From Flavobacteriales bacterium (lineage in GTDB: Bacteria; Bacteroidota; Bacteroidia; Flavobacteriales_D; Sanyastnellaceae), in NCBI GenBank assembly GCA_027491215.1, contig JAIXWP010000121.1:1-40394 (forward strand): a stretch of DNA of 40,394 bases, written 5' to 3'. Shown here piece after piece: positions 1 to 40,394 of this stretch. The notes under the pieces are model-generated. The model was not told where the DNA came from. It saw only the letters and a program-made list of their open reading frames with translations, and did not search any database. A program made the position numbers and the translations under genes. The stretch's first letter is position 1. Each line of letters begins with the position of its first letter.

Positions 1-485
1 CCCTGATCAAATTGCAACACATTTTGTCGATCGCACTTGATTTCTTGAATCTCAGGTTTAGGTAGATTGGCTTGGTCTTGCCACAACTCATAAGGCGAAT
101 CAAGCAGGATCACTTCCACACGTCTGTTGCGCGCCATACAAGCCTCATCGGGCTCGTGACAGGTGGGTTTGGTTTCTCCAAAATGTTCGTGAACGATGTT
201 GTCAAAGCCACAGCGGACAAGGACTGCACGCACCGTTTCATTTCGATTTTTGGATAGCGTGATGTTGTAATCCGATTCAGCATCCGTATCGGTGTGCGCA
301 TAAAGAAAGATTTTGTTGTGTCTCACATGATAATGTGAGAGTCCCCATACTTCCAGTTTTTTTCTGGTTGAATCAGGGATTTCGAATGAGTCTTTTTCGA
401 AGTGAATAGTCATGTCCACTTCATGAGCAGTAGCGTTGAGACAATAGAGTAGTAGCACTCCTAGAAAAGCGTTTTTTGGTTTCAT
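1..485 (-). CDS. OmpA-like domain protein, partial (C-terminus off window)
   Basis: The frame stays open from an ATG at 485 to the left edge, giving 161 codons with no stop, so the gene is truncated by the window. It begins with a signal peptide (about 20 residues, ending NATA) and continues straight into an OmpA/MotB-type peptidoglycan-binding fold. Visible parts are a HTDTDAESDYN segment (the usual HTD..G...YN loop), then SKNRNETVRAVLV (the S..RA..V helix), then CMARNRRVEVIL (the NRRVE motif near the end of the domain). Proteins of this family are exported and bind diaminopimelate in peptidoglycan, tethering the outer membrane. The stretch after NRRVE (from about residue 137) is not recognised and may begin another domain. 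It is divergent from glnN. The family is confident; the specific role is unknown. Confidence 0.75.
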   Translation of the reverse strand, partial: MKPKNAFLGVLLLYCLNATAHEVDMTIHFEKDSFEIPDSTRKKLEVWGLSHYHVRHNKIFLYAHTDTDAESDYNITLSKNRNETVRAVLVRCGFDNIVHEHFGETKPTCHEPDEACMARNRRVEVILLDSPYELWQDQANLPKPEIQEIKCDRQNVLQFDQ

Positions 486-580
486 TTAATACTAATTGCG
501 GGTTATGACGGGAAAACAAAAGTTGTTTTGAAAAATTGCATGGTCGCTTCGCGAATTCCGCTTTGCTAATTCGGAATTCG

Positions 581-722
581 GAATTCGAGATTCGGGATGG
601 GAATGGGAATGGGAATGGAGAAGCGGAGGAGCGGATATGGAGAAGGGACAAGAGACAAATTACAAATTACAAATGACAAGTGAATCTCGAATCCCGAATT
701 TCGAATCCCGAATCTCGAATTT
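581..722. repeat. Long inverted repeat, arms 581-598 and 705-722
   Basis: The left arm GAATTCGAGATTCGGGAT pairs with the right arm ATCCCGAATCTCGAATTT with one mismatch, across a 106-base loop. Related half-units (TGAATCTCGAATCCCGAAT at 681-699) lie just inside the right arm, so several alternative pairings are possible. This is seen directly in the sequence; its function is unknown. Confidence 0.75.
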
Positions 723-762
723 CTAATTTTTCCACTTTTTTCAACAAATGGCATTCAAAATC

Positions 763-809
763 GGGGGGTGTTGGTCGAAAAAGTATACTTTTGCGGAAAA
801 TAACCCCCC
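763..809. promoter_or_regulatory. Promoter region of glnN with flanking G/C inverted repeat
   Basis: TACTTTTG at 786-793 matches the Bacteroidota -7 consensus TAnnTTTG exactly. It lies 21 bases before the ATG at 814, which would give a short leader. It is bracketed by GGGGGGT (763-769) and ACCCCCC (803-809), a perfect 7-base inverted repeat with a 33-base spacer. No good TTTG -33 box is seen at the expected distance. The promoter assignment is inferred from the consensus. Operator function of the repeat is speculative. Confidence 0.55.
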
Positions 810-813
810 AAAA

Positions 814-3000
814 ATGAGTACCAATCGTTTTCAAGCACTATCTGAACTGCATTATCGCCAGCCAGAGAAAGTAGAATCTCATGGCAAACGTGTCTCTGAG
901 TATTTTGGAGAAAATGTTTTCGCTTATCACAAAATGCGCGAATACCTTACGGATGACGCGTATGACAAGCTAATGGATTGTATCGAACATGGTTCACGTA
1001 TCGATCGTCAAACGGCTGATCACGTGGCTGCAGCGATGAAGGAATGGTCTATCCAACGCGGTGCAACGCACTACACGCACTGGTTCCAGCCATTGACAGG
1101 TAGTACTGCTGAAAAACATGACTCTTTCTTCAAGCCTATTGGAGATGGTCGTGCGATTGAAAAGTTTGATGGTTCTATGCTCGTTCAACAAGAGCCAGAT
1201 GCATCATCTTTTCCAAATGGTGGTATTCGTAACACTTTCGAAGCAAGAGGTTATACCCTTTGGGATCCATCTTCACCTGCTTTCTTAGTAGGTTCTACAT
1301 TATGTATTCCAACGATTTTCTTGTCTTACACTGGTCACGCACTGGACTACAAAATGCCTTTGATGAAAGCATTGCACGTAGTGGATCAAGCGGCTACTGC
1401 TGTAGCACAGTATTTCGACAAGGAGGTAACAAAGGTTCAGACTACTTTGGGTTGGGAACAAGAATATTTCTTGATTGATTCTGCATTATATAATGCACGT
1501 CCTGATATTGCGATGACCGGTCGCGCATTGTTTGGTGCTCGTCCTGCAAAAGGACAGCAGTTGGAAGATCATTACTTCGGTTCTATTCCAGAACGTGTAA
1601 TGGCTTTTATGCAAGATTTCGAGCAGGAATCACATTTGCTAGGTATTCCAGTGACAACCCGTCACAATGAGGTGGCGCCAAACCAATTTGAATTGGCACC
1701 AATGTTTGAAGAGGCAAATCTTGCAAACGACCACAACCAGTTGGTAATGGATGTTCTAGAGAAAACTGCACGCAAACACAACTTCAGATTATTGTTGCAC
1801 GAAAAACCATTCGAAGGAATTAACGGAAGTGGTAAGCACAACAACTGGTCATTGAGCACTAACACTGGAGTGAATCTTTTGAAGCCAGGAAAGAATCCTA
1901 AGAGCAATATGCAGTTCTTGACTTTCTTGGTGAATTCGGTTGCAGCTATTCATGAAAATGCAGATGTTCTTCGCGCATCGATCGCTACTGTGGGTAATGA
2001 CCACCGCCTTGGAGCCAACGAAGCACCTCCTGCAATCATGTCTGTATTCCTAGGAGATCAATTGGCTGCAATGCTTGATAATCTTGAAAAGAATATCAAG
2101 GCAGGAAAAATGACACCAGAGGATAAGACTGAGTTGAAACTCAACATTGGTAAATTACCTCAAGTATTATTGGATAATACAGATAGAAATAGAACTTCTC
2201 CATTTGCATTTACAGGAAATAAGTTTGAATTCAGAGCGGTTGGTTCTAGCGCCAACTGTGCGAATGCAATGATTACTTTGAATACGATTGTGGCAAATCG
2301 CTTGATCCAATTTAAGAAAGATGTAGATGCTCGTATTGCAAAAGGAGACGATAAGGATGAAGCGATCTTGAAAGAACTTCAACGCTTGATCAAAGTGAGT
2401 AAGAGCATTCGTTTCGAAGGTAACGGATACGGTGATGAGTGGGTGAAGGAAGCTGCAAAGCGCGGATTGAGCAACTTGAAGGATACTCCAAGCGCACTTA
2501 AAGTTTGGAAGGACAAAGAGGTTCAGAAGATGTTTGAGAAATTGAATGTCTTGACCCACGAAGAAGTACACGCTCGATATGAAATCGAAGTAGAGAATTA
2601 CTACAGAAGAAGAGAAATCGAGGCATTGATCACAAGTGATCTAGCAATCAATCACATTTTACCTGCAGCTGTTGGATATCAAAGCAAGCTCGTAGATAAT
2701 GTTATTGGATTGCAAGAAGTTTTGGGGTCTGCTGAAGGTAAGGCTGCAAGCAAGGCACAAGTGGAGTTGATCAAGCACATCAGTGTAGCGATTAATGCAA
2801 TGAAGTCTGGAGTAGATAAACTCAATGCTGAGCGCGCTAAATTGGAAAAGGCGGACGTTGAGAAAAAAGCTGAAACTTACTGCAACAAGATCATGCCTAT
2901 CATGGAAGGGATACGCGATGCAGCTGATTCATTAGAAATGGTAGTTGAAGATGAAAGCTGGCCATTGCCAAAAATGAGAGAGATCCTATTCACTAGATAA
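814..3000 (+). CDS. glnN: Type III glutamine synthetase (GlnN)
   Basis: This 728-residue enzyme makes glutamine from glutamate, ammonia and ATP in the cytoplasm and is the main ammonia-assimilating step. It has the GSIII architecture, much longer than GSI (~450-470), with diagnostic blocks: RNTFEARGYTLWDPSSPAF near the N-terminus, WEQEYF (catalytic/metal Glu, ~residue 213), RHNEVAPNQFE (~282) and NGSGKHNNWS (nucleotide/metal site, ~337). An in-frame ATG exists at 748, but I chose 814. The family N-terminus fits MSTNRF, and the predicted -7 element at 786-793 would lie inside the longer reading frame. The gene is monocistronic, ending before a strong terminator at 3050-3088. Nothing is missing or broken. 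Confidence 0.97.
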   Translation: MSTNRFQALSELHYRQPEKVESHGKRVSEYFGENVFAYHKMREYLTDDAYDKLMDCIEHGSRIDRQTADHVAAAMKEWSIQRGATHYTHWFQPLTGSTAEKHDSFFKPIGDGRAIEKFDGSMLVQQEPDASSFPNGGIRNTFEARGYTLWDPSSPAFLVGSTLCIPTIFLSYTGHALDYKMPLMKALHVVDQAATAVAQYFDKEVTKVQTTLGWEQEYFLIDSALYNARPDIAMTGRALFGARPAKGQQLEDHYFGSIPERVMAFMQDFEQESHLLGIPVTTRHNEVAPNQFELAPMFEEANLANDHNQLVMDVLEKTARKHNFRLLLHEKPFEGINGSGKHNNWSLSTNTGVNLLKPGKNPKSNMQFLTFLVNSVAAIHENADVLRASIATVGNDHRLGANEAPPAIMSVFLGDQLAAMLDNLEKNIKAGKMTPEDKTELKLNIGKLPQVLLDNTDRNRTSPFAFTGNKFEFRAVGSSANCANAMITLNTIVANRLIQFKKDVDARIAKGDDKDEAILKELQRLIKVSKSIRFEGNGYGDEWVKEAAKRGLSNLKDTPSALKVWKDKEVQKMFEKLNVLTHEEVHARYEIEVENYYRRREIEALITSDLAINHILPAAVGYQSKLVDNVIGLQEVLGSAEGKAASKAQVELIKHISVAINAMKSGVDKLNAERAKLEKADVEKKAETYCNKIMPIMEGIRDAADSLEMVVEDESWPLPKMREILFTR

Positions 3001-3049
3001 TAGAGCTGAGTTCTTGAGATTCCTCTAAAGAATTGATTTTTGACACAAT

Positions 3050-3088
3050 AAAAAGAGACTTTTGTTTAAAACAGGAGTCTCTTTTTTA
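3050..3088 (+). terminator. Intrinsic terminator after glnN
   Basis: A perfect 11-base stem AAAAAGAGACT (3050-3060) pairs with AGTCTCTTTTT (3076-3086) around a 15-base loop, ending in a T tract. It lies 49 bases after the glnN stop. Confidence 0.88.
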
Positions 3089-3203
3089 TATTTACACACT
3101 TGATAATCTTTTGAAACCATGCCTCGAGGAATGGAATGACTTGATTTTCAGTGCTAATAGAGATTTTTTTATCTCCAAATGCCTGAAAAAATGGGTTTTT
3201 CAT

Positions 3204-3216
3204 TATTTTCGTCGCC
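3204..3216 (+). promoter_or_regulatory. Candidate -7 element for the TPR/PD40/OmpA gene
   Basis: TATTTTCG at 3204-3211, followed by TCGCC, fits the TAnnTT(T/C)G pattern seen before several other genes here. It lies 20 bases before the ATG at 3231 and 38 before the ATG at 3249. No clear -33 box is visible. Confidence 0.4.
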
Positions 3217-3248
3217 ACCAAAAACATTGCATGTCAAAACAAAACCTT

Positions 3249-5279
3249 ATGAAAACCGCGCGTCTGTTTCTAATTCTTACAGTTGCTCTGTTTATTTCTT
3301 CTGTAGCCGTAGCTCAAACAAAAGCCACTAAAAAGGCGGATGACGAGTATGCAACTGGGGGATATACTGAGGCCGCAAAACTCTACAAAACAGCTGAGGC
3401 TGGAATTAAAGATCTTACCGAAAAAGGTAGAGTATTCTATCAAATCGGAGAATGTTACCGCTTGACTACACAGTATTCTGCGTCAGACGAGTGGTATGCA
3501 AAAGCTATCACTGCTCAGTACTATAATACTGATCCAGAGGTTTACTTCGCTTATGCTCTTTCTCTACAAGAGCAAGGAAAGTTCGAAGAAGCAATTGCTC
3601 AATTGAACAAGTACACTGCAAAGGGTGGCGAAAAGTCTAAGGCAAATGATCGCATTAAGGCTTGCCAAATGGCTTCTGAAAAGAAGGCTTCCCTTCGTAC
3701 AAAGATTACTGTAGAAAACCTTGCTGAATTGAACTCACCTTCATTTGATTATTGCTTGGTTTACTCTTCTAAGAAAGGAGACGAATTCATTTTCTCTTCT
3801 TCAAGAAAGGAATCTACAGGTTCTGGTCTTTATGACAAAACAGGTGACGACTTCATGGACTTGTTCGTTGCAGAACGTGACAAGAAGAAGAAGTGGGGCA
3901 CACCAACTCCATTGAACAATACAGTAAACACTCCAAGCCACGAAGGTGTATCATCATTCAATAAGGATTTTGATGAAATGTATTACACTTTTTGCAAGTA
4001 CGATAACGATGAGCGTTTTGCTTGCGATATCTTAGTTGCTAAGCGCTCAGGTTCTGGTTTCGCTGATCCAGTAAACTTGAACTTGATCGATCGTACAGAA
4101 GATGATAGCTCTAAAGTAGGTCATCCATTCATCACGAATGATGGTAAATATCTTCTTTTCTCTTCTGATATGGCAGGCGGAAAAGGCGGAAAAGATATTT
4201 GGTATGTTACATATGATAAGAAAAACGAATCATGGAGCAAGCCAACGAATCTTAGCTCAGTAAATACCAACGGAGACGAAATGTTCCCATACGTTTCAGC
4301 TGATGGTATATTGTACTTCTCATCTAACGGACGTGGCGGATTTGGTGGTCTTGATATTTTTAAGGCTGACAAAACAGGTGAAATGACTTTCGGAACACCT
4401 GCAGGCCTTGAGTATCCTATCAACTCTTCTTCTGATGACTTCGGTTTAGTATTGGAAGTTGGTAATGCAGCATCTAAGTTCAGCGGATTCTTCACTTCAA
4501 ACCGCCCAGGTGGTAAAGGTTTGGATGATATTTACTACTTCACTGAGCCTCCAATTGAATTCGAATTGATTGCAACTGTTTATGACGAACAAACGGCTCA
4601 AGCGGTAGCAAATGCTGATGTAACAGTTACAGGTTCAAATGGTGATAGCTACAAAATTACTACTGATGGTAATGGTGGATTCAGCCTTGACAAAACAAAA
4701 ATTCAAGCGAATACAAGCTATAAAGTTGAAGTAAATAAGAAAGACTACATCGGAACAGGTGATAGCTTCTCTACAGTAGGTGTAAGCTCTTCAACGAAGT
4801 TTGCAAAAGAATACTTTATCGCTCCAATCATTGTTGGTGAGAAGGAATACCCAATGCCATTGGTATTGTATCCTTACAATGAAGACAAGTTGTTGATTGA
4901 TGAGTCAGTAAACTCTGCAGACTCACTCAACTATCTTTACAATCTATTGGTGCAGAATCCAACTTTCATTATTCAGTTGGAAGCTCACACAGATGCTCGT
5001 GGTAAAGATGATTACAACCAAGATCTATCTCAGCGTCGTGCTCAGACTTGCGTAAACTACCTTATCGGTAAGGGTATCGCAGCTGATCGTATCAAAGCGG
5101 TAGGTAAAGGTGAAACAGAGCCACGCACCCTTCCAAAGGATGCAGGAATTTTCAAGGCTGGTACTCAATTGACAGAAGCATATATCAACAAATTGCCAGC
5201 AGATCAACAAGAAGCTGCGCACTTGCTGAATCGTAGAACAGTGTTCAGAATTATTGGCACTAACTACACACCGAAATAA
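3249..5279 (+). CDS. TPR / PD40 beta-propeller / OmpA envelope protein (PorE-like)
   Basis: This is an exported, probably lipid-free outer-membrane-associated protein of about 676 residues. Order of parts: signal peptide (~1-21, ending SVAVAQ), TPR-like helices (~25-150, GGYTEAAKLYKTAE and FEEAIAQLNKY), WD40-like PD40 repeats (~165-430, with repeated LLFSSD / LYFSSN / FFTSNR blades followed by GGKDIWY, GGLDIFK and GLDDIYYF), a carboxypeptidase-regulatory-like beta sandwich (~437-520), and a C-terminal OmpA domain (~555-670, HTDARGKDDYN then SQRRAQ). This layout is common in Bacteroidota and includes PorE/P60-type type IX secretion components, but I cannot tell a T9SS part from a paralogue. 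An ATG at 3231 would add six residues. 3249 gives the cleaner signal peptide, and the longer frame back to 3033 is non-coding in character. Confidence 0.88.
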   Translation: MKTARLFLILTVALFISSVAVAQTKATKKADDEYATGGYTEAAKLYKTAEAGIKDLTEKGRVFYQIGECYRLTTQYSASDEWYAKAITAQYYNTDPEVYFAYALSLQEQGKFEEAIAQLNKYTAKGGEKSKANDRIKACQMASEKKASLRTKITVENLAELNSPSFDYCLVYSSKKGDEFIFSSSRKESTGSGLYDKTGDDFMDLFVAERDKKKKWGTPTPLNNTVNTPSHEGVSSFNKDFDEMYYTFCKYDNDERFACDILVAKRSGSGFADPVNLNLIDRTEDDSSKVGHPFITNDGKYLLFSSDMAGGKGGKDIWYVTYDKKNESWSKPTNLSSVNTNGDEMFPYVSADGILYFSSNGRGGFGGLDIFKADKTGEMTFGTPAGLEYPINSSSDDFGLVLEVGNAASKFSGFFTSNRPGGKGLDDIYYFTEPPIEFELIATVYDEQTAQAVANADVTVTGSNGDSYKITTDGNGGFSLDKTKIQANTSYKVEVNKKDYIGTGDSFSTVGVSSSTKFAKEYFIAPIIVGEKEYPMPLVLYPYNEDKLLIDESVNSADSLNYLYNLLVQNPTFIIQLEAHTDARGKDDYNQDLSQRRAQTCVNYLIGKGIAADRIKAVGKGETEPRTLPKDAGIFKAGTQLTEAYINKLPADQQEAAHLLNRRTVFRIIGTNYTPK

Positions 5280-5300
5280 ATAGAATTCATTATTTCATCA

Positions 5301-5308
5301 TAACTTTG
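5301..5308 (+). promoter_or_regulatory. Candidate purM operon -7 element, nested in terminator
   Basis: TAACTTTG matches TAnnTTTG exactly. Its last G is the first base of the terminator stem that follows the preceding gene. A start site about 5-8 bases downstream would fall in the left arm of that stem, so purM transcripts would lack the complete hairpin. No convincing -33 box is seen. Inference from consensus and position. Confidence 0.5.
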
Positions 5309-5342
5309 AGGCCTTCTCTAATTGGAGAAGGCCTCTTGTTTT
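5308..5342 (+). terminator. Intrinsic terminator after the TPR/PD40/OmpA gene
   Basis: GAGGCCTTCTC (5308-5318) pairs perfectly with GAGAAGGCCTC (5325-5335) around the six-base loop TAATTG, followed by TTGTTTTAT. It ends only about 8 bases before the purM start codon at 5350. Confidence 0.9.
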
Positions 5343-5349
5343 ATAGCCC

Positions 5350-6525
5350 ATGTCAGACTCGTCAAGATACGCCTCACGCGGAGTTTCTTCAGGAAAGGAA
5401 GAAGTTCACGCTGCCATTAAAAATGTCGATAAAGGACTTTTTCCTAAAGCATTTTGTAAAATCGTTCCAGACCACCTCACAGGAAGCGAGGATCACTGCC
5501 TAGTGATGCACGCGGATGGTGCAGGTACCAAATCATCATTGGCTTATATGTACTGGAAAGAAACAGATGATATCTCTGTTTGGAAGGGTATTGCTCAAGA
5601 TGCACTGATAATGAATATTGATGATCTATTATGTGTTGGAGCAACTGAAAATATTCTTCTGAGCTCTACTATTGGCCGCAACAAAAATTTGATTCCGGGT
5701 GAGGTGATTAGCGCCATCATCAATGGCACTGAAGAACTTCTATCAGAGCTTCGCTCATTGGGGGTTGATATTATTAGTACAGGAGGAGAAACAGCAGATG
5801 TAGGAGACTTGGTTCGCACGATCATAGTTGACTCTACAGTGGTGTGCAGAATGAAGAGAAGTGAGGTGATTGATAATGCAAAGATTCGTCCTGGAAATGT
5901 GATTGTGGGCTTGGCCTCTTATGGTCAAACGACTTATGAGAAAGAATACAATGGAGGAATGGGGAGCAATGGTTTGACAAGCGCGCGTCATGATGTATTC
6001 TACAAAGAATTGGCGAATCGTTATCCCGAAAGTTATGATGCATCTATGCCTTCAAGCTTGGCTTATTCAGGATCATATTCATTGACAGACTACGTAGAAG
6101 GTTCGCCATTAAATGCTGGTAAGTTGGTGCTCTCACCAACCCGCACTTATGCTCCGGTCATCAAAAAAGTATTGGATCAATTCCGCAACAAAATTGATGG
6201 AATGGTGCATTGCAGCGGAGGTGGACAAACAAAGGTTCTTCACTTTGCAGGTAATGTGCATATTGTAAAAGATAATTTATTCCCAACTCCACCATTGTTT
6301 GTTGCGATTCAACAAGAGTCAAAAACAGATTGGTCGGAGATGTATCGCGTGTTCAATATGGGACATCGCATGGAAATCTATACCGATGAAGAAACCGCAA
6401 AAGCAATTATCGCGATTGCAAATTCATTCGAAATGGAAGCACAAATCATAGGAAGAGTTGAGGAAAGTGAAACAAAGAAATTGACGATTCAAAGTGCTCA
6501 TGGCAATTTTGAATACGCGCATTAA
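5350..6525 (+). CDS. purM: Phosphoribosylformylglycinamidine cyclo-ligase (AIR synthetase)
   Basis: This cytoplasmic enzyme performs the fifth step of de novo purine synthesis, closing FGAM to aminoimidazole ribotide with ATP. The 391-residue protein has PurM-fold signatures: HADGAGTKSS (ATP loop, cf. GVGTK), NIDDLLCVGA (cf. VNDILVQGA), STGGETADVGD, GSNGLTSARHDV, HCSGGGQTKVLHF and FNMGHRMEIY (cf. FNMGIGM). It is longer and more divergent than the ~345-residue enterobacterial enzyme, as is usual for Bacteroidota PurM. It is the first gene of an apparent purM-prfA-pyrF-tex operon; prfA follows after 22 bases. The start is fixed by the conserved N-terminal block RYASRGVSSGKEEVHAAIKN. Confidence 0.93.
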   Translation: MSDSSRYASRGVSSGKEEVHAAIKNVDKGLFPKAFCKIVPDHLTGSEDHCLVMHADGAGTKSSLAYMYWKETDDISVWKGIAQDALIMNIDDLLCVGATENILLSSTIGRNKNLIPGEVISAIINGTEELLSELRSLGVDIISTGGETADVGDLVRTIIVDSTVVCRMKRSEVIDNAKIRPGNVIVGLASYGQTTYEKEYNGGMGSNGLTSARHDVFYKELANRYPESYDASMPSSLAYSGSYSLTDYVEGSPLNAGKLVLSPTRTYAPVIKKVLDQFRNKIDGMVHCSGGGQTKVLHFAGNVHIVKDNLFPTPPLFVAIQQESKTDWSEMYRVFNMGHRMEIYTDEETAKAIIAIANSFEMEAQIIGRVEESETKKLTIQSAHGNFEYAH

Positions 6526-6547
6526 TTGATGAGGGTAAAAGAGAACA

Positions 6548-7630
6548 ATGAACGATTTATTACCAAGGCTTGAAGCCATTGTAGATAGATATAATGAGGT
6601 GGGTAAACAAATTACCGACCCCGGGGTGATTGCAGATATGAAGCGCTATCCTTCATTGATGAAGGAATACAAGGATTTGGGATCGATTGTAGAAACATAC
6701 AATCGATACAAAAAGGTCTTGAGTGATATTCAGTCTGCAAAGGAGCTTATGTCGAGTACCGACGAAGCTGAAATGAAAGATTTGGCGCAAGAAGAATTAA
6801 ATGAATTGTTGCCGCTGAAAGATCAGATGGATGAAGAGATCAAGTTTCTTTTGATACCAAAAGATCCAGAAGACACTAAGAACTGCATCCTTGAAATCCG
6901 CGCTGGTACTGGTGGCGATGAAGCTTCCATTTTTGCAGGAGATCTATACCGAATGTATACTCGGTACATTGCCAATAAAGGTTGGAAGTACGAAGTACTA
7001 ACAGTGAGTGAAGGAACAATGGGTGGATACAAAGAAGTTTCCATCGAGATCAGCGGAGAAGAAGTATATGGTACATTGAAATTTGAAAGCGGTGTTCACC
7101 GTGTTCAGCGCGTACCGGAGACTGAGACCCAAGGGCGCGTGCATACTTCTGCAGCAACAGTCGCAGTAATGCCAGAGGCAGAAGAATTTGACGTAGTAAT
7201 TAACCCTGCAGATATTCAGCGCGATACTTATAGAGCAAGCGGCGCGGGTGGACAGCACGTCAACAAAACAGAATCTGCAGTTCGATTAACCCACGTTCCA
7301 ACGGGAGTGATTGTGGCTTGTCAAGAAGGTAGATCGCAGCACGAAAACAATGAGAAGGCAATGACCATGCTTCGAACAAAAATATTTGAAGCAGAAGTCA
7401 ATCGCAGACAAGAAGAGCGCGCTCGCATGAGAAAATCATTGGTGAGCACGGGTGATAGAAGCGCGAAGATTAGAACTTACAATTATCCTCAAGGAAGAGT
7501 GACGGATCACCGCATTAACTTGACCTTGTACAATCTCGATGCAGCTATGAATGGCGAGATTGAAGAAGTAATTGAAGCATTGAAACTTGCTGAAAACACA
7601 GAAAAATTAATTCACGCAGGAAATAATTAA
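6548..7630 (+). CDS. prfA: Peptide chain release factor 1
   Basis: RF1 reads UAA and UAG stop codons on the ribosome and triggers peptidyl-tRNA hydrolysis. The 360-residue length is normal. The GGQ catalytic motif is at 234-236 ([14 protein letters not shown]), and the stop-codon-reading tripeptide region reads [18 protein letters not shown], a PxT form that identifies RF1 rather than the SPF-type RF2. The N-terminal coiled domain (1-110) and the C-terminal [14 protein letters not shown] block are intact. The gene sits between purM and pyrF with short gaps (22 and 3 bases), so it is probably co-transcribed. Confidence 0.97.
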
Positions 7631-7633
7631 GAG

Positions 7634-8419
7634 ATGAATTACCAAAGGCTTGTAGAAATTATTCGTGAGAGAAAATCATATTTGTGTGTAGGATTGGATA
7701 CGGACCCTGCAAAGATTCCTGCGGGTGTTAGCATGCTTGAATTCAATAAAGCAATCATTGATGCCACAAAACCATATTGTGTGGCCTATAAGCCTAATAT
7801 TGCGTTTTACGAATGTCTAGGAGCAGAGGGATGGGAGATATTAGAAGAGACTGTGAAGTATATCGGAAATGATCATTTCACCATTGCGGATGCGAAGCGC
7901 GGCGATATAGGAAATACTTCAACCTACTACGCGAAGACTTTTTTTGAAACCTACGGTTTTGACTCAGTTACAGTAGCGCCATACATGGGGAAGGATAGCG
8001 TACAGCCATTTTTAGCTTTTGAAAATAAGTGGGCGATCGTACTTGCTTTGACAAGCAATCCTGGCGCGATGGACTTTCAGCTTTTTCAACAAGGAGACAA
8101 GAAGCTTTTTGAAGAAGTATTGGAAAAAGTTTCGACATGGGGAACGCCTGAAAATACAATGTATGTAGTTGGAGCGACGCGAGCAGATATGCTTGCGGAT
8201 ATTCGCAAAATTGTTCCTAATCACTTTCTTTTAGTACCCGGAGTGGGTGCTCAAGGCGGTAGTCTTGAAGAGGTGGCGAAGTATGGAATGAATGAAAATG
8301 TAGGGTTGCTTGTAAACGCTTCACGATCGATTCTCTATGCATCGAATGGCAGTGATTTCGCAAGCGCCGCTGAAAAAGAGGCCAAGAGTATTCAACTCGC
8401 AATGGCCGCTACACTTTAA
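7634..8419 (+). CDS. pyrF: Orotidine 5'-phosphate decarboxylase (type 2 family)
   Basis: This enzyme catalyses the last step of UMP synthesis, OMP to UMP plus CO2. The 261-residue protein has the catalytic [10 protein letters not shown] block (Lys and Asp of the charged tetrad, ~residues 85-94), a FVGLD-like opening (LCVGLDTDP) and a phosphate-binding end (VPGVGAQGG). Length and the DAKRGDIG motif place it in the long type 2 subfamily typical of Bacteroidota, actinobacteria and others. It starts 3 bases after the prfA stop and is followed by tex after 11 bases. Confidence 0.95.
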
Positions 8420-8430
8420 AAATTAGAAAG

Positions 8431-10518
8431 ATGTTTTCAAAATCACAGATAGAGGCCACAGTAAAGCTTCTCGACGAAGGCTGTACTATACCGTTCATTG
8501 CGCGATACCGCAAGGAAGTGACAGGAGGCTTAGATGAAGTAGAGATCGAACAAATCAGAGCGGAAACACATCGGAAGCGAGAATTGGAAAAACGAAAGGA
8601 AACCATTCTCAGCACTATTGAGTCACAAGGGAAGTTGACAGATGAACTCCGCCGAATGATCGTTCGGTGCGAGGATGCGCAAGAGCTTGAAGATATTTAT
8701 TTACCATATAAGCCAAAACGGAAAACAAAGGCAAGCGTTGCGCGCGAGCAAGGACTAGAGCCGCTTGCATTGTGGTTGATGAAAGAGCCATTTCAAGATC
8801 TATCGCAAGAGGCGGAGAAGTTTTTAAGTGATGAAGTAAAGGACGACGAAGCGGCACTTCAAGGAGCTCGCGACATCATTGCAGAAATTGTGAATGAAGA
8901 TGCAATGGCAAGAAGTACCGTGCGCCATCAGTTCCAGCGATTTGCAAGTATTAAGACGCGTGTGGCGAGAGATAAAGAAGAAACAGGAATCAAGTACAAA
9001 GATTATTTTGAATTTGAGGAGCCATTGAGCCGTTGTCCTTCACATCGTGTATTGGCAATGTTTAGAGGCGAGGAGGAAGGTATACTGCGTTTGTCTATTG
9101 CTCCAGAAGAAGATCTAACACTCGAAAAGCTCGAGCGCATTTTTATCAAAAAAAATAATGACGCGAGCGACCATATTGCGACTGCAATAAAAGACTCGTA
9201 TCGCCGTTTGCTCGGCCCATCGATTGAAAATGAGGTGCGTGCACAAGCAAAAGCACAAGCGGATGTGGAGGCGATTCGCGTTTTTGCCGAAAACTTGAGA
9301 CAATTATTATTGGCTGCACCGCTTGGACAGAAGCGCATTTTGGCGCTTGATCCAGGCTTCAGAACAGGATGTAAAGTAGTATGCTTGAATGAAGAGGGAA
9401 CGCTGGTATTTGATAGCGTCATTTACCCACATGAGCCACAAAAAGAGGAAGTATGTGCCGCAGCAGATGTTCGAAATTGGATAGAAAAATACAAAATTGA
9501 AGCTATCGCTATTGGCAATGGAACAGCGGGCAGAGAGACAGAGCAATTCGTTCGACGTCTCAATCTTGGAAGTCATGTGCAGATATTTATGGTGAATGAG
9601 AGCGGCGCTTCTATTTATTCAGGATCTGAAATCGCGCGCGAAGAATTTCCAGACAAAGACATCACTGTGCGCGGTGCGGTTTCTATTGGCAGAAGACTTT
9701 CAGATCCGTTATCGGAGCTTGTAAAGATCGATCCGAAGAGTATCGGCGTAGGCCAATATCAGCACGACGTAGATCAGAATCTATTGAAAGAAGGATTGGA
9801 TACTGTAGTGCTTAGCTGTGTGAATAATGTGGGAGTAAATGTCAATACAGCGAGTAAAAGTTTGTTGACTTATGTATCAGGTCTTGGTCCGAAGATCGCT
9901 GAAAATATTGTGAAGTATCGCGAAGAAAATGGCGCATTTGCATCGCGAGTTGCTTTGAAAAAAGTGCCTAAGCTCGGAGATAAAGCGTTTGAGCAATGTG
10001 CAGGTTTCTTACGCATTCCGAATGGAAAAAATATCTTAGATAATTCTGCAGTCCATCCTGAAAGCTATGCTATTGTAGAAAAAATGGCAAAGGATCTTCA
10101 GTGTACCGTTGTAGAATTAATTGCAAAAGAAGAACTGCGCAAGCGTATTCGTCCTGCTGATTATGTGACGGAGAAATTTGGTTTACCAACGATTCAAGAT
10201 ATTTTGAAAGAGCTTGCAAAGCCCGGTCGTGACCCGCGTGCGACGATTGAAGTGTTTGAATTCGCAGATGTGAAATCAATGGAAGATTTAAAAATCGGAA
10301 TGGAACTTCCGGGAATCGTAACCAACATTACGAACTTCGGATGCTTTGTGGATGTAGGGGTGAAGCAGGATGGAATGGTTCACATTAGTCAAATGGCCAA
10401 TCGTTATATCAAAGATCCAAATGAAGTCGTAAAACTTCAGCAGAAGGTAAAAGTGAAAGTGACAGAAGTAGATCTAGTAAGAAAGCGCATTGCTCTTTCG
10501 ATGAAAGACTTGCAGTAA
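8431..10518 (+). CDS. tex: Tex-family RNA-binding transcription accessory protein
   Basis: Tex binds nucleic acid and RNA polymerase and influences transcription and ribosome-linked processes; its precise job is not settled. Parts visible in the 695 residues: helical N-terminal region beginning EGCTIPFIARYRKEVTGGLDE, YqgF/RNase H-like domain (~302, RILALDPGFRTGCK), helix-hairpin-helix region (~467-520, NVNTASKSLLTYVSGLGPKIA) and a C-terminal S1 domain (~623-694, GIVTNITNFGCFVDVGV). The protein starts about 15-20 residues later than typical Tex, which has an extra helix before this point. The frame extends upstream to 8374 but contains no start codon and no Tex-like sequence. The stop codon abuts the stop of the convergent gene at 10519. 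Confidence 0.94.
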   Translation: MFSKSQIEATVKLLDEGCTIPFIARYRKEVTGGLDEVEIEQIRAETHRKRELEKRKETILSTIESQGKLTDELRRMIVRCEDAQELEDIYLPYKPKRKTKASVAREQGLEPLALWLMKEPFQDLSQEAEKFLSDEVKDDEAALQGARDIIAEIVNEDAMARSTVRHQFQRFASIKTRVARDKEETGIKYKDYFEFEEPLSRCPSHRVLAMFRGEEEGILRLSIAPEEDLTLEKLERIFIKKNNDASDHIATAIKDSYRRLLGPSIENEVRAQAKAQADVEAIRVFAENLRQLLLAAPLGQKRILALDPGFRTGCKVVCLNEEGTLVFDSVIYPHEPQKEEVCAAADVRNWIEKYKIEAIAIGNGTAGRETEQFVRRLNLGSHVQIFMVNESGASIYSGSEIAREEFPDKDITVRGAVSIGRRLSDPLSELVKIDPKSIGVGQYQHDVDQNLLKEGLDTVVLSCVNNVGVNVNTASKSLLTYVSGLGPKIAENIVKYREENGAFASRVALKKVPKLGDKAFEQCAGFLRIPNGKNILDNSAVHPESYAIVEKMAKDLQCTVVELIAKEELRKRIRPADYVTEKFGLPTIQDILKELAKPGRDPRATIEVFEFADVKSMEDLKIGMELPGIVTNITNFGCFVDVGVKQDGMVHISQMANRYIKDPNEVVKLQQKVKVKVTEVDLVRKRIALSMKDLQ

Positions 10519-10526
10519 TTACTGCA
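10511..10526. repeat. 16-bp perfect palindrome spanning two convergent stop codons
   Basis: TGCAGTAATTACTGCA is its own reverse complement. It contains the tex stop (10516-10518) and the stop of the GT-C gene (10519-10521, opposite strand), with no base between them. It arises because both genes end in TGCAGTAA. Confidence 0.9.
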
Positions 10527-11862
10527 TGTTTTCGATGTGTTTTTTACTGTACCAATAATCAAATATCATGGTGGATATGATCAGGAAGTATTCAACTCCG
10601 ATCAGCCACCATGTTTCTTTTCCGAAGGTGTATAAGAAATAGCTCAACATTACTGCACAAGATGCGACCATTGGCCAGCGTCGTGTAGTAAAGATCGCTA
10701 GTACTAGCGTAATGGCTAAGTACCATGGATGCACTGTTGTAGCTAATAGTATGTACACGACATATACCCAAAGGAAAGATTGAGTAGTAGACTTTTGTCT
10801 CCACCAAAGGATGGCAATGATCAATGCGCTGAGCCCCATTAACGCGGGCCCGATATAGGTGATGTAATTGAAACCAGTTAACGAATAGACGATGTTTCGA
10901 ACGATGAAATATGTCGAAGCGTTGAATTCAAATGTGTGGAAATACAATCCAAGGCTTTCTGTAATATTTCCCAAAAGATGATTAGAAACAAATGGGATAA
11001 AGAGCAATGCTGCGACTCCAAGACCAATCAATGAAAAGAGTACAGTTTGTTTCCATCCATATTTTTTTATCAAAAATGGAATAAATAGGATTGGCAAAAA
11101 CTTGGTTGCAACGGCAAATCCGAAGGGTATTGCGGAAAGTAAGAATCGTTGTGAAAGCGCGAGCACCGCTGCAACGACCAGGAATAAAATCATAAGCGCT
11201 TCGGGATGTAGATTGCCACTGAATTCAATAATGACCAGTGGATTTAGCGCATAGATTCCAGCGAGCTGAGCAGCTTGTCCGCGTTTGAGCAGAATCTTCA
11301 CAAGCAAAAGCATAGTGATGATTTCTATGATAATATAAATCGATTTGAGCACAATGATGCGAGCACCGATATTATTCTCATATCCCAGCATGTTTGAAAT
11401 CCACACACTGTTTCCCCAAGTCAATTGACAGGTGGGAGGATACACGGAATAATATTCCTCAGAGTTGAGGGATTGGTAGAGCGGACTTAACTGATCGAAT
11501 TGAGTATAAGGATGATTCTCTGCCCATTCTGTAGGCTTGAATTCATAAGGGTTTTGTCCCATAGCAACTTGCTCGGCATCCCAAATAAAGCGAAACACAT
11601 CATCAGAAAGACGGCATGAATCATCGAATACAAACAGTACTCGAAAGAGTACCGCTGTGATAAGTATTGTACGCCAAGAAAGCAGTGATCTATTAAACCA
11701 CCAATAGGCATAACCAGAAAAAACAAGTAGAAAGCAAATGGCCAATTGTTCTGGTCTGTCACGTTCGACGTACCATGCCAATCCTCCGTATCCTACCAAC
11801 GAAGCTCCCAGAAAGAAGATCAACAACAATATGGGAAAACCGCTTGCAAGAAGTTTTTTCAT
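10519..11862 (-). CDS. GT-C type polyprenol-phosphate-dependent mannosyl/glycosyltransferase (GT87/DUF2029-like)
   Basis: A 447-residue integral membrane protein with about ten or more hydrophobic segments over its whole length. An acidic first extracytoplasmic loop (FDDSCRLSDDVFRFIWDAEQVAMGQNPYEF) carries the DDxxR/WD features typical of GT-C mannosyltransferases that take sugar from polyprenyl phosphate. Later parts are NPLVIIEFSGNLHPEALM and TVHPWYLAI. It is the last gene of a three-gene glycosyltransferase operon behind a DPM1-like gene that could make its lipid-linked donor. The real start is the ATG at 11862; a TTG two codons upstream also exists. Donor and acceptor cannot be told from sequence. 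Confidence 0.75.
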   Translation of the reverse strand: MKKLLASGFPILLLIFFLGASLVGYGGLAWYVERDRPEQLAICFLLVFSGYAYWWFNRSLLSWRTILITAVLFRVLFVFDDSCRLSDDVFRFIWDAEQVAMGQNPYEFKPTEWAENHPYTQFDQLSPLYQSLNSEEYYSVYPPTCQLTWGNSVWISNMLGYENNIGARIIVLKSIYIIIEIITMLLLVKILLKRGQAAQLAGIYALNPLVIIEFSGNLHPEALMILFLVVAAVLALSQRFLLSAIPFGFAVATKFLPILFIPFLIKKYGWKQTVLFSLIGLGVAALLFIPFVSNHLLGNITESLGLYFHTFEFNASTYFIVRNIVYSLTGFNYITYIGPALMGLSALIIAILWWRQKSTTQSFLWVYVVYILLATTVHPWYLAITLVLAIFTTRRWPMVASCAVMLSYFLYTFGKETWWLIGVEYFLIISTMIFDYWYSKKHIENMQ

Positions 11863-11872
11863 AATCAATGCA

Positions 11873-13348
11873 TCAAGAACGCGCGTGCTTCACAGAGTAG
11901 AAGGTTACGAATACATAACCTAATGTCAACATGAAGTGGAATGGGAATAGACCAAAGTCGTTATAGTGGAACGCTAAAACTATTCCGTAGATAAAGTAAC
12001 AAGCTAGTAATGCCTCAGCAATTGTAAGTGGGCTGATTTTTACTGCACGGTATTTTTTATCTGTCCATGTTCCTTTTTTACCAGTGCTAATTGCAAACTT
12101 TGGTGTACGAACGAATGCAGATTTTTTACCAGTGAAGCCCTCGATAACCGCCACTGCATTGTGCAATGAAAGACCCATCGATACAGATAAGAACATTGGG
12201 AAGTCGATTACGAATCGGCCGAGTTTCTTGAAGAAAGGTTGCGGTGGGCGAGAGACCCAATAGAAGTAACCGAGAATAAAGAAGCTCACCAAGAATGCAG
12301 AAGCAATTACAAATAGAATTTGATATTGCTCGAAGTTATTTTTAATCATGAGCATCGGAACGCTCAATAATGAAGTACCAAGAATACACAAGAACACCAC
12401 AGAGTTCATCAAGTGGAATGAAGCGTGCACTTTGTGTGAGAAACCAAGTCCTTTTGCATTTAATACACGAGGCATGTTTTTCACGGTACATTCTGCCGCG
12501 CCCTTTGTCCAACGGAATTGTTGTGCTTTCAAAGCATTCATTTCTGCTGGAAGCTCTGCTGGGCTGCCTATTTCAGGAAGGTAGATAAAATCCCAACCTT
12601 TCAATTGTGCTCTGTAGCTCAAGTCCAAGTCTTCTGTGATTGTATCTGACTGCCATCCACCTGCATCATAAATGGTTGACTTGCGCCAAACACCTGCGGT
12701 ACCGTTAAAGTTGATGAAGTGATGCGCAGCATTACGACCCATTTGCTCCACTGTAAAGTGTGCATCAAGACCGAATGCCTGGAGGCGTGTGATCAACGAG
12801 TAATCTTCGTTTAAGTGTTCCCAACGTGTTTGAACCACACCCACTTTTTCTCCAGTGTAGAAGAAAGGAATCGTTTGACGAAGGAAGTCGGGGCGAGGGA
12901 CGAAGTCGGCATCGAAGATGGCCGTGAATTCACCCTTACTGATATCTAGACCGTATGACAAAGCACCAGCTTTGAAACCTACGCGTTCTGGACGAATGAT
13001 TTGCTTGATATCAAATCCTTTTGCCGCCATTTCCTCTACTTTTTTACGCCCCACTTCTAGTGATTCGTCGGTAGAGTCATCGAGCAATTGGATTTCCATT
13101 TTATGCTTTGGATAATCGAATTGACATACTGCATCAATGAGTCGCTCTACCACATAGAGTTCATTGAAAACTGGCAACTGGATAGTGACCATTGGAAGGT
13201 CTTCGTCTTTGATAACAGGTTTTACCAGTTTGCGACGGAATCTTCTTACGTAGTGAATCGCTAGATTTAGCTGAACGATGCTGTAGAAGAAAATGAAGAG
13301 TAGGAATAGGCCATAGATACAAATGGCCACTAGAGCAAGTATTTCCAC
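11873..13348 (-). CDS. Processive-type family 2 glycosyltransferase (cellulose-synthase-like, QxxRW)
   Basis: A 491-residue membrane glycosyltransferase with an N-terminal membrane anchor (~1-25), a cytoplasmic GT2 domain and three to four C-terminal membrane segments. The D,D,D,QxxRW set is present: DDSTDES, IFDADFVPR, TITEDLDLSYRA and QQFRWTKGAAE. It resembles the cellulose synthase/glucomannan synthase/ceramide glucosyltransferase group and probably polymerises or transfers a hexose from a nucleotide donor at the inner membrane. Translation probably starts at a GTG (13348); no ATG lies near the conserved start. It begins 4 bases after the DPM1-like gene and ends 10 bases before the GT-C gene, so the three are likely coupled. 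Confidence 0.85.
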   Translation of the reverse strand: MEILALVAICIYGLFLLFIFFYSIVQLNLAIHYVRRFRRKLVKPVIKDEDLPMVTIQLPVFNELYVVERLIDAVCQFDYPKHKMEIQLLDDSTDESLEVGRKKVEEMAAKGFDIKQIIRPERVGFKAGALSYGLDISKGEFTAIFDADFVPRPDFLRQTIPFFYTGEKVGVVQTRWEHLNEDYSLITRLQAFGLDAHFTVEQMGRNAAHHFINFNGTAGVWRKSTIYDAGGWQSDTITEDLDLSYRAQLKGWDFIYLPEIGSPAELPAEMNALKAQQFRWTKGAAECTVKNMPRVLNAKGLGFSHKVHASFHLMNSVVFLCILGTSLLSVPMLMIKNNFEQYQILFVIASAFLVSFFILGYFYWVSRPPQPFFKKLGRFVIDFPMFLSVSMGLSLHNAVAVIEGFTGKKSAFVRTPKFAISTGKKGTWTDKKYRAVKISPLTIAEALLACYFIYGIVLAFHYNDFGLFPFHFMLTLGYVFVTFYSVKHARS

Positions 13349-13352
13349 GTGG

Positions 13353-14048
13353 TTAAATTGATTTAGTGCTGTACTTTAAAATCGTTGTGATGATTTTGTA
13401 GCCCGCTAAAATAGTACCTTTCACCGTACCGCTGACCTTACTTACACCTATCCTTTGTCGATATTTTACTGAAACTTCTGAACAACGCAATTTCTTTTTC
13501 AGTGCTTTTACCTGCATTTCCACGGTCCATCCGTAAGTTTTGTCGCTCATTTGCAGCGAATTAAGTGCGTCTCTTCGAATGGCTCTGAATGGTCCTAGGT
13601 CTGTGAATCGATAGCCGTAAATCATGCGAATCATGCGCGTTGCGAGCCAGTTTCCGAAGACCTGTTGTGGTGTCATGCTCCCTTTTTCTCGACCTGCTGC
13701 ATTTCTAGCACCGATGACCATGTCTACTTCGCCTTTCGCTATGGGCTCTAGGAGCAAACTCATTTCTTCGGGATAGTCGCTATGGTCGGCATCCATAAAC
13801 AAAATGATGTCAGCTTTTATCTCTTGTTGATTAGACCACTCAATGCCTTTCAAACAAGCGTAGCCGTACCCTTGTCGATTTTCATGAAGGACTACAGCGC
13901 CGCCCTTTTCTGCTACGGCAGGAGTTTGATCGCGTGAATTATTATTCACCACAATCACGTGCCTCACCCAAGGGTGATTGATTTCTTGGAGAACAAGTCC
14001 AATACTTTGTTCTTCGTTATAGGCTGGAATGACGATGTCTACGATCAA
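13353..14048 (-). CDS. DPM1/polyprenyl-phosphate glycosyltransferase-like GT2
   Basis: A 231-residue soluble GT-A enzyme of the dolichyl-phosphate mannose/glucose synthase type. It transfers a hexose from a nucleotide sugar to polyprenyl phosphate on the cytoplasmic membrane face. Motifs seen are DIVIPAYNEEQSIG (donor site), VVNNNSRDQT, FMDADHSDYPEE (metal DxD-like), GARN, FTDLGPFRAIRRDAL and YGWTVEMQVKALKK. No membrane segment follows the catalytic domain. The start appears to be a TTG at 14048, because no ATG precedes the conserved IPAYNEE block and the upstream frame runs into nhaA. It is the first gene of the glycosyltransferase trio. Confidence 0.85.
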   Translation of the reverse strand: MIVDIVIPAYNEEQSIGLVLQEINHPWVRHVIVVNNNSRDQTPAVAEKGGAVVLHENRQGYGYACLKGIEWSNQQEIKADIILFMDADHSDYPEEMSLLLEPIAKGEVDMVIGARNAAGREKGSMTPQQVFGNWLATRMIRMIYGYRFTDLGPFRAIRRDALNSLQMSDKTYGWTVEMQVKALKKKLRCSEVSVKYRQRIGVSKVSGTVKGTILAGYKIITTILKYSTKSI

Positions 14049-14067
14049 TGAGTGAGAGATATTAAAA

Positions 14068-15231
14068 TCAAGAATTCGCTTTTTTTATGGAGCGCAAAAA
14101 CATCAAACCCGTTATTGCTGAGATCACAGAAGCCACGATAATCGAGAGCTTTGATTGTTGAACGTAATCTGGATTTTGAAATGCGAGAAGTGTAATAAAA
14201 ATGGACATAGTGAACCCAATTCCAGCGAGCATACCGGTGCCAAGCACGTGTTTATAATTCATGCCTTCTGGAAGGGCACTCCAACCGAGCTTTACAGCGA
14301 GGTAAGTTAGCAACAATACTCCGATAGGCTTTCCAACAGCCAATCCGAGAATAATCCCAAGACTATTGTTCCACTCAATAGCGGTACTGGAGCCTGACTG
14401 AAGATCTATGGCAGTATTTGCGAAAGCAAAAATGGGGAGAACGATATAGGCCACTGGGGTGTGCAGTATATGTTGCAAGCGATATGATGCGGATGTTTCA
14501 TCACCCTTACCGTATGGAATTACAAATGCGAGCATCACTCCTGAAATCGTAGCGTGAATGCCAGATTGAAGCATGCACATCCACATAAAGATTCCTCCTA
14601 TAATGTATGGCCAAATGCGATGAATTTTCATTCTGTTGAGAATGAATAACAATCCCCAAATGACGAGGGCTGCCACCAAGAAGCCCCATGCCACGCCGTG
14701 TGAGTAAAATAATGCAATGACTATAATTGCCCCAAGGTCATCAATTACCGCAAGTGCTGTGAGAAAGACCTTTATAGAAGTAGGAATGTTTTTACCACAA
14801 AAACTCAACACAGCCAATGCAAACGCGATATCCGTCGCCATTGGGATACCAGTGCCTGCTGATGTTTCGTGATTCATGTTCAAGAAAAAGTGAATCGCAG
14901 CTGGAACCGCCATGCCACCAATTGCAGCAGCAATAGGAAGCGAGGCCTTCTTGAGGGCACTTAGTTCTCCTGAATAAATTTCTCGTTCTAATTCAAGTCC
15001 AATGAGCAGAAAGAAAATGGTCATTAGACCATCGTTGATCCAATGCTCTACGCTCATGTTTAGATCTACGATCCAAAAGCTTAAGTCAAAATAGGTATGG
15101 AGGAAATGTTCAATTGCTGAAACATCAAAGACATTAACGAGCGTAATACTTAACACTGCGGCGATCATCAAGAGAACACCACCAGCTTTTTCACTAGCGA
15201 AAAAATCTTTTAGAAGTGTGGAAATAAACAT
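14068..15231 (-). CDS. nhaA: Na+/H+ antiporter NhaA
   Basis: An inner-membrane antiporter that exports Na+ in exchange for protons, for pH and salt homeostasis. The 387-residue length and membrane pattern match the family. The transport aspartates are present: D134 in GIPMATDIAFALA and the D164-D165 pair in ALAVIDDLGAIIVIALF, equivalent to D133, D163 and D164 of the E. coli protein. It opens FFASEKAGGVLLMIAA as expected, so the ATG at 15231 is right. A TAACTTTCG element lies only 4 bases upstream of that ATG. The DPM1-like gene follows after 19 bases, so read-through into the glycosyltransferase operon is possible. Confidence 0.96.
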   Translation of the reverse strand: MFISTLLKDFFASEKAGGVLLMIAAVLSITLVNVFDVSAIEHFLHTYFDLSFWIVDLNMSVEHWINDGLMTIFFLLIGLELEREIYSGELSALKKASLPIAAAIGGMAVPAAIHFFLNMNHETSAGTGIPMATDIAFALAVLSFCGKNIPTSIKVFLTALAVIDDLGAIIVIALFYSHGVAWGFLVAALVIWGLLFILNRMKIHRIWPYIIGGIFMWMCMLQSGIHATISGVMLAFVIPYGKGDETSASYRLQHILHTPVAYIVLPIFAFANTAIDLQSGSSTAIEWNNSLGIILGLAVGKPIGVLLLTYLAVKLGWSALPEGMNYKHVLGTGMLAGIGFTMSIFITLLAFQNPDYVQQSKLSIIVASVISAITGLMFLRSIKKANS

Positions 15232-15234
15232 GGC

Positions 15235-15243
15235 CGAAAGTTA
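15235..15243 (-). promoter_or_regulatory. Candidate -7 element directly before nhaA
   Basis: On the minus strand TAACTTTCGGCC runs directly into the nhaA ATG. If it acts as a -7 box the message would start at or near the start codon and be leaderless. It departs from TAnnTTTG at the last position. Tentative. Confidence 0.35.
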
Positions 15244-15286
15244 CGAAGGAGCGGCCAAAACGAGTTAGAAAAGGGTTAATTGAATA

Positions 15287-16522
15287 CTACTTCACTGGGG
15301 CCCAGCGGTCTTTGAATGACAGCATTGGTTTTTCAATAATTATCCAACTCAATCTAGCAAGTCCGTATGTGAGTAGTCCTGCAAATACAATATAAAGCGT
15401 TTGCGCAAGGAACGGGGACATGTCTGAATTGAATAGATAGTCTCCAAATCCATACTCCCATAAGGGTTTGCAGAAATGGTGGAAAATGTAAATAGCATAA
15501 CTGTATTTACCCATGTGTGTAAGAAAGGGATGTTCGCAAAATTTGCGAACCCAACCATCTTGCATGGCGAGATAGATGAAGCCAAAGAATAATAGAATAG
15601 GGAAGGTCCATTTCTCGGATGGGCCGCCTTTCATCAAAATTTCCGCAGTCATGATGGCTCCATAAACAACCATGATTCTTGCAATGAAATGGCGATAGGG
15701 AAGTACAATGAATAGTGCGAACAAGAACATTGCAGCATTCCATTTGATTTCTAAACTGTTTTGAGAATAGCCTTTGTAAACGCTGTATAACCAAAGAATA
15801 GCGAGGAAAATGGCAATTTTATTCATCCCTTTTTTTTCTTCTAAATAGGGTTGACGAAGGAATGCTGCTAAAAAAGCCCCTGCTCCCAATGCATCCATTC
15901 TGCACGGTGTAAGGCAATAAGAAGCGAGTGAATCTTGGCCGAAAAAGCTATCGAAATATTCCTTCACTGCCGGGCCAGTGAAAACTAAAAGCCCTGAAAT
16001 CAACATCAAAGGGCGGTTTGGTAAGAAGTAAACAATGAAGGGCCACACGAGGTAGAATTGTTCTTCTACCGCCAAGGACCAGAAGTGTCCCATGGTAAGC
16101 CAATCACTTTGAAACGTCCATTCTCCTTTGAGCGCTATTGCGATATTACTGGCGTAGGCAAAGAACCAGCCCATACCGTCATAACCGACTAAACGTTCGG
16201 GGGCTTTTTCAATGAAATAAACTATGAGAAGCGTGATGATCAAACATGCATAGTACAACGGGAAAATACGCAGCAATCGACGTTTAAAGAAAGATCCGAA
16301 GTATGTGCTCGACTGTTTTGTGTCAATCAGAATTCCTGTAATTAGGAAACCTGAGAGTACAAAGAATAGATCCACTCCCAACCATCCGCCGTGAAGCACT
16401 TTCCAGGTGGCCGTTGTTTCCCATGATTTCGAAATCATGAAATGGCTTAACACCAATAGCGTCACAGCAAGACCTCGCACTCCATCGAGTGCTATAATGC
16501 GCTGAAAGGCTGGGGATGACAT
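15287..16522 (-). CDS. Membrane acyltransferase, acyltransferase-3 (OafA/YrhL-like) family
   Basis: A 411-residue polytopic membrane protein that would O-acylate a sugar or lipid on the envelope. Family signatures are RIIALDGVRGLAVTLLVLSHF (N-terminal R-x-R/catalytic His region), GGWLGVDLFFVLSGFLITGIL, FKRRLLRIFPLYY and HFWSLAVEEQFYLVWPF, followed by repeated hydrophobic segments. It lacks the C-terminal SGNH esterase domain found in larger OafA proteins. Gene order places it between an esterase pair and nhaA. The substrate is unknown; surface polysaccharide acetylation is a reasonable inference given the nearby polysaccharide genes and the SGNH-type esterase just upstream. Confidence 0.88.
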   Translation of the reverse strand: MSSPAFQRIIALDGVRGLAVTLLVLSHFMISKSWETTATWKVLHGGWLGVDLFFVLSGFLITGILIDTKQSSTYFGSFFKRRLLRIFPLYYACLIITLLIVYFIEKAPERLVGYDGMGWFFAYASNIAIALKGEWTFQSDWLTMGHFWSLAVEEQFYLVWPFIVYFLPNRPLMLISGLLVFTGPAVKEYFDSFFGQDSLASYCLTPCRMDALGAGAFLAAFLRQPYLEEKKGMNKIAIFLAILWLYSVYKGYSQNSLEIKWNAAMFLFALFIVLPYRHFIARIMVVYGAIMTAEILMKGGPSEKWTFPILLFFGFIYLAMQDGWVRKFCEHPFLTHMGKYSYAIYIFHHFCKPLWEYGFGDYLFNSDMSPFLAQTLYIVFAGLLTYGLARLSWIIIEKPMLSFKDRWAPVK

Positions 16523-16545
16523 CTGGTTTGCTTTTTAAGTGGGTG

Positions 16546-16577
16546 CAAAAGAACAGCATATTCAGATGTTGACCAAA
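16546..16577 (-). promoter_or_regulatory. Candidate promoter of the acyltransferase gene
   Basis: On the minus strand a TTTG box (16577-16574) is followed after 20 bases by TTCTTTTG (16553-16546), one mismatch from TAnnTTTG. This spacing is the Bacteroidota -33/-7 arrangement. The start codon lies 24 bases downstream. Confidence 0.5.
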
Positions 16578-16584
16578 TGCAATT

Positions 16585-18000
16585 TTATTTCGGAGGGAGC
16601 TCCATCTGGATGTCGTCTGTTCTGAAAGGGCTCGCGGGAAGTCCTTTTTCATTTACAAAATTCAAAATCAATTCTTCTTCATACCCAAATCGGACATGTC
16701 TAGGTTGATTGACGTAAGGCGAATCAACAATTACTTGGTTGCCTTGGATGTAGGCATTGGCCTTCATGAATTTCCCATCTTCTCCAGCCACTGTAAAGCC
16801 ATTTAGTGGAGCGAAGTAATCGCTATTGAAATTCATGTTTTTAAAAGTCATGATCACTTTTCGCTCGTTGATGAGCCATTCATCGAGCACAGGTCCGTCT
16901 GCTTGAATATTGTTTTCTCCGTAATGTTTTTGCAATGCTTGCAATGCCAAACGTTCGCCAACATCTTGCTTGTTCTGAGGATGTATGTCATTGAGATCTC
17001 CAATATCCATCGTCACGGCCATGCCTGTGTTTATTGCTCGGTCAAGGGCTTTCTTTTGGGCTTCGCGTGTCATCGCGGCATAAATAGGTTCGCCATAGCG
17101 GTATGATGCGAGCTGCACGAAATAAAAAGGGAATGTGCTCTTCCATTTTGCTCTCCAATTTTCAATCAAGGCAGGAAACAAATCGGCATAAAGCAATGGA
17201 TTACCGGCGTTAGATTCTCCCTGATACCAAATCACTCCAGTGATGGCTTTGTCAATGAGCGGATGAATCATGCCATTGTAAAGAGCTGTCGAAAAAGGAT
17301 TGAGCATTTCATTTTTCACTCCTGTTTTGTAATCTGCTAATAAAGACTTGAAACGATTGTCTGCTTTGAGACTCGCCTCATCCATCCATTGTTCAGCTTT
17401 GGTACCCCCCCAGCTTGAACTGACTAATCCAATGGGTATTTTAAGACTGTCTTGAAGCATTCGTGCATAGAAAAATGCAACAGCACTAACGCGCGAGTTG
17501 GTATTGGGAGAACACGTTTCCCATTTTCCATTAATTTCAGATTGAAGTTCGCTAGAGGCATTGCGCTGTATGGTGATCCATCGGATGTTGTCGTTGCTTG
17601 TTTTGGCGACAATGTCGGAACCTTTGGTGATACCGTTTTCGGGCTTCCATTCCATATTCGATTGACCGCTGCAAAGCCAAACATCACCAACAAGAATATC
17701 GGAAAGTTTAATCGTAGCGTTTTTGTTTTTTAGGGTAATGGAAAAAGGTCCACCCTCGGCGCCAGGCTCAAATGGAATCGCAAAGTTTCCCTGCTCGTCC
17801 GCGGTGGTTGTTTGTGTTTGACTGCCGCGAGAAAAGGTCAATTCAACGGTGGAAGATGGTGTAGCTTTTCCTGAAATGATGGTGGTATCATTTCTCTGAA
17901 AAATCATGTGGTCTTGGAAATAACTGTTGAGGCTCAATTGAGCATCACTATTCAATATCACCGTGAAGAAGAATAAAGAAGTAAATAAAATACGAATCAT
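16585..18000 (-). CDS. Sialate O-acetylesterase-like SGNH hydrolase
   Basis: A secreted esterase of the sialic-acid-specific 9-O-acetylesterase (SASA/DUF303) family, 471 residues, with a signal peptide (~1-20, ending NSDA). The nucleophile Ser114 lies in LCSGQSNMEW, a further conserved block is ITGVIWYQGESNAG (~254-265), and the Asp-His pair is in GDLNDIHPQNKQ (Asp338, His340). An insert of beta-sandwich character (~40-100) precedes the catalytic core, as is usual. It removes acetyl groups from sugars, and the family is not limited to sialate. Its ATG overlaps the stop of the serine hydrolase upstream by four bases (ATGA), implying translational coupling. No type IX sorting domain is present. 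Confidence 0.9.
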   Translation of the reverse strand: MIRILFTSLFFFTVILNSDAQLSLNSYFQDHMIFQRNDTTIISGKATPSSTVELTFSRGSQTQTTTADEQGNFAIPFEPGAEGGPFSITLKNKNATIKLSDILVGDVWLCSGQSNMEWKPENGITKGSDIVAKTSNDNIRWITIQRNASSELQSEINGKWETCSPNTNSRVSAVAFFYARMLQDSLKIPIGLVSSSWGGTKAEQWMDEASLKADNRFKSLLADYKTGVKNEMLNPFSTALYNGMIHPLIDKAITGVIWYQGESNAGNPLLYADLFPALIENWRAKWKSTFPFYFVQLASYRYGEPIYAAMTREAQKKALDRAINTGMAVTMDIGDLNDIHPQNKQDVGERLALQALQKHYGENNIQADGPVLDEWLINERKVIMTFKNMNFNSDYFAPLNGFTVAGEDGKFMKANAYIQGNQVIVDSPYVNQPRHVRFGYEEELILNFVNEKGLPASPFRTDDIQMELPPK

Positions 18001-19295
18001 CTTGAAATAGTAAATCGCTTAGAAATTACAGTGCCATTTATTTTTCCATTCAAAATATAAATACCTGAAGCCAGCCCTGTAATGTCTAGCTCAGATGCAC
18101 GAGTGGCTTGAACGACAAGCGTCCCAGTTGCGTCATAAATGGATAAACTGTCTAATAGCTGTCCGAAGCGTATGATGTCACTTGTAGGGTTCGGATAGAT
18201 TTCAAAGCTATTTTCAATTGCAACTTCGTTTGTGCTTGAAGTACTACAAATTACTGGATTGAGGTATTGCCAAATTTGATTGTTGTACACGTTTGGAACA
18301 AAGAAGACTTCATTCGTCGGTTCATTTCCCATGCGCACTACAACTAAGTTTTGACTAGGTGATACGTTGATGATTTGTCCATTTTTTCCCATAGCTGCAA
18401 AAACATCCATCGGTGCGTCAACCATGAGAGGGCCGGGGAACTGAAACTGTATTCCGGGAAGCATGTAGTCAGCCGATCCATTCAACCACCACAAATAGCC
18501 ATAAGCTTTATTCAAGTCTTGACTTGTATGAGTCATGTCATAGAAATAATCTTCATCTGTTAGTATTGGTGTGTTTGCCCACGTTCCTTGATTTAAGGTC
18601 AATAGTCCAAAGCGTGCCATAGCTCTTGCTTTGCTAAAGAATACATTGTTGTTATTTGAAAAAATAAATGATCCGAAAATTCCAGTTGAGAGGCTTAAAT
18701 TATTGAAAACATATGCATTGAGATTTTGTCCTGTTGCATAATACATGACACTATCGAGCAATGTATATGGCCCATTGTGATAAGCCCAACGTTGGCCGGG
18801 GTCTTCTAGATAGGTAAGACATTCAGGATCGAGACAATCAAAATTTTCATCTGTATCATCAAGTCCAGTAGTCATTGTTAAATGATTTCTAACTGTAATC
18901 GCATTTTCTTGTTCTGGAGTTAACGAAGACCATCCATCGCCGAGATAAATATTCGAAGCGTCATTGATATTGAGATCACCGTTTTGTTGAGCGAGTCCGA
19001 TTAAGAATGCAGTGAGCGACTTGCCTGCCGAGGCCCAATACCACAAACTGTCTTGTGTGAATGTTCCAACATAATGTTCGATGACAATTTTGCCATCTTT
19101 CAATACAATGAATGCTTTCGAGTCTGATTCATCAATGAACTGGAGGAGTGCTGGAATCTCATCTTCGCACCAACCGAGTTCTGCTGGTGACGTAGTTTCC
19201 CAATTGCTTCCTATTGTTGGGGGAAAGTAGAGTTCTTGTGAGAATGAGGCAATGCTCAAGTATAGGGCAGCGAGAATCAGCAAAACTTTTTTCAT
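17997..19295 (-). CDS. T9SS-sorted serine hydrolase, beta-lactamase (class C / PBP4-like) family
   Basis: A 432-residue exported hydrolase: signal peptide (~1-20, ending SFSQ), beta-lactamase-related domain (~40-345) and a type IX secretion C-terminal sorting domain (~362-432). Active-site features are S89-A-G-K92 in WYWASAGKSLTAF and Y172-H-N174 in AYHNGPYTLL, the SxxK and YxN motifs of the family. The C-terminus shows the classic T9SS pattern: EIYPNPTSDIIRF, then LSIYDATGTLV, then LDITGLASGIYILN, ending in a short basic tail. It would be carried across the outer membrane and attached or released. The substrate is unknown; the family includes esterases and DD-peptidases, and true beta-lactamase action is not implied. 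It is coupled to the esterase gene downstream. Confidence 0.9.
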   Translation of the reverse strand: MKKVLLILAALYLSIASFSQELYFPPTIGSNWETTSPAELGWCEDEIPALLQFIDESDSKAFIVLKDGKIVIEHYVGTFTQDSLWYWASAGKSLTAFLIGLAQQNGDLNINDASNIYLGDGWSSLTPEQENAITVRNHLTMTTGLDDTDENFDCLDPECLTYLEDPGQRWAYHNGPYTLLDSVMYYATGQNLNAYVFNNLSLSTGIFGSFIFSNNNNVFFSKARAMARFGLLTLNQGTWANTPILTDEDYFYDMTHTSQDLNKAYGYLWWLNGSADYMLPGIQFQFPGPLMVDAPMDVFAAMGKNGQIINVSPSQNLVVVRMGNEPTNEVFFVPNVYNNQIWQYLNPVICSTSSTNEVAIENSFEIYPNPTSDIIRFGQLLDSLSIYDATGTLVVQATRASELDITGLASGIYILNGKINGTVISKRFTISR

Positions 19296-19328
19296 AGTAA
19301 AAAAGATAAGGTATCTTTATTAGAACAT

Positions 19329-19336
19329 GAAAGATA
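19329..19336 (-). promoter_or_regulatory. Weak -7 candidate for the serine hydrolase gene
   Basis: TATCTTTC on the minus strand, 34 bases before the ATG, has one mismatch from TAnnTTTG. No clear -33 box. Confidence 0.3.
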
Positions 19337-19344
19337 CGAAAAGT

Positions 19345-20100
19345 TTAAAGCGTGTGATTCAATAGTTTGCCCGACTCAATGAGTTTTTTCAAATGCGCAT
19401 TGGTACGCACCATCTCGCTGAGATTGATATGACCAAGGTGATGGCAATCGGTGCCGATAAAACTGACGATGCCCGCATCAATCATTCGCTCTGATGTTTT
19501 TTTGACTTCTGGGCCGTAGTGCCCAGAAAGGCTATTGATGTTGAGCTGTAAAAAAACATCGCGGTCTGCTAGATCTACAAACTTTTCGAATTGTCTATGG
19601 TAATAACTGTAGCGCTCTGGGTGGGCTAGAATCGGCTTAAATCCATCTATCTGTAGATTGAATAATGCACGCTTTAAATTGATAGGCTCTTCATCGAAAT
19701 TCAATTCGAAGAGAATATATTTTTTACCAATCGTGAGCAATTCTTTTTTTGCAATCAAGTCTTCGAAATGCTCATCAAGAAAATACTCTGCGGCCGCATG
19801 CAATTCGATATCCCATCCTTTCTCTTTGATGGCATTTCTTACGATTTCTAATTTTGGAAGAATCGTTTCTGGTGAATTGAAATACAGATCACGGTAGATG
19901 TGTGGAGTCGTATAGAATTTCTTGTATCCCATCGACATTAAGTGTTCGATGAGTTCAAGAGAGTTTTCTAAAGAGACAGCCCCATCATCAATTCCAAAAA
20001 GCAAATGGCTATGCATGTCAGTGATGACACTCTCAAAATTGATGGGATCAATGTTGGCAGCTTCTTTGTTTTTTGGTTTAAAGCGATCGAAGAATCCCAT
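19345..20100 (-). CDS. CpsB/YwqE-type PHP-fold tyrosine phosphatase
   Basis: A 251-residue cytoplasmic metal-dependent phosphatase of the PHP superfamily. These enzymes remove phosphate from bacterial tyrosine kinases that control capsule and exopolysaccharide export. Metal-binding motifs are all present: TDMHSHLLFGIDDG (~28-41), TTPHIYRD, AAAEYFLDEHFE, ILAHPERYSYY and IGTDCHHLGH. It starts 3 bases after the rfbB stop and shares its transcript. No cognate Wzc-type kinase gene is visible in the window, so its target is inferred. The preference for phosphotyrosine is family knowledge. Confidence 0.88.
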   Translation of the reverse strand: MGFFDRFKPKNKEAANIDPINFESVITDMHSHLLFGIDDGAVSLENSLELIEHLMSMGYKKFYTTPHIYRDLYFNSPETILPKLEIVRNAIKEKGWDIELHAAAEYFLDEHFEDLIAKKELLTIGKKYILFELNFDEEPINLKRALFNLQIDGFKPILAHPERYSYYHRQFEKFVDLADRDVFLQLNINSLSGHYGPEVKKTSERMIDAGIVSFIGTDCHHLGHINLSEMVRTNAHLKKLIESGKLLNHTL

Positions 20101-20103
20101 GGG

Positions 20104-21153
20104 TTATCGTTTCTCGTATTGAGATTCGTAATAGGCTTGGTATTGTCCAGAAGTGATATTATTCATCCAAGATTCATTCGCTAAATACCAATCGACAGTT
20201 CCTTCTAATAATTTCTCGAATGGCTGTGTTGGTTCCCAGCCCAATTCGTTTTTGATTTTCGTGGCATCAATGGCATAACGCATGTCGTGTCCTGCGCGGT
20301 CTTTCACGTAGGTGATGAGCTTTGCACTTTCTCCTTCTGCACGATTTAATTTGCGATCCATGATCGAACAAAGTGCATGCACGAGATCAATATTTTTCCA
20401 CTCATTGTTTCCACCGATGCAATATGTTTCTCCATTCTTACCAGTGTGAAAAACAACATCAAGCGCACGCGCATGATCTTCGACCCACAACCAATCTCGA
20501 ATATTTTCACCTTTTCCATAAACTGGAAGTGGCTTGTTATGCTTGATATTATTGATCATTAGCGGAATCAACTTCTCAGGAAACTGATGGCTTCCGTAGT
20601 TGTTGCTACAGTTAGTGATTACAATTGGAAGGCCGTAAGTATGATGGTATGCACGAACGATCATATCGCTAGAAGCCTTGCTCGAACTATAAGGGCTGCG
20701 CGGATCGTACGCTGTTGTTTCTGAAAAATAACCTTCTGCTCCAAGAGAGCCGAATACTTCATCTGTAGATACATGATGGAATTGCTTTCCGCTCATGTTA
20801 TCCTTCCAGATTTCCAGAGCTGCACCAAGAAGATTCGATGTACCGATAATATTTGTTTCGATAAATGCATCAGGCCCTGATATGCTTCGGTCGACGTGAC
20901 TTTCAGCAGCAAGATGCATTACTCCGTCAAATTTTTCTTGTTGGAAAAGTTCACGGATAAACGCTTTATCAATGATATCTCCTTTGATGAAGGTGTAGTT
21001 ACTAGCATTTTCAATCTCGGTGAGGTTTTCCAAATTTCCTGCGTAAGTCAATTTGTCAAGATTGAATATCTGATAGTGTGGATATTTCTTCACCATGAGT
21101 TTTACTACATGGCAGCCGATAAATCCTGCTCCGCCTGTGATGAGTACTTTCAT
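20104..21153 (-). CDS. rfbB: dTDP-glucose 4,6-dehydratase
   Basis: This NAD-dependent short-chain dehydrogenase converts dTDP-glucose to dTDP-4-keto-6-deoxyglucose, the precursor of rhamnose and other deoxysugars. The 349-residue protein has GGAGFIGCHVV (NAD site), T130-D131-E132 in HVSTDEVFG, and Y155-x3-K159 in SPYSSSKASSD, plus the subfamily block NCSNNYGSHQFPEKLIPLMI. rfbA, rfbC and rfbD are not in the window, so the rest of the pathway is elsewhere. It begins 24 bases after a TonB-dependent receptor gene on the same strand and is followed by the phosphatase gene. Confidence 0.95.
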   Translation of the reverse strand: MKVLITGGAGFIGCHVVKLMVKKYPHYQIFNLDKLTYAGNLENLTEIENASNYTFIKGDIIDKAFIRELFQQEKFDGVMHLAAESHVDRSISGPDAFIETNIIGTSNLLGAALEIWKDNMSGKQFHHVSTDEVFGSLGAEGYFSETTAYDPRSPYSSSKASSDMIVRAYHHTYGLPIVITNCSNNYGSHQFPEKLIPLMINNIKHNKPLPVYGKGENIRDWLWVEDHARALDVVFHTGKNGETYCIGGNNEWKNIDLVHALCSIMDRKLNRAEGESAKLITYVKDRAGHDMRYAIDATKIKNELGWEPTQPFEKLLEGTVDWYLANESWMNNITSGQYQAYYESQYEKR

Positions 21154-21177
21154 ATCACAAATGTAAAAGGATTATCC

Positions 21178-23091
21178 TTATCTCAAACGGTATTCAACAC
21201 CGATACGGTACCAACGACCAGGCATAGGAACTACGCCACTTTCAATGTATTCACGATCGAGCAAATTATTGATGTCACCGAAAATACTCCAGTTGTTTCT
21301 ATTGAAACGAACACGGTAATCTACCAAGCCGTATTCAAGACCATTAAAACGCTCGTTATATCTCATATTGATGCTGTGACTGAAGCTTTCGGTAGTGAGT
21401 ACATCAATACCCGCAACGATTTGATGGCGGAGGTGTTGTAATGCATACTTACTCTCCTTGTCCATGTTCATCAGTGTTGCATCGAGGTAAGAATAATTCA
21501 CACGAAGAGATTCAACACGAACTTTTTTGCGCAATGAATTGCGGAAGCGTGTTATGGTGCGGATTTCACCACCACGAACCTGCACATGCTGGAAGTTTTG
21601 TGGTTGGTATCGGTCTGTTGGATTTTCTCTAACGAAGTCGATGAAGTCTGTAACATCACGAACAAATCCACTGATTTGGATCTGTGTAATTCCTCTTAAA
21701 TTATATCTAAAACCACTTTCAACATTGACTGCATTTTCAGGCTTCAGATCGGCATTTCCAATGTTGCCTCGGTCTTCGTAATAAAGGTCGGTGTATGTTG
21801 GTAGACGATTTGCCAAGCCTGCATTCGCGAAGAATGAAAGACTTCTGTAAATCGGTGTAAACACTTCTAAGCCAGGATAAAAATTCCAACCATAATCGTT
21901 GTTGTATTGAGTATTTGCCCCCAATATCACATAGGAATTTGGAGTCACATTGTACTTCACCTCGGTATAAACAGCGTTGTAGAATCGCTCGTGCTTTCCT
22001 AGATTATTCGAGCGGATAAATTCTGCGCGTGATTCATATCCAGCGCCAAGTCTAAATTTGCCAAAGCCTTTTGAAGCGTGCAATTCAGCACCAGCTGTAG
22101 TGGTGAAGTGATTGTTGCGATAGTTGAATGCGTTGAGGTTGTAATCATCATGATTGTAACGCATGTAGGCGAGGGGAGCGATTCTCCAGCCATTGTTTTG
22201 ATATTCATACTTCAATGAACCGAAGGAAGTGTTTACACTTTCCACAGAATTCTTATCGACTGCTGGAGAGTAAAATCCATTCGCTCCAAATTCATTGAAG
22301 ATGGTTCCGGCCATCCATGTTAATTTATGTGCACCAGTTCTGAATGCTCCGAGGTAAGAAATTCTCTTTTGCTCGCTGAATGAATTGTAGCGATAACCGT
22401 TTGTCTTTTGATAAGAAACGTCAATCGAATGTCCTGTATTTCGATACTCGAATCCCACGCCAGCTCTAGCTCCTGCGGCGTAGTATTGGTCGCCGCTTGC
22501 GGTGTCGTTTTCAAATGGTGAAGAAGTGTACAATTGAAAATATGCACGCTCTTTACCAGGGTACTTTGTCACAACATTGATTGCCCCCGCCATTGCATTA
22601 GCGCCATAGATGCGTGCCGCAGAACCTTTAATCACTTCGAAGTGAGAGATTAAGTTGAGGTCGAAAGGTAAATTCAGTTGGTTATGACCTGTTTGAGGAT
22701 CACGCAATGGAATACCGTTAACAAGAATAAGCACTTGTTCAAATGTGCTACCCATCATGGTTAAATCTGCTTGAGATCCGATGGGGCCGCGCTGTCGCAA
22801 ATCTACTCCGCTGATATATTGTAGTGCCTCGTTTACTGATTGTACCGGTAATGCCTTGATTTGTTGTGCAGATATGAATTCCACATTGCGCGCTGCAACA
22901 GAAATGGATGTTCCCGAAAGTCTTTTCTCTTCAACGATCACGATCTCTTCCAACTGAATGGGAGAAATTGAAATTAAGCTTCTGAGTTGTTCTGATGAAG
23001 GAGGAAGTTTCGTTGTATCGCCTTGCGAGATTTCCTGGGCAGAAGAAACAATCGATGTCAATAGACATGTTGCAATAAAAAAGACTCTCAT
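21178..23091 (-). CDS. TonB-dependent outer-membrane receptor (BtuB-like size)
   Basis: A 637-residue outer-membrane ligand-gated transporter. Parts: signal peptide (~1-18, VSSAQ), a TonB-box-like stretch (EEIVIVEEKR, ~47-56), plug domain (~65-165, SVNEALQYISGVDLRQRG, VLILVNGIPLRDPQTGH, IEVIKG-like FEVIKGSAARIYG and AMAGAINVVTK) and a 22-strand-type barrel to the C-terminus. It lacks the carboxypeptidase-regulatory domain and SusC features, and its size is like BtuB/CirA. No cobalamin riboswitch lies in the ~60 bases upstream, so the substrate is undetermined. A -7-like TACTTTCG lies 20 bases before the ATG. The downstream rfbB and phosphatase genes are closely linked. Confidence 0.92.
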   Translation of the reverse strand: MRVFFIATCLLTSIVSSAQEISQGDTTKLPPSSEQLRSLISISPIQLEEIVIVEEKRLSGTSISVAARNVEFISAQQIKALPVQSVNEALQYISGVDLRQRGPIGSQADLTMMGSTFEQVLILVNGIPLRDPQTGHNQLNLPFDLNLISHFEVIKGSAARIYGANAMAGAINVVTKYPGKERAYFQLYTSSPFENDTASGDQYYAAGARAGVGFEYRNTGHSIDVSYQKTNGYRYNSFSEQKRISYLGAFRTGAHKLTWMAGTIFNEFGANGFYSPAVDKNSVESVNTSFGSLKYEYQNNGWRIAPLAYMRYNHDDYNLNAFNYRNNHFTTTAGAELHASKGFGKFRLGAGYESRAEFIRSNNLGKHERFYNAVYTEVKYNVTPNSYVILGANTQYNNDYGWNFYPGLEVFTPIYRSLSFFANAGLANRLPTYTDLYYEDRGNIGNADLKPENAVNVESGFRYNLRGITQIQISGFVRDVTDFIDFVRENPTDRYQPQNFQHVQVRGGEIRTITRFRNSLRKKVRVESLRVNYSYLDATLMNMDKESKYALQHLRHQIVAGIDVLTTESFSHSINMRYNERFNGLEYGLVDYRVRFNRNNWSIFGDINNLLDREYIESGVVPMPGRWYRIGVEYRLR

Positions 23092-23110
23092 ACTATACGG
23101 TTTTGCGCCG

Positions 23111-23118
23111 CGAAAGTA
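23111..23118 (-). promoter_or_regulatory. Candidate -7 element for the TonB receptor operon
   Basis: TACTTTCG followed by CGGCGC on the minus strand, 20 bases before the ATG, matches the TAnnTT(T/C)G pattern seen elsewhere in the window. Confidence 0.42.
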
Positions 23119-23153
23119 TGAAAGTCTTTCTTCTGTTGAGTGTTAATATTACA

Positions 23154-24455
23154 CTACAAACTCCAATATTCGAGTTCTTTTAACTTGCCTCTATATAACC
23201 CTTTGATATCCACAACGACACCTTTTCCATCCTTGAGTAGTCCTTTGAAAAAATGCTCGTCAAGTTGGCTATATTCTTCGTGCGAAACAGCAAGAATTAC
23301 GGCATCGTAACTATTGGCAGCTGGCTTTTCTACAAGTCCAAATCCATATTCGTGCTTGAGCTCATCTGAACTCGCGTATGGATCGACTACATCTACATGC
23401 ACACTGAAAGATTCCAATTCGCGAATGATGTCAACCACTTTGGAGTTACGCACATCAGATACATTTTCTTTGAATGTAGCTCCCATAACAAGCACCTTAG
23501 ACTCAAGCGCATTGCGACCTGCTTCTAAAATTTTCTTTACGGTTTGTTTACCTACATAAAATCCCATGCTATCATTGATGTAGCGAGCAGAGCTGATAAC
23601 CTTTGCATAATAGCCCACTTTCTTTGCTTTGTAAACAAGATAATATGGGTCAACACCGATGCAATGTCCACCTACAAGACCGGGAGTGAAATTGAGGAAG
23701 TTCCATTTTGTGCCAGCGGCAGCTAGCACGTCATAAGTATTAACTCCCATCTTGCTGAGGATTAATGAAAGCTCATTAATCAAAGCAATATTCACGTCAC
23801 GTTGTGTATTTTCAATAATCTTACAAGCCTCAGCCACCTTGATGGATGTTGCTTTGTAAATACCTGCGTCCACTACGATTTCATAGACTTTAGCGATCTC
23901 ATCTAAAGACAACTCATCACAGCCGCTAGCCACTTTTTTAATTGTACGAATGGTATGTACTTTATCTCCAGGGTTGATACGCTCAGGAGAGTATCCTACT
24001 TTGAAATCAGTGACCATTTTAAGTCCGCTCAATTCCTCTAGAATCGGAACACAGTCATCTTCTGTACAACCAGGATAAACGGTTGATTCGTAAACGACAT
24101 AATCACCTTTTTTCAAAACTTGACCAACTGTTCTTGATGCACTCAGAACAGGACCAAGATCTGGTAGGTTCATATTATTGATGGGAGTAGGAACGGCCAC
24201 TACAAAAAAGTTGACATCCTTTAGATCTTCCAATTTCGAAGTGAAGTGAATGTCGCAACCATCGAATGCTGCGCTATCCAATTCTTCTGAAGGGTCAATG
24301 TTGTTACGCATCATTTCAACGCGCTCTTCATTGATATCGAAACCAACAACTTTGATTTTTTTTGCAAATTCTAAAGCGATAGGAAGTCCTACGTAACCGA
24401 GGCCGATCACTGCTAGTTTTCCTTCTTTGTTGATTAACTTGTCGTAAATTTTCAT
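23154..24455 (-). CDS. WbpA/TviB-like UDP-HexNAc 6-dehydrogenase
   Basis: A 433-residue NAD-dependent nucleotide-sugar dehydrogenase that oxidises the C6 hydroxyl of UDP-N-acetylhexosamine to the uronic acid in two steps. Motifs are GKLAVIGLGYVGLPIALEFA (Rossmann), VVAVPTPIN, VYESTVYPGCTED (the YPG form rather than the VPVGT of UDP-glucose dehydrogenase), YSPERINPGD and the catalytic Cys265 in LVGGHCIGVDPYYL. The family acts on UDP-GlcNAc or UDP-GalNAc; I cannot separate these. It is last in a four-gene run, 12 bases after the WbpD-like acetyltransferase, which fits an aminouronic-acid route. Confidence 0.9.
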   Translation of the reverse strand: MKIYDKLINKEGKLAVIGLGYVGLPIALEFAKKIKVVGFDINEERVEMMRNNIDPSEELDSAAFDGCDIHFTSKLEDLKDVNFFVVAVPTPINNMNLPDLGPVLSASRTVGQVLKKGDYVVYESTVYPGCTEDDCVPILEELSGLKMVTDFKVGYSPERINPGDKVHTIRTIKKVASGCDELSLDEIAKVYEIVVDAGIYKATSIKVAEACKIIENTQRDVNIALINELSLILSKMGVNTYDVLAAAGTKWNFLNFTPGLVGGHCIGVDPYYLVYKAKKVGYYAKVISSARYINDSMGFYVGKQTVKKILEAGRNALESKVLVMGATFKENVSDVRNSKVVDIIRELESFSVHVDVVDPYASSDELKHEYGFGLVEKPAANSYDAVILAVSHEEYSQLDEHFFKGLLKDGKGVVVDIKGLYRGKLKELEYWSL

Positions 24456-24467
24456 CTCTATTTCTAT

Positions 24468-25040
24468 TTATCCGATGAGAGAAACCAAATTGTTTTCTAA
24501 TCGATAACGTTGTCCACTTTCAGGACAAACGGCTTCATTATTTTTATCAAAATTCAATCGGTGTCCATACTCAGAAACCCATCCGAGTTGCTTTGCTGGA
24601 TTGCCTGCTAATAGGGCGTATGCAGGAACTTCTTTGGTCACTACGGCTCCCGCACCGATCAGCGCAAATTCACCAATATTATTTCCACAAACAATCGTTG
24701 CATTGGCACCAATACTTGCACCTTTTTTCACGATTGTTTTCATGTATTGTTCTTTGCGAACAATAGCACTGCGGGGATTAATCACATTCGTAAAAACACA
24801 TGATGGACCAAGAAAAACATCGTCTTCGCAAATCACACCTGTGTATAAGCTCACATTGTTTTGCACCTTCACATTTTTACCCAAAACAACATCCGGACTG
24901 ATCACCACATTTTGTCCAATATTGCAGCGCTCGCCAATAATGCAGCCAGGCATGATGTGCGAAAAGTGCCAAATTTTGGTACCCTCGCCGATGGTACAAC
25001 CCTCGTCAATTACTGCTGTGGGATGTGAGAAAAAACTCAT
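24468..25040 (-). CDS. WbpD-like left-handed beta-helix N-acetyltransferase
   Basis: A 190-residue hexapeptide-repeat acetyltransferase. The repeated [LIV]GxxxxI turns run from about residue 8 to 140 (VIDEGCTIGEGTKIWHFSHI, IGERCNIGQNVVI, VLGKNVKVQNNVSLY), ending in GAGAVVTKEVPAYALLAGNPAKQLG. The WHFSHI and LYTGVICEDDVFLGPSCVFTNVINPRS blocks are typical of WbpD, which acetylates the 3-amino group of UDP-2-acetamido-3-amino-2,3-dideoxyglucuronate using acetyl-CoA. It starts one base after the UDP-xylose synthase stop. The intermediate steps (WbpB oxidoreductase, WbpE aminotransferase) are absent from the window. A related 3- or 4-amino sugar substrate is possible. Confidence 0.85.
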   Translation of the reverse strand: MSFFSHPTAVIDEGCTIGEGTKIWHFSHIMPGCIIGERCNIGQNVVISPDVVLGKNVKVQNNVSLYTGVICEDDVFLGPSCVFTNVINPRSAIVRKEQYMKTIVKKGASIGANATIVCGNNIGEFALIGAGAVVTKEVPAYALLAGNPAKQLGWVSEYGHRLNFDKNNEAVCPESGQRYRLENNLVSLIG

Positions 25041-25041
25041 C

Positions 25042-26025
25042 TTATCGATTGTAATTCGTAAAGTCTTTGTGTTCGATTTTATTCAAATCATCTGGTGAAA
25101 GCGATTTGAAATAATCGTATGTAATCTTCAAACCTTCCGCTCGATTTACCTTAGGTTCCCATCCTAGTAACTGTCTTGCAACAGTGATGTCTGGTCTACG
25201 CTGTTTAGGATCGTCGGTTGGCAGTGGCTTGTAAATTACCTTTTGCTGCGTTCCTGTTAGCTTGATAATTTCCTCTGCGAATTCTGAAATAGTGATTTCA
25301 TCTGGATTACCAATGTTTACTGGCTGTGCGTAATCGCTCATCAATAAACGAACAATGCCTTCTACTAAATCATCGACATAGCAAAACGAACGTGTTTGTG
25401 ATCCATCACCGAAAACGGTTAGGTCTTCGCCGCGAAGTGCTTGACCAATAAATGCAGGTAATACACGACCATCATTCAGTCGCATGCGAGGGCCATAAGT
25501 ATTGAAGATTCGCACGATGCGCGTCTCCACTCCGTGGAAGGTGTGATATGCCATTGTCATGGCTTCCTGGAAGCGTTTTGCTTCATCATAAACTCCACGA
25601 GGGCCAACAGGATTTACATTGCCCCAATAGGCTTCCGTTTGTGGATGTACTGTTGGGTCGCCATATACTTCACTTGTACTTGCAATCATCACACGTGCTT
25701 TTTTTACACGCGCTAATCCAAGACAATTGTGAATACCCAACGAACCTACTTTCAAAGTTTGAATAGGAATTTTAAGGTAGTCGATTGGACTCGCCGGTGA
25801 CGCGAAGTGCAAGATATAATCGAGCTTTCCAGGCACGTGAATAAACTTCGATACATCGTGATGATAGAATTCGAAGTGTTCGTGTTTGAAAAGATGCTCT
25901 ATGTTTTTTAAGTCACCAGTAATCAAATTATCCATGCCGATGACATGAAAGCCATCTTTAATAAAACGATCGCAAAGGTGAGAACCTAAAAATCCGGCAG
26001 CACCGGTAATGAGAACACGTTGCAT
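25042..26025 (-). CDS. UDP-glucuronate decarboxylase (UDP-xylose synthase)
   Basis: A 327-residue short-chain dehydrogenase that decarboxylates UDP-glucuronate to UDP-xylose in the cytoplasm. Signatures are [40 protein letters not shown]118-E119-VYGDP, Y146-DEA-K150 and [17 protein letters not shown], all specific for the UXS group. It lies 9 bases after the UDP-glucose dehydrogenase gene, which makes its substrate, and one base before the acetyltransferase. The pair defines a two-step UDP-glucose to UDP-xylose route. Confidence 0.94.
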
Positions 26026-26034
26026 ATTGAACTT

Positions 26035-27354
26035 TTAGATATGTGCTTGTATAATTTCTCTACCAATGCTCTTGTAGTAGTAACCGAGCTTTTTCATTTT
26101 GTCGAGGTCATAGAGATTTCGACCATCGAATACCACTTTCGACTTCAAGAGTTTTTCCATTTTGTCGAAATCTGGATTTCTGAATACTCCCCATTCAGTG
26201 CAAATCAACAAAGCGTCTGCGCCTTCGATTGCAGCATATTGATCGTTTGAATATTCGATAGGGAAGTTCTTTTGCTTCTTCACATTTTCCATTGCCTCTG
26301 GATCGTATGCGCTGATTTTAGCACCTGCCTCAAGCAAGTGTTCAATCATGTAAAGAGCAGGAGCTTCACGAATATCATCGGTATCCGGCTTGAATGCCAA
26401 ACCCCAAATGGCGATTTTCTTATCTGTTAAAGATTGATTGAAGTATTGAAGAATTGGACCGAGAAGAGCAGTTTTCTGACGCTCATTTACTTTCATTACA
26501 CTCTTAAGTATTTTGAACTCGTATCCAGCGTCAATGCCGCTTTTTGCAAGAGCTTGAACATCTTTTGGAAAACAGCTTCCGCCGTAACCGATACCTGGGA
26601 AAAGGAACCTTTTACCGATGCGAGTATCCGAACCGATACCAAGTCTAACCATATCGACATCAGCACCTACCTGCTCACAGAAATTGGCGATTTCATTCAT
26701 GAAGGAAATCTTCGTAGCAAGGAATGCATTAGCTGCATACTTGGTCAATTCAGCACTGCGCTCGTCCATGAAAAGGATTGGATTGCCTTGTCTTGTGAAA
26801 GGCTTGTAAAGCTCTTCCATCATTTCCTTAGCACGGGCGCTAGTAGTGCCTACCACTACACGGTCTGGCTTCAAAAAATCTTCTACGGCAAAACCCTCTC
26901 TAAGGAATTCAGGATTGCTTACTACGTCGTATTGCTCTTTAGCGTTCTTGGCAACTGCTTCTTTCACCAACTCACATGTTCCAACCGGAACGGTGCTCTT
27001 ATCAACGATTACTTTATAATCTGTGATAAGCGAACCGAGTTGTTCGGCTACACGAAGAATATAGGATAGATCGGCACTACCGTCTTCACCTGGAGGTGTT
27101 GGGAGCGCTAGGAAAATGATTTTTGCCTTTGCGATTGCTTCTGCAAGATTAGTTGTGAAGTGCAAACGTCCTTCACGACTGTTTCTTTCAAATAGTACGT
27201 CGAGCATTGGCTCGTAGATCGGCACTTCACCGGCCTTCATGCGTTCAACCTTCGCGGCATCAATATCAACGCAGGTAACATTATTGCCTGTTTCTGCAAA
27301 GCAAGTTCCTGTTACTAAGCCCACGTATCCCGTTCCAACTACTGCTATTTCCAT
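26035..27354 (-). CDS. ugd: UDP-glucose 6-dehydrogenase
   Basis: A 439-residue enzyme that oxidises UDP-glucose to UDP-glucuronate with two NAD+. Motifs are IAVVGTGYVGLVTGTCFAE, LALPTPPGEDGSADL, DKSTVPVGT, SNPEFLREGFAVEDF, catalytic Cys261 in GIGYGGSCFPKDV, and WGLAFKPDTDDIREAP. It is the first gene of a run that continues with UDP-xylose synthase, a WbpD-like acetyltransferase and a UDP-HexNAc dehydrogenase. A -7-like TAACTTCG at 27387-27380 lies 26 bases upstream, just before the photolyase stop codon, so it probably has its own promoter. Confidence 0.95.
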   Translation of the reverse strand: MEIAVVGTGYVGLVTGTCFAETGNNVTCVDIDAAKVERMKAGEVPIYEPMLDVLFERNSREGRLHFTTNLAEAIAKAKIIFLALPTPPGEDGSADLSYILRVAEQLGSLITDYKVIVDKSTVPVGTCELVKEAVAKNAKEQYDVVSNPEFLREGFAVEDFLKPDRVVVGTTSARAKEMMEELYKPFTRQGNPILFMDERSAELTKYAANAFLATKISFMNEIANFCEQVGADVDMVRLGIGSDTRIGKRFLFPGIGYGGSCFPKDVQALAKSGIDAGYEFKILKSVMKVNERQKTALLGPILQYFNQSLTDKKIAIWGLAFKPDTDDIREAPALYMIEHLLEAGAKISAYDPEAMENVKKQKNFPIEYSNDQYAAIEGADALLICTEWGVFRNPDFDKMEKLLKSKVVFDGRNLYDLDKMKKLGYYYKSIGREIIQAHI

Positions 27355-27378
27355 GTATAGTTATCTTAAGATTAGCGG

Positions 27379-27411
27379 GCGAAGTTAACACTATTGATCA
27401 TTTATTGGAAA
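27379..27411 (-). promoter_or_regulatory. Candidate promoter of ugd
   Basis: On the minus strand TTTC (27411-27408) is followed after 20 bases by TAACTTCG (27387-27380) and CCCGC. The element overlaps the 3' end of the photolyase gene and lies 26 bases before the ugd ATG. It matches TAnnTT(T/C)G. Confidence 0.42.
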
Positions 27412-28890
27412 TAATGGTTCTTCTTGTTCTGTTTTCCTTTTGGTATGCTTGCGAAGGATGGCGCTATTGGCTATTTTGACATCGGCGCTTCGTTTGACTG
27501 ACCAGATGATATCGCGAGCTTTTGCTGCTGCTTCCTCTACATCGACGATAGGATGGGGATAGTTTTTTCCCAACTCAAATTGATGGAAGGTTTGCTCCAT
27601 AGGACTCATCTTCCAAGGTTCATGGATGAATTGAGAGGGGAGTCCTTTGAGTTCAGGCACCCATAGGGTGATAAATTCGCCATCAGGATCGTGCTCCAAA
27701 CCTTGCTTAATGGGATTGTAAATACGAATGGTATTAACACCCATTGTCCCTGCCTGCATTTGAAATTGCGGATAGTGAATACCAGGTTCATAGTCTAAAA
27801 ATGCTTTCGCTAGATGATGTGTTCCTGCTTGCCATGGCTGCATGAGGTGATGCGTTAGAAAGCTGACAAGCATGCTTCTCATTCTAAAATTCAAGTATCC
27901 AGTTGCAACCACGCTTCGCATGCAAGCATCGACCATAGGAATCCCCGTCTGGCCTTCTTTCCACGCTTTTACGACGGCGGGATTTGCCTCTTGGCGGATG
28001 TGATTGAAACCCGGATTGAGGTTGGCAAACTCTATAGAGGGCTCAGATTCAAGCTTTTGAATGAAGTGACAATGCCAGTGAATTCGCGCAATAAAAAAGT
28101 TTAAATCGCGTTTGCGTGGGCTTGTCTTTTTAGCTGCCATGGTCGATTGGAAAACCTCGCGGATGCTAATATTTCCCCAAGCGAGATAGGGAGATAGTCG
28201 ACTACAGCTCATACGTGCTAGTGCAGGTTTGCTGATATGCTTGCTGTATTGAAAATGTCGGTCTTTTAAAAATGAATTGAGATATCGTTGAGCATAAGAT
28301 GGCCCACCTCGTTGCATTTCATGTTTTTGTAACAATGTCGCTTTCAATTCACTAGGGAATTGCATTTCTGCTGGAACATCAATTGAGGCTGGCATTGCGA
28401 GTTCCCATGGAATGCGCTCTATGGGGAGCGTCATGAATTCCATCCATTTTTCACCCCAGAGGCTTCTTTGTCGCAAACCACGTAGTACTCCGTGTTGCTG
28501 AAATTCTCGCCACATAATTTGATTCGACTTCAACCAAGCACTCACGGCAATATCGCGTTGGAAAGTGATATTGTTACCAGTTTCTTGATGGGAAAAAACG
28601 GATTCAATTTTATAATGATTATGGATGAATTGAAAGGCTTCGATGACTTCAGAGTGAAATACATGAACTACCAACTGAGTCGGGGAGAGCGACAGGTTAA
28701 TGTCTTCTATGCTTTCCAAGTTAAAGCGCGTGTGTCGGTCGCTATGTGTATGGGAAGAGAGTAATGAGGGTTCGAAACAATACACCAATAGAATAGGCTT
28801 TTTATCGCGAAAGGCGGCTACCAATGGCGGATGGTCCGTGAGTCGGAGGTCTCGCTTAAGCCACAGGATATTGACACCAATTTTTTCCAA
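27391..28890 (-). CDS. Photolyase/cryptochrome family flavoprotein, divergent flavin pocket
   Basis: A 499-residue protein with an N-terminal photolyase alpha/beta domain ([16 protein letters not shown], ~7-130) and a helical FAD-binding domain (~200-470). FAD-domain landmarks are [52 protein letters not shown] and [26 protein letters not shown]. The segment that normally reads like NNGGWQW or SNYGNW instead reads [13 protein letters not shown] (~370-382), so a His replaces the usual flavin-N5 Asn and Phe/Met replace Trp. Function is probably light-driven DNA repair, but activity or a sensor role cannot be assigned. The start is a TTG at 28890: the frame is closed by a TAG four codons upstream and no suitable ATG exists. 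Confidence 0.88.
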
Positions 28891-29016
28891 AATAAAAAGC
28901 TATTTCCGTTTATAAACACAAAATGCCGTTGATATGTTTAGGGGAAACTTCTATCAAACCGACCGTAATTGTTGTTGAATTCCACCTTTCATTTGTAAAT
29001 AAGAAAATCCCATTTT
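28891..29016. other. Divergent intergenic region, photolyase / ABC transporter
   Basis: These 126 bases must hold the promoters for both directions. On the plus strand TTCATTTG (28988-28995), one mismatch from TAnnTTTG, lies 22 bases before the ABC ATPase ATG. I see no equally good element toward the photolyase and no operator repeat. Confidence 0.35.
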
Positions 29017-29946
29017 ATGAAAACGCTTGAAGCGAAGAATATTCATAAGTCATACAGCGGACACAAGGCTTTGAATGATGTTTCTGTCTCAGTCGAGAAG
29101 GGAACTGTTTACGGTCTTTTAGGACCCAACGGTGCTGGTAAGACGAGTTTAATTCGAATCATCAATCAAATCACTGCTCCTGATCAAGGAGAAGTATGGT
29201 TCAATGGTGAGCGCCTTCAACCACATCATGTGGAACGCATTGGTTATTTACCAGAAGAACGCGGTCTTTATAAAAAGATGAAAATTGGTGAACAATGCAT
29301 GTACCTCGCTCAATTGAAGGGTATGTCATCCGCGGAAGCAAAACGCAAATTGATGGAGTGGTTTAAGCGATTTGAAATCCATACATGGTGGGATAAAAAA
29401 GTAGAAGACCTTTCAAAGGGGATGGCTCAAAAGGTGCAGTTTATTACTACCGTGTTGCATGAACCAGAATTGCTGATTCTCGATGAGCCATTTAGTGGAT
29501 TCGACCCGATCAATGCAGATTTGATTCGTCAAGAAATGTTGCGATTGAAATCAGAAGGCTCCACAATCATACTTTCCACTCACGATATGGGAAGTGTAGA
29601 GGAGTTGTGTGATGAAATTTCTTTGATCAATCGCTCACAAGTCATCTTGGAAGGGACGGTGAAGGATGTGAAAAATCGTTTTAGAACCAGAACCTTCGAA
29701 TTACAATTTAGAGGCTACAATATCGATCTGGGGATTGGATTGGGTGCGCAGTTTCAGCTTTTGGATAACAGAAAAGTGGATGACACGTCAATTGCGACCA
29801 TTCGTATTCCAGATAATAAAAACCTGAATGATTTGCTCGGCGCCTTATTGCGCGACTTGGAAATCGTTTCAGTACATGAGATCGTTCCTGATATGAATCA
29901 AATATTTATCGAAGCAGTTAGTAAATTCAATTCTCAACAAGCATGA
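29017..29946 (+). CDS. ABC transporter ATP-binding protein (NatA-like)
   Basis: A 309-residue ABC ATPase that powers the membrane protein encoded next. Walker A is GPNGAGKT (36-43), the signature is LSKGMAQK (~134), Walker B is LLILDEPFSGFDP (~154) and the H-loop is ILSTHDM (~187). The C-terminal ~80 residues form the extra domain seen in NatA/Ccm-type exporters. The stop overlaps the permease ATG by four bases (ATGA). The pair resembles Na+-exporting NatAB, but the substrate is not determinable from sequence. Confidence 0.93.
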   Translation: MKTLEAKNIHKSYSGHKALNDVSVSVEKGTVYGLLGPNGAGKTSLIRIINQITAPDQGEVWFNGERLQPHHVERIGYLPEERGLYKKMKIGEQCMYLAQLKGMSSAEAKRKLMEWFKRFEIHTWWDKKVEDLSKGMAQKVQFITTVLHEPELLILDEPFSGFDPINADLIRQEMLRLKSEGSTIILSTHDMGSVEELCDEISLINRSQVILEGTVKDVKNRFRTRTFELQFRGYNIDLGIGLGAQFQLLDNRKVDDTSIATIRIPDNKNLNDLLGALLRDLEIVSVHEIVPDMNQIFIEAVSKFNSQQA

Positions 29947-31289
29947 ACAAAATCGCCCTCATTATCAAGCGCGAGTATCTCGTGCGCGTAAAGAAAAAGT
30001 CGTTTATCATCATGACCTTCTTAGGTCCATTGCTATTCACTGCGCTCATGGTTGGAGCAGTATTGGTGGCAACAAGTGATAGCACAAAGCACAATGTGTT
30101 GATCGTAGACCCTTCGGGATATTTGATTGCGCAAGAAGTTGCCGATTACAAGAAGAATGGACTTGAGCGTCCACGATTTAAGGACAGTGAAGATTTGGTG
30201 TATGAGTTTACGACTATTACTCCAACAGAGGAAGACTTCAAAAACTCGCATCACACCTTGTGGGTGCAGATTGATAGCGTAACTTATGGGGACGGGATGA
30301 CTGAGTTTTTTGTGAAAAAACTTCCAAGTCTTGGAGTGCAAGATCAGATTCAAGAAGAGCTGGAGAGTGCGTTGGAGCAGTGGCGAGTGAAGAAGTTTGG
30401 AATGGATTGGAAAACTTACCAAAGCGTGAAGCAGGGTGTGACATTGAATTTGCATAATATCGAAAAACCAGATGAAGGTGATGATTTGAGAATGCGCGCA
30501 GGAGTGGGCTTCGGGTTTGCCTTGGTCATTTACATGTTCATCTTTATCTATGGTGTTCAAGTAATGCGCGGTGTTATCGAAGAGAAAACCAGCCGCGTAA
30601 TTGAAGTTATTATTAGCTCAGTAAAGCCGTTCCAATTGATGATGGGAAAGGTCATAGGCATAGGGCTTGTAGGATTAACTCAGGTGATTCTTTGGGCCAT
30701 TTTTTCAGGCGTTGCATTTACGATTGTTGCAGCCATTATGGGGACCACAGCAGAAGTGCCAGGAACTTTGAATGGACAAGCGTTGGCGCAAGCAGGTGCT
30801 GGAGGATCGATGAGCGCTTTGGAAAATAACGAGTCGTTGAGCTTCTTACTAAATGTGCCTTGGTTCCAAATCATTTTTGCATTTATCTTTTATTTCATCG
30901 GCGGATTTTTGTTGTATGCATCGCTATTTGCGGCGATTGGCGCAGCAGTGGATTCAGAAACCGATACACAACAGTTTATGCCCATCGTGACCATTCCATT
31001 GATTTTTGGATTCATTGTTTCCGAATTTTTATGGCAAAATCCAGAAGGAACGATGGGAACGGTATTCGGAATTATTCCACTTACATCTCCTGTAGTAATG
31101 ATGGTGAAGACTTCAATGGGATGGAATGCAGGTAATATTTGGCAGTTGATTTTATCAGTTGTCTTACTCATTGCTACATTCATCGGAACCGTTTGGATGG
31201 CTGGTCGTATCTACAGAGTAGGGATTTTGATGTATGGAAAAAAGGCCACTTACAAAGAACTTTGGAAGTGGATGTGGTACAAAGGCTAA
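29943..31289 (+). CDS. ABC-2 type permease (NatB-like)
   Basis: A 448-residue membrane partner of the preceding ATPase. An N-terminal membrane segment (~20-45, FLGPLLFTALMVGAVLVA) is followed by a large extracytoplasmic domain (~50-175) and then five or so membrane segments (~180-430), the ABC-2/NatB layout. The segment RGVIEEKTSRVIEVIISSVKPFQLMMGK is the cytoplasmic coupling region conserved in NatB. An Ala/Gly-rich loop (~278-295) separates two membrane helices. It is translationally coupled to the ATPase and followed 18 bases later by a Ppx/GppA gene. Confidence 0.9.
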   Translation: MNKIALIIKREYLVRVKKKSFIIMTFLGPLLFTALMVGAVLVATSDSTKHNVLIVDPSGYLIAQEVADYKKNGLERPRFKDSEDLVYEFTTITPTEEDFKNSHHTLWVQIDSVTYGDGMTEFFVKKLPSLGVQDQIQEELESALEQWRVKKFGMDWKTYQSVKQGVTLNLHNIEKPDEGDDLRMRAGVGFGFALVIYMFIFIYGVQVMRGVIEEKTSRVIEVIISSVKPFQLMMGKVIGIGLVGLTQVILWAIFSGVAFTIVAAIMGTTAEVPGTLNGQALAQAGAGGSMSALENNESLSFLLNVPWFQIIFAFIFYFIGGFLLYASLFAAIGAAVDSETDTQQFMPIVTIPLIFGFIVSEFLWQNPEGTMGTVFGIIPLTSPVVMMVKTSMGWNAGNIWQLILSVVLLIATFIGTVWMAGRIYRVGILMYGKKATYKELWKWMWYKG

Positions 31290-31307
31290 TTCTTGAAACT
31301 CACTACT

Positions 31308-32234
31308 ATGACAATTGCCATCATCGACTGCGGAACGAATACATTCAATTTATTGATCGCTGAAGTGGTGGATCAAAAATGGTCAGTGCTATTTGAAAAC
31401 AAGCTTGCAGTGAAGCTGGGGGCGGGGGGATTTGATCAAAAGAAGATCGTGCCTTCGCGTATGATTCGTGGGATGGACGCATTGCAATGTCATCGTTCCA
31501 ATATTCGAAATTTTCAAGTGGAGAAAGTGAAAGTCTTTGCTACGTCTGCGATTCGTGAGGCTACCAATGGGAATGATTTTGTGAAATTGGTGAAGGAAGT
31601 TCTTGACTTAGATATTGAAGTAATCGACGGAGATAGAGAAGCAGAGTTGATTTACAAAGGCATAAAAGCCACGATAGATCTTGGTGAAGAGCCGTCATTG
31701 ATGATTGATATTGGTGGAGGCAGCACTGAAATAATCATTGGAAATCGCCATGAGATTTTTTGGAAAAAAAGCTACCTCCTTGGTGTTTCTCGTTTGCATG
31801 AACGAGTGAATCCATCAGATCGTGTGACGCATGAAGACACCACTAAACTGAAGCGAATCTTTGAAGAATCATTTGCCGATTTAAAAGTGGCTTTAGAAAA
31901 ATATCCTTGTTCTCAATTGATTGGATCTTCAGGGTCATTTGATACCATCTTCGCGATGTATAAACATAGCGAGCCCTCGCTGAAAGAGGTGCCTTTTGAA
32001 TTATTGAATGAGATTCCAATCAGTTATTTTCCCACCATGCACATTTGGTTAATGGGTAGTACTTACGATCAGCGTTTGAAGCATCCTGCCATACCTAGCA
32101 TCCGTGCGGAATACATGCCGCTTGCCAGCTATTTGGTAAAGACTATTTTAGAAATGGGGAGCTTCAAAAAAATGTATCACTCGTCATACGCTTTAAAAGA
32201 GGGAGCGATTCTCGAAGCTGCTGGAATGGGATAA
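31308..32234 (+). CDS. Ppx/GppA family phosphatase
   Basis: A 308-residue member of the actin-like ATPase superfamily that hydrolyses inorganic polyphosphate or pppGpp. Seen: IAIIDCGTNTFNLLIAEV (phosphate-1 motif), VFATSAIREATNG, IDGDREAELIYKGIKA and MIDIGGGSTEIIIG (phosphate-2), then LIGSSGSFDT (the adenosine-loop region). It lacks the C-terminal HD-like domains of E. coli Ppx, like the short two-domain form found in Aquifex and many Bacteroidota. The ATG at 31308 is used; a TTG five codons upstream also exists. It is last in the ABC-transporter operon, and I see no functional link. Confidence 0.9.
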   Translation: MTIAIIDCGTNTFNLLIAEVVDQKWSVLFENKLAVKLGAGGFDQKKIVPSRMIRGMDALQCHRSNIRNFQVEKVKVFATSAIREATNGNDFVKLVKEVLDLDIEVIDGDREAELIYKGIKATIDLGEEPSLMIDIGGGSTEIIIGNRHEIFWKKSYLLGVSRLHERVNPSDRVTHEDTTKLKRIFEESFADLKVALEKYPCSQLIGSSGSFDTIFAMYKHSEPSLKEVPFELLNEIPISYFPTMHIWLMGSTYDQRLKHPAIPSIRAEYMPLASYLVKTILEMGSFKKMYHSSYALKEGAILEAAGMG

Positions 32235-32249
32235 TTATTTTAGTTTTTG

Positions 32250-32257
32250 TAACTTTA
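32250..32257 (+). promoter_or_regulatory. Weak -7 candidate before the MNT/HEPN pair
   Basis: TAACTTTA lies 8 bases before the antitoxin ATG, with one mismatch from TAnnTTTG. Surrounding bases are AT-rich. If used, the leader would be very short. Confidence 0.3.
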
Positions 32258-32264
32258 CAGTAGT

Positions 32265-32579
32265 ATGCATTCTCTGTTAGAAAATAATATAGAAAAAATC
32301 AAACAACTTTGTCTTTCATTGAGAGTGAAGAAACTGTATGTATTTGGGTCCATTGCTACTGATAGATTTGATTCTAAAAGCGATATTGATTTTTTATTTT
32401 CCTTTTCTGAGGGCCTAACATTCAAAGAATATACTGAAAATTATTTTAAGCTCCATTATCAGTTGCGTGAAATTCTAAAAAGGGAAATAGATATGGTATC
32501 TGAAAACTCATTATCGAATCCATTCTTTATTCAAAGTGTAAATGAAACGAAAGCATTGATTTATGAAGAGAGAGATTAA
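32265..32579 (+). CDS. mntA: MNT-domain nucleotidyltransferase, antitoxin of HEPN/MNT pair (MntA-like)
   Basis: A 104-residue minimal nucleotidyltransferase. The polymerase-beta-fold motif GSX10DXD is complete: G28-S29 in YVFGSIATD, then D40-I-D42 in SKSDIDFLF, with a third acidic residue at D76 in REIDMVSE. In characterised type VII systems this enzyme transfers AMP from ATP to a tyrosine of the HEPN toxin and neutralises it. It overlaps the toxin gene by 17 bases, the usual arrangement. The DNA is more AT-rich than its neighbours, consistent with acquisition. Family is confident; AMP transfer here is inferred. Confidence 0.9.
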   Translation: MHSLLENNIEKIKQLCLSLRVKKLYVFGSIATDRFDSKSDIDFLFSFSEGLTFKEYTENYFKLHYQLREILKREIDMVSENSLSNPFFIQSVNETKALIYEERD

Positions 32580-32913
32580 AAAGTACCTCTACGACATCAA
32601 CGTTGCAATTGATTCCATTTACGAGTACTTGGGGGATAAGAGGGACTTTACCGCTTATCAAAAGAATAAGCAACAGCGCAGGGCGGTAGAAAGAGAAATC
32701 GAAATTATAGGTGAAGCTACTCAGAGAGTTCTAAAATTAGATGCTGGTATTATTATCTCAAGTGCTAGACAAATTGTTGATACAAGGAATTGGGTAATTC
32801 ACGGGTATGACAAGGTGGATGATGTTGTTATTTGGGGAATAATTTCCAATCATCTTCCAATTCTAAAAGAAGAAGTCCTGAAGATGCTTTCTGAATCTGA
32901 TAACCAAGAATAG
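32563..32913 (+). CDS. hepT: HEPN-domain RNase toxin (HepT-like, DUF86)
   Basis: A 116-residue helical HEPN protein. The catalytic RX4HXY motif is complete: R75-NWVI-H80-G-Y82. The DUF86 block NKQQRRAVEREIEIIGEATQRV (~35-56) is typical. Known HepT toxins cut RNA or tRNA as dimers, and the Tyr of RX4HXY is the residue AMPylated by the partner MntA. The start codon lies 17 bases inside the antitoxin gene. It converges on the DUF2256 gene with 12 bases between stops and no hairpin terminator. Confidence 0.9.
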   Translation: MKREIKKYLYDINVAIDSIYEYLGDKRDFTAYQKNKQQRRAVEREIEIIGEATQRVLKLDAGIIISSARQIVDTRNWVIHGYDKVDDVVIWGIISNHLPILKEEVLKMLSESDNQE

Positions 32914-32925
32914 AGTTTTTAAAAA

Positions 32926-33069
32926 TCACTTGTCTTTATTCATGCGGCATTTATCGCTGCAATACTTGACGTCATCCCACACTTTTTCCCATTTTTTTCT
33001 CCATGTAAAAGGTCTTCCGCAGACCACACAGTCTTTGGAAGGCAAGTGTTGCTTTTTTACATTTTTCAT
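32926..33069 (-). CDS. DUF2256 zinc-ribbon-like small protein
   Basis: A complete 47-residue frame from an ATG at 33069 to a TGA at 32926-32928. It carries two CxxC/CxxxC pairs, [18 protein letters not shown] and [12 protein letters not shown], with a very basic, Trp-rich middle. This matches DUF2256, a short uncharacterised family probably binding zinc. It starts 7 bases after the hldD stop and is presumably co-transcribed. The family is often seen near photolyase/cryptochrome genes (from memory, not checked); here the photolyase is about 4 kb away. The function is unknown. Confidence 0.85.
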
Positions 33070-33076
33070 GAAAAAA

Positions 33077-34042
33077 TCAATAGTACTTTCCCGGAAGCAG
33101 ATAGTTCTTCACGTAATCACTTACACCTTCTTCAAGCGTATGGAAAGGCTTACTGTAGCCAATACCAATTAACTTGCTCATGTCTGCTTCTGTGAAGTAT
33201 TGATATTTATCTCTGATGTCAACTGGTGTTTCTATGAAGTCGATTTGAGGTTGTTTTTCTAGCGCTGCAAACGTTGCATTTGCTAGGTCTTTGAACATGC
33301 GAGCTTTGCCTGAACCTAGGTTATAGATTCCCGAATCTTTTCGATGATGCATTAAGAACATGCATACTTCAACTACATCTTTTACATAGACAAAATCACG
33401 CATCTGGCCTCCATCAGTAAAGTCAGGGCGATGTGACTTGAAAAGTCGCATAGAACCTTTCTCTTGAATTTGATGGAAGGCATGCATAATCACAGAAGCC
33501 ATTCTGCCTTTGTGGTATTCATTGGGACCATAAACATTGAAAAACTTCAAACCTGCCCAAAACATGGGAGTTTCTGTTTGTTGCAATGCCCAAATGTCAA
33601 AATCATTTTTACTGTCGCCGTATGGATTTAGCGGCTTTAATTGTGGAATGATATTATGATCGTCTTTGTAGCCAAACTCACCGCCACCATATGTTGCAGC
33701 CGAAGAAGCATATACCAGAGGAAGAGACTTCGCTGCACAAATTTTCCAAATCGTTTTGGTGTATTCTAAATTCAGACGATCGAAAATTTCTTTGTCAAAT
33801 TCGGTGGTGTCCGTGCGAGCGCCGAGGTGAAAGACGAATTGTACCTGAGCCTCATTTTTTTCAAGCCATGCTGGGAAGTCCATACGATCCACAAGCTCAA
33901 CGTATTTCTTGCCCTCGAAATTTTTGTTTTTTTCTGGACGAGAAAAATCATCGACTAATACTAGGTCGTTGAAGCGATCTTCGTTTAAACGGCTAACCAA
34001 ACAGCTAGAAATGAATCCAGCAGCACCAGTGACAACAATCAT
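33077..34042 (-). CDS. hldD: ADP-L-glycero-D-manno-heptose 6-epimerase
   Basis: A 321-residue short-chain dehydrogenase that epimerises ADP-D-glycero-D-manno-heptose to the L form for the lipopolysaccharide core. It is cytoplasmic and binds NADP. Landmarks are [26 protein letters not shown]141-GDS-K145 in [11 protein letters not shown], and [19 protein letters not shown] followed by [11 protein letters not shown], all as in E. coli HldD. The product suggests heptose-containing LPS or a heptosylated S-layer/polysaccharide. The other heptose genes are not in the window. A TAACTTGCG sequence on the minus strand lies 26 bases upstream (34074-34066). DUF2256 follows. Confidence 0.93.
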
Positions 34043-34096
34043 CTGAATTTATCTTTATTTAATGGCGCAAGTTACCAAGGAAACCCAATGAGCGTG

Positions 34097-34105
34097 TATC
34101 TTTGC
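34097..34105 (+). promoter_or_regulatory. -7 element of the pterin operon
   Basis: TATCTTTG (34097-34104) followed by C is an exact TAnnTTTG match, 19 bases before the ATG at 34123. No clear -33 box. The region is shared with the divergent hldD promoter. Confidence 0.55.
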
Positions 34106-34122
34106 AGCCCAAATTTTACATG

Positions 34123-34548
34123 ATGTCAAAAATAGTCTATGTCACTCGTCGCGAACGATTCAATGCAGCTCACAAACTCGCAAATCCGCTTTGGGATGAC
34201 GAAACAAATAAAAAGATCTTTGGAAAATGTTCTAATCCTAATTGGCATGGACACAACTATGATCTTTTTGTAACGGTAAAGGGAGAGCCTCAACCTGAGA
34301 CTGGTTTTTGCATTGATTTGAAGTATTTGAGCGATATCATTGAAGAGCGTGTTACGGATAAGCTCGATCACAAAAACTTAAATATTGATGTGGATTTCAT
34401 GCAAGGAATTTTGACATCAACAGAAAATTTGGCAATTGCAATTTGGGAACAACTTGAAGCTGCTATCGCAGAAAAAGGTTGTATCTTGCATAGTGTAAAA
34501 CTTTATGAAACAGAAAATAACTTCGTAGAATACTTCGGAGGAAAATAG
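34123..34548 (+). CDS. ptpS: 6-pyruvoyltetrahydropterin synthase (biopterin type, PTPS-II)
   Basis: A 141-residue zinc enzyme that converts dihydroneopterin triphosphate to 6-pyruvoyltetrahydropterin. Zinc ligands are H17, H42 and H44, and the catalytic Cys is C36, in [13 protein letters not shown]. The spacing C-x5-HGH is that of animal PTPS, whereas QueD has C-x3-HGH. The following [21 protein letters not shown] and [14 protein letters not shown] also follow the animal enzyme. folE, which makes the substrate, starts 7 bases downstream. A second ATG directly upstream (34120) is possible. The product is probably tetrahydrobiopterin, given sepiapterin-reductase-type activity elsewhere. Confidence 0.88.
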
Positions 34549-34555
34549 ACATCGA

Positions 34556-35146
34556 ATGGAAGAGTCAAAAGAGCTTTCGGCTAGTCAACAGAAAATCGCT
34601 TCGGCAGTGGAGGTAATCCTTGGTCAGATTGGAGAAGATCCAACGCGCCAGGGCTTGCTGAAAACGCCCGAGCGTGTAGCCAAAGCTTATGACTTTCTAA
34701 CGCAAGGTTACCAGCAAAGCGCAGAGGATGTGCTACGTGGAGCCATATTCGATGAGTCTTATAGCGAAATGGTATTGGTGAAGGACATTGAAGTCTATAG
34801 CTTATGCGAACACCACATGCTTCCGTTTTTTGGAAAGGCACATATTGCCTACATCCCTAACGGAAAGATTGTTGGACTGAGCAAAATACCAAGAGTGGTC
34901 GATGTGTTTGCCCGACGATTGCAGGTCCAAGAGCGATTGACGATAGAGATCCGAGATTGTATCCAAGAAACCCTGCAACCCTTGGGAGTAGCCGTGGTGA
35001 TAGAGTGTCACCATTTATGCATGCAAATGCGCGGTGTTCAAAAACAAAATTCACATACAACCACCAGCGCTTTCAGTGGAGAATTCCTTAACAACGACAA
35101 AACTCGCAAAGAGTTCATCCAACTGATTGGCGCTCGATTGAGCTAA
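34556..35146 (+). CDS. folE: GTP cyclohydrolase I
   Basis: A 196-residue zinc enzyme that opens GTP to 7,8-dihydroneopterin triphosphate, the first step of folate and biopterin synthesis. Zinc ligands are C84 and H87 in [20 protein letters not shown] and C155 in [11 protein letters not shown]. The conserved [16 protein letters not shown] (~29-44) and [24 protein letters not shown] blocks are intact. It is the middle gene of the operon, between the PTPS gene (7 bases upstream) and an MFS transporter (2 bases downstream). Close linkage to the PTPS suggests dedication to biopterin supply as well as folate. Confidence 0.97.
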
Positions 35147-35148
35147 TC

Positions 35149-36360
35149 ATGACTTCATTTTTAAATCTTATAAAAAATGCCTACGGCGGACTAGACCGCA
35201 CGATGTGGCTTTTGGCATTAATACAATTCATCAACCGCAGTGGAACGATGGTAGTGGTTTTTCTTTCCGTTTATCTGAAAGATGACCTTGGCTTTTCCTT
35301 GGGGCAAGTGGGTACAGTGATGGCGTTATTTGGCGCGGGCAGTATCACTGGTTCTTTTTTTGGCGGTCGACTCATCGATAAAATCGGTTTTTATCGCATT
35401 ATGTTTTTTAGCCTCTTCTTTGGAGGCCTGGCATTCATTTTAGTTGGATGGGTGCGAAACTTTGCAGCGTTGGCAGTGGCGATGTTTTTCATGAGTGCCA
35501 TCTCCGAATCCTTTAGACCTGCGAACATGGCGGCTATGTCCATTTACAGCAAGCCTGAAACATATACTAGATCGGTTGCATTGAGTAGACTCGCAATGAA
35601 TCTTGGGTTTTCTATTGGTCCAGCGATTGGAGGCTTTTTGGCATCGATCGACTACAACCTCATTTTCTGGGTAGACGGTATTACATGTCTCATCGCAGCA
35701 GGGATATTGAAGATGTATATAAAGGAAAAAAGAGCACCAAAGAAAGAAAAAGCAGAAGCACATGTATCGAGTAAATCTCCTTACAAGGATAAAATCTACC
35801 TTTTGTTTTTACCTATTTGTGTGTTTTACATCGTTTCATTTTTCCAATTCTTCTCTACGATGCCTCTGTACTATAAAGATGTAGAGCACTTCACAGAAAT
35901 AGAAATTGGATGGTTGATGGCCTTGAATGGTTTGATAGTGGCGGTTTTTGAAATGGTGTTGATTTACAAGTATGAGAAGAAAACGAGCATCTACAACTTC
36001 ATTGCTTGGGGAAGCGTGTTGCTTATTTTAAGCTACATCTCCTTGGTATTCTGGGGAGGTTGGTGGTGGTTGGTATTCTTGACCATTGTGATTTCATTCT
36101 CAGAAATGTTGGCCTTGCCGTTTATGAATACCTTCATGAATAATAGAGCTCCAGTAGAAAGTAAAGGTCAATACGCATCGCTTTATGTAATGGCTTGGGC
36201 CGTAGCACAAATCATCACTCCATTGATCGCTACTAATATGATTGCGCTTTCGGGATATAATGGTCTATGGCTACTTTTAGCGGGATTTGCCGTGGCTACT
36301 ATTCTCGGTATTAAATGGCTCGAGCGATTAGTAGTACGCGAGAAAGCAGATGCGTCTTAA
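35149..36360 (+). CDS. Major facilitator superfamily transporter (DHA1/MdtH-like)
   Basis: A 403-residue inner-membrane transporter with about twelve hydrophobic segments in two halves. The MFS loop 2-3 motif is GGRLIDKIGFYRIMF, with a motif-C-like RLAMNLGFSIGPAIGGFLAS in helix 5, which is typical of drug/H+ antiporters. The central cytoplasmic loop is basic (KRAPKKEKAEAHVSSK). It starts 2 bases after folE, so it is probably co-transcribed. The substrate is unknown, and a link to pterins is only positional. The stop overlaps the stop of the convergent methyltransferase gene (TTAA at 36357-36360). Confidence 0.88.
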   Translation: MTSFLNLIKNAYGGLDRTMWLLALIQFINRSGTMVVVFLSVYLKDDLGFSLGQVGTVMALFGAGSITGSFFGGRLIDKIGFYRIMFFSLFFGGLAFILVGWVRNFAALAVAMFFMSAISESFRPANMAAMSIYSKPETYTRSVALSRLAMNLGFSIGPAIGGFLASIDYNLIFWVDGITCLIAAGILKMYIKEKRAPKKEKAEAHVSSKSPYKDKIYLLFLPICVFYIVSFFQFFSTMPLYYKDVEHFTEIEIGWLMALNGLIVAVFEMVLIYKYEKKTSIYNFIAWGSVLLILSYISLVFWGGWWWLVFLTIVISFSEMLALPFMNTFMNNRAPVESKGQYASLYVMAWAVAQIITPLIATNMIALSGYNGLWLLLAGFAVATILGIKWLERLVVREKADAS

Positions 36361-36893
36361 TGCGCTAAAGCTGTCAGTTTTCCAAATAGATCATATAGGA
36401 CTATTCCTCCGCAGACTGCGACATTCAACGAGTGTTTTGTTCCGTGTTGGGCGATTTCAATTACACCATCACATGCTTCAATAGTCGCTTGATCTACGCC
36501 ATCTACTTCATTGCCTAAAACCAAAGCAATTGGTCCTGAAGGATGAAAATCATGTAGCTCAATGGAATTTGAGGCTTGCTCAATGCTATAACATTTAAAG
36601 CCCGCAAATTTCAAATCAGCAATAAGAGTAAGTGTTTCTTCTCGCTGCTCCCAATCAACAGTTTCTGTGGCTCCTAATGCGGATTTGAGGACTTCTCGAT
36701 GAGGTGGAGTAGGAGTATATCCCACGCAAAAGATGCCTTTCAAACGAAAGGCATCTGCGCTGCGGAATATACTTCCCACATTTAATCCACTTCTAATATT
36801 TTCTAAAATGACGACGACTGGAATTTTTTCTGCATCCTTAAACTCCGCTTGGCTCATGCGTCCAAGTTGTTCCATCGACAATTTTTGATTCAT
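36357..36893 (-). CDS. SpoU/TrmH family RNA 2'-O-methyltransferase
   Basis: A 178-residue SPOUT enzyme that methylates ribose 2'-OH in tRNA or rRNA with S-adenosylmethionine. All three family motifs are seen: motif 1 NIRSGLNVGSIFRSADAF, motif 2 IALVLGNEVDGV and motif 3 IEIAQHGTKHSLNVAVCGGIVLYDLF (the knot region). It lacks the extra N-terminal domain of RlmB. The exact RNA target cannot be assigned. It lies 3 bases after the sppA start-side junction (sppA ends upstream on its other flank) and converges with the MFS gene. Confidence 0.9.
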   Translation of the reverse strand: MNQKLSMEQLGRMSQAEFKDAEKIPVVVILENIRSGLNVGSIFRSADAFRLKGIFCVGYTPTPPHREVLKSALGATETVDWEQREETLTLIADLKFAGFKCYSIEQASNSIELHDFHPSGPIALVLGNEVDGVDQATIEACDGVIEIAQHGTKHSLNVAVCGGIVLYDLFGKLTALAH

Positions 36894-36896
36894 AGA

Positions 36897-38669
36897 CTAT
36901 CTTATTTCGAGGGCGAAAGGTAAGCGCGCTTGCGGACCTTTCATAGCTCTTACTGCTTGAATTTCTTCATAGAATCTGAAATCATCACCTAATACTTGCT
37001 GTAAAATCGCAGTTTGTTTTTGACCAGTTAGATCTTCCATCAATTCTTCGAAAGGGTCTTTCATTTTTGGAAATCCTTTTGTAGAATAATCTGCAATTCC
37101 TGCTTGTTGCGCAGCATATGCGACTGCCGCCTTTAGGTCGCCCAATTCATCTACAAGACCGATTTGCAGAGCATCTTCACCGCTCCAAACGCGGCCTTGG
37201 CCGATGCTATCCACTTCTGCTTGTGTCTTGTTTCTTCCCTTTGCAACTTTAGATGTGAAGTCATCATAGATATCAGCAATCATATCTTGCATGGCTTTCA
37301 TTTCCATCTCATCCAATGGCTTGGTCACTGAAATCAGCCCAGCGTGAGCATTGGTTTGATAGGTGTCGAACGTAAGTCCGATTTTGTTATTCAAGAAATT
37401 CTTCATGTTTGGAATAACTCCAAATACGCCGATAGAGCCGGTGATAGTATTTGGATTTGCAAAAATGCGGTCGGCTGAACATGCGATGTAATATCCGCCT
37501 GATGCCGCGTAGTCCCCCATCGAAACAATGAAAGGCTTGCCGCTTTTTTTGATGAGTTCTGTTTCTCTCCAAATTACATCAGAAGCTAATGCAGAGCCAC
37601 CTGGAGAGTTGACACGCAATACCACTGCTTTCACATTACTGTCTTCACGAGCATCGCGAAGTGCTTTTGCAATACGATCACTGCCGATGGTTTGATCATC
37701 ACCTTCGCCGCTTTCGATGCCACCCACAGCGTAGACTACCGCCACACGATCGGTACCAATTGTTTTTTCATACGATCTATGATAATCTCCGAAATCTGCA
37801 AACTTGATATCGTCAACTTTATCAACTCCAACTTTTGTCTTAATCAAATCCATCACTTCATCGCGATATGAAAGTCCATTCAATAATCCTGCATCCTTTA
37901 CCAACTGCACATCGCGGAAGGTGAGAGAATCTGCAGCTAGATTTAGCATCTCTTTCGTAACGCCGCGTTCTTTAGCGATGCCATCTAACATAATGTTCCA
38001 AATATCTCCTACGAAAGTGGCGATTTGCTCGCGGTTTTCAGGCGACATGTGATCATACATGAAAGGCTCTACAGCACTTTTGAATTTGTTGTTTGGACCA
38101 CGAATAACCTGTGCTTCAATTTCTAATTTATCCAACATGTTTTTATAAAACATGATTTCAGTTGCCAAACCTCTCCAGTCAAAAGTTCCTGTTGGATACA
38201 TATAAACTTCGTTCGCAGCGCTTGCTACATAATACCCCGCTTGAGAATAGTTTTCTGCATATGCGATGACCCATTTTCCCGAAGATTTAAAATCGAGGAT
38301 AGCATTGCGAATGTCTAGAACAGTGCTTGGTGCAGCACCTACAGAAGAAACTTCAAGGAAAACACCTTTGATATTGTCGTCTGTTTTAGCATGAGCCAAA
38401 TCTTCTACAATGTGATTAAGTCCAATCGTTTCTTCAGATTGGAAGGTTGCAGGATTGAAGTTGAAATCATTTTCGCCTGCTCGTTCTACGATTGCTTGGT
38501 CCAGCTTTAAATGCAGAACTGAGTTTTCAGAGACATTTGTTTTTTCTTCACCACCGCTGCCTGCGCTAACCACGGCTGCAATGATCAAAAAGAAGAATAT
38601 AACACCTACCACTACCATCGCTACGATAGTACCAATCATGGAGGCTAATACGTTTTTGAGAAAATTCAT
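36897..38669 (-). CDS. sppA: Signal peptide peptidase SppA (long form)
   Basis: A 590-residue membrane-anchored serine protease that degrades cleaved signal peptides. An N-terminal membrane helix (~10-35) is followed by two tandem ClpP-like halves. The catalytic dyad is split as in E. coli: Lys197 in NNKFKSAVEPF (first half) and Ser390 in SMGDYAASGGYYIACSA (second half). RVNSPGGSALAS supplies the oxyanion region, and TITGSIGVFG and GQGRVWSGEDALQIGLVDELG are also conserved. Length matches the 67-kDa form. The adjacent methyltransferase gene begins 3 bases after the sppA stop on the same strand. Confidence 0.95.
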   Translation of the reverse strand: MNFLKNVLASMIGTIVAMVVVGVIFFFLIIAAVVSAGSGGEEKTNVSENSVLHLKLDQAIVERAGENDFNFNPATFQSEETIGLNHIVEDLAHAKTDDNIKGVFLEVSSVGAAPSTVLDIRNAILDFKSSGKWVIAYAENYSQAGYYVASAANEVYMYPTGTFDWRGLATEIMFYKNMLDKLEIEAQVIRGPNNKFKSAVEPFMYDHMSPENREQIATFVGDIWNIMLDGIAKERGVTKEMLNLAADSLTFRDVQLVKDAGLLNGLSYRDEVMDLIKTKVGVDKVDDIKFADFGDYHRSYEKTIGTDRVAVVYAVGGIESGEGDDQTIGSDRIAKALRDAREDSNVKAVVLRVNSPGGSALASDVIWRETELIKKSGKPFIVSMGDYAASGGYYIACSADRIFANPNTITGSIGVFGVIPNMKNFLNNKIGLTFDTYQTNAHAGLISVTKPLDEMEMKAMQDMIADIYDDFTSKVAKGRNKTQAEVDSIGQGRVWSGEDALQIGLVDELGDLKAAVAYAAQQAGIADYSTKGFPKMKDPFEELMEDLTGQKQTAILQQVLGDDFRFYEEIQAVRAMKGPQARLPFALEIR

Positions 38670-38807
38670 GTGCTTAATTATTTACACTGCTAAACTAATG
38701 AGGATCATGCACTAGTCATGAATCTTTACACAAGCGGTTGAGAAGTTCGTTTGATAGGGGCATTTATGATTTTCGCGGTTGATGATATCGCCTTACTTTC
38801 GTGGCTC
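38670..38807. other. Divergent intergenic region, sppA / folK
   Basis: A 138-base promoter region. The folK -7 candidate lies at 38794-38801. No hairpin, repeat or small gene is apparent toward sppA. The folK frame is open back to a TTG at 38751, but that extension does not look like HPPK. Confidence 0.5.
38794..38801 (+). promoter_or_regulatory. Candidate -7 element for folK
   Basis: TACTTTCG, followed by TGGC, is identical in its eight core bases to the element before the TonB receptor gene. It lies 7 bases before the ATG at 38808, so the transcript would be nearly leaderless. A TTTC at 38771-38774 lies 19 bases upstream. Confidence 0.4.
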
Positions 38808-39305
38808 ATGAAAAAGCATCGCGCATACTTATGCATCGGCGGCAATCTCGGCGAGCGTCTTGAAAACCTTGAAGAAACAAGGGATTTCGTACTTTTTAAT
38901 ATGGGAGATATCATTCAAGAATCTCCGATTTATCAGAGTTCGGCTTGGGGAATGGAAGGTGCGCCTGATTTTCTCAATCAAGTTTTGGAAATCGAAACAG
39001 AACTAACTCCAGAGCAATTGCTAGCTGAGATCGAAGAACTCGAAGAGTTTTATGGTCGTGAGCGCAAGGATAATCAGTATTTGAATCGTGAGATGGATGT
39101 TGATATTCTTTTCTTTGGTGATGAACCGATTGAGACCGAAGCTTTATCGGTGCCGCATCCGAGAATGCACGAGCGCAAGTTTGTATTGCAGCCTTTAAAT
39201 GATATCGCTGCTGATTTGGTACACCCTGTTTTGAAATTGAAAATTTCTGAACTCCTTGCTAAATGCACGGATGAGGGAAAGGTATCGCTCTATGTTGAAG
39301 CATAA
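38808..39305 (+). CDS. folK: 2-amino-4-hydroxy-6-hydroxymethyldihydropteridine pyrophosphokinase (HPPK)
   Basis: A 165-residue enzyme that transfers pyrophosphate from ATP to hydroxymethyldihydropterin in folate synthesis. Motifs are AYLCIGGNLGERLENLEE (pterin/nucleotide opening), SPIYQSSAWGM, FLNQVLEIET, ERKDNQYLNREMDVDILFF (metal aspartates in DVD) and VPHPRMHERKFVLQPLNDIA. I chose the ATG at 38808 because the HPPK fold begins here; longer starts at 38766 or 38751 add non-homologous residues. It overlaps the deoxynucleoside kinase start by 14 bases. Confidence 0.94.
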   Translation: MKKHRAYLCIGGNLGERLENLEETRDFVLFNMGDIIQESPIYQSSAWGMEGAPDFLNQVLEIETELTPEQLLAEIEELEEFYGRERKDNQYLNREMDVDILFFGDEPIETEALSVPHPRMHERKFVLQPLNDIAADLVHPVLKLKISELLAKCTDEGKVSLYVEA

Positions 39306-39930
39306 ATACATTGCTATTGAAGGGAACATTGGTGCTGGAAAAACCAGCCTAGCCACTCGCTTGGCCAATGACCTCCATGCGCGATTGATTTTAGAAGAAT
39401 TTGCGGACAATCCATTTCTGGCAAAATTCTACGAAAACTCCGAACGGTATGCCTTTCCGTTGGAGTTAAGTTTTCTCTCAGAACGATTTTCTCAGTTGAA
39501 AAAAGAGGTGAGTCAAGAAGATTTGTTCGCACCTCAAATTGTATCAGATTATATCATTAGTAAATGTCAGATTTTTGCAAAAAACAATCTGCCCGAAGAT
39601 GAATATCAGTTGTTCTTGAAAATGTATGAAATCGTTGAGAGCAGCGTCACACGACCTGATTTGATGATTTATTTATACCAAGACGTAGATCAGCTTTTAT
39701 CCAATATCAGAAAAAGAGGCAGAGATTATGAGCAAAAAATTGAGGCTGCTTATTTGGAAAATATTCAAAGGCAGTATTTAGAATTCATTCGTCAGCACGA
39801 GGAACAACGCATTGTAATTATTGATACCTCAAGTCTTGATTTTGTTCAAAATGAAATGGACTACCAATGGATCAAGGAAAAGATTTTGCAAGAATATCCA
39901 ATAGGGTTGACAAGAATTCAGAAAGCATAA
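39292..39930 (+). CDS. Deoxynucleoside kinase (dGK/dAK/dCK family)
   Basis: A 212-residue kinase that salvages deoxynucleosides by 5'-phosphorylation with ATP. The P-loop is GNIGAGKT (11-18) after IAIE, the substrate-binding region is LILEEFADNPFLAKFYE, and the lid RKRGRDYEQKI carries the Arg residues that hold phosphate. The ATG at 39292 sits inside the folK end (14-base overlap), so the two are coupled. Gram-positive and Bacteroidota homologues act on deoxyadenosine or deoxyguanosine; the base preference here is not determinable. It ends just before a bidirectional terminator. Confidence 0.9.
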   Translation: MLKHKYIAIEGNIGAGKTSLATRLANDLHARLILEEFADNPFLAKFYENSERYAFPLELSFLSERFSQLKKEVSQEDLFAPQIVSDYIISKCQIFAKNNLPEDEYQLFLKMYEIVESSVTRPDLMIYLYQDVDQLLSNIRKRGRDYEQKIEAAYLENIQRQYLEFIRQHEEQRIVIIDTSSLDFVQNEMDYQWIKEKILQEYPIGLTRIQKA

Positions 39931-39965
39931 AAAAGGCCGCTCATCAGAACGGCCTTCTTTTTTAT
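39931..39965. terminator. Bidirectional terminator between dNK and sucD
   Basis: AAGGCCG (39933-39939) pairs with CGGCCTT (39950-39956) around a ten-base loop, flanked by an A tract on the left and a T tract on the right. It can therefore terminate transcription from both converging genes. Confidence 0.88.
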
Positions 39966-39977
39966 CTCAACTTAGGA

Positions 39978-40394
39978 CTAGCCTAATACTTCTTTCACTT
40001 TAGCTCCGATTTCTGCTGGGCTATCCACTACATGGATTCCACATTCGCGCATGATGCGCTTCTTAGCAGCAGCAGATTCGTTTTCGCCGCTAACGATGGC
40101 TCCTGCGTGACCCATAGTACGGCCCTTTGGAGCAGTTTCACCAGCGATGAAACCAACTACAGGCTTGGTGCCATTTTCTTTGATCCAATAAGCAGCCTTT
40201 GGCTCAAGCTCACCACCAATTTCACCAATCATAACGATTGCTTTCGTTGCTGGGTCAGCCATCAACAATTGAACAGCTTCAAGAGTTGTTGTTCCAATGA
40301 TTGGGTCGCCACCAATTCCGATTGCCGTTGTAACACCAAGACCAGCCTTAGCTACTTGGTCTGCTGCTTCGTAAGTCAAAGTACCAGACTTTGA
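39978..40394 (-). CDS. sucD: Succinyl-CoA synthetase alpha subunit, partial (C-terminal part)
   Basis: The C-terminal 138 residues of the TCA-cycle enzyme that interconverts succinyl-CoA and succinate with nucleotide triphosphate formation. The frame is open to the right edge (SKSGTLTYE, running on into the window end), so the N-terminal CoA-binding domain is missing because of the window, not because of mutation. The phosphohistidine is in [13 protein letters not shown], and [19 protein letters not shown] and [10 protein letters not shown] are conserved. The stop is at 39978, across a bidirectional terminator from the kinase. Confidence 0.95.

Follow-up and report, generated by a model that had tools for sequence, protein, structure and literature searches.

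The 6-pyruvoyltetrahydropterin synthase (PTPS) gene of this Flavobacteriales bacterium and the adjoining folE gene form, with a probability of about two in three, the entry point for the synthesis of a tetrahydrobiopterin (BH4)-type cofactor, with PTPS as its first committed enzyme. According to its predicted sequence, the protein is a PTPS-II of the animal type (class A in the following) and not a QueD. The locus is a standard ptpS-folE pair of the Bacteroidota that is not special to this genome, and the PTPS-II/folE neighborhood as such has already been published. This reading builds on what was directly observed: the protein family, the residues of the active site, the operon-like spacing, the broad conservation in Bacteroidota, and the presence of a pterin-carbinolamine dehydratase. 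The window, i.e., the whole stretch of 40,394 nucleotides that was analyzed, comprises the complete contig C54; the genome has a size of 3.17 Mb and a completeness of 99.95%. The following features of the window are relevant:

33077 to 34042, minus strand: rfaD/hldD, ADP-glyceromanno-heptose 6-epimerase, divergent neighbor (TIGR02197, 376.1 bits, cut-off 274.6)
34097 to 34104, plus strand: TATCTTTG, putative -7 promoter element fitting TAnnTTTG, 15 bases upstream of an in-frame ATG (34120)
34123 to 34548, plus strand: PTPS open reading frame (ORF), 141 aa, with ATG at 34123 and a further in-frame ATG at 34120
34556 to 35146, plus strand: folE, GTP cyclohydrolase I, 196 aa, exceeding the NCBIfam FolE cut-offs; the genome has a second folE
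35149 to 36360, plus strand: MFS transporter, 403 aa, Pfam MFS_1

The genes for PTPS, FolE, and the MFS protein are arranged in operon-like order on the plus strand with gaps of 7 and then 2 bases between the ORFs; the sizes of these gaps agree with the original prediction. The respective Pfam E-values are 1.1e-34 (PTPS), 1.6e-78 (GTP_cyclohydroI), and 2.3e-54 (MFS_1). The short gap ahead of this operon contains TATCTTTG, which fits TAnnTTTG, presumably the -7 promoter element of Bacteroidota. A pattern search showed that TAnnTTTG is depleted in the window, with 13 occurrences compared to 36.3 expected in shuffles. TATCTTTG is a putative promoter element, and no matching -33 element was established for it. 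The divergently oriented rfaD has matches inside the 1.5 kb flanks of 28 of 30 PTPS loci (own genome plus 29 others) in variable orientation; this adjacency is regarded as housekeeping synteny rather than as belonging to the pterin function. At positions 32265 to 32913, the window contains two small genes with an overlap of 17 bases. One encodes a nucleotidyltransferase of the Polbeta type with 104 aa (PF18765, E 2.6e-14), the other a HepT-like ribonuclease with 116 aa (PF01934, E 9.3e-17); together they have the composition of an MntA/HepT toxin-antitoxin pair.

The window translation of PTPS contains the motif C36-SNPNW-HGH and a TSTENLA block. The prediction that a C36-x5-HGH spacing is that of animal PTPS and not the C-x3-HGH of QueD was confirmed, as the spacing is present and the zinc and catalytic positions of the rat enzyme are matched; TSTENLA and a second flanking block are likewise present as originally quoted. 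In an alignment of the rat and the window PTPS, 59 of 132 residues (44.7%) are identical, and H17, H42, H44, C36, D82, H83, and E129 of the window protein align with rat positions. By equivalence with the rat enzyme, H17, H42, and H44 are presumably zinc ligands, while C36, D82, and H83 presumably function in catalysis and E129 in pterin binding. A phmmer search against the PDB had its best matches with the human enzyme 3i2b (E 1.6e-36) and with 1b66 (E 1.6e-35), which we take to be the rat enzyme, followed by 2g64 from a worm (2.5e-25), 2oba (3.7e-7), and 2dj6 (3e-6). The top entry named 6-carboxytetrahydropterin synthase was the E. coli QueD 4ntm (E 5.9e-5); the animal enzymes match better than QueD by some 30 orders of magnitude. 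An AlphaFold2 model of the window PTPS (mean pLDDT 90.1) matches the rat structure 1gtq with a Z-score of 18.8 over 138 residues. The protein exceeds the cut-off of the Pfam PTPS model (119.5 bits, cut-off 22.4). It misses NCBIfam TIGR00039 (85.4 bits, cut-off 125.5), which counts against the assignment, but this model names the whole PTPS/QueD family, and falling short of it does not separate subfamilies. The window enzyme resembles the animal enzymes from rat (1b66/1gtq) and human (3i2b) in the CxxxxxHGH motif, the zinc and catalytic positions, the fold, and the degree of identity, whereas it differs from them in being bacterial, in adjoining folE, and in forming its own tree branch apart from two animal rows (see below). 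It very probably catalyzes the same reaction as animal PTPS. In the available passages of PMC5041015, CxxxxxHGH designates PTPS-II, CxxxHGH QueD, and ExxHGH PTPS-III, and canonical PTPS activity in vitro is reported for the PTPS-II of Synechococcus, which falls under the same subfamily motif rule as the window protein.

PTPS and QueD (E. coli 4ntk, 4ntm) have a common fold, the same type of catalytic chemistry, and many common residues, and the model of the window protein matches E. coli QueD with a Z-score of 16.3 over 114-120 residues. A function of the window PTPS as QueD feeding queuosine synthesis is nevertheless very improbable. Its spacing is not the CxxxHGH of QueD, its score with the QueD model TIGR03367 is below the cut-off (61.2 bits, cut-off 89.25), some relatives encode separate CxxxHGH proteins, and full-length QueC is absent from the own genome and the 119 relatives that together make up the 120 genomes searched. 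QueC matches were obtained in 80 of the 120 genomes and were over the cut-off in 63 including the own genome, but none extended beyond 103 of 210 positions; the controls E. coli and B. subtilis were positive in this search. A family scan of the two partial QueC matches of the own genome identified them as TilS and MnmA. The queuosine role was rejected on the basis of motif, QueD cut-off, and missing QueC. Hardly more probable is a PTPS-III role, in which the enzyme would bypass FolB by producing 6-hydroxymethyldihydropterin for folate synthesis. The adjoining folE, the position of folK inside the window about 3.6 kb downstream of folE, and the fact that a FolB match is missing in 16 of 120 genomes would be in agreement with such a bypass. 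However, the window protein has P-N-W preceding HGH in place of the ExxHGH that is given for PTPS-III in the accessible text of PMC5041015, and FolB is encoded in the own genome on contig C20; the motif (PNWHGH) and the presence of FolB led to the rejection of this candidate. Altogether, the absence of QueC and the presence of FolB argue against the queuosine and FolB-bypass roles.

A PTPS match was found by protein search in 116 of the 120 genomes. The class A type of the window was assigned to 105 of them based on identity of at least 53% and E-value, with sequences inspected for a part of the genomes and with G004 represented by a fragment only. When named genomes were scanned and the best 80 of 583 relatives were considered, 79 of the 80 were labeled as Bacteroidota, among them Pedobacter, Hymenobacter, Sphingobacterium, Bacteroidales, Cyclobacteriaceae, Saprospiraceae, and others, and one as Glaciecola. 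In 68 of these best 80 of 583, folE is found beside PTPS in the same orientation and no more than 800 bases away. The 12 loci without a folE match (L119, L135, L142, L143, L144, L148, L150, L154, L159, L160, L161, and L166) include four in which PTPS itself was missed by quick ORF picking (L135, L142, L154, and L160) and one, L143, with a sequence that stops 161 bases past its PTPS match. In a set of 30 loci (the own one and 29 others), 27 have folE directly next to PTPS in the same orientation; the exceptions are L010 and L011, in which folE lies beyond rfaD, and L013, which shows a fragment. In the Glaciecola-labeled record (CP034120.1, Glaciecola amylolytica), the surroundings of the class A PTPS (L162:10001-10411) include rfaD, folE, and a BI-1-like gene. 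The record bears the label of a gammaproteobacterium and has a Bacteroidota-like gene set, and its PTPS branches next to that of G117; either transfer or a mislabeled record would explain it.

In the part of PMC5445326 that was accessible, a PTPS-II cluster (cluster 71) of 1183 sequences with folE (PF01227) as neighbor is described, which agrees with the window locus in motif and in this neighbor. The folE coverage of that cluster is at most 0.13 in that text, compared to the 68 of 80 window-type loci mentioned above, and its passages on PTPS-II do not mention Bacteroidota. Added here to that description is the MFS gene, which is found at this position in two genomes only. A search of the open-licence literature retrieved no paper on the function of PTPS-II from Bacteroidota.

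Two further PTPS types are present among the 120 genomes. Class B, which has 45-56% identity, occurs in 27 genomes; the own genome is not among them, and both genomes of the same genus carry it. All 16 class B sequences fetched have the C-x5-HGH spacing, and 11 of 16 contain CNNPN[YF]HGH. The third type (class C) has the QueD-like CxxxHGH in all 10 proteins fetched. These QueD-type proteins (L076-L085) occur in genomes without a full-length QueC match. Of 10 class A rows in this fetched set, 9 were available (L091 was lost). In a 62-row tree, classes A, B, and C form separate groups with supports of 98/91, 96/98, and 100/99, respectively. The two animal rows are outside A and B, and the forks placing them have supports of 91/64 and 89/77. 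The partial, long-branched 2oba, which has a QueD-type motif, falls on the A/B/animal side, and E. coli QueD is not in the tree. With the 2oba row on the PTPS-II side, this tree by itself is no basis for setting QueD apart.

The MFS gene had been proposed to encode a possible pterin transporter, and this part of the prediction is not supported by the comparison of genomes. An exporter or importer for the pterin made by the operon would fit the start of the MFS gene 2 bases past folE and the conserved PTPS-folE-MFS order in the congener G002. However, PTPS is found in 116 of 120 genomes and a homolog of the MFS protein (E <=1e-20) in only 31 of 120. This homolog is beside folE in only two of these 31, the own genome and G002, whereas in the other 29 it is located on a contig other than that of PTPS and folE or, in G013, 1.8 Mb away. 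Furthermore, the MFS protein matches only MFS_1 and MFS_1_like in Pfam at E <=0.001 and no folate/biopterin transporter family. Pterin transport is accordingly improbable, and the most likely explanation for the MFS gene is that of a co-transcribed, incidental neighbor. One neighboring gene is thus a poor ground for naming a pterin transporter.

For the ptpS-folE pair as entry point of a cofactor pathway, the following reaction sequence is proposed. FolE would convert GTP into dihydroneopterin triphosphate, from which PTPS-II would form 6-pyruvoyltetrahydropterin. Subsequently, a short-chain reductase (SDR), possibly the one encoded behind the second folE (see below), would produce BH4 or a close relative. 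After use of the cofactor by some oxygenase, pterin-carbinolamine dehydratase would recycle it. In this sequence, the product of the PTPS reaction and the step of the reductase are predicted, as is the user, both in its existence and in its nature; a BH4-type tetrahydropterin is the probable end product. A gene for the dehydratase, whose presence the original prediction had proposed to check, was found in the own genome (C134:3280-3513, E 4.8e-27), and the nearest solved relatives of its product are named dehydratases. Dehydratase matches with E <=0.001 were obtained in 99 of 120 genomes including the own one, with one of them (G112) below the family cut-off. They are more frequent in genomes with class A PTPS (89 of 105) than in those without it (10 of 15), but this difference is not significant (Fisher p 0.14). 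The dehydratase is weak evidence for BH4, because a role of this family in Moco metabolism has been reported (PMC3223725, as far as its text was available).

No sepiapterin reductase could be named. With the sepiapterin reductase model (cut-off 206.55 bits), none of the 120 genomes was over the cut-off, but neither was any of 14 controls, including Synechococcus elongatus, a known BH4 producer according to the available part of PMC5227711. Nearly full-length SDR matches of relatives below this cut-off (E down to 6.5e-39, in G100) may be true sepiapterin reductases. The own genome has seven SDR matches to this model, five of which were scanned for family, with L192 and L194 left out. The best of the seven, on C31, was rejected as sepiapterin reductase, being a FabG over the FabG cut-off. 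The SDR on C141 matches 2bd0, an entry named sepiapterin reductase and presumably the enzyme from Chlorobium, with E 5.5e-23, although this entry is outscored by 36 other sequences.

Only 1 base downstream of the second folE of the own genome (C19:4215-4886), a gene for an SDR of 229 aa begins; L206:4215-5577 covers both genes. This SDR has many weak family matches, including the pteridine reductase model, for which it is below the cut-off (101.9 of 288 bits), and is a candidate pterin reductase by gene neighborhood only. Among 23 loci outside the first class B set, an SDR is beside the second-type folE in four (own genome, G002, G021, and G067); of the 19 without SDR, four (L212, L221, L226, and L227) end less than 300 bases downstream of folE, so that an SDR could be missed there. 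In class B loci, an SDR is present in 7 of 16, all seven of which have PTPS-B, folE, and a photolyase gene, and four of these seven also have a phytoene-synthase-like gene and a CarH-like regulator. The tyrosine of the YxxxK motif, a usual SDR residue, is absent from all 11 SDRs (11/11) and replaced by I or V.

Class B clusters of this kind are found in relatives from the same order at L062:2570-10324, L069:525-8937, L070:1205-9752, and L075:857-9252. They contain genes for PTPS-II class B, FolE, the Tyr-less SDR, a photolyase-family protein, phytoene desaturase, a phytoene-synthase-like protein, isopentenyl-diphosphate isomerase, a CarH-like B12-binding MerR regulator, and an ECF sigma factor (family scans were done on L062 only). 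This composition points to an induction of pterin synthesis by light, with photoprotection or a photolyase antenna as conceivable purposes. A light-regulated folM-folE-folX operon has been reported for Pseudomonas mendocina (PMC9758184) and serves as an analogy for the second-type PTPS/folE/SDR cluster that relatives have next to a CarH-like regulator and a photolyase. In contrast to that cluster, no PTPS is named for the P. mendocina operon in the passages available, and nothing alike is present at the window locus.

Regarding users of the cofactor, a gene for an aromatic amino acid hydroxylase (AAAH), for which the original prediction had proposed to look, has no match in the own, 99.95% complete genome; 35 of 120 genomes have one. 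AAAH matches are not associated with class A PTPS (30 of 105 genomes with and 5 of 15 without it). Most of the other AAAH matches are in frames of about 240-300 aa, and L200:523-2277 encodes a protein of 585 aa in which the match to the biopterin hydroxylase domain falls into two separate stretches. The NO synthase oxygenase also has no match in the own genome and matches in 19 of 120, 18 of which belong to three genera of the family of the window (e.g., L196:1324-2712). Thus, the prediction of BH4 synthesis stands with regard to the animal-type PTPS, its pairing with folE, and the dehydratase, while AAAH and NO synthase are without a match. A total lack of BH4-using enzymes, which had been named as evidence against it, is nearly what was found in the own genome; one PF04116 protein, which is fatty-acid-hydroxylase-like, remains.

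This protein of 291 aa, encoded on contig C101, is the sole PF04116 match of the own genome; of the 120 genomes, 102 have such a match. It could be the user of the cofactor as an AGMO- or OlsE-like di-iron hydroxylase. AGMO is presumably a member of the PF04116 family, and we know of no pterin requirement of OlsE. For AGMO, BH4 is described as a requirement in the literature passages available. The C101 protein resembles the ornithine-lipid hydroxylase OlsE (121 bits, cut-off 475), and 14 of the 105 class A genomes, six of them at least 93% complete, have no match for PF04116, AAAH, or NO synthase; its role as user is therefore unlikely. AGMO candidates of relatives (L198 and L199, 432 and 436 aa) match PF04116 alone in Pfam, and L198 has no match in the PDB at E <=1.

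Because these 14 of 105 genomes lack all three, it is conceivable, though we propose it with low confidence, that many Bacteroidota keep a dedicated tetrahydropterin for an oxygenase family that is not yet recognized as pterin-dependent; this cofactor would be made via the ptpS-folE pair and in some cases finished by the Tyr-less SDR. An animal-type BH4 enzyme is routine in many Bacteroidota. A vague annotation thereby becomes a question accessible to experiment, namely what the tetrahydropterin serves in genomes that have neither hydroxylases nor NO synthase.
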